Positions 1 through 39,584 of a DNA stretch of 39,584 nt are shown here, one piece after another (within the stretch, counting starts at the first letter, position 1; every line of letters begins with the position of its first letter). Location: assembly GCA_002773415.1 (NCBI GenBank), contig PFBD01000002.1:14923-54506 (forward strand). Direction: 5' to 3'. Under the pieces are notes generated by a model that saw only the letters and a program-made list of their open reading frames with translations, was not told the origin of the DNA and made no database searches. Both the position numbers and the translations under genes were made by a program. The stretch is from Candidatus Harrisonbacteria bacterium CG10_big_fil_rev_8_21_14_0_10_49_15. GTDB lineage: Bacteria; Patescibacteriota; Minisyncoccia; UBA6257; 1-14-0-10-44-23.

Positions 1-1
1 T

Positions 2-535
2 AGTCAGCCGGAGATGAGAATTATTATGCCCAGAGCTAATGCGAAAAAATTCAAGGAAGTTTTACTTTATGTTTTAGAAAAGGTGGGGGCCAGGCCGAAT
101 GTTGGAGAGACGGCGATTTACAAATTGCTTTATTTTATTGATTTTGATTACTATGAAAAATTTGAAGAACAGCTGACAGGCGCTCGTTATATTAAAAACC
201 ATTTTGGTCCTACGCCTATCGAGTTTAAGCAGATAACTGATGATATGATCGACAGGGGTGAGTTGGAAAAAGTGAAGAGCAAGTATTTTCAGCATGATCA
301 AAAGAAGTATCTTCCGCGTCGCCAGCCTGAGCTGAAAGTTTTATCGGCTCAAGAAATTCAACACGTTGATGAAGTATTGGCTCGTTTGGCCTGGAAGAAT
401 GCCAAAGAATTGAGCAGTTACTCACATTCAGATATCCCTTGGATAGTCCATAAGCCTGGTGAGGAGATAAGTTACGAAAGCGTTTTTTACCGTGATGATG
501 AGCATTCGGTAAGGGAATACGACGATGAACTTTAA
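2..535 (+). CDS. Panacea (DUF4065/SocA-like) antitoxin, 5' truncated by window edge
   Basis: Frame is open to the window start; C-terminal ~170 aa closely matches the Panacea part of the HTH-Panacea ORF at 37558-38271 (YKLLYFIDFDYYEK.EEQL.GARYIKNH.GPTP). Confidence 0.8.
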   Translation, partial: SQPEMRIIMPRANAKKFKEVLLYVLEKVGARPNVGETAIYKLLYFIDFDYYEKFEEQLTGARYIKNHFGPTPIEFKQITDDMIDRGELEKVKSKYFQHDQKKYLPRRQPELKVLSAQEIQHVDEVLARLAWKNAKELSSYSHSDIPWIVHKPGEEISYESVFYRDDEHSVREYDDEL

Positions 536-863
536 TGAAACCGATGGATTTACAAAAGACTTCAAGCGATTACTAAAAAGATATCGTTCTCTTTCTGGGG
601 ATTTGCTTGAATTTAAGAAGCTTGTTTCAGATTTTCCGCTCGGAAGCGGCAAAAATTTTACCACTCTGCACGCTCAAGAGAAATTTAAAGTTCTAAAAGC
701 TCGCTTTTTTTGTCAATCTCTAAAAAGAACATCCTTACGTGTCATTTATGCTTACTTTGAGCAGGAGCAAAGGATTGAATTTATTGAGCTGTATTTTAAG
801 GGTGATAAGGAGAATGAAGATCGGCAGCGCATTCGGGAATACTTGAAGGATAACGAATCTTAA
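525..863 (+). CDS. RelE/ParE-like toxin of Panacea toxin-antitoxin pair
   Basis: Overlaps antitoxin 3' end; paralogue at 38258-38590; small basic protein with KDFKRLLKRYR...LRVIYAYFEQ...IELY.KGDKENE pattern. Confidence 0.75.
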   Translation: MNFNETDGFTKDFKRLLKRYRSLSGDLLEFKKLVSDFPLGSGKNFTTLHAQEKFKVLKARFFCQSLKRTSLRVIYAYFEQEQRIEFIELYFKGDKENEDRQRIREYLKDNES

Positions 864-908
864 CGGCGGTATATGCGCTTGAAGCGGGATGGGGTATAGT
901 TTTGATGT

Positions 909-1808
909 ATGAAAAAAATTGTTATAGCGGGTGCTAATTTAATTGACTCGCAGAAGGCGCGCCTAGAGGCACTTGGCGAGGTAACTTATTTGCCGAGTCC
1001 GTCTTCAGCGGAAGAGCTTGTATCGGCGGCTAATGGAGCGGATGTTTTGTTTAGTGATGGCGCATTTTTGTTGGATAGCCTGCCTAGGCTAAAAGATGTG
1101 TTTGTGACGTATCCTTATGTTGAGTTGGGAGTTTTTGATTCTGAAGAGTTGAAAACGAATGGAGTTGTTGTGGCTAACGCGCAGGGCGGTAACCGGCCTT
1201 CTATTATTGAGTGGGTGATGTTTATGGTCTTGGCATTATTTCGGAATTTTTCGCCGATGGTTCGGGCGAAAGAGAATTTCCCGGTTGAATTGCAACAGAG
1301 CTTAGTTGATAAGAAGGTATTGATAGTTGGTAAGGGAAGTATTGGTTCTATGATAGCAACTCCGTGCGAGGCGTTTGGGATGCAGGTGGATTTTTTTGAA
1401 AGAGGGGATGATCTGAGCGCGAAGGCTAAAGATGCCGACTTGATTATCAATTCACTGAACTGTAACTCTACGAGCAAGAATTTATTGGATGAGCAGTTTT
1501 TCATGGGCGTAAAGCCCGGGGCATATTATATTACTTTTAGCCGGCCGTACACCTATAGCTTGGAAGGATTGATAAAAGCGATTGAGGCGGGGATTGTGGC
1601 AGGCGCGGGAATAGACTGCGATCCGGAGAAGTTTGGCGACACTACAAACGAGTTTTACCAGAAAGCGTTAAGTAATAAGAAAATACTGGTGACGCCGCAC
1701 ATTGCTTTTTCAACAAAGCAAGCGGTCGCAGCCGGGGCGGAGATAGCGGTGCAGAATATCGAGGCTTTTGTAGCGGGCAAACCGCAGAATGTGCTGACAA
1801 AGCGCTAA
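909..1808 (+). CDS. D-2-hydroxyacid dehydrogenase family NAD(P)-dependent oxidoreductase
   Basis: Rossmann motif VLIVGKGSIGSMIA, C-terminal VTPHIAFSTKQA. Confidence 0.85.
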   Translation: MKKIVIAGANLIDSQKARLEALGEVTYLPSPSSAEELVSAANGADVLFSDGAFLLDSLPRLKDVFVTYPYVELGVFDSEELKTNGVVVANAQGGNRPSIIEWVMFMVLALFRNFSPMVRAKENFPVELQQSLVDKKVLIVGKGSIGSMIATPCEAFGMQVDFFERGDDLSAKAKDADLIINSLNCNSTSKNLLDEQFFMGVKPGAYYITFSRPYTYSLEGLIKAIEAGIVAGAGIDCDPEKFGDTTNEFYQKALSNKKILVTPHIAFSTKQAVAAGAEIAVQNIEAFVAGKPQNVLTKR

Positions 1809-2027
1809 TTTGGTATGACACAAGATTTTTCGAGACGGATGGCGATTGTGGTTCGTAAGGGTATAGAGCCGTATCATCGAACAAAGACGATTTTTTATTA
1901 AGCACAAGACCGCGGAGTGATTTTTTTGTCTTGGTGGTAGGGAAAGAAGCGCAAGAGTTCAGCGAAAAAAGATTTTCATGTTGTTTTTGATACTTAATAA
2001 AGCCAAGCCAGCCTACTACTGCAAGAC

Positions 2028-2118
2028 ACCATAGTTCAGACGGCCGTCTGGGTTATGGTATTTGGCTATGAATCTGTAGTCGGTCATAAAAAGAAACGGG
2101 TGTTTCTTTTTATGACCG
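2028..2118. repeat. Palindrome pair; second member is a homologue of 36306-36343
   Basis: 2028-2059 accata..cagacggccgtctg..tatggt; 2081-2118 cggtcataaaaagaaac-gggt-gtttctttttatgaccg. Confidence 0.9.
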
Positions 2119-2210
2119 GGATGGTTTGGCACATGGTATTTCTGTCTGGTTGAGGTAGACGGGCTGTATCATAATTGCATTTGTGATGGGTGATGGGTAT
2201 AGTTTGGGTA

Positions 2211-4491
<2,281 letters not shown>

Positions 4492-4542
4492 AGGTTGGCG
4501 TATGCATGTGCTTGAGTAGGAAATAAGGTATAATTTGGGTAT

Positions 4543-5109
4543 ATGAAGCGTGGGCTAAAGATCTTGCTTTGGGCGGATGCATGGGCCGATTTTGGTATAG
4601 GCATGCTGGGGCCTATTTACGCCATCTTTGTAGAAGATATTGGCGGTGATATTTTAGACGCCAGTTGGGCTTACTTTGCTTTTATGATCACGGCCGGGCT
4701 TGTGATGTATTTGATAAGTCGTTGGGAGAATCATGTTTTACATAAGGAGAAGCTGGTGGTGATTGGTTATTGTCTGACCGCGGTTGGCGCGTTGGGTTAT
4801 TATTTTGTGGATACGCAGGCAGGTCTGTTAGTGGTGCAGGTTATCCTTGGTGTTTCCATGGCAGTGCTAAGCCCGGCGTTTGATGCTCTTTATTCACACT
4901 ATGTTGTGAACAAGCACGAGGCCTCTGACTGGGGCGCTTGGGAGGCGATGGGTTATATGGTCGCGGCGCTGGCGGCGGTTGTTGGCGGGTATGTCGTGGA
5001 CAGCTTTGGCTTTCGTCCGTTATTCTTACTGATGTTTGGCGCGGCGCTTGTTGGCGCTATTATTTCGTTTTCTTTATTCAAAAATAAGCATTTTTTGCAA
5101 AAGCTATGA
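4543..5109 (+). CDS. Half-size MFS-like membrane protein (~6 TM)
   Basis: Hydrophobic 188-aa ORF with MFS-like layout; TATAAT 8 nt before ATG. Confidence 0.7.
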   Translation: MKRGLKILLWADAWADFGIGMLGPIYAIFVEDIGGDILDASWAYFAFMITAGLVMYLISRWENHVLHKEKLVVIGYCLTAVGALGYYFVDTQAGLLVVQVILGVSMAVLSPAFDALYSHYVVNKHEASDWGAWEAMGYMVAALAAVVGGYVVDSFGFRPLFLLMFGAALVGAIISFSLFKNKHFLQKL

Positions 5110-5225
5110 CTAGGCTAACCACGAGAAGGAAAGGGAGGATGTGGCTGGCGACTGGCGAGCGCTTTATATATGGGTAGATCCAGATACAGCTTTATTGATT
5201 GATATCGATACGCACAGTAATTTAT

Positions 5226-5441
5226 ATGGCTAATGATAATCCGAATTCTCTGAAGCGGAGTGAGATCCGAGTGGGAGCCGAGGCTTGGGTGATAGAGAAA
5301 GAGAATTAGGGAACGGATAACTACACGCAGGGGATTGTGCGGGATATTTTGATGTCGAAGTCTGCGCATTCGCGTGGAATTAAAGTCCGGCTGACAGACG
5401 GCACTGTGGGCCGCGTGCAGTGGCTGATGGAGCAGTTTTGA
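5226..5441 (+). pseudogene. YwbE-family protein (DUF2196) remnant with in-frame TAG at 5307-5309
   Basis: Conceptual translation MANDNPNSLKRSEIRVGAEAWVIEKEN*GTDNYTQGIVRDILMSKSAHSRGIKVRLTDGTVGRVQWLMEQF matches the intact ORF at 37228-37440 end to end. Confidence 0.85.
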
Positions 5442-5530
5442 TTTTTTTCTGGGAATGTTGTAGAATTGGGCAGTCTTGAAGCTCTATCGGGGGGTGGAGA
5501 CGTATCGATGTTCCAATAGGGAGGCGACCG

Positions 5531-6031
5531 ATGAAGTTCATTCGAAGGCTGTTCGAGCGGTGGCTCGAACGGGAGAGGATTAAGCGGGCAATCGCTTGCC
5601 GGGTCCAGGCAATGGCATGGATCCGGCTTTCCTGTGATGATCAGAAGCAGATTCGGGAGACGATGATCACGATGGCACTTGAGCGGTGCCTGATCTATAC
5701 CCTTCTCGGACATCAGTGCGGCGCGGAGCCGATCATGGTCTGGCCGAAAATAGAGCTAGGTGAGCCGGAGATCGTGCAGTTGGTGCGAAGGCACCGGCTG
5801 CAGCTCGTGGGTCCGCTTTTCCGGCTTTTGCTCGAGCCGGAAGTGTATGAGCGGCGGGCTCAGCTTGAGGGATTCATCAAGCTTGTCTCAGAAGCGCTCA
5901 TTCCGTCTGGGAATCTGCAGCTTCGACCAGAGCTTTTCGAACAAGCGCTCGGCATCGAGCTCCTGCCGGCCGCGCGCATGGCCGTGCTTCCATGGCGCGC
6001 ATGGCCGCGCTCTAGCGCTAGCCAGAAGTAG
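5531..6031 (+). CDS. Hypothetical protein (GC-rich orphan class)
   Basis: SD GGGAGG upstream, own promoter-like TAGAAT and downstream hairpin; composition differs from neighbours. Confidence 0.6.
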   Translation: MKFIRRLFERWLERERIKRAIACRVQAMAWIRLSCDDQKQIRETMITMALERCLIYTLLGHQCGAEPIMVWPKIELGEPEIVQLVRRHRLQLVGPLFRLLLEPEVYERRAQLEGFIKLVSEALIPSGNLQLRPELFEQALGIELLPAARMAVLPWRAWPRSSASQK

Positions 6032-6091
6032 CCCCTTGCAAGAGGGGTCACTCAGTCGCTCGCCAAACCCGGACGCGGGAGAGGTGGGCAA

Positions 6092-6130
6092 GGGGGTCGT
6101 CGGTCTTTGATCGGCGGCCCCCACTTTTAA
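6092..6130 (+). terminator. Rho-independent terminator after 5531-6031 ORF
   Basis: gggggtcgtcg...cggcggccccc followed by a short T-rich tract; GU wobbles pair only as RNA. Confidence 0.6.
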
Positions 6131-6217
6131 TTGGCTTGTGTTTAAGATTTGTTTTTTTTCATGTTCTTAGAATCATGCGAGCGTAGTGAATCGGAGGTGA
6201 AGGGGAGAAATTGATTT

Positions 6218-6409
6218 ATGATAGAATTAAAGCGCATGAATAGATTTATAGTTATTTTAGCGACCTTAGCAATCCTGATATTGGTGGTTTTACTTGCCTC
6301 CGGTTGGCCGGCGCGGTTTGTGTCATCGCCGGATGGACAGATTGAGTCGACTGCGGATACGTTTGATGATTCGGTTGAGTTCGAGACCGCTCCTGCACTT
6401 ATCTATTGA
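6218..6409 (+). CDS. Small single-pass membrane/secreted protein
   Basis: N-terminal hydrophobic segment FIVILATLAILILVVLLASG; TAGAAT box just upstream. Confidence 0.45.
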   Translation: MIELKRMNRFIVILATLAILILVVLLASGWPARFVSSPDGQIESTADTFDDSVEFETAPALIY

Positions 6410-6476
6410 GCTTTGAATACCCTTCTCCTATTCGTTATTTGCAGATCAGGTGGTAGAATAAGGGCATGAACTCCGC

Positions 6477-7904
6477 ATGCTCAAAGATTTTGAAACAAAT
6501 AAGAACTACCCGGATTTAGAAGTTAAATCTTTGCCGAGGCCTGTTTCGTGGAGAAAGGCGCTTGGAGTCGGTTTGGTGACTTTGGGTCTTTCTATTGGTA
6601 CAGGAGAGCTTATTCTTTGGCCTCATTTGACTTCAAAGTTTGGCTTAGGTATTTTGTGGGGCGCGTTGGTCGGTATTACTTTGCAGTATTTCATTAATCA
6701 GGAGGTCGCGCGATTGGCGCTGGCGACAGGCGAGAGCTTTTTTACTTCTTCGTCTCGGGTTTTTCGCTATTTTCCCTTTTTGTGGCTTGGCGGTGCGCTT
6801 TTATTGTATATTTGGCCCGGTTGGGCGGGAGCTATCGGAACGACGCTAACCGCGCTATTTGGCTTTGGTAATTATATAGTTTGGGCTTGGGTTAGTTTGG
6901 CGCTTGTTTTGGTGATTACTTTTTCCGGACGCACAGCGTATAAGATGTTGGAGCGGGCGTTGATGTTTGTGATTCCTCTTTTTTTCGCTTTGTTGATATT
7001 CGTTAGTTTTTTGAATTTGAACAATGGACACATTGTGCAGGTTTTCAAAGGTTTATTTAACTTTGGTTGGCTACCGGAAGGAATTGATTTGAGTGTTTTT
7101 TTGGCGGCGGCTGTCTTTGCCGGCGCTGGTGGTATTTTGAATCTGTGTATTAGCTTGTGGTATCGCGATAAACAGTTGGGTATGGCGAGTTATGTCGGCC
7201 GGATAACAAACCCGATAAGTGGGCGAGCGGAGACAGTGGCGACTACGGGGGCTATTTTTGAGACTAGCCCTGATCAGCTACGGCGTTGGCGGGGTTGGAT
7301 GCGTTACATTCGCATAGACCAAGGGCTCATCTTTTGGTTTCTCGGTTTAGTAACACTGATTCTTCTTTCTGCGAATGCGTTTGTGGTATTGAGTCCGCTT
7401 GGTCTGGTGCCGGAGGGTACGGAGGTGGCGGTAGTGCAGGCGGAGATATTCGGCCAGCAGTGGGGGTTGCTTGGTTCGCGGGCATTTTTAGTAATGACTT
7501 TCCTGATGCTGTTTTCGGCGATGTGGGCTATTATTGATGCGTTTGTGCGTATCGTGAGCGATATTCTTTACGTGAATTCGCGGATTGGGTCGTTGCAGAA
7601 ATGGTTTGCAGTGTTGCGAAATTTTTCCATTCATCAACTGTACTATGGGCTGATTGTTGGTTTAGTGATTATCAACGCGGCTCTCATTCCTCTGCATCAA
7701 CCACTTTTCTTTTTGGTGGTGAGCTCTGTCTTGGGTGGAGTGGTTATGGCGTTGTATGTACCGCTTTTGTTGTATATCAATAATCGTCGTTTGCCAAAGC
7801 CGCTTCGCCCCGGTTTAGTAACGAATGCGATGTTGGTATTAGCAAGTTTGTTTTATGGAGTCTTTAGTGTTCTTTTATTAATTCAAAAATTCTTTCATAC
7901 TTAA
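6477..7904 (+). CDS. Nramp-family-like divalent metal transporter
   Basis: Polytopic; GLSIGTGELILWPHLTSKFG N-terminus as in divergent Nramp-like proteins. Confidence 0.75.
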   Translation: MLKDFETNKNYPDLEVKSLPRPVSWRKALGVGLVTLGLSIGTGELILWPHLTSKFGLGILWGALVGITLQYFINQEVARLALATGESFFTSSSRVFRYFPFLWLGGALLLYIWPGWAGAIGTTLTALFGFGNYIVWAWVSLALVLVITFSGRTAYKMLERALMFVIPLFFALLIFVSFLNLNNGHIVQVFKGLFNFGWLPEGIDLSVFLAAAVFAGAGGILNLCISLWYRDKQLGMASYVGRITNPISGRAETVATTGAIFETSPDQLRRWRGWMRYIRIDQGLIFWFLGLVTLILLSANAFVVLSPLGLVPEGTEVAVVQAEIFGQQWGLLGSRAFLVMTFLMLFSAMWAIIDAFVRIVSDILYVNSRIGSLQKWFAVLRNFSIHQLYYGLIVGLVIINAALIPLHQPLFFLVVSSVLGGVVMALYVPLLLYINNRRLPKPLRPGLVTNAMLVLASLFYGVFSVLLLIQKFFHT

Positions 7905-7909
7905 GTTAT

Positions 7910-8797
7910 ATGGATAATGTTGTTATTGTGGGCGCGGGACGGCTTGGCCGAGCCTTAGAGTGTATTCTTAAAGAAAGAGCTGGCTTGGAGCTTTGGGATA
8001 CGGATTTTGCCAAGCATCCGGAGCAGAAAGAGTTGGCGGAGATAATTCCGACGGCGGGGTTTGTGCTTGTTTGTACTCCTTCTTGGACACTGCGCGAAGC
8101 GCTTAGTCAGATAAAACCGTTACTTGATCCCATGGCAGTGGTTATCCTTTTTCAAAAAGGTATTGAAGAGCAGACGCTCAAGCTCAGTCCGGAGATAGGG
8201 AGAGATGTGCTTGGGGAAGAGCAACCAATAGCGTACATTGGCGGGCCGATGATGGCGGAGGAGTGTTTACTTGGTCAGCATAGTTTTGGTGTGGTGGCGT
8301 CACAGAAGGAGGAGGCACTTACTCCTGTGTTAGAGCTTTTTTCCGGCAGTACACTTCGGTTAGAGTCTTCTTCTGATCTGCGCGGTGTGCCACTGGCCGG
8401 TGTTTTGAAAAATGTGTACTCGTTTGTTTTGGGGTTGGCAACCGGTCTTGGCTGGGGAAAGAATGCCTGCGGCTGGCTGGCTGGTCGGTCTATCGCGGAG
8501 ATGGATATTTTAATGGAAAAGTTGGGCGGTGACGTGGAGACGGTTTACGGGCCGGCGGGCATCGCGGATTTTATAGCGACGGCTTTTAATGCTGATTCAC
8601 GGAACAGGACGCATGGCGCGGAGTTGGCAAGCAGGGGAAGCTCTGTGTTAGAGAGTGAGGGCGCGCGGTCTTTGCCGGCGCTACTAGAGATGGTGCCGGC
8701 AGAGGTATTGGCCCAGTCTCCGCTTTTGCGCGCGGCGCGGGACGTGGCGATTTCCGGCCGGCCGGCTAAGGAAGTTTTTGATGAACTCGCAGTATGA
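7910..8797 (+). CDS. NAD(P)-dependent glycerol-3-phosphate dehydrogenase-like protein
   Basis: VVIVGAGRLGRAL Rossmann start; VPLAGVLKNVYSFVLGLATGLGWGKN; overlaps glycerol kinase-like gene by 4 nt. Confidence 0.8.
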   Translation: MDNVVIVGAGRLGRALECILKERAGLELWDTDFAKHPEQKELAEIIPTAGFVLVCTPSWTLREALSQIKPLLDPMAVVILFQKGIEEQTLKLSPEIGRDVLGEEQPIAYIGGPMMAEECLLGQHSFGVVASQKEEALTPVLELFSGSTLRLESSSDLRGVPLAGVLKNVYSFVLGLATGLGWGKNACGWLAGRSIAEMDILMEKLGGDVETVYGPAGIADFIATAFNADSRNRTHGAELASRGSSVLESEGARSLPALLEMVPAEVLAQSPLLRAARDVAISGRPAKEVFDELAV

Positions 8798-9981
8798 AAT
8801 ATGCTCTGGTTTTAGATGCCGGGACTACGAATATTAAAGCTTTTGTTTTCGCAAAAGACGGCACTCTAGTTGCCCGGGCTTCTCGGCCGACTTCTACAAG
8901 TAAACCAAAAGAAGGCTGGGTCGAGCAGGATCCGGTTGCGTACGCACGCGCGGCCGCGGAGGTTTTGCGGGAGGCGGTTGCGGTAAGTAAGCTGGATCCG
9001 GCTTTGTTTGTTGGCTTGGGCATTGCAACACAGCGGGAGACGGTGATTGCTTGGGATAAAAAAACAGGCCAGCCGTTTGGGCCGGCGATTGTTTGGCAGG
9101 ATACGCGGACGCAGCAGTGGTGTGATGAGCGTTTGGCTATGTCGGGCGCGTTGGTTCGCGAGCGAACAGGGTTGCGCCTTTTGCCTTACTTTTCCGGTTC
9201 AAAAATGACCTGGTTGTTGGAGCAGGTTCCGGCCGTGGCGCAGGCGCACGCTGAAAATCGCCTTGCAATTGGCACCATGGACACCTGGCTTGTTTGGCAG
9301 TTCACGAATAATCACGCTTATAGAACAGACATGACCAATGCCTCCAGAACTGCGCTTTTAAATATTCATAAAGGTATGTGGGATCCGGAGTTGCGAAGTT
9401 TGTTTGGTGTGCCTGAAGGACTTTTAGCTGAAGTGTTGCCGACGTGCTCTGTGTTTGGGGAGTTAGATGAGAAGATTATTGGCTGTGCGATGCCTATCGC
9501 GGCTGTGGTTGGGGATCAGCAGGCAAGCTTGTATGCTGCCGGTAATTTGTTGTCTGAAGATCGGCATGTGACTAAGGTGACTTTTGGGACGGGGATGTTT
9601 ATATTGCAGTATCGCGGGCCTAAGTGGTTTATTCATAATAGTTTTTTCACAACTTTAGCCGCTGATTCACATTACGGAGTGCCGCGCTTTGCGTTAGAGG
9701 CGAAAATTGGGGAGTGCGCTAGCCGGGTAACTCCGTTTGTAGGAGATAAAGAGGCGCTTTTGCCGGTTCTGCGTTCTTTAGCGGAACAGGCGGCGGTGGC
9801 GATTGGGCGGTTGCCGACACCGCCTAATTTGATAGTTATTGACGGGGGTGTTACCCAAGATGATCGCCTGGCCGGACTTTTGGCTGCGGCAAGCGGCATT
9901 CCGGTGCGGCTACAAATGACAAGTGAAGCAACGGCGCTGGGGACTGCTCAGCTCGTGTTTGAGACGTTGCGCGGTGAATAG
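8794..9981 (+). CDS. FGGY-family glycerol kinase-like protein, shortened
   Basis: LDAGTTNIKAFVF, GIATQRETVIAWDKKTGQP, NASRTALLNIH, VVGDQQASLYAAG; 395 aa. Confidence 0.85.
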   Translation: MKYALVLDAGTTNIKAFVFAKDGTLVARASRPTSTSKPKEGWVEQDPVAYARAAAEVLREAVAVSKLDPALFVGLGIATQRETVIAWDKKTGQPFGPAIVWQDTRTQQWCDERLAMSGALVRERTGLRLLPYFSGSKMTWLLEQVPAVAQAHAENRLAIGTMDTWLVWQFTNNHAYRTDMTNASRTALLNIHKGMWDPELRSLFGVPEGLLAEVLPTCSVFGELDEKIIGCAMPIAAVVGDQQASLYAAGNLLSEDRHVTKVTFGTGMFILQYRGPKWFIHNSFFTTLAADSHYGVPRFALEAKIGECASRVTPFVGDKEALLPVLRSLAEQAAVAIGRLPTPPNLIVIDGGVTQDDRLAGLLAAASGIPVRLQMTSEATALGTAQLVFETLRGE

Positions 9982-10052
9982 GTTGGGGGATTAGGAAATT
10001 AAGGAAATTGGGAAATTGGGAAATTAGAAAATTGGGTTATACTAAATGGAAT

Positions 10053-10787
10053 ATGTTGAAAAGGAAGAAGGAGGCGGATGGTAACATCCTAAAAATAACG
10101 AGTACGGAGCGGTATCGGACCGTGGAGGAGTTATTTGAGAAAAGTCAGGCGAATAGCGCTTATTATACGCTACTGGCGCTTTCGGCGATGATCATTGCCG
10201 CGGGACTGCTTTTGAATAACGTGCCAGTGGTTATTGGCGGCATGTTGGTGGCGCCGGTGCTAACGCCGCTTCTGCTTATTAGTCTTGCGGTTGCGCTTGG
10301 CGAGCTGGCCGTGGTGCGGCGAGTTGGACATCTTATGGCAAAGTCTTTCGCCATTGTGCTGATTATGGCGTTTTTCTTGGCCTTATTTTTTGGACATACA
10401 CAGGCGACTTTTGAGATAGAGAATACGGCGCGGACGGCGATGCTTTACTTTATAGTGGCGCTGGCTTCCGGAGTCGCCGGTACGTTTGCTATGACGCGAA
10501 AAGAACTTTCGGATGTTTTGCCGGGAGTGGCTGTGGCTATTTCTTTGGTTCCGCCACTAGCGCTTGTTGGTATTTGGTTAAGTGAGTTGAATTTTGCCTT
10601 TGCGCAGTTCTACTTTTTGATATTTTTGTTCAATCTGTTTGGTATCTTAGTGGGTGGTTTGGGTGTTTTCTCCCTCCTTGGTTTTTACAGGTTGAAGCCG
10701 CAGATAGAAGCTGAAGAAGAGCGTGTGGTTAAAAAAGAAAAGAGAGCAAAAGCTAAAAAAGTGGCTGCTGGTAATTCTAAGGCTTGA
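10053..10787 (+). CDS. DUF389 / TIGR00341-family membrane protein
   Basis: YYTLLALSAMIIAAGLLLNNVPVVIGGMLVAPVLTPLL. Confidence 0.8.
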   Translation: MLKRKKEADGNILKITSTERYRTVEELFEKSQANSAYYTLLALSAMIIAAGLLLNNVPVVIGGMLVAPVLTPLLLISLAVALGELAVVRRVGHLMAKSFAIVLIMAFFLALFFGHTQATFEIENTARTAMLYFIVALASGVAGTFAMTRKELSDVLPGVAVAISLVPPLALVGIWLSELNFAFAQFYFLIFLFNLFGILVGGLGVFSLLGFYRLKPQIEAEEERVVKKEKRAKAKKVAAGNSKA

Positions 10788-10870
10788 TGGTAGGTCTGCT
10801 TGACTGGGATTTTGAGTTATTAACTTAAGAGATAACTTAAAGATGGTAATGTGGTATAATTATTGAAAGG

Positions 10871-11131
10871 TTGAGTGGGATTTGTTTTTTAACATTATTC
10901 TATACATTTATGCATATTGCTGCATTTATTCTTTTGATTGTTGGTGGCCTGAACTGGCTACTGCTGGCTCTCTTCAACTGGGAGGTGGGCAGTCTTGTTG
11001 GGGGAATGGATTCGGTCGTGGCTAAGATTATTTATGTACTGGTTGGTCTAGCCGCATTGTACGAAATCTTCACTCACAAGAAGTGCTGCACTTCCTGTGT
11101 AGTGAAGAAGACCGGTGGCGAGCAGATGTAA
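10871..11131 (+). CDS. DUF378 family membrane protein
   Basis: ILLIVGGLNWLLLALFNWEVGSLVGG...KIIYVLVGLAALYEI; start uncertain. Confidence 0.8.
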   Translation: MSGICFLTLFYTFMHIAAFILLIVGGLNWLLLALFNWEVGSLVGGMDSVVAKIIYVLVGLAALYEIFTHKKCCTSCVVKKTGGEQM

Positions 11132-11143
11132 GATATTCACGCA

Positions 11144-11183
11144 GATCACAAAAAACCCGCCTTACGGCGGGTTTTTTGTGATC
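11144..11183. terminator. Strong symmetric rho-independent terminator
   Basis: gatcacaaaaaacccgccttacggcgggttttttgtgatc. Confidence 0.9.
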
Positions 11184-11241
11184 TCTTCTGCATTAATTCT
11201 GCGTAGTAATCCGCGTTTGATTTGCGGTTCTGCGTAGCAGC

Positions 11242-11676
11242 TTAATCCAGGAAATCAATGAGGTCGCCGGCGAACTCGCTGAATGTAGACTGGAAGGAGG
11301 TGAGGAAGTCACTCATGGCCTCATTCCTGTCGTCAATTATTTCGAGCTGCGTGCTCATGATAGACAGTTGGTTTTGGGAGGTGTTAACTGTGGTTAGAGC
11401 ACCTTGGCGACCAGCTGGGCTGCTGAGAGCGGCAGCTGTAATTGAAGAGAGCCGAGCGCTTAGGCTGCCGAGAGTCGTGGCAAATCCGGCTTGCTGTGCC
11501 TGTGACTGTCTGATGTTTTGCTGCATCAGGACGAGCGTGTTGGCGAGCCCGGAAAAAAGCTGCCGGGTTTGATTAAGGATCTGTTGTTTTTCAGCTTGTG
11601 TTTGAGCCGAGGCACTAGGGGTACCGGCTGCGCTGAGCGCGACTGCCAGTAATGCGACTAGAAAAATTTTCTTCAT
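11242..11676 (-). CDS. Secreted hypothetical protein
   Basis: Signal peptide MKKIFLVALLAVALSAAGTPSASA then Q/S/T-rich helical region. Confidence 0.6.
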   Translation of the reverse strand: MKKIFLVALLAVALSAAGTPSASAQTQAEKQQILNQTRQLFSGLANTLVLMQQNIRQSQAQQAGFATTLGSLSARLSSITAAALSSPAGRQGALTTVNTSQNQLSIMSTQLEIIDDRNEAMSDFLTSFQSTFSEFAGDLIDFLD

Positions 11677-11854
11677 GATTATATACCAAGTTTTTTGTTA
11701 AACGACCTTTTGTTTTGGTATTACCTTATCTCCGTATCTGGAGACGATAATATACTCATACTCTTACATTCCCTATGAGGAAGGAGTGAAGATAATACTT
11801 AATTTTAGCGAGTTCATTTTGGCTTCATGGTATGTGTGCGATTGTAGGGGTCTT

Positions 11855-12022
11855 ATGACTGGGGAGACACAAACATTAAGCGCGCTGCGCGAGGCGGCCG
11901 CTGAAGCACTAGCGGCTAAGCGCGGCGAGATAAACGCGGCACGTTTGCGTGGAACAAGTCGAGAGATGTATGACTTGATGACCGCGCGGGAGCTGCGGCA
12001 GTTAGTAGATGAGGGAGGGTAA
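11855..12022 (+). CDS. Small hypothetical protein
   Basis: In-frame ATG at 11855 inside the 11786 ORF: MTGETQTLSALREAAAEALAAKRGEINAARLRG... Confidence 0.4.
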   Translation: MTGETQTLSALREAAAEALAAKRGEINAARLRGTSREMYDLMTARELRQLVDEGG

Positions 12023-12101
12023 GAGTTGGCAAGTAGCAAGTAGCAGATAGCCAGGAAAAAAGGTTTTTGCCACAAGTTGTTTAATAAGTAAGAAATTATT
12101 T

Positions 12102-12245
12102 ATGCCAATACTAACTTCACGGAATAAGGTTTTGCTTTATCAAGATGAGGAAGAGGGGTGGAAAGAAGATGGCTGGCGGGAGCCCGACATTCAAGGAAGG
12201 CATGGCGGGGAAGAGACGGAGGATGAAGAGGGGGCACTTTATTAA
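12102..12245 (+). CDS. Possible 47-aa acidic small protein
   Basis: ORF MPILTSRNKVLLYQDEEEGWKEDGWREPDIQGRHGGEETEDEEGALY followed by a terminator. Confidence 0.3.
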   Translation: MPILTSRNKVLLYQDEEEGWKEDGWREPDIQGRHGGEETEDEEGALY

Positions 12246-12273
12246 TTACATAATAAGTTACATATATAATTCC

Positions 12274-12314
12274 ATATAAAGATCCCTTGCGGCTTGCCCC
12301 GAGGGATCTTTATG
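12274..12314 (+). terminator. Terminator-like hairpin
   Basis: aaagatccct...agggatcttt followed by atgtttt. Confidence 0.65.
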
Positions 12315-12428
12315 TTTTGTGCAGTGACGATCGTAAGTGGCATGATATAATAAGATGAAACCCTAAAGAGATGGTTGCTTTGCTCGCACCTGCCGGCAGG
12401 TCTCATGGGGTGAAAATCAAAGATTCTC

Positions 12429-14141
12429 ATGAGTACGGAACTTTTTACAGAATTTGGTGTTATCTTGGTGATTGCGAGCGCGATGGCGCTTTTGATGCGC
12501 ATGCTGCGCCAGCCGCTAATAATCGGCCACATCATCACGGGTCTTCTGGTTGGCCCGTTTGCTTTTGATTTGCTTCGGTCGGATGATATTTTCATTTTGT
12601 TCTCGGAGTTGGGGGTGGCCTTTTTGCTTTTTTCAGTTGGGTTAAGTTTGGACCCGCGCGTGCTTAAGGACTACGGTTTAGTGGCGGTAGTTACGGGTGT
12701 GGGCCAAGTTGTTGTGACGACCCTGGCTGGTTTGGGGATCACGCTGTTGCTTGGCTTTGAGCTGGTGCCGGCGCTGTATATCTCTGTGGCGCTGGCGTTT
12801 AGTAGTACGATTATTATCTTAAAGCTGATAAGCGACAAAGGGGATTTGGAGAAGCTGTACGCGAAGATCTCCATAGGGTTTTTGCTTGTGCAAGACTTGA
12901 TTGCTATTTTGTTGCTCTTTAGTATTCCGCTGATTAGTGCCGGCACCGGTTCTTTGGCTGATTTTGGAATAACGCTACTACAGGCTATTGGCCTAACCGC
13001 AGCTGTTTTCGTTACTGCTCGTTTTGTGTTGGCGCGTCTGCACCCCTATTTCTCGCGTTCATTTGAGTTGCTTTTTTTGGTAGCCACGGCCTGGGGATTA
13101 GGTATTGCGGTCTTGTTTCGGGAGATTGGATTTTCTTTGGAGGTGGGCGCGCTAATAGCCGGTATCGCGCTGGCGATATTGCCAAGCCGGCAAGAGATCC
13201 ACGCGCGACTGATGCCTTTGCGAGACTTTTTCATCGTGCTTTTCTTTATCTTGCTTGGTGCTCAGATGATACTCGGTAACTGGATGGATCTGCTTTTGCC
13301 GGCAGTTATTCTTTCTCTGCTGGTTTTGATTGGTAATCCGCTTATCTTGATGGTTATCATGGGACTAATGGGTTACCGGAAAAAAACTAGCCTGCAGACC
13401 GGGTTTACCGTGGCGCAGATAAGTGAGTTTAGCCTTATTCTTGTTGCCCTGGGCTTGTCTTTGGGTCACGTTAGTCAGGACGTGCTTTCGATGGTCACGC
13501 TCGTGGGGCTGATCACTATCTTTGGCTCAACGTATTTGATCTTGTATTCAGACTGGTGGTACGCGCGTTTGGAGAAGTATTTGCGTGTTTTTGAGAAAGA
13601 GAAGCCGACTGAGAAGCGGCAGCACAGCCGGCAGTATGATTTTGTGTTGTTTGGCGGTGGGCGAATAGGCTTTGATTTTGTTAGCATGTTTGCGGACTCG
13701 GAAAAGCCGTTTGTGGTGATAGAGTACGACCCGGAGATTATCAAACAGTTGCAGTATCGAGGAATTCCCTGCGAGTATGGAGATGCCGGTGATCTGGATC
13801 TACTGGAGTCAATTGATTTTGAGGGAGCGGAGCTTGTAGTTTCCACTGTGCCGGACTTGAATACGAATTTACTTATCTTAGACATAATTCGGCAGACTAA
13901 AAGTCAGCCGCCGACGATGGTGGTGGCGCACAGTATTAGTAACGCACTGGCGCTTTATGAGGCGGGCGCGGCCTATGTTGTCTTGCCGCACTTTTTGGGC
14001 GGGAAGCAGGCTTCTAGTCTAGCTAAGCGTTTTGCGGCTGAGGCCTTTGATATCCATGTCATTCGCCGGCGACACATTAGTTATTTGAAAGACAGGTTGA
14101 GCCAGGGACAAGAGCATCCGGTGATTGAGAGGTATCGGTAG
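12429..14141 (+). CDS. CPA2 (Kef-type) cation:proton antiporter with C-terminal TrkA-N domain
   Basis: RQPLIIGHIITGLLVGPFAFDLL; C-terminal FVLFGGGRIGFDFV nucleotide-binding fold. Confidence 0.9.
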   Translation: MSTELFTEFGVILVIASAMALLMRMLRQPLIIGHIITGLLVGPFAFDLLRSDDIFILFSELGVAFLLFSVGLSLDPRVLKDYGLVAVVTGVGQVVVTTLAGLGITLLLGFELVPALYISVALAFSSTIIILKLISDKGDLEKLYAKISIGFLLVQDLIAILLLFSIPLISAGTGSLADFGITLLQAIGLTAAVFVTARFVLARLHPYFSRSFELLFLVATAWGLGIAVLFREIGFSLEVGALIAGIALAILPSRQEIHARLMPLRDFFIVLFFILLGAQMILGNWMDLLLPAVILSLLVLIGNPLILMVIMGLMGYRKKTSLQTGFTVAQISEFSLILVALGLSLGHVSQDVLSMVTLVGLITIFGSTYLILYSDWWYARLEKYLRVFEKEKPTEKRQHSRQYDFVLFGGGRIGFDFVSMFADSEKPFVVIEYDPEIIKQLQYRGIPCEYGDAGDLDLLESIDFEGAELVVSTVPDLNTNLLILDIIRQTKSQPPTMVVAHSISNALALYEAGAAYVVLPHFLGGKQASSLAKRFAAEAFDIHVIRRRHISYLKDRLSQGQEHPVIERYR

Positions 14142-14217
14142 AACGAGCTGTTTAGCTGATTAGCTTTTTAGGTAGGTAGGAGGGCAGAGAGAATTATTCT
14201 AAGGAAGAAGGGAGGTC

Positions 14218-14310
14218 GGCACGAGGGTTGACCCCGTTAGAGATAGCCGCGCCAGCGGTCTATAAGACTCGTGCCTTGAGGCACGAGCGCGATCTCTAAC
14301 GGGGTTGACC
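14218..14310. repeat. Composite inverted-repeat element with internal hairpin
   Basis: Arms accccgttagagat (14231-14244) / atctctaacggggt (14292-14305); inner ctcgtgcc-ttga-ggcacgag (14268-14287). Confidence 0.75.
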
Positions 14311-14424
14311 GATGAGGCTCATCTAGTACAATAAACAAATCATTAACTTCCTAGTACTACTACCTGCCTCGCCGGAGGCAAGTCAAGGCGGGCGTACTAA
14401 GGACTAAGAACTAAAAACTGATTT

Positions 14425-14865
14425 ATGAATAAAGGAATTATTTGGTTAATAATCATTGTTATCATTATTGCCGGTGCTTGGATGCTGATGTCTGGTAGTC
14501 CGGCTGACCTTGCGATAAACGAACAAGCTGAAGAGGTTGTGGATAACTCTATGCCGGCTGAAGAAAGCGATGCGGATGAGGTGGTGGTGGCGCGCGAGGT
14601 GACGATCACGGCCAGCAACTTTAAGTTTGATATGAGCGAGATCAGCGTGAAGAAGGGCGAGGCTGTGAAGTTGACCTTGGTGGTTGCTGAGGGTACGCAC
14701 GACTTTCAGATTGACGGCTATGATGCCGGCACGAAGATCTTAAAGTCTGGCGAAACAGAGACGATAACTTTTACCGCGGACAAGGCTGGTGAATTTGAGT
14801 TTTACTGCTCGGTTGGTAGTCACCGACAAATGGGTATGGTCGGCAAGCTAATTGTCACGGAGTAG
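14425..14865 (+). CDS. Membrane-anchored cupredoxin-domain protein
   Basis: N-terminal TM; EGTHDFQIDGYD ... EFEFYCSVGSHRQMGMVGKLIV copper-site pattern. Confidence 0.85.
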   Translation: MNKGIIWLIIIVIIIAGAWMLMSGSPADLAINEQAEEVVDNSMPAEESDADEVVVAREVTITASNFKFDMSEISVKKGEAVKLTLVVAEGTHDFQIDGYDAGTKILKSGETETITFTADKAGEFEFYCSVGSHRQMGMVGKLIVTE

Positions 14866-14924
14866 CGACTTTGTTTGTCATTCCCGCGTCTCTTCTGTCA
14901 TTCCCGCGAAGGCGGGAATCCACC

Positions 14925-16280
14925 ATGCGAACTGCCAAAACACTCTGGATCATTTTCCATGTTACCAACTGGCTACTGATATTTGGTTTCTGGTATCAGG
15001 GTTCGGGCGAGATGGTCTTTGTGGGTGGCGGTAGCACGTTGGTCGCGCTTGGCCGTTTGGCGGGGTTGATTGCCGGATATTCTATCTTGGTGCAATTTTT
15101 TTTGATGGGGCGCAATCCGTTATTAGAGCGGGTGTTTGGTTTGGATAAATTAGCGCGCTACCACCAGTGGAGCGGCCGGGGAGCGTTTTTCTTTTTGTTG
15201 GCGCATCCGATTTTAATAATGGCCGGGTACGCGGAGCTACTGGGTAACTCGTTTTTTAGTCACCTAGGTCAGTCTTTGCGTTTTCCGTTGATTCTGTTGG
15301 CGGCGATTGGTTTGTTACTGTTTGTGGCGGCTATTACCGCAGCCATCTTCACCGTGCGCCGCCGGTTAAAGTACGAAGTTTGGTATCTTACTCATTTATT
15401 GGTTTATCTGGCGGCCGGCTTAGCGATGTGGCATCAGTTCTCCGGCACAGATCCGGCGACTAGTAAGACATTCTATTTTTATTGGCTAGCTCTGTATATC
15501 GTAGTGTTTGGTAGCCATATTATTTTTCGTTTTAGTCGGCCATTTTGGTTGTTTTGGCGACACGGCTTTTATGTCAGCCGGGTAGAGCGAGAAAGCCCGA
15601 GCGTGGTCTCTATCTATATCAGTGGTAAAAAGATGGATAGGTTTCGAGTTCGGCCCGGGCAGTTTATGTTTTTTCGATTCCTGGCAGGGAGTCTAAAATG
15701 GCAGAGTCATCCGTTTTCTTTGTCTGTGGTGCCGGACGGGAAAGAGATCCGGATAAGCGTTAAGGCGGTGGGGGATTTTACCACGCAGTTGCACGAGCAG
15801 GCCCGAGTTGGTATGAAGGTGTTTATTGACGGTCCATACGGTATTTTTACAGAAAAAGTGCTAGCCCGCGAAAAAGTACTGCTTATTGCTGGTGGGATTG
15901 GGATTACGCCACTTCGCTCGTTGTGCGAGCAGTTGCTTATGCAGAACAAGGAGGTTGTACTGCTTTACGGAAACCGAGTAGAGGAGGAGATCGTCTTCCG
16001 TCGCGAACTGGAAACCCTGGCTACGCAGGATAATTTTAAACTAGTGCATATTTTGAGCGATCAAGTAGATTCTGAAGTCGTTCTTCCGGTAGGAAGTGCG
16101 ACTTCACCAGTAGAGAGAGGCTACATCGACGCCGAAAAAATTCGCCGCCTGGTCCCGGACTTTGCCGAGCGCGAGATATTTTTGTGCGGCCCGCCAGTGA
16201 TGATGAATGGTTTAATAAAGCTGTTTCGCTCTTGGAGGGTCCAGGCGCAGCAAATACATTTTGAGAAGTTTTCGCTCTAA
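14925..16280 (+). CDS. Ferric reductase-like transmembrane / FAD-NAD(P)-binding oxidoreductase
   Basis: TM histidines RYHQWSGRGAFFFLLAHP, THLLVYLAAGLAMWH; RPGQFMFFRF, HPFSLS, LLIAGGIGITPLRSL, FLCGPPVMM; ATG at 14925 preferred over 14871. Confidence 0.85.
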   Translation: MRTAKTLWIIFHVTNWLLIFGFWYQGSGEMVFVGGGSTLVALGRLAGLIAGYSILVQFFLMGRNPLLERVFGLDKLARYHQWSGRGAFFFLLAHPILIMAGYAELLGNSFFSHLGQSLRFPLILLAAIGLLLFVAAITAAIFTVRRRLKYEVWYLTHLLVYLAAGLAMWHQFSGTDPATSKTFYFYWLALYIVVFGSHIIFRFSRPFWLFWRHGFYVSRVERESPSVVSIYISGKKMDRFRVRPGQFMFFRFLAGSLKWQSHPFSLSVVPDGKEIRISVKAVGDFTTQLHEQARVGMKVFIDGPYGIFTEKVLAREKVLLIAGGIGITPLRSLCEQLLMQNKEVVLLYGNRVEEEIVFRRELETLATQDNFKLVHILSDQVDSEVVLPVGSATSPVERGYIDAEKIRRLVPDFAEREIFLCGPPVMMNGLIKLFRSWRVQAQQIHFEKFSL

Positions 16281-16319
16281 AAAGTGAACACCCCGCCTGC
16301 GCTGTGCGCGGGCGGGGTG
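16278..16319 (-). terminator. Terminator of minus-strand 16337-16771 ORF
   Basis: caccccgcc...ggcggggtg with T-rich tail on minus strand. Confidence 0.6.
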
Positions 16320-16336
16320 CGGGTTGCGACGCGGGG

Positions 16337-16771
16337 CTAGATGATGCCGCCGCGAATGTGGGTCATGAGACCGAGGCCTCCTCGGCTGGCAGGGGGCGGT
16401 TTGACTACCACCCAGCCCGTGCGGACGACCAGGGTCTCCCGTGCCCAGCGCGGGAACTCGAGTGTCTTCTCCACCTCCAAAGAGGCTTTGGCCAGGTCGA
16501 GCATTCGTTGGGTCTGCCCGAGGTTCCAGACCTTGGCTTCTCGCGCCACCATCTCCTCTTCGGTGGCATTTTCTCTTGGAAAGAGATCGCCGTTGGTGCG
16601 GCGGAGCTGTTCCAGCTCGTCTTCCAACTGGTGGACCACGAGAATGAGCCGGCGCAGGTCCTCGCTGGCCCGGCCCAGGACTTTGTCTCCGGGCATCTGT
16701 GGGCTGCCTGGCGGTGAGCAGTTTGGGTTGACCCTCCCTAGTCGCTCGTTCAGTAACCTCTGAAAGCGCAT
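16337..16771 (-). CDS. Hypothetical protein (GC-rich orphan class)
   Basis: SD GGAGGGG before ATG on minus strand; TTTACA...TATAAT promoter upstream; own terminator. Confidence 0.55.
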   Translation of the reverse strand: MRFQRLLNERLGRVNPNCSPPGSPQMPGDKVLGRASEDLRRLILVVHQLEDELEQLRRTNGDLFPRENATEEEMVAREAKVWNLGQTQRMLDLAKASLEVEKTLEFPRWARETLVVRTGWVVVKPPPASRGGLGLMTHIRGGII

Positions 16772-16880
16772 CTTCCCCTCCGTTTGGGTGTTTGCGTAGT
16801 GCCAAGAACAGCCGATATTATATAACGAAGTTCCTTTTTTGTAAACTTGGATGAATATGAAATGATGACATACTGTGTGT

Positions 16881-17453
16881 ATGAAAAAACGAAGGATAAT
16901 CTTGGCTTCTGGTAGCCCGCGGCGACAGGAGCTATTAAGGGTGGCTGGTATTGAGTTTGAGGTCCATCCGAGCGAGTATGAAGAGGATCACTCTTTGGAC
17001 CTAGATCCGCGCCAGCTGGTGCAGTACTTAGCGCATGGCAAGGCGGCGGAGGTGGCGCGGCATTATGAGGACGCGATTATAATTGGTGGCGACACGCTGG
17101 CTTTTTTGGATGATGAGCCGCTTGGAAAACCGCATACAAAAGAGAGGGCTAAAGAAATGTTGCGAAAGATAAGCGGTAAGGTACACGGGTTACGCACGGG
17201 CTTTGCTGTTTTAGATAGTGGGCGAAAGCGTTCAGTTGTTGGTCAGGAGTTGATCAAGGTATATGTGAAAGATTTAAGCGAAGAAGTTATTGAAAATTAC
17301 GTGGAGACAGGTGAACCATTAGACAGAGCCGGTGCGTATGCAATTCAGGGCCTTGGTGGTGCATTGATAGAAAAGATTGAGGGCGATATTAAGGCAATGA
17401 TCGGCTTGCCTGTGGAGGCGGTGTTAAAGATAGTAGATAGTTTTTCAAATTGA
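16881..17453 (+). CDS. maf: Maf family nucleotide pyrophosphatase
   Basis: IILASGSPRRQELL, IIGGDTLAFLDDEPLGKP, GAYAIQGLGGALIEKIEGD. Confidence 0.95.
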   Translation: MKKRRIILASGSPRRQELLRVAGIEFEVHPSEYEEDHSLDLDPRQLVQYLAHGKAAEVARHYEDAIIIGGDTLAFLDDEPLGKPHTKERAKEMLRKISGKVHGLRTGFAVLDSGRKRSVVGQELIKVYVKDLSEEVIENYVETGEPLDRAGAYAIQGLGGALIEKIEGDIKAMIGLPVEAVLKIVDSFSN

Positions 17454-17455
17454 GC

Positions 17456-17486
17456 AGGGCCCGCCGAACTGAGTCCGACGGGTCCT
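17456..17486 (-). terminator. Hairpin terminator for 17500-17979 ORF
   Basis: agggcccgccga...tccgacgggtcct. Confidence 0.5.
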
Positions 17487-17499
17487 TGGGTCTTGCTCC

Positions 17500-17979
17500 C
17501 TACTGGCCGAAAATCTGGTCGAGGGTTCTGAGGAGCTCTCGGCCGCCCGTTGAGATAACGTGAATGGCCTGGGGCGGCACATTTCTTTCCTGGACTAGAC
17601 GTTGAGCCAAAAGAGCTTTGGCGGTTTCGGTTGTGTGGAGCTTCCTGCGTAGGACGCTGTTGGCGTGGAGGGAGATCTCCAGCAGGCCCTGGTACGTTGT
17701 TTGGGCAACCTGCCGGTTCGCGCGGAGTTCCCGGAGGCGAGAAGAACCGCTTTCGGTCGTGGTCAGAAGGTAGTAGGCACCGCCGTTTGCCTGCTTCTTC
17801 CTCTTAATGAGTTTCGTGGTCTCAAGTTCGCGAGCGATATCGCGAATCAGGTTGCACGGTTGCCCACTGGTTCTTGTGACCTCGTCTATTACTTCCATCT
17901 TCCGGCCGCCATCCACAAAGGCTTCCAGAAGTTGGATGGTGACTTCCTCTTGGGTTGAGAAAGAGTTGACTTCACACAT
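17500..17979 (-). CDS. Hypothetical, possible winged-helix protein (GC-rich orphan class)
   Basis: N-terminal pattern EAFVDGGRKMEVIDEVTRTSGQPCNLIRDIARELETTKLIKRKKQ resembles wHTH; TTGACA promoter and SD upstream on minus. Confidence 0.55.
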   Translation of the reverse strand: MCEVNSFSTQEEVTIQLLEAFVDGGRKMEVIDEVTRTSGQPCNLIRDIARELETTKLIKRKKQANGGAYYLLTTTESGSSRLRELRANRQVAQTTYQGLLEISLHANSVLRRKLHTTETAKALLAQRLVQERNVPPQAIHVISTGGRELLRTLDQIFGQ

Positions 17980-18145
17980 GGTTTACCTGGCCCTCCCCGA
18001 GGTACGTAGGTTATTCTAGATGTATATTGGTACAATAGGCTCTCTTTGTCAATGATTTTTAAGGCTGTTTGAAATTTAGGCCCGTGGCCCGGGATGATAA
18101 AGGGAGAGAAAGAATAATGGGTTTTTCGAACATTATTAATAATGC

Positions 18146-18176
18146 TTGACAGAGTATAGTGGTAGAGGGTTATAAT
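18146..18176 (+). promoter_or_regulatory. Sigma70-like promoter for 18238 ORF
   Basis: TTGACA 18146-18151, TATAAT 18171-18176. Confidence 0.6.
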
Positions 18177-18237
18177 AAGCATTCCCTGAATTGGTTTCGG
18201 GGTGTTTGCCTTGGCGACCAAGGAGGCGCCAGTATCA

Positions 18238-18464
18238 TGACGACTTTGTCGTTGTCGCTCCCGGGTGGAGGCACGCGGTGCTTCTGCCAGGGGAAGCGGG
18301 TCCGGATTCTGCTGGGCCAGCCGGGCCTGCTGATGGGTGGAGAGGGCGTGATTCACGTCCTGCTCGACCGGCAGGTTGTCGTCCGACTCCCGGACGGTTC
18401 GGTCACCGAGCCGATTCCGGTCGAGTCGCTTTACCTGGTTCCTGTGGACGATGTCGTGGCCTAG
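18238..18464 (+). CDS. Small hypothetical protein (GC-rich orphan class)
   Basis: AAGGAGG SD before ATG 18238; MTTLSLSLPGGGTRCFCQGKRVRILLGQPGLL... Confidence 0.6.
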
Positions 18465-18579
18465 GCCGCAGAAAGGCGAATCGTCTATGGGAAGGGGTTC
18501 GCATTGGGGTCTTGCGCGCTGTCAGTGATGTACGCGCAAGATCCCCTCCAAATTTGAAATATTTTAAGTTGGCGAAAAC

Positions 18580-18614
18580 AAAAAGCCCCTCGACCTTGTG
18601 TCGGGGGGCTTTTT
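18580..18614. terminator. Bidirectional terminator between 18238 ORF and csp gene
   Basis: aaaaagcccctcgac-cttg-tgtcggggggcttttt. Confidence 0.85.
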
Positions 18615-18636
18615 GGGGATTGTAATCCCGGGTGCG

Positions 18637-18837
18637 TTACGCTACGAGAGAAACGTTCACCGCGGCTGGGCCCTTTTCGCCCTCAACCACTTCAAACGTC
18701 ACTTCGTTGCCGACCTGAAGGTCGTCAAACGCTACACCGTTCAAATCCTTAGAGTGAAAGAAAAGGTCCTTGGTCTCGCCCTCGCGGGAGATAAAACCAT
18801 AGCCCTTGTCCATCAATGTCTTGATTGTACCAGTCAT
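18637..18837 (-). CDS. Cold-shock domain protein
   Basis: MTGTIKTLMDKGYGFISREGETKDLFFHSKDLNG. Confidence 0.93.
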   Translation of the reverse strand: MTGTIKTLMDKGYGFISREGETKDLFFHSKDLNGVAFDDLQVGNEVTFEVVEGEKGPAAVNVSLVA

Positions 18838-18966
18838 GTGATGTTATAGAACCCATCTCGGAAACTTTTTCCGGATGGACTCTTAATATTTGCTTATAAA
18901 TTTTGCTAAAAAACCCGACCTCGTTTCTTGACTTAAAGATAGTACACTAGTCTCGCTATTTATGCA

Positions 18967-19046
18967 ACCCCGTAGCAGAAAATCGCTATGCTTTGCCAAG
19001 TAGGCTTGGCTTCGCAGTCGCACAGGAGCGATTTACACTACGGGGT
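18967..19046. repeat. Long imperfect inverted repeat upstream of DEAD-box gene
   Basis: accccgtagcagaaaatcgct (18967-18987) / agcgatttacactacggggt (19027-19046), inner hairpin gccaag-tagg-cttggc. Confidence 0.8.
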
Positions 19047-19083
19047 ATCTATTTAGGCCATTATATGCTACAGTTGGTCAAAT

Positions 19084-20430
19084 ATGAGTACTGAACGAAC
19101 GTTTTCCAGTCTGGGCGTGGCTCCAGGCATTTTGGCTGTCTTAGATAGACTTGGTTTTGTGACCTGCACGCCTATTCAGGAGAAGTCTATTCCCGGTGGT
19201 TTGGAGGGTAAGGACTTGGTAGGTATCGCGCAGACTGGCACGGGTAAGACCTTGGCCTTTGGTATTCCGATGATCCAGGCGGCGCTACAGGGTAAACACG
19301 GCTTAGTGGTGTTACCGACGCGCGAGTTGGCTGCCCAGGTACAAGAGCAGTTGGATAAAGTGGGTGGCAGTCTTGGTATCAAAACGACGATGCTTATCGG
19401 TGGGATGCCGATTGGGCGACAGATCCAGGGCTTGCGCCGAAAGCCACAGATAATCATTGGTACACCGGGCAGAATAATCGATCATTTAGAGCAAAAGACC
19501 CTTTCGCTCGCGGATACTAAAGTTTTGGTTTTGGATGAGGCTGACCGGATGTTAGACATGGGTTTTGCGCCGCAGTTGAAGCGTATTTTGAAGGTATTGC
19601 CGGTGCAAAGACAGACGATGCTTTTTTCGGCGACCATGCCTGAGAATATTATCAGTATTGCCCGGGCGCACATGCAACAGCCAACTCGGGTGGAGATAGC
19701 GCCACAAGGGACGGCGGCGGAGCGAGTGACTCAGGAGCTTTTCTTTGTGCGAAAGCCGGACAAGCCGCGTTTATTGGAAAAGATTGTTGGTGAATACAAA
19801 GGGTCAATTTTGGTTTTTTCCAGAATGAAGTTTGGGGCAAAGCGAATAGCCGCCGGATTGCGAGCGGCTGGGCACAGTGCCGCAGAGATCCACTCTAACC
19901 GAACACTGAATCAGCGTCAGGAGGCTTTGCAAGGTTTTAAAAATGGGAAGTACCGGATCTTAGTGGCCACAGACATTGCCGCTCGTGGTATTGATGTGAA
20001 GGGAATTGAGCTGGTTATAAACTTTGATCTGCCGCAGGCGGCTGAGGATTATGTGCACCGAATTGGTCGCACCGGCCGGGCTGGGGGAGACGGGCATGCT
20101 ATCTCTTTTGCCACGCCGGATCAGCGCCGGGATGTGCGAAACATTGAACTGTTAATCAGAGCCACTTTGCCACAGTCACAGGTGGTAGCGTTGCCGCCGG
20201 CACGGGCTCAGCTAGAGCGCGGTCCCCGCCTTGACTCGGCGAGGCATGCTCGCTCTGACTCGCGCCAATCGGGGCAGGCCCGCGAATACCCAAGTCGAGA
20301 TAATCGTTCTTCCGGCGGCCGACCTAGCGGCCGTTCCGCGGCGCCTCGTTCTAGTGGCTCAAGCTTTTCGCCGGCCCGCCGTAAGCCGGGTTATCGGCCA
20401 AACCGTGGCGGAGATCATCGAAGTAGGTAA
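19084..20430 (+). CDS. DEAD/DEAH-box RNA helicase (RhlE/DeaD-like)
   Basis: TGTGKTLAF, PTRELAAQVQ, VLDEADRMLDMGF, SATMP, HRIGRTGRAG; basic low-complexity tail. Confidence 0.95.
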   Translation: MSTERTFSSLGVAPGILAVLDRLGFVTCTPIQEKSIPGGLEGKDLVGIAQTGTGKTLAFGIPMIQAALQGKHGLVVLPTRELAAQVQEQLDKVGGSLGIKTTMLIGGMPIGRQIQGLRRKPQIIIGTPGRIIDHLEQKTLSLADTKVLVLDEADRMLDMGFAPQLKRILKVLPVQRQTMLFSATMPENIISIARAHMQQPTRVEIAPQGTAAERVTQELFFVRKPDKPRLLEKIVGEYKGSILVFSRMKFGAKRIAAGLRAAGHSAAEIHSNRTLNQRQEALQGFKNGKYRILVATDIAARGIDVKGIELVINFDLPQAAEDYVHRIGRTGRAGGDGHAISFATPDQRRDVRNIELLIRATLPQSQVVALPPARAQLERGPRLDSARHARSDSRQSGQAREYPSRDNRSSGGRPSGRSAAPRSSGSSFSPARRKPGYRPNRGGDHRSR

Positions 20431-20453
20431 TAGGTAAGGAGAATAGTTATAAT

Positions 20454-20891
20454 ATGAATGAAAGATTATCTCTCGGTTCTGAGAGTGTAACTGCGGAACA
20501 GGTTATTAAAGCGATGGTTGCCGCCCAGAATGAGGGCGAAACATTTTCTGAGAGCGCTATTCCGGTGCTGGCGGAGTGGAAGAAGACGCGCAGGGCTGAG
20601 TTGCCGGATACGTTTGAGGGCGAGGTTGCTTTTAAAAGAGAGCATGCTCAACTTTTGGCAAAAGCAACACATATTAGCGCGGCTATCGGCTTGCTGGAAA
20701 AGACTTTGGAAAATTTTGAGGATGAGTTTGCTAAAAATCCACGCCTACGAAAGGAGATTGAATTAGATGTGCGCGATATTAAGGCAATGCATCAGATTAA
20801 CTCGCATAAAAAATTGTTAGATGGCGGTTGGGCGGCAAAAATAGCGGATTCGGAAGAGGAGATTGAGCATCAAGAAGAAAGAGGGAAGTAA
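20454..20891 (+). CDS. Hypothetical helical protein
   Basis: ORF with upstream AAGGAG. Confidence 0.55.
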   Translation: MNERLSLGSESVTAEQVIKAMVAAQNEGETFSESAIPVLAEWKKTRRAELPDTFEGEVAFKREHAQLLAKATHISAAIGLLEKTLENFEDEFAKNPRLRKEIELDVRDIKAMHQINSHKKLLDGGWAAKIADSEEEIEHQEERGK

Positions 20892-20927
20892 TTAGAAACT
20901 AGAAACTAGAAGGGAAACGGTTCAATA

Positions 20928-20968
20928 CAAAAAGCGAAGCCCCGAGCCGACGTGAGTCAGCTCGGGGC
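20928..20968 (-). terminator. Terminator for 21085-21315 ORF
   Basis: gccccgagc...gctcggggc, T-rich on minus. Confidence 0.65.
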
Positions 20969-21084
20969 GGAATGCGCAGGGGAGGTTAGGTTCTTATCCT
21001 GGTCCAGGTCCGTCATGCGGAGAGGACACAATTACCCTTTTAGTCCGCCAGTGGCGGAAACCTTGCCCTGCTGATACGTGAGCG

Positions 21085-21315
21085 CTAGTTGTCTGCGCTC
21101 TCATCGAGTTCGGCGACGAGTTCTTGGAGAAGGCTCGTCGCGAACAGTCTCAGTTCATCGGCCGGGATGCCGATCTTCTGCGAGAGACTCCCCAGCGTCC
21201 GTCTGAAGGCGCTGGGATCGAATGTCCTGGCGCCCTCCTTGCGCCAGATCTCCTTCAGGAGCGCACGGGCGATCTCGCCCTCGCGCTCCGGGGTCAGTGC
21301 CTGGCCTTTGGCCAT
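21085..21315 (-). CDS. Small hypothetical protein (GC-rich orphan class)
   Basis: SD GGAGG on minus; divergent from 21500 ORF. Confidence 0.55.
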   Translation of the reverse strand: MAKGQALTPEREGEIARALLKEIWRKEGARTFDPSAFRRTLGSLSQKIGIPADELRLFATSLLQELVAELDESADN

Positions 21316-21499
21316 GGTTCACCTCCAAAAAGTACCTCGCAGGCCAACACAGCCTGCTTGGTATTATTAATACTCCTTTATGTTTATTTTGCCAACTTGG
21401 CGTTATAATGCTACAAAAATTGACAGGAGGGTGATTTTTGGGCAGGGTAGAGGGAGCAGCTTTTGGATCATTGGAAGGACCAGATGGGAAGGAGGACTC

Positions 21500-21946
21500 A
21501 TGCCGCAGTTTGCGTTCATGTTTGATGACATCCACTTCATGGTGACCGGGGTGCGGATGCACGCCTTTCTCCGGCTCGACCTGGAGGAGGATGCCTGGCA
21601 TCTCATGCCCGAGAATGATGAGCAGGCATCCTTTCGCCTGCACCGCGCTTTGGGGTGTATGAACTTCGAGTCGTTCCGCGGTGCCTCGGTGGACTGCAAC
21701 ATACGTCAGGCGAGGTTGCTGATCAAGCCGCGGCCTGGCTACTCCGGCCTGGGGGACGCGGTTCCGTGGGCCTTGAGCGATGGCTGGGACGGCCAGTCCC
21801 TGGCGCAGATGCCACTTCTGGGGGCTCGGCAGGAGATCGCGGAGTTTCTGGCGAATCTGGCGAAGGCGGCGCGGGTCAGGCGCTTCACGCGCTTTGATCC
21901 GGCCACCCGCATCAACTATCGCCAGTTTCGGCGCCAGCCGCACTAG
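21500..21946 (+). CDS. Hypothetical protein (GC-rich orphan class)
   Basis: GGAGG SD; start MPQFAFMFDD; TATAAT near 21404; terminator downstream. Confidence 0.6.
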   Translation: MPQFAFMFDDIHFMVTGVRMHAFLRLDLEEDAWHLMPENDEQASFRLHRALGCMNFESFRGASVDCNIRQARLLIKPRPGYSGLGDAVPWALSDGWDGQSLAQMPLLGARQEIAEFLANLAKAARVRRFTRFDPATRINYRQFRRQPH

Positions 21947-21964
21947 AGCTCTGGCAGGTTCGCA

Positions 21965-22006
21965 GCGGGTCCGGCACCTTCGTGGTGCCGGGCCCGCCTT
22001 TATTTT
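21965..22006 (+). terminator. Rho-independent terminator
   Basis: gcgggtccggcacc-ttcg-tggtgccgggcccgc-ctttatttt. Confidence 0.85.
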
Positions 22007-22147
22007 GAGGTGTTAATAATCGTGAAAAAGCCGTTTTAAACGCAGATTTTCACGGTTATGCTTTATACAGTAAATATATCTTCTTGGTTAAGGGTATAGT
22101 ATTTAGTGAATGCAGGGTATTTTATAGTATCCATTCACCGAATATTG

Positions 22148-22176
22148 ACTTTTATAGATAAATAGACTATACTGTC
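22148..22176 (+). promoter_or_regulatory. Promoter of fic gene
   Basis: TTGACT-17 nt-TATACT. Confidence 0.6.
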
Positions 22177-22197
22177 TGTATAACATTATATAAACTT

Positions 22198-23148
22198 ATG
22201 GCTATAACAAAACCAATCAAAGATCGGATTCAGGCTCTTAAGGCCGAATATGACGTCCTCCGCAAAGGCAAGGGCTCGCTTTTGGGCATGATCGACGAGG
22301 TAGAGGTTCCGGAGGCGGTTTATAACTCAAACGCAATTGAGAACTCTACATTGACCCTTAAAGAAACCGAGAAGATTTTACTTGATATGGAAGTATCACG
22401 TGATGTCTCCGTACGCGAAGTCTTTGAAGCAAAAAACCTTGCTAGGGTTACCGATTATATCCGCACTAAATCACAGGAAGGCGAGATCGACAAAGAGACA
22501 ATCCTATTACTTCATCAGATGTTGATTGGTGGTATTGATGACAATATCGCCGGTCGTTTTCGCACCAAAGGAGAATATGTTCGAGTTGGGACCCATATTG
22601 CGCCAGCTCCGGAGCATGTTGAGCGAATGATTGAGGCGATATTGGTTGAATACACTAGTAATCACAATTCTTATTTCCTAGATAAGATTGGTAAATTTCA
22701 TTTGGAGTTCGAAACTATTCATCCGTTTAATGACGGCAATGGCCGTATTGGTCGGGCGCTTATTAACTATCAACTTCAGAGACTTGGCTTCCCAGGTGTC
22801 ATTGTTCGGGATCGGGAGAAAAAAGAATACTATCAGGCATTCGGTGATTATCGAGATAGCTCTTCAGCTTCGCTCAGGACAGGCAAGAGTACCAAAACGA
22901 TGGAAAAGATTTTAGTGCTTGGCCTTATGGAATCACTCCACAAACGCATTACCTATCTGAAAGGCGAGAATATCATTTTTTTGTCTGATTATACGAAGAA
23001 ACATTCTCTGTCGGCACCGGCTCTTGGGAACGCCGCACGTCGTCAAAACATTCCTGCCTTCAGAGAAAAGGGTGTCTGGAAAATTCCAGAGAATTTTTCC
23101 ACCCAAAGCGGATCTGCCTCCGGCGGAAAGTATCAGCCGACTAAATAA
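22198..23148 (+). CDS. Fic family protein
   Basis: HPFNDGNGRIGR Fic motif; N-terminal SNAIENS resembles the inhibitory (S/T)xxxE(G/N) motif. Confidence 0.93.
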   Translation: MAITKPIKDRIQALKAEYDVLRKGKGSLLGMIDEVEVPEAVYNSNAIENSTLTLKETEKILLDMEVSRDVSVREVFEAKNLARVTDYIRTKSQEGEIDKETILLLHQMLIGGIDDNIAGRFRTKGEYVRVGTHIAPAPEHVERMIEAILVEYTSNHNSYFLDKIGKFHLEFETIHPFNDGNGRIGRALINYQLQRLGFPGVIVRDREKKEYYQAFGDYRDSSSASLRTGKSTKTMEKILVLGLMESLHKRITYLKGENIIFLSDYTKKHSLSAPALGNAARRQNIPAFREKGVWKIPENFSTQSGSASGGKYQPTK

Positions 23149-23176
23149 ATTTACTTGTGGTGAATAATATTGAATC

Positions 23177-23686
23177 ATGAAAAAGAGAAGTGAAAAGCAA
23201 CAGTTGGTTATCTATCAGGCACCGAGTGGGGCGATTGAGCTGCGCGGGGATTTTTCGCACGAGACTATCTGGGCGACACAAGCAAATATTGCCGAATTGT
23301 TTGGCACAAAAAGACCGGCGATTACTAAGCATCTAAGAAACATTTTTAAAGAAGAAGAGCTTAATGAAAAATCGGTATGTTCCATTTTGGAACATACTGC
23401 CGCGGACGATAAAACATATAAAACGCAATACTACAATCTGGATGCAATTATTGCTGTTGGGTACAGAGTGAATTCGAAGACCGCGACGCAGTTCCGTCAG
23501 TGGGCCACAAAGACACTGCGTGAGCATATTGCGAAGGGCTACACCATTAATCGCAGACAGATTGGTAAGAACTACGACGCTTTCATGAAGGCGGTTAGAA
23601 AATTGGTGGCTGAGCCTATTTTAGCTGAATGCGCCACCCGGGTGGCGTATTCAGGGGAGCAGTTTCGATTTGAAAAAGGATCGTAA
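23177..23686 (+). CDS. RhuM-family (virulence RhuM-like) protein, C-terminally truncated
   Basis: TWATQANIAELFGTKRPAITKHLRNIFKEEEL...YNLDAIIAVGYRVNSKTATQFRQWATKTLREHI; ends in palindromic repeat sequence. Confidence 0.8.
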   Translation: MKKRSEKQQLVIYQAPSGAIELRGDFSHETIWATQANIAELFGTKRPAITKHLRNIFKEEELNEKSVCSILEHTAADDKTYKTQYYNLDAIIAVGYRVNSKTATQFRQWATKTLREHIAKGYTINRRQIGKNYDAFMKAVRKLVAEPILAECATRVAYSGEQFRFEKGS

Positions 23687-23705
23687 AACCAGCATACTGA
23701 CGTGG

Positions 23706-24362
23706 ATGTATATTTTTTTGGATGAAAGTGGCCAGTTCACTAAACATAATCATGAGGAATATTTTGTCGTGGGTTCTTTTACGATTGGTGACCAGCGCCG
23801 GACAGATAAGGCTTTTAGGAGTTGGTTCTGTTCAAAGTTTCCTAAAAAGATGCGCACGCAGAGTGAGATAAAGTGGTCTGCAACAGGGATTGATGATCCA
23901 TTGCGACTAAAGACAATACGGCGCATCGCTAAGCTTGATGTTCGGATTCGATACGGCTTCCTGCTTCGTAAACGGATTCCGGACACTTATCTTAGAAAAG
24001 GTAAAATTGAAGGTGGGTTGCTTTATACTAATATCATAGCCGAAGTTCTAGAGATGTATTTACCTGTTAATGAAAAAGAAATTCACATTTTTTGTGACCG
24101 TCGGTCGCTTAAAGGAATGAAGGTCGCTCAATTTACCCAAGCAATTAAAGCCCACCTGTTGCCTCTTTGTTCTCCGGATACGCTCATCGATGTAGAGATG
24201 ATTGATTCTACCGCAAATGCGAATATTCAGATTGCGGACTGGATAGCGGGAGCTCTTGCATATTATTTAGAGAAGAAGCCTTCTGGTGAAGAATATTATC
24301 GGATTTTAAAAAATAACTTTCTAGGAGAGGGGAAGGAGTTTTTTAATAATCGCTCTAAATAA
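23706..24362 (+). CDS. DUF3800 domain-containing protein
   Basis: MYIFLDESGQF ... IQIADWIAGALAYYLE; ATG 23706 preferred. Confidence 0.85.
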   Translation: MYIFLDESGQFTKHNHEEYFVVGSFTIGDQRRTDKAFRSWFCSKFPKKMRTQSEIKWSATGIDDPLRLKTIRRIAKLDVRIRYGFLLRKRIPDTYLRKGKIEGGLLYTNIIAEVLEMYLPVNEKEIHIFCDRRSLKGMKVAQFTQAIKAHLLPLCSPDTLIDVEMIDSTANANIQIADWIAGALAYYLEKKPSGEEYYRILKNNFLGEGKEFFNNRSK

Positions 24363-24370
24363 AGCAGTAT

Positions 24371-24519
24371 CAAAAAAGGCGGCCTAGGGCCGTCTTTTTT
24401 GATAGAAGCAGCGTCTTGTAGGATGAAGCTCTCCAGTTTTATCGCAAGTTTCCAAGCGATGTCCCAGATCCTCTGAGGGAACACCGGAGCACCCTATAAG
24501 TTATTATTGCATGCTTCTA
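24371..24519 (-). ncRNA. Putative structured small RNA A, convergent to the DUF3800 gene
   Basis: Minus-strand promoter TTGACT (24552-24547)-16 nt-TATAGT (24530-24525); closing stem gatagaagca/tgcttctatc (24512-24521/24401-24410); terminator 24372-24400. Confidence 0.55.
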
Positions 24520-24587
24520 TCTGCACTATACCAAAAATTTGCGAAAAGTCAATGAATTGTGGATAAGTGTCAAATTTGATTTAGGCT

Positions 24588-24740
24588 TCAACTATCCGGA
24601 AATTCCGGATAGTTGAGGATAGGAATGTGCAAAAATTGCACAATGGTGAACACTCTGCCAACTAATTCCAAGTCGGAACTAGTTGGCCAGCTGTTGCATT
24701 TTTTGCAACAGCTCAGGATTATGCAAAAAATGCATAATCC
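24588..24740. repeat. Run of five consecutive palindromes of unrelated sequence
   Basis: 24588-24616, 24626-24642, 24657-24687, 24689-24713, 24716-24740; four perfect, one with a single mismatch. Confidence 0.9.
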
Positions 24741-24818
24741 ACCAAAAAAAGAGCAGCTAGTCGCGCTTGTCACTCAGCCATTGAAGTAGTTTAAAGAAAT
24801 GGTGGCTGACCCCATTTT

Positions 24819-24852
24819 CCCTGAATACGCCATCCGGGTGGCGTATTCAGGG
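24819..24852. repeat. Palindromic repeat, second copy of rhuM-tail sequence
   Basis: ccctgaatacgcca-tccggg-tggcgtattcaggg; related copy in 23603-23657. Confidence 0.85.
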
Positions 24853-24906
24853 GGGGCGGGTTTGATTTGGAAAAACTCACTAAAAGTGCGATGATGATAT
24901 TATTTT

Positions 24907-25380
24907 ATGTCGCTTGATTTAGAAAACTTCGAAGAAGTAAGGATGGGGGGCGAGGATCTCTATAAAACTCTTGACGAGGTGTATTGTCCGTACTTTAAAA
25001 GTAAGATTTCTTTTAATTCTCAAGGGCTGGAACATTTAAAATTCAAGCAACAACGAAAAGCTAGATCACAGCAGGATCAATATATGAGATTTAAATTGTT
25101 GCATCTTGCACCCGTTGTATTAAAAGCATCGTCAACGCTTCAGGGTATTTGGGAAACTAAGAATTTTGAACGAATTCGAATTCACAGCAGGACAGACACT
25201 GTTTTGAAAATAGTTACTTATTATGAATTTGTTGCTGTTGTTGAAAAAATCAGAGTTAAGGTTATTGTAAAGCAGATAGAGGGCGGAAATATGTTTTTCT
25301 GGAGTATTATTCCTTATTGGGGAGTTGATAAAAATACAAAAAAGAGAAAGTTATATAGTGGCTATCCTAAAGATGACTAG
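24907..25380 (+). CDS. Hypothetical protein, possibly PBECR/RelE-like nuclease fold
   Basis: Pattern ISFNSQGLEHLKFKQQRKARSQQDQYMRFKLLHLAP...RVKVIVKQIEGGNMFFWSIIPYW is reminiscent of phage-type RelE/barnase-like domains; not confirmed. Confidence 0.45.
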   Translation: MSLDLENFEEVRMGGEDLYKTLDEVYCPYFKSKISFNSQGLEHLKFKQQRKARSQQDQYMRFKLLHLAPVVLKASSTLQGIWETKNFERIRIHSRTDTVLKIVTYYEFVAVVEKIRVKVIVKQIEGGNMFFWSIIPYWGVDKNTKKRKLYSGYPKDD

Positions 25381-25384
25381 AAAC

Positions 25385-25470
25385 AAAAAATCCGTCAAAA
25401 GACGGGTTTTTTGTTAGTGTTTGGTTACAGCTTATGTATTAGCCGTGAGAGGGCGAACCCTCCAAACACC
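25385..25470 (-). ncRNA. Putative structured small RNA B, convergent to the 24907 ORF
   Basis: TTGACT (25504-25499)-16 nt-TATGTT (25482-25477); predicted start at stem gguguuugg/ccaaacac; two inner hairpins; terminator 25385-25413. Confidence 0.55.
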
Positions 25471-25644
25471 ATATGAAACATAGCATGATTGCGTGAAAAG
25501 TCAATGAATTTGGGGATAAGTGGCTGGCCGGCAGAGCCGGCAATTTCTAATTGGTCTAAGGAAGGATAGTAAACAAGTGGCAAGTAACGAGTAATGAGGA
25601 ATGAGGAATGAGGGGGGAGAATAGAAATTTGCTATACTTTGAAT

Positions 25645-26298
25645 GTGTTACTTAATGAATATCCCAGGGGGCTTTTGGCAAAAAAGTTTTCTGAATATAC
25701 CACAAAAGATGCAAGGCTTGCTCGCGTTGCAGAGTCTACGAGGGAGGCGTTCAATAAATCCGGGCTGACGGCTCATAACTGGGAGCACTCATATAGAGAT
25801 GCTCTTAATGCGATTGTCATCGGCGAGGCCGAGGGTGCGGATATGAATATTGTTTTGCCGGCTGCTTTGATGCACGATATCGGTTTTTTATATGGTGGTA
25901 CCGGTAAGACGCACGGCGCAGTTGGCGCGGACAAGTTGCCGGAGTTTTTAGCTCAATATGACATTAAATACCCTGAAAAAGATTTATTGCATATTGCCGC
26001 TTGCATACGGACACATAAAGGTAGTATGCAGAATGAGAGTCCAGAGACCCTGGAGGCAAAGGTAGTCTGTGACGCCGATTTCCTAGAAAAGTTCGGCATT
26101 TTCGGAGTTTATTCCGGTATCAGAACCCATACTGAATTTAATAACGATATCGAATGTATCATTGATAGAAAGACAAAAGGTATGGAAAAATTGTACTTAG
26201 AAACGAAAACCGGCAAGGAGATAGCTGAACAAGGAAGACAGTTTGTTGTGGATTTTTTTCAGGCCTTAGACAAGGCAAATGAGCCCTATAGAACATAA
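25645..26298 (+). CDS. HD-domain phosphohydrolase
   Basis: LTAHNWEHSYRDAL, ALMHDIGFLYGGTGKTHG, CDADFLEKFG; GTG 25645 or TTG 25639 start, TATACT just upstream. Confidence 0.75.
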   Translation: MLLNEYPRGLLAKKFSEYTTKDARLARVAESTREAFNKSGLTAHNWEHSYRDALNAIVIGEAEGADMNIVLPAALMHDIGFLYGGTGKTHGAVGADKLPEFLAQYDIKYPEKDLLHIAACIRTHKGSMQNESPETLEAKVVCDADFLEKFGIFGVYSGIRTHTEFNNDIECIIDRKTKGMEKLYLETKTGKEIAEQGRQFVVDFFQALDKANEPYRT

Positions 26299-26305
26299 TC
26301 TACTA

Positions 26306-26337
26306 CCCCAAACCCGGCCTAAAGCCGCGGGTTTGGG
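26306..26337 (+). terminator. Terminator-like hairpin
   Basis: ccccaaacccggcctaaagccgcgggtttggg. Confidence 0.6.
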
Positions 26338-26450
26338 TTTTGAGTTGAAAAAAGCCGGAAAAAGGGCGATAATGACGGTAAATCAGCTACCCTGCGTGTT
26401 TGGGGTGGGCGACGGAGAGAATTGCTCTAAGGGGGGGTGCGAATAAATTT

Positions 26451-29400
26451 ATGAAAAATTTACCCAAGATTATAGACAATCAAAGAAAGAAATTATTAGA
26501 TTCTTTAATTGAAGCTAGTAATAATTTTGATGAGATATCAATAGCGACTGGTTACTGGGATCTTGAGGCGACGGCGCTTCTTTTGCCGTATTTAAAGAAC
26601 TATAAGAAAATCCGTCTTCTAATAGGGAGAGAGCCATTGATTCCTCGTCATCAATTAAACGAAGTGGAGCCGGATTTTCCAGATAAGGATATTTTCGAGG
26701 ATTTACAGAAGTTAAAAATTGATAGCAATTTAAAACCAACGGTTAGAGAGCTCAAACTATTGGTTGATAATAAAATTCTTGAAGTAAAAGTATTTAAAAA
26801 GGCTTTTTTGCATGCTAAATGTTATATTTTTGGAAATTTTGAATCAGAAAATGCTTTAGGTATTATTGGGTCATCAAATTTTACAAAAAATGGCCTCACA
26901 ATAAGTCGTGAATTAAACGCTGGCGAAGATGATCAGCGAGTAGTTCAATTTAACCCCAAAAATGAAACCCAAGAACATGGTCATTTGTCTTGGTTTGAGG
27001 AGGTCTGGGCGGATGATGGTTGTATCGAGTGGACTGGAAATTTTATCGAATTAGTGGACACTTCAATCCATGGTGAGCTTCTTTTTAGTCCTTATGAAAT
27101 GTATATCAAGACACTCGATTTTATGTATGGCGATCTTTTGAAAGAGGATAGAGAAATCGAAGCCCTTTCTGATCGCAAGCTACAGAATTTTCAAGAAAGA
27201 AGCGTTAAACAAATACTTTGGCGGTTGGATAAGAATGGCGTAGCTATGCTCGCTGATTCTGTTGGTTTGGGCAAAACCATTACCGCTATTGGTGTTATTC
27301 GCCAATATACGGGCCGAAGGATAATTGTAATTGCACCTAAATCACTTATAGGACAATGGGAAAATGAAATAGCCAGAGAGAGGATTTTGGGGGTTACGGT
27401 TGTTTCTATGCAGAATAAAAATCAAATAGATGAAGAACGGAAGAAAGATCGTTATATGCCGATTAGTTTGTTCGTTATAGATGAATCTCATAACTTGCGA
27501 TCCCATAATAGCAAGAGGTTCCAGCAAATAAGCGAATGGTTAGTTGATAATTCAGACGCCAATACTTTACTGCTCACAGCAACGCCGGTAAACAACTCTA
27601 TTGACGATTTGACAAATCAAATTTTACTAGGTACTCGTGGCGAGCAGGACATTTTGCAAGTTAATGTCCGTAATTCCGAAGGCGTAATTAAGTCAAGGTC
27701 TTTTTTTGATGCTCTTTTTGAATTAAAAAAACGAATTAGCCAAAATCGTGCGCAAGGCAATGATATGGCACCGATTTATAAAGAAGCACGCCAAGTAATT
27801 GATCCGATCCTGCGCGAGTTTGTTATTAGAAACACCCGCCAAAGCATTGAAGAGGAATTGGCGGGTAAAGGCTTGGAAATTGATGGTAAAGAATTTCATT
27901 TTCCAAAAATTAAGGTTTCCAATGAGACTTTTAATTCCGGGGACTATCAAAGTATTGCAATCTCCTCTGTCATTGAATCAATTGAAAAAACTTCTGTTGA
28001 AAAAATTCAAGAAACTACGGATATTCTTGTTCATCCACTACGCCAATTAGTAGAATTAAAAAACGAAGCAATTGATACTTCTGATAAATCAATCATTTAT
28101 CGCTTGTATCAATATATCCTTTCCTTGTCCTTCATTCCGTACAGAACGGCAATGTATGATCATAAAGTGTATGGCAAAACTCTTGAAGAAATAAAAAATA
28201 CTAAATTTACCAAAGAAACAAAGAAAAATCTTGGCTGGCAGTTAAGCATGTATGGCCTTTTACGCATAGTATTGCTCAAGAGATTTGAATCCTCATCATA
28301 TGCATTATTGGCATCGGTCAAAAAATATCAAAGAAGGCTAAAAACATTTGAAGATATTTTAATTCAAGAAAATTTACTATTAAATCTCTCTGATATTGAT
28401 GATATTTTAGATGAATATGAGGCAGAGGACGGTGAAAATTTAGATTTAACTGATGATGAAATTATAGAAAAGGCTAAAAAGCTCGGGACAAAAATATCAA
28501 AAGATTCACACAATATTACTGCAATCAAGGAAGATATTAATTCGGAAAATAAAATACTTACGGCAATAGTAGAGCTAACTGAACAATTTAAAAGTAAAGA
28601 CAAGAAATTGGAAGTATTTTTGGGGAAAGTGGTAGAGATCGCCAAAAATGATCCGAAGAAAAAAATACTTATTTTTTCTTTCTTTGCTGATACGGTTCGA
28701 TATTTGAAGGAAAATATTTTAGATGGCTCTGAAAATATATTCACTGACGAAAATACCGAATTTGTATCTGGTAAAGAGCGAGTAAATGCCATGCAATCAG
28801 CTGAGAGATTTGCCCCTGTCGCCAAAGATGCACGCGAGCGTGTTGCCGAAAAAGATGAACTGACTTATTTATTCAGTACTGATGTTCTAGCCGAAGGTCA
28901 AAACTTGCAAGACTGCGGATTGCTGATAAATTATGATTTGCATTGGAATCCGGTGCGTATGATCCAGAGAAATGGCCGTATCAACAGACTTGGTTCGCCT
29001 CATCCCGAAATAGAAGTGATCAATATTGTCCCGAACAAAGAGCTGGATCAGTTTCTTGGTTTGGTTACCAAATTGGAAGATAAGATTAGTCTTATCAATG
29101 CAACTATCGGAAGTGATTCATCTGTCTTGGGTGAACAAATCAACCCGATTCATTACAAGGGGATTTATGACACCGACACCAACACCGCTACCGCAGAATA
29201 TTTGCGGCTAGAAAAAGAATCTGATGTTTTCACTGATGACCAATTTATTTCAGATCTCAAACATTTTAGAGAGCAAGCAACACCGGAACAACGAAATGCC
29301 CTAGAAAAAATCCCCGTATCAAAATGGGGTGTTGTTGATCAGTCAACAATTCTGCAATCACCAGAAGTTCTTGTTTTTTCTCAATCAGAGTTTTCTAATA

Positions 29401-29885
29401 ATCAAAAACAATTTACTTTCTATCGTAATAACAAAAGCGCGAACGCTCTTGATGTTTTATTGACCGGCGAAGCTTTGCAAATTTTACGATCAAACGATCA
29501 AGAAAGAAAAAAAGACAATATTTCTTTGGATAAAAAACTGCACCTAGAATATGTATCAAAAAATGGTCCGCAGATTACTAGATTTGAACGCAGCGCAGTT
29601 GGATTAACTAATTCCCAGCAAACTGTTCTTGATCAGGCGATGTCTGCCGGCTGGTCGGCAGCTGATCGTCAAAGACTGGAAGCTTTATTAACAACCCGTA
29701 ACGTTTTTCATGGAAGAATAGCGCGAAAATTATCTAGGCAAATGCGTGAAGTTATCAAAGAAGGCAAGCTGTCAGAAAGAAATGAAATCTTAGAAAAAAT
29801 TAAAAAAATGTTACCGGAGGAAAAAGCGCAGGTAAAAGTAGTTTCAGTAAGTCCCATATTTGGATTTTCTAGGGATAATAATTAG
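26451..29885 (+). CDS. PLD-domain + SNF2/superfamily II helicase (DISARM DrmD-like / restriction-associated)
   Basis: PLD-like FLHAKCYIFG...IGSSNFTKNGL; Walker A ADSVGLGKTITA, DESHNLR, TATPVNNS, IQRNGRINRLG. Confidence 0.85.
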   Translation: MKNLPKIIDNQRKKLLDSLIEASNNFDEISIATGYWDLEATALLLPYLKNYKKIRLLIGREPLIPRHQLNEVEPDFPDKDIFEDLQKLKIDSNLKPTVRELKLLVDNKILEVKVFKKAFLHAKCYIFGNFESENALGIIGSSNFTKNGLTISRELNAGEDDQRVVQFNPKNETQEHGHLSWFEEVWADDGCIEWTGNFIELVDTSIHGELLFSPYEMYIKTLDFMYGDLLKEDREIEALSDRKLQNFQERSVKQILWRLDKNGVAMLADSVGLGKTITAIGVIRQYTGRRIIVIAPKSLIGQWENEIARERILGVTVVSMQNKNQIDEERKKDRYMPISLFVIDESHNLRSHNSKRFQQISEWLVDNSDANTLLLTATPVNNSIDDLTNQILLGTRGEQDILQVNVRNSEGVIKSRSFFDALFELKKRISQNRAQGNDMAPIYKEARQVIDPILREFVIRNTRQSIEEELAGKGLEIDGKEFHFPKIKVSNETFNSGDYQSIAISSVIESIEKTSVEKIQETTDILVHPLRQLVELKNEAIDTSDKSIIYRLYQYILSLSFIPYRTAMYDHKVYGKTLEEIKNTKFTKETKKNLGWQLSMYGLLRIVLLKRFESSSYALLASVKKYQRRLKTFEDILIQENLLLNLSDIDDILDEYEAEDGENLDLTDDEIIEKAKKLGTKISKDSHNITAIKEDINSENKILTAIVELTEQFKSKDKKLEVFLGKVVEIAKNDPKKKILIFSFFADTVRYLKENILDGSENIFTDENTEFVSGKERVNAMQSAERFAPVAKDARERVAEKDELTYLFSTDVLAEGQNLQDCGLLINYDLHWNPVRMIQRNGRINRLGSPHPEIEVINIVPNKELDQFLGLVTKLEDKISLINATIGSDSSVLGEQINPIHYKGIYDTDTNTATAEYLRLEKESDVFTDDQFISDLKHFREQATPEQRNALEKIPVSKWGVVDQSTILQSPEVLVFSQSEFSNNQKQFTFYRNNKSANALDVLLTGEALQILRSNDQERKKDNISLDKKLHLEYVSKNGPQITRFERSAVGLTNSQQTVLDQAMSAGWSAADRQRLEALLTTRNVFHGRIARKLSRQMREVIKEGKLSERNEILEKIKKMLPEEKAQVKVVSVSPIFGFSRDNN

Positions 29886-29888
29886 TCC

Positions 29889-32800
29889 ATGAGTACCATT
29901 GAGATAAAAAAGCGACTTGATCCGCTTCTTAGACAACTTTCAACCGAAAGATCTTTGGATGTTGCGGAAAAGATCATTGCTGAATTAGTTGGGTTGCTCG
30001 ATATTAAAGTCGGTGACAGATTTTTGGTCAATATTCCACGAGTAGACGCCGAATTATCCAGATTCCAGCTTGCGCCGGGTTTTGCACGCCAAGCGGCTGC
30101 TTATGAGCTGCCTCACGAAGACAGTAAACCAATTGACTTGAAGCTTTTTTGGGTTAAAAAAGCTAGTAAAACGAACCTTTCTTGGCTTATCGGTCTTACT
30201 CCAAACTTTGAAGATGCTCTTTCAAATGATTATAAAAATATCGGGATCGATTTTGTTGTGCCGGAAGCTTGCGACAGTATCACGGTTTTGCTTTCCAATC
30301 GCTTCAAAGTTCGTGCGCTTGAACTTAAGGATCACATCACACCGACACAGCTGGAAATATTTGCCCAGTGGGCGAAGTTGTCTGAAATGGAGATTGCCGA
30401 TCAAAACGAATCAAAAAACAATTTGCACGCCAAGCTTTGGGAAAGTTTCAACTTTGAGCCGATTAATCGCAAATTTTATCTTGAATTGGTTGAACATTTT
30501 AGTATTTTGGTTCATCATCTCGAAAAGAATCTTGGTCGCAAGCCAGCAGTAATGTTTACCACTCGCTTGATCGGGCGCTTGCTTTTTACTTGGTTTTTAA
30601 AAAAGAAAAATTTGGTAAATAATGATAGTGATTATTTTTTTGTATCTGATCCAGGGAAGCAAGGTGAATATTACAAAAGTCAACTGGAAAAATTGTTTTT
30701 TGAAATACTAAATAGAGATGAGTTAGAGAGAAGTAACGGCGATAGGATAACGCCATATTTAAATGGTGGCCTTTTTGATATAAGCACCACTGATTTTTAC
30801 GGTGATCCAAAACTCACTTTCCCTAACGGATATTTCAATCAGCTTTTTAATACTCTCAATAAATATAACTTTACGGTTGATGAAAGTAGTCCGGAATTTC
30901 AACATGTCGCTATTGATCCAGAAATGTTGGGTCGTATTTTTGAAAGTTTACTTGCCGAGCAAATTGACGAGAATACTGGCAACAGCAAAAAGAAAGCTAC
31001 GGGAGCATTCTATACACCACGAGATATTGTAAGCTATATGTGCGAACAATCACTTATTGAGTATTTAAAAACAAAAATTTCTGATTCGCCAGACCGTGAT
31101 CGTCGCATAGATGAGCTCGTGCGCATGCCAGAGGCGATTTTCCGCGATCAGGATCAAAATAAGCGTCGTGACTGGAAGCCTTATCGCGATTCAATTATCA
31201 AGGCATTAGAAGGCTCAAAAACCGAGTCTCCACTTACCGTACTTGATCCTGCGGTTGGCTCGGGTGCATTTCCGATGGGAATGCTTCATTTGCTCGTGAA
31301 AGTGTATTCTCGCCTTGATCCGAAATTTGAAAAGGATATTTCAAAACTCAAGCGTGATATTTTGTCACGATCTTTGTATGGTGTGGATATTGAGCAAACT
31401 GCCATTGAAATTACTCGTTTGCGAGCTTGGCTTTCAATTATTGTGGATATTCCAGAAGGCGAAAAAGTTGAGCCACTTCCAAATCTTGAGTTTAAATTTG
31501 TTTGTGCCAACACGCTGATCCCTCTTAATAATACAGAGCAAGCCACATTTTTTACTGATCATAGCCTTAAAGACAAATTGATTAAAATTCGGGATGATTA
31601 TTTTAGGACAAGTAGTAAAACAAAAAAAGAAAAACTGCAAAAAGATTATTTAAAACTCACGCAAAGTGCGAGCTTGTTTGATAATAAGAAAACTCAACAG
31701 CTAAAAAGTTATAAACCCTTTGATATAAGCTCATCATCAGAATTTTACGATCCGGAATTAATGCATGGAGTTTCTGCTTTTGATATTGTGATTGGAAATC
31801 CGCCGTATGTGCGTGCTGATAACCCCGCAATGAAAGAGCAAAGAAAATTAATAATGGAATCAAAAACTTATCAAACACTTTATGAAAAGTGGGACTTGTA
31901 TGTTGCTTTCATTGAAAAAGGTTATAATTTATTAAATCAAAATGGAATAATTGAGTTTATTATTCCAGATGCATATATGGCATCAAAATATGCTATCAAA
32001 TCTCACAATTATTTTTTACAAAATTCTATTATTAGTCGCATAAACTTTCTTAATGAAATAAAAGTATTTGAAGCCGCAGTAAAAAATATAATTATTGAAT
32101 ATAGAAAAGGTATTAATTCTGATAATATTCCGTTGAAAATAAAACACACTCCAACATTTGAGAATTTTATAATGCTTCCGTCAAAATCGCAGAAACAAAT
32201 TGGAGAATTTGCTTTCAAAATTAATAATGAAAACAAAAGTATCGGTAATCTGGTTAATTCAATCAAATGGGGTGAAATTTGTTATGTAAGCGTTGGGTTA
32301 GTTTTACAATCGGAAGAAAAATTATATAAAGGAGAATTTATTAAAGAAGACCTGATATCTAACGAGCAAGATAAAATTCACAACAAAGAATATGTAGAGG
32401 CCAAGTGGATAAATAAATATTGTGTCAAAAAAAATAAGTATCTTGAATGGAACACGCAGAGGGTCCCCGCTAAAATTAGAAGGCCAACATTTCCAGAGCT
32501 TTATACTCCAGAAAAAATAATGATGGGAGGAATGACGGGGGCAGTTATTGATGGTAAAGGATTATTATGCAACCACAGCATCGATGTTTCTGTTTTGTGG
32601 ATATCATTGAAAGATGTAAATAATAGAAGTATCACTAGTAGTATTCAAAAGGATTTTAAAATAAAAGAAACAACTGAATTTAGAAAAAAACTTGAAGACA
32701 ATTCAAGCAAATTTGGTCTAAAATATTTATTGGCTATTCTAAACTCAAAATTTGCAAATTATTTCCTTAACCAAGTGCGAAGAAGTCAGATTGGATTCTA

Positions 32801-33005
32801 TCCCGATGATCTTAAAAAATTACCAATAAAAAATATTGCATTATCTGGCCAGCAAATCTTTATAGATTTAGTTGATCAAATTTTAACTCTCAAAAAACAA
32901 AATAAAGAGGCGGATACCAAAAATCTTGAAGCACAAATTGATCAGCTTGTTTATAAACTTTACGGCCTGACTGAAGATGAGATAGGAATTGTGGAGGCGA
33001 GCTAA
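29889..33005 (+). CDS. Eco57I-type N6-adenine DNA methyltransferase / restriction-modification protein
   Basis: TVLDPAVGSGAFPMGMLHLL (motif I), DIVIGNPPYVRADNPAMKEQ (motif IV), GAFYTPRDIVSYM. Confidence 0.92.
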   Translation: MSTIEIKKRLDPLLRQLSTERSLDVAEKIIAELVGLLDIKVGDRFLVNIPRVDAELSRFQLAPGFARQAAAYELPHEDSKPIDLKLFWVKKASKTNLSWLIGLTPNFEDALSNDYKNIGIDFVVPEACDSITVLLSNRFKVRALELKDHITPTQLEIFAQWAKLSEMEIADQNESKNNLHAKLWESFNFEPINRKFYLELVEHFSILVHHLEKNLGRKPAVMFTTRLIGRLLFTWFLKKKNLVNNDSDYFFVSDPGKQGEYYKSQLEKLFFEILNRDELERSNGDRITPYLNGGLFDISTTDFYGDPKLTFPNGYFNQLFNTLNKYNFTVDESSPEFQHVAIDPEMLGRIFESLLAEQIDENTGNSKKKATGAFYTPRDIVSYMCEQSLIEYLKTKISDSPDRDRRIDELVRMPEAIFRDQDQNKRRDWKPYRDSIIKALEGSKTESPLTVLDPAVGSGAFPMGMLHLLVKVYSRLDPKFEKDISKLKRDILSRSLYGVDIEQTAIEITRLRAWLSIIVDIPEGEKVEPLPNLEFKFVCANTLIPLNNTEQATFFTDHSLKDKLIKIRDDYFRTSSKTKKEKLQKDYLKLTQSASLFDNKKTQQLKSYKPFDISSSSEFYDPELMHGVSAFDIVIGNPPYVRADNPAMKEQRKLIMESKTYQTLYEKWDLYVAFIEKGYNLLNQNGIIEFIIPDAYMASKYAIKSHNYFLQNSIISRINFLNEIKVFEAAVKNIIIEYRKGINSDNIPLKIKHTPTFENFIMLPSKSQKQIGEFAFKINNENKSIGNLVNSIKWGEICYVSVGLVLQSEEKLYKGEFIKEDLISNEQDKIHNKEYVEAKWINKYCVKKNKYLEWNTQRVPAKIRRPTFPELYTPEKIMMGGMTGAVIDGKGLLCNHSIDVSVLWISLKDVNNRSITSSIQKDFKIKETTEFRKKLEDNSSKFGLKYLLAILNSKFANYFLNQVRRSQIGFYPDDLKKLPIKNIALSGQQIFIDLVDQILTLKKQNKEADTKNLEAQIDQLVYKLYGLTEDEIGIVEAS

Positions 33006-33009
33006 TTTT

Positions 33010-33885
33010 ATGGAAAACGATACAAAAAAACTGCATATAAAATTTGAGGGTTCAATGATGGAATCTGGTCGGATTGATGCGAATGATTTTGCTCATACTG
33101 TTTCTGCTACGGCCGATCTTTTGCGATTTATTGCAAAAAATGTTGATGGTGCAAAAAATAAAACTTTGAGCGTTAATCTTTTAGCTCTCAGGCCTGGATC
33201 GTTTGAAGTTGACCTGGTGGTTAATCTCAAGGACTTGGTGCTGATTTCTCCTGCATTTGTACCACTACTCAACGTAAATACTGTTTCAACAGTCAAGCAG
33301 CTTATCGAAGTATTGAAATCACTTATTCAAGTTAAAAAATTTCTTAAAGGAGAGAAGCCAACCAAAATTGAGGTTGTTCAAAGTGACGGATCCCCGCATG
33401 TTGCTATCCATAACAATAGTGGGCAGGTTAATATTAACGTAACAGCTTACAATATTTTGCAGGGTGAGGGTGGAAATAAAAGATTACGTAAAATTTTTCA
33501 GCCACTTCTAAAAGAGGGAACAGAGTTAGAATCCATAGAAATAGTAGATGAGGATTCCGAGCGAATTCAAGTACTAAGGCAAGAGGCACCCTATTTTGAA
33601 AAAGATGAGGAATTACAGATGACGGAACATAAAGTTAGGGGAATTATTACAGCCATGGATCGTAAAACTTATAACGGGAAAATTTCTATTGGTGAAAAAA
33701 GAATAAATTTTGAAGTTGAAATTTCTGATATAAAAAATTTGGATAAGATTATTGATGGCTTAATAGAGTCAATGAAAAATAAAGTTACCATAATGGTAAT
33801 CGGTGAGGCCGCTTTTGATGCTGAATTAAATATAAAGAGCTTAAAAATTAAAGATATAGAAAAAGATCGGAAACTGTTTGATTAA
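33010..33885 (+). CDS. Conserved-looking protein of unknown function in helicase-methylase operon
   Basis: Starts 5 nt after methylase stop; MENDTKKLHIKFEGSMMESGRIDANDFAHTVSATADLLRFI... Confidence 0.6.
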   Translation: MENDTKKLHIKFEGSMMESGRIDANDFAHTVSATADLLRFIAKNVDGAKNKTLSVNLLALRPGSFEVDLVVNLKDLVLISPAFVPLLNVNTVSTVKQLIEVLKSLIQVKKFLKGEKPTKIEVVQSDGSPHVAIHNNSGQVNINVTAYNILQGEGGNKRLRKIFQPLLKEGTELESIEIVDEDSERIQVLRQEAPYFEKDEELQMTEHKVRGIITAMDRKTYNGKISIGEKRINFEVEISDIKNLDKIIDGLIESMKNKVTIMVIGEAAFDAELNIKSLKIKDIEKDRKLFD

Positions 33886-34007
33886 CGGGTTTTCTTTTTA
33901 AAGAAACGGGGCTTAGCTATCCATTGGGCTGATTTTGGAGTTTAGGAGTGCTTAAGTCCTGCATCCCTACGGCGGGAAGTGTATTGTGGTATGATCGTAT
34001 ACAACAA

Positions 34008-34211
34008 ATGAAGAGGCTTTTCAGAATATTTCTTTGGGCTCTAGCTGTTTTCTCCGCTTTTAATTTAGTCATTGATATTGGTTTTTTATTGAATTGGTGG
34101 GCGACAGGAGAACAGCCGCATCCAGAGTTGCTGGAACATTGGCCATGGAATCTAATTGTTCTTAGCGTTTTAATCTATATTCTTAATAAAGGTTACGAGA
34201 AACAAAAATGA
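34008..34211 (+). CDS. Small two-TM membrane protein
   Basis: MKRLFRIFLWALAVFSAFNLVIDIGFLLNWW...NLIVLSVLIYIL. Confidence 0.5.
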   Translation: MKRLFRIFLWALAVFSAFNLVIDIGFLLNWWATGEQPHPELLEHWPWNLIVLSVLIYILNKGYEKQK

Positions 34212-34834
34212 AACTTCTACTCGGCTCAAACGGTGCGTTTTTGACGGACACGGGATTTCCACTGCTGGATATGGAGCCGGCGGATTTTCGGATAGGGTAC
34301 GTTCTGACGGCGTCAAAGTCCGTGGATGATCTTTCGTATCTTGAGCGCCACAAAGAGGCAATGGCCGCGGCCGGCTATACGAATGTGGAGCCGATTGATA
34401 TTGAGGGCAAGACGGCAGATGAGTTGCGAGAAATATTCGCAGACAAGAATGTGATTCACGTTGAAGGAGGCAATACGTTTTACTTGCTTAAAGCGATTCG
34501 TGAAAGCGGATTTGAAGAAGTGGTGCGCGAGGCGCTCGATCGCGGCGTGGTCTACGCCGGCACTAGCGCCGGAGCCTACGTGGCTTGCCCGACGATTGAG
34601 ATGGCGAGGTTCGGATTACATAAGCACGATGAGCATGGAGTAACAGACCTAACCGGCATGGGCCTAGTGCCCTTTCTAGTGAAAGCACACTACAAAGATG
34701 AGCAAGCGGAGATGATGCGCGAGATGATCAAGAATTCAAGCTACCCGGTGCGCCTCTTGCGTGACGGCCAAGGGATTTTTGTAAATGGTGACGAAGTGCA
34801 GTTTGTCGGAGTAGGCGACGAACCGATTTTGTAA
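34208..34834 (+). CDS. Peptidase E / S51-like family protein
   Basis: HVEGGNTFYLLKAIRESG, VVYAGTSAGAYVACPTIE nucleophile elbow. Confidence 0.85.
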   Translation: MKLLLGSNGAFLTDTGFPLLDMEPADFRIGYVLTASKSVDDLSYLERHKEAMAAAGYTNVEPIDIEGKTADELREIFADKNVIHVEGGNTFYLLKAIRESGFEEVVREALDRGVVYAGTSAGAYVACPTIEMARFGLHKHDEHGVTDLTGMGLVPFLVKAHYKDEQAEMMREMIKNSSYPVRLLRDGQGIFVNGDEVQFVGVGDEPIL

Positions 34835-34875
34835 CGTGATTTGCATTTCCCGCCCTTGCGCGGTTTAATTTGGAT

Positions 34876-35658
34876 ATGAAAGATGTTGAATTTAGCGACG
34901 CTGATGGTAACAAGTTGCTTGGAACTATTTCAATTCCAGGTGGAGCAAGTTCGGTTGTGATAATGTCGCACGGGTTTTCGTCCAGCAAGGGAAGCAAGGC
35001 CTATATTGATTTAGAAAAAGACCTCAATGCATTAGGTATTGGCACATTTCGTTATGATGGCTATGGTCACGGCCCGCTTTATTGCGAAAACTACCCCTAT
35101 GGAGTACGAGCAGATGTCACGCTGACAAAATCAATCGCTAGCCTCAAGGCTGCCGTGGAGTACATCAGATCTCTTGGTAGTTATAAAATAATCCTCATGG
35201 GCTCAAGTTATGGCGGATTAGTATCGCTTATTATCGCCGCGACGGACTCAAAGATTGCCGGACTGGCTCTAAAGTCCCCGGTTATTGAGCCGCTCGTCTT
35301 GTGGGGAGATAGGGCCGGGTCCAAAGGTATTGAAGGCTGGGAAAAAAGCGGTGTTTTGCACTATGACGACCTAGGGGAGAAATTTGACTTAAATTTTTCC
35401 TTTTACAAGGACTTGGAGAAGTTTGACATATATAGCCTTGCAAAAAATATCCGTTGTAACATTTTTGTTGTGCATGGAGAGGATGATACCGTGGTACCCA
35501 TAAGATATACCTATGATTTTGCGAAGATCGTTCCGGTAGAGCTTTGTGTGGTCAGCGGAGCAGATCATGGCTACAAAAAACCGGATCAATATAAAGAGAT
35601 GAAAGATGCTTTGGTGAAATTTATCTCTGCAGAGTGCGGAAAGGGATCTGCTATTTAG
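34876..35658 (+). CDS. Alpha/beta hydrolase
   Basis: VVIMSHGFSSSKGS, ILMGSSYGGLVSL, FVVHGEDDTVVP, GADHGY. Confidence 0.85.
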   Translation: MKDVEFSDADGNKLLGTISIPGGASSVVIMSHGFSSSKGSKAYIDLEKDLNALGIGTFRYDGYGHGPLYCENYPYGVRADVTLTKSIASLKAAVEYIRSLGSYKIILMGSSYGGLVSLIIAATDSKIAGLALKSPVIEPLVLWGDRAGSKGIEGWEKSGVLHYDDLGEKFDLNFSFYKDLEKFDIYSLAKNIRCNIFVVHGEDDTVVPIRYTYDFAKIVPVELCVVSGADHGYKKPDQYKEMKDALVKFISAECGKGSAI

Positions 35659-35669
35659 TTTTAAAAACC

Positions 35670-36077
35670 GTGAACATCTATCTTGATATAGATGGAGTAT
35701 TGATTACAAAGAAGGGTAAGCCTGCCAATGGGCTTTTTGAGTTTTTGGAGTATGTTACCGGAAACTACACTTGCTACTGGTTGACTACCCACTGTCGTGA
35801 CGGGACTCCGGAGAGGGCAGTTGAGTATGTGAATAAGATAGGCGGTATAGATAAAGAGCTTTTAGAAAAAATAAAGCCCTGTAAGCCGTGGGCGACATTT
35901 AAAACCGAGGCGATTGATTTTAGCGAGCCATTTATTTGGCTGGATGACAATTTGTTTGAAGGGGAGAGAAGAGCTCTCAATGAGCGAGGCATGCTCCAAA
36001 ACATGGAGTATTTTGATCTTGTCCATGATCCGAACCAGCTTGTAAAAATTATGGCAGAGATGAAAAGAAAAAGCTGA
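35670..36077 (+). CDS. HAD-like hydrolase domain protein
   Basis: GTG start at 35670; VNIYLDIDGVLITKKGKP, FIWLDDNLFEGE. Confidence 0.65.
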   Translation: MNIYLDIDGVLITKKGKPANGLFEFLEYVTGNYTCYWLTTHCRDGTPERAVEYVNKIGGIDKELLEKIKPCKPWATFKTEAIDFSEPFIWLDDNLFEGERRALNERGMLQNMEYFDLVHDPNQLVKIMAEMKRKS

Positions 36078-36108
36078 TTGGAGGTTTGGGGTGGCGTACT
36101 AAATCTTA

Positions 36109-36374
36109 CCTCCCCGCCAGAGGGGAGGCAGGCTCGCGATTGTATCCTTTATTCCCTAATTCTGCAGAACTAGGGAATAAAGGGCGGGGTCGAGTTGAGC
36201 CTATCGACTCGCGAGCGAGTTTTCGGGTTTTTGGAAAGGGGTATTGGTTTGTGGGAGTAGGCGAGCCCTTCGACCCTGCTCAGGATAAAAAGTGATTTTA
36301 TAGACCGGTCATAGAAAGCAACGGCCGTTGCTTTCTATGACCGACGGCCGTGTAATAACATATGTCATTACACG
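36109..36374. repeat. Palindrome cluster
   Basis: 36109-36128, 36146-36183 (38 bp, 1 mismatch), 36306-36343 (38 bp perfect, no loop), 36349-36374 (26 bp, 1 mismatch). Confidence 0.9.
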
Positions 36375-36456
36375 TGTAAGGACATGGGTATCAATTACAT
36401 GCTTTCAAGTTAGGCTCGGGGATTTGCATTTTTTGTAAATGCGGTAGAATTAAGGT

Positions 36457-37065
36457 ATGAATCCGCAGGAGATTAAAAGTTTTTTTGAAAAATTTTCTGA
36501 AAAACGGTCGCGAACGATTGTGATCTTGGATTTTGGGAATGTTGTTAAATGGCAGGTTAGCTTGAAGTGGCGGATTGGAATTAGGCATCTGGGAAATATA
36601 GTTAAAAATTTTTCAACTGGGCAAAAATTTTTGCGCCGTTTTTATTATGGTTCTGATTATGGGCCAAATGAGAAAAGTTTGGATATGGATAACTGGTCGC
36701 GCGTAATGCTTGCGCAAGCTAATATGAGCGGTTTTGAGGTAGTTACCAAGCGAGTAAAATATATTCGTAGCCAGGATAATGTGTATGGCTATGAGAAGAA
36801 ATGTGATTTAGACGTGGAGATGGCTGTTGATTTGATCAGGGAGCGAGATAATTACGACAATATTGTTTTGTTCTCAGGTGATGGTGATTTGATGTACGCT
36901 GTTCGTTATTTAAATGCGGAGTTTGGGAAAAAATGCTATGTATTTGGAGCTAGAGATCATATTGGCCGGGAGGTCTTTGATGCTAAAAAAGATGGTATTG
37001 TGACTTCTATTTTCTTTACGGAGGATTTTGAATATCGTCTTAATATGGATAGAAATAGTCACTGA
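36457..37065 (+). CDS. NYN-domain (PIN-like RNase fold) protein
   Basis: IVILDFGNVVKW, KKCDLDVEMAVDLIRERDNYDNIVLFSGDGDLMYAVRYL. Confidence 0.85.
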   Translation: MNPQEIKSFFEKFSEKRSRTIVILDFGNVVKWQVSLKWRIGIRHLGNIVKNFSTGQKFLRRFYYGSDYGPNEKSLDMDNWSRVMLAQANMSGFEVVTKRVKYIRSQDNVYGYEKKCDLDVEMAVDLIRERDNYDNIVLFSGDGDLMYAVRYLNAEFGKKCYVFGARDHIGREVFDAKKDGIVTSIFFTEDFEYRLNMDRNSH

Positions 37066-37124
37066 AAATCAGAAATCCGCCCGGAGGCGGATTTCGATCA
37101 AATTCGAGTAAGCCCAAAGCTTAC
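37066..37124 (-). ncRNA. Putative small RNA C, convergent to NYN gene
   Basis: TTGACT (37159-37154)-17 nt-TATCGT (37136-37131); guaagc/gcuuac hairpin then gaaatccgcccggaggcggatttc terminator. Confidence 0.45.
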
Positions 37125-37227
37125 GAGGGTACGATATCAGGAAATAAGTGAAAAGTCAATGAAGTGTGGATAACTAAATTTTCTGCCACAGTTACATTTC
37201 CCACCTTTGCGGGGTTTTAATTGAAAC

Positions 37228-37440
37228 ATGAGTAGTGACAATCCAAATCCGCCTAAGCGAAGTGAGATCCGGCATGGAACCAAGGTCTGGGTGATTGAGA
37301 AGAAGAATTATGGTACTAACGATTACACGCAGGGGATTGTGCAGGATATTTTGACTTCCAAAAATGATCATCCACGCGGCATTAAGGTCCGGCTAGCTGA
37401 TGGCACGGTTGGGCGCGTGCAGTGGCTGATGGAGCAGTAA
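37228..37440 (+). CDS. YwbE-family protein (DUF2196)
   Basis: KRSEIRHGTKVWVIEKKNYGTNDYTQGIVQDILTSKNDHPRGIKVRLADGTVGRVQWL. Confidence 0.85.
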   Translation: MSSDNPNPPKRSEIRHGTKVWVIEKKNYGTNDYTQGIVQDILTSKNDHPRGIKVRLADGTVGRVQWLMEQ

Positions 37441-37502
37441 GTAAGTATCATAGTCCGATAATTGACTGGGGTGGATATCTTCACTGAGAATTACGCCTAA
37501 AA

Positions 37503-37551
37503 ATGTAAATATTACATATTTTCTTGTAAAATTTTACAATTGGTGTATGAT
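37503..37551 (+). promoter_or_regulatory. Toxin-antitoxin promoter with two candidate operators
   Basis: ATGTAAATATTACAT (37503-37517) and TGTAAAATTTTACA (37525-37538), centres ~21.5 bp apart, next to TATGAT (37546-37551). Confidence 0.65.
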
Positions 37552-37557
37552 GTAGTT

Positions 37558-38271
37558 ATGGCTGAATTGCTAAAAAACAAGAGGAAAAAATTGGGTCTTT
37601 CGCAGGAGGATCTTGCGGGGATGCTTGGAATTTCTCGTCCAACTTTGAATAAGGTTGAGAAGGGTGAGCGAAAGCTTACTGTGGAGGAGAAAAAGAAGCT
37701 TGCTGAGATTAGCAGTTCTTTTGATTGGGAAAAACAGGCGCAGAATATGCGGATTAATATCCCGCAAGAATATGCGGATAAGTTTGAGCAGACTTTGCTG
37801 TATGTCTTGGGGAAGATTGGTGGAAAGCCAAATATTGGGCAGACGGTTATTTACAAGCTGTTGTATTTTATAGATTTTGATTATTACGAAAAATATGAGG
37901 AGCAGTTGATGGGCGCTAGATATATTAAAAATCACCATGGCCCGACACCGGTGATGTTTGCCGAATTTATCGAGCGATTGGAAAAGCAGGGCAAGGTGGA
38001 GAGGATTAAGAGCAAATTTTACAAGTATGAACAAACTAAGTATTTGATAAATCCGGAGCGAACTCTTGATTTGTCGGCGCTGTCAGCGCAAGAGCTTGCC
38101 CATATTGATTGGGAGTTAAATCGGCTTAGCGACTTAACTGCCACGCAGATTTCGGCTTTGTCTCATCTGGATACGCCTTGGAAGGTGGCAAAAGATAGAG
38201 GGGTACTGGAATATGAGCATGTTTTTTATCGACCAGACGAGACTTCCGTAAGAGAGTATGAGCCACTTTAA
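37558..38271 (+). CDS. XRE-HTH + Panacea (DUF4065) antitoxin
   Basis: LLKNKRKKLGLSQEDLAGMLGISRPTLNKVEKGERKLT HTH; Panacea C-terminus. Confidence 0.88.
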   Translation: MAELLKNKRKKLGLSQEDLAGMLGISRPTLNKVEKGERKLTVEEKKKLAEISSSFDWEKQAQNMRINIPQEYADKFEQTLLYVLGKIGGKPNIGQTVIYKLLYFIDFDYYEKYEEQLMGARYIKNHHGPTPVMFAEFIERLEKQGKVERIKSKFYKYEQTKYLINPERTLDLSALSAQELAHIDWELNRLSDLTATQISALSHLDTPWKVAKDRGVLEYEHVFYRPDETSVREYEPL

Positions 38272-38590
38272 TGCTACTTTAGAATTTGAAAAGGATTTTA
38301 AGCGGCTTTTTAAGAAATATCGGACGCTTGATGATGACTTGGAAAAATTGAAGGAAGTTCTCTTGGGTTCACCGACTGGTATTGGAAAAAATTTTGTTAT
38401 TCTGTACTCATCGACGAGTGTTAAGATTGTGAAGGCTCGGATGGCATGCAAGGCACTAAATAATCGGTCGCTGAGAATTGTTTATGCTTATTTAGAGCAA
38501 GATAAACAATTTGAATTTCTTGAGCTGTATGCTAAAGGAGACAAGGAGAATGAGAATCAGCAGCGGATTAAGCAGTGCTTGGAGCAGTAG
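38258..38590 (+). CDS. RelE/ParE-like toxin
   Basis: Overlaps antitoxin by 14 nt; paralogue of 525-863. Confidence 0.8.
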   Translation: MSHFNATLEFEKDFKRLFKKYRTLDDDLEKLKEVLLGSPTGIGKNFVILYSSTSVKIVKARMACKALNNRSLRIVYAYLEQDKQFEFLELYAKGDKENENQQRIKQCLEQ

Positions 38591-38693
38591 AGTATAGAAA
38601 TGGGTGATTTAAAAAAAGATAAATTTGAGAAAGAGGACAAGAAGTCGACTGACTTTCATTGTATTTTTAAGGTGAGGGGGATTTAATTGGGTT

Positions 38694-39533
38694 ATGGATA
38701 TGAATCTTTGGAAAAATTGGTTGCGAGAGTACTGGCCTGCGGGTTTGTTGATCTTGTTAGTAATGATTGCGATTGAGTTGTTTTTCTTGTTGCTGGCGCC
38801 TTCGGCGCCAGTTTTGGAGCGGGCGCCGGAGGCGCCCGCTAGCCGGGTTGAGGCTGATGAGAATGAGGGTGCTTCTGGCGCGGAAATAAAGAACAAGGAG
38901 TTGTTGGAGAATTTTTCCGGAAATGATGGGCAGTTGGAGGTGGTAACGGTGAAGCGGGTGGTAGATGGTGATACGGTTGAGCTCTCAGATGGGCGGCGGG
39001 TGCGGTACATTGGCATTGATACGGCCGAGCTTTCCGAGTCTAGTCAGCCCCAGCGGTGCTACGCGCAGACGGCCACGGCCAAGAATCGGGAGTTGGTTGA
39101 GGGTAAAGAGGTGAGCCTGGAGCGAGATGTGAGCGACGTGGATCGGTATGGCCGACTGTTGCGATATGTTTATGTTGGTGACACCTCTGTAAACGACGCG
39201 CTAGTGCGCCGCGGGTACGCGGACGTATCCACCTACCCACCGGATGTGAAGTACGTGGATAAGTTTTTGGCGTCAGAGCGGTACGCGCGAGAAAATAATC
39301 TTGGCTTCTGGGGGAGTGAGTGTTTTGATGCAGAAGCGTCCGCGCCTACGTCTGCGGTGGATGCCGGAGGTCAGTGTGTTATTAAGGGGAATATAACTAG
39401 TGAAAAGATCTATCACTTGCCGGGCTGTCAGTCGTACGACAAGACGGTCATTGATGAATCAGCTGGCGAGCGCTGGTTCTGCTCCGAATCTGAAGCCACC
39501 CAAGCCGGCTGGCGCAAAGCGAAGAATTGCTAA
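38694..39533 (+). CDS. Membrane-anchored thermonuclease (SNase) with C-terminal sunset-like domain
   Basis: VKRVVDGDTVELSDGRRVRYIGIDTAE, DVDRYGRLLRYVYVG; C-term CVIKGNITSEKIYHLPGCQSYDKTVIDESAGERWFCSESEATQAGWRKA. Confidence 0.88.
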   Translation: MDMNLWKNWLREYWPAGLLILLVMIAIELFFLLLAPSAPVLERAPEAPASRVEADENEGASGAEIKNKELLENFSGNDGQLEVVTVKRVVDGDTVELSDGRRVRYIGIDTAELSESSQPQRCYAQTATAKNRELVEGKEVSLERDVSDVDRYGRLLRYVYVGDTSVNDALVRRGYADVSTYPPDVKYVDKFLASERYARENNLGFWGSECFDAEASAPTSAVDAGGQCVIKGNITSEKIYHLPGCQSYDKTVIDESAGERWFCSESEATQAGWRKAKNC

Positions 39534-39584
39534 ATTTTATGAGCGATATTTTGGGATTAAAACGGGGGACGGTGACTCTGAAAA

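Follow-up and report, generated by a model that had tools for sequence, protein, structure and literature searches.

An NYN RNase-like gene and its convergent structured RNA form a candidate two-part accessory module in a Patescibacteria defense island

To our knowledge, experimental work on Patescibacteria is scarce, and we know of no function assigned to the DUF3800 RNAs, the family to which one RNA of the locus described here belongs. In the type I modules Fst/RNAII and TxpA/RatA, tiny membrane-peptide toxins are paired with an antisense RNA. Type III toxin-antitoxin (TA) systems (ToxIN, CptIN, TenpIN, and AbiQ) place a promoter-proximal RNA and a downstream toxin in one operon, and the antitoxin RNA consists of tandem repeats (PMC5086642). 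The Rfam abiF motif RNA (RF03085), as in AbiF/RCd22 of C. difficile, is a proven RNA antitoxin that binds and neutralizes its protein (PMC12373285). DUF3800 proteins have an RNase H fold and also occur in Cas12 loci (PMC10910872).

We analyzed a 39,584-nucleotide stretch from the genome of “Candidatus Harrisonbacteria” bacterium CG10_big_fil_rev_8_21_14_0_10_49_15, referred to here as the window. It contains three gene-RNA modules, A, B, and C, within one 13-kb defense island (Table 1). A preliminary description had proposed the same layout for all three, with an accessory gene on the plus strand, a shared terminator, and a short RNA read on the minus strand from a conserved promoter, and the coordinates agree with this arrangement.

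Table 1. Positions in the window of the features of modules A, B, and C
Feature	Position	Strand	Remarks
DUF3800 protein (PF12686), partner of RNA A	23670..24362	+	also matches PADLOC PDC-M04A
RNA A, Rfam DUF3800-V (RF02964)	24404..24518	-	65.1 bits vs gathering cut-off 37.4
Promoter block copy A	24543..24568	-	TTATCCACA at 24558-24566
LPD3-family protein, 157 aa, partner of RNA B	24907..25380	+	H43, R53 invariant; S133 nearly invariant
RNA B, three-way-junction structured RNA	25415..25472	-	model R1, 40 bits; not in Rfam
Promoter block copy B	25493..25519	-	TTATCCCCA-AATTCA-TTGACTTTTCAC; -10 TATGTT 25477-25482
NYN-domain (PIN-like) predicted RNase, 202 aa	36457..37065	+	stop codon at 37065
RNA C, ~58 nt, convergent with NYN gene	37067..37125	-	orthologous RNAs in L180-L182
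RNA C terminator stem, after linker	37094-37073	-	ends just past NYN stop codon
RNA C hairpin, 6 bp, GUAAGC/GCUUAC	37124-37108	-	
RNA C -10 element TATCGT	37131..37136	-	after 17-nt spacer
RNA C -35 element TTGACT	37154..37159	-	17-nt spacer to -10
TTATCCACA, exact DnaA-box consensus	37165..37173	-	5 bp upstream of RNA C -35

The product of the module C gene matched PF01936 at 1.5e-15, in line with its earlier assignment as an NYN protein, and acidic residues D25, D119, D142, and D144 are invariant in four orthologs. The domain match and the conserved acidic active-site residues both place it among the NYN/PIN-like nucleases. RNA C had been described as a unit of ~58 nt, with a guaagc/gcuuac hairpin and a terminator behind the NYN gene, and both the description and its coordinates proved accurate. 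The linker of the RNA consists largely of the U-tract of the NYN gene's terminator, seen from the opposite strand, which makes this terminator look bidirectional. We found no plausible reading frame in RNA C, and the RNAs lie outside the coding regions of their partner genes.

Among 294 genomes of the phylum, we found three close orthologs of the NYN protein, in G388 (65% identity), G179 (60%), and G207 (52%), all of which belong to other families. Directly behind each of the three stop codons are an opposite-strand hairpin, a AUUUUGAUC-like linker, and a terminator. In the alignment of these RNAs with that of the window, 60/60 pair cells are standard, and both sides have changed in 5 of the 15 pairs, with the small hairpin accounting for three of these; when the register is slid by one to three columns, paired cells fall to 23 to 50%. 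As judged from these four sequences, a small sample, the predicted hairpin is not a product of chance. A search for NYN orthologs in the order of G388 recovered none beyond G388 itself. Viral contigs held no LPD3 or NYN relatives of the module type. RNA C reached no Rfam family at the cut-off, and a permissive threshold returned only chance-level matches driven by the terminator.

More distant NYN genes likewise have convergent promoters and small hairpin/terminator units. A second NYN clade (L195, L200, L203, and L205) has a different convergent RNA downstream of the stop codon; its leader, ACUAAACRUG, is conserved, and its terminator hairpin is GC rich. Outside the module setting, too, the NYN domain is frequent, with a match at 1e-3 in 180/294 genomes. 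Perfect or near-perfect palindromes (e.g., CGGTCATAGAAAGCAACGGCCGTTGCTTTCTATGACCG) occupy the intergenic regions upstream of the NYN and LPD3 genes, at 36302-36382 and 24590-24740.

In module A, RNA A is convergent with the DUF3800 gene; the Pfam match confirms the partner named earlier, and the RNA itself falls in a known family. The module B protein had been called possibly RelE/barnase-like, a label that found no Pfam match in the protein itself; 14 of 20 homologs instead matched LPD3 (PF18798) weakly (best, 5e-6). BECR RNases carry a His in an N-terminal helix and a C-terminal Ser/Thr on the BECR fold (PMC5512222). The conserved His and Ser of LPD3 resemble this pattern without proving membership, as a single-sequence AlphaFold model (pLDDT 40) was too poor for a fold search and LPD3 found no match in the PDB. 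Homologs occur in 25/294 genomes, and searches of phages and plasmids yielded no LPD3.

RNA B also reached no Rfam family at the cut-off. It was found behind about 22 LPD3 homologs, and nearly all complete LPD3 loci have a closing stem with two inner hairpins right behind the stop codon. Across 12 aligned sequences, 93% of cells are paired, a level reached by 0/500 shuffles, and 12 of the 17 pairs show double changes. Among 59 loci, matches of the covariance model were confined to LPD3 loci. Genome-wide, RNA B matches (E<1e-3) were present in 22/290 genomes, of which 16 also have LPD3 (Fisher, 1.6e-15). Based on the conserved pairing, RNAs B and C, although they match no Rfam family, read as genuine structured RNAs. 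The proposal of an accessory gene joined to a convergent RNA is thus strongly supported, as the RNAs show covariation and accompany their genes throughout the phylum.

Six genomes with RNA B lack an intact LPD3 gene (G255, G183, G325, G345, G306, and G343). A broken LPD3 remnant lies beside the RNA in G255, G345 and G306 have no recognizable LPD3, and the short G343 match, which is inside a coding frame, may be spurious. In G183 (L247, G183:C5, 2230-2348), two RNA B units stand in tandem with no LPD3 gene nearby; a LOOT RNA lies within about 3 kb, as does an NYN gene that has a convergent RNA of its own. In G325 (L248, G325:C13, 2546-3163), an RNA B relative precedes, on the same strand, a PBECR3-like RNase gene (PF18812 at 5e-4, below Pfam's cut-off), with a terminator between them, which is a ToxIN-like order.

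The modules share their surroundings with other accessory genes, the region encoding Fic, RhuM, DUF3800, LPD3, HD, a PLD-SNF2 helicase, a type IIG restriction-methylase, PDC-S42, NYN, an HTH-Panacea antitoxin-like protein, and a nuclease. Between modules B and C (26400-33885), the PLD-SNF2 helicase (PADLOC C3a139), the restriction-methylase, and PDC-S42 stand in a row, as in a defense island. PADLOC assigns the DUF3800 protein to PDC-M04A and the LPD3 homologs to PDC-M04B, by name one candidate defense system. Such clustering recurs elsewhere: G303 has a DUF3800-V RNA at a distance of 1 kb from an LPD3 module, LPD3 adjoins a DUF3800-IX RNA in G229, and LPD3, a DUF3800-II RNA, and NYN share one 6.5-kb contig in G400.

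Convergent sigma-70-like promoters within 200 nt of the stop codon were present at 20/28 NYN loci (Fisher, 9e-23) and 16/23 LPD3 loci (Fisher, 8e-19), compared with 9/476 background genes from about two thirds of the source genome; module B was split at a piece boundary in this background count. For other genes in the NYN and LPD3 loci, the figure was 11/109. Within the covered part of the genome, the only convincing units of a gene and a convergent RNA were those of the window, and the remaining background promoter matches lay inside coding sequence or beside doubtful ORFs.

The promoter block of module C, GTGAAAAGTCAATGAAGTGTGGATAA, was found in the window letters at 37148-37173 on the minus strand; its recurrence there, its direction, and the TTGACT-17-TATCGT promoter were all located as described earlier. 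A 24-mer of the block with ≤3 mismatches allowed gave two matches on the minus strand, both exact (24543-24566 and 37150-37173), where chance predicts 0, and a shorter core picked up copy B at 25495-25513. This third copy is one base longer than A and C and has TTATCCCCA in place of TTATCCACA. In the entire 884-kb, 34-contig genome, the core TTCATTGACTTTTC (≤1 mismatch) occurs at three places, all within the window, and the exact block is restricted to this one genome. As a phylum-wide marker it was ruled out: a degenerate form gave 32 matches in 85k genomes, spread over unrelated phyla and at about chance level, and a search of 150 relatives gave one 3-mismatch match outside the source genome.

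The upstream element TTATCCACA, the DnaA-box consensus, lies in exact form 5 bp upstream of the -35 in copies A and C. The source genome has 23 copies, compared with 1 for the reversed pattern. Followed by TTGAC within 15 bases, the element occurs in 118/294 genomes (~218 matches versus 23 for the reversed control), and some of these matches are at the promoters of apparent dnaA genes (L083-L086). Two TTATCCACA boxes flank the -35 of these dnaA-like genes, which are apparently autoregulated in Patescibacteria. An exact box occurs in 7 of 41 module promoters, where 0.06 would be expected, and the number rises to 13 (1.7 expected) when one mismatch is allowed; most of these boxes lie immediately upstream of the -35. 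The predicted DnaA box is accordingly common to the modules as a widespread promoter feature of the phylum and is not their signature. Because the upstream half of the block is such a general feature, the promoter alone marks no module; the gene-RNA pairing is what is module specific.

MraZ is a possible alternative to DnaA as the predicted binder of the box in module promoters, because TGGGG/TGTGG repeats resembling TTATCCCCA and TTATCCACA lie upstream of an mraZ-like gene. In the source genome, a cluster of TTATCCCCA/TTATCCACA/TTATGCACA sites upstream of mraZ-mraW-like genes (L043, G000:C5, 2469-2650) could represent MraZ boxes, DnaA boxes, or both. In G014, a genome of the same order, five near-identical blocks of the form TTATCCACANNAGACTTGACAAGG...TATACT are each followed directly by a hairpin terminator (L113, G014:C6, 4989, 7949, 8763, and 9609, and the minus strand of L114). 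They may yield ~45-nt RNAs from DnaA-box promoters and, with four of them within 5 kb, are a parallel multi-copy case.

Taken together, the NYN gene and RNA C probably work together, and the RNA perhaps holds a toxin in check. RNA C would be the RNA component of an accessory module with two parts, transcribed from its own promoter toward the gene for the NYN RNase-like protein, and both transcripts would end at the shared bidirectional terminator. DUF3800 with RNA A and LPD3 with RNA B would be modules of like design built from unrelated proteins and RNAs. The RNA, made in excess, would fold, bind the protein, and restrain its nuclease activity, and the protein would be freed once transcription in the host ceases or the RNA is broken down, e.g., during phage attack. 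The layout, the covarying folds, the steady adjacency of gene and RNA, and the clustering are observed, whereas binding, inhibition, toxicity, and a part in defense are inferred. Our tentative choice, held with something less than confidence, is therefore an RNA-antitoxin-like module in which the RNA holds a nuclease, with type III logic in a non-type-III layout around an RNase-like protein.

All three partners are RNase-like by their predicted features, namely the intact acidic residues of NYN, the RNase H fold of DUF3800, and the conserved His and Ser of LPD3. These features, together with the precedent of the abiF motif RNA, favor an RNA-held nuclease. A toxin with an RNA antitoxin gains further support from the clade-specific RNAs, the clustering in a defense island, and the ToxIN-like RNA B homolog of G325. 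Counting against it are the convergent, single-copy layout, which is unlike type III operons; the RNA B copies that have no intact partner; and the shortness of RNA C, which is represented by four sequences, along with the commonness of the NYN domain elsewhere.

It is possible, though doubtful, that the RNA is instead a working partner, either in a ribonucleoprotein where, in the manner of crRNA- or omegaRNA-like RNAs, it would guide, activate, or present a target, or as the regulated substrate of the nuclease. Tight gene-RNA adjacency and covarying folds would suit any ribonucleoprotein, and the Cas12 association of DUF3800 proteins points the same way. RNA C, however, is very small, has no apparent guide-like segment, and preserves only the 6-bp hairpin outside its terminator. 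Less probable again, and in our view quite unlikely, is an action in cis on the convergent gene by transcriptional interference, antisense pairing with the 3′ UTR, or protection of the shared terminator. A convergent promoter and a bidirectional terminator right behind the stop codon are what such an action would use. Simple mRNA antisense is nevertheless unlikely because the RNAs leave the coding regions free, and the hairpin and three-way junction show strong covariation, whereas antisense action could do without compensatory pairs. Binding of the RNA to the protein, as the RNA-held nuclease would have it, is favored over these by the lack of coding overlap, the lack of a plausible frame, and the conservation of structure rather than complementarity.

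We consider it very improbable that the hairpins are DNA sites, such as recombination sites of mobile gene cassettes. One gene with one structured element, clustered in accessory islands, would fit cassettes, and a folded DNA strand would likewise covary; every element, however, is preceded by a -35/-10 promoter and followed by a terminator, all in one orientation, and A, B, and C share no core sequence. That the block is merely a strong generic promoter near arbitrary genes and the RNAs incidental, the outcome named beforehand as fatal to the module, is barely credible: it holds for the DnaA-box half, whose combination with the -35 precedes many unrelated genes of the phylum, but covariation and adjacency largely refute it for the gene-RNA pairing, since the core block is confined to three loci in the source genome and in other genomes the RNAs and their genes are conserved together irrespective of promoter.

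With NYN and LPD3 each having its own covarying convergent RNA and clustering with DUF3800 modules, what was a one-family oddity becomes a general gene-RNA design. This shared design suggests a single mechanism that can be tested, namely nucleases held by RNA in defense. It also adds two RNA elements absent from Rfam, B and C, one of which has enough sequences for a model. An unlikely but broader extension is that Patescibacteria have a wide class of RNA-controlled nuclease modules (DUF3800, LPD3, and NYN, each with its own convergent structured RNA), and that a subset of these RNAs would be expressed from DnaA-box promoters so that antitoxin supply tracks replication state.

Among known systems, type III TA systems resemble these modules in having a predicted RNase-like protein beside a small structured RNA, a terminator between them, and a likely logic of RNA in excess. 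Module C shows the first of these likenesses in its putative nuclease, NYN, and the covarying RNA C. Unlike type III antitoxins, RNA C is convergent with and 3′ of its gene and is single copy; the type III order appears only in the RNA B relative of G325, and a tandem pair of RNA B only in G183. No pseudoknot is shown here, and no Pfam match ties NYN or LPD3 to ToxN. Because order and repeats differ, module C is not a type III TA system by membership. Fst/RNAII and TxpA/RatA also have a convergent RNA and a shared bidirectional terminator, but the proteins of the present modules are RNase-like, and conservation falls on RNA structure instead of complementarity. In AbiF/RCd22, too, a structured RNA next to a conflict gene was found by computation; this RNA lies upstream of an Abi_2-family gene in two motif copies, whereas RNA C is convergent with the NYN gene. 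RNAs B and C differ from the DUF3800 RNA motifs (RF02964, DUF3800-V, and relatives) in their folds, their partners (LPD3 and NYN), and their lack of an Rfam match. Those motifs nevertheless include RNA A, are small structured RNAs convergent with an accessory gene, and cluster together with modules B and C.
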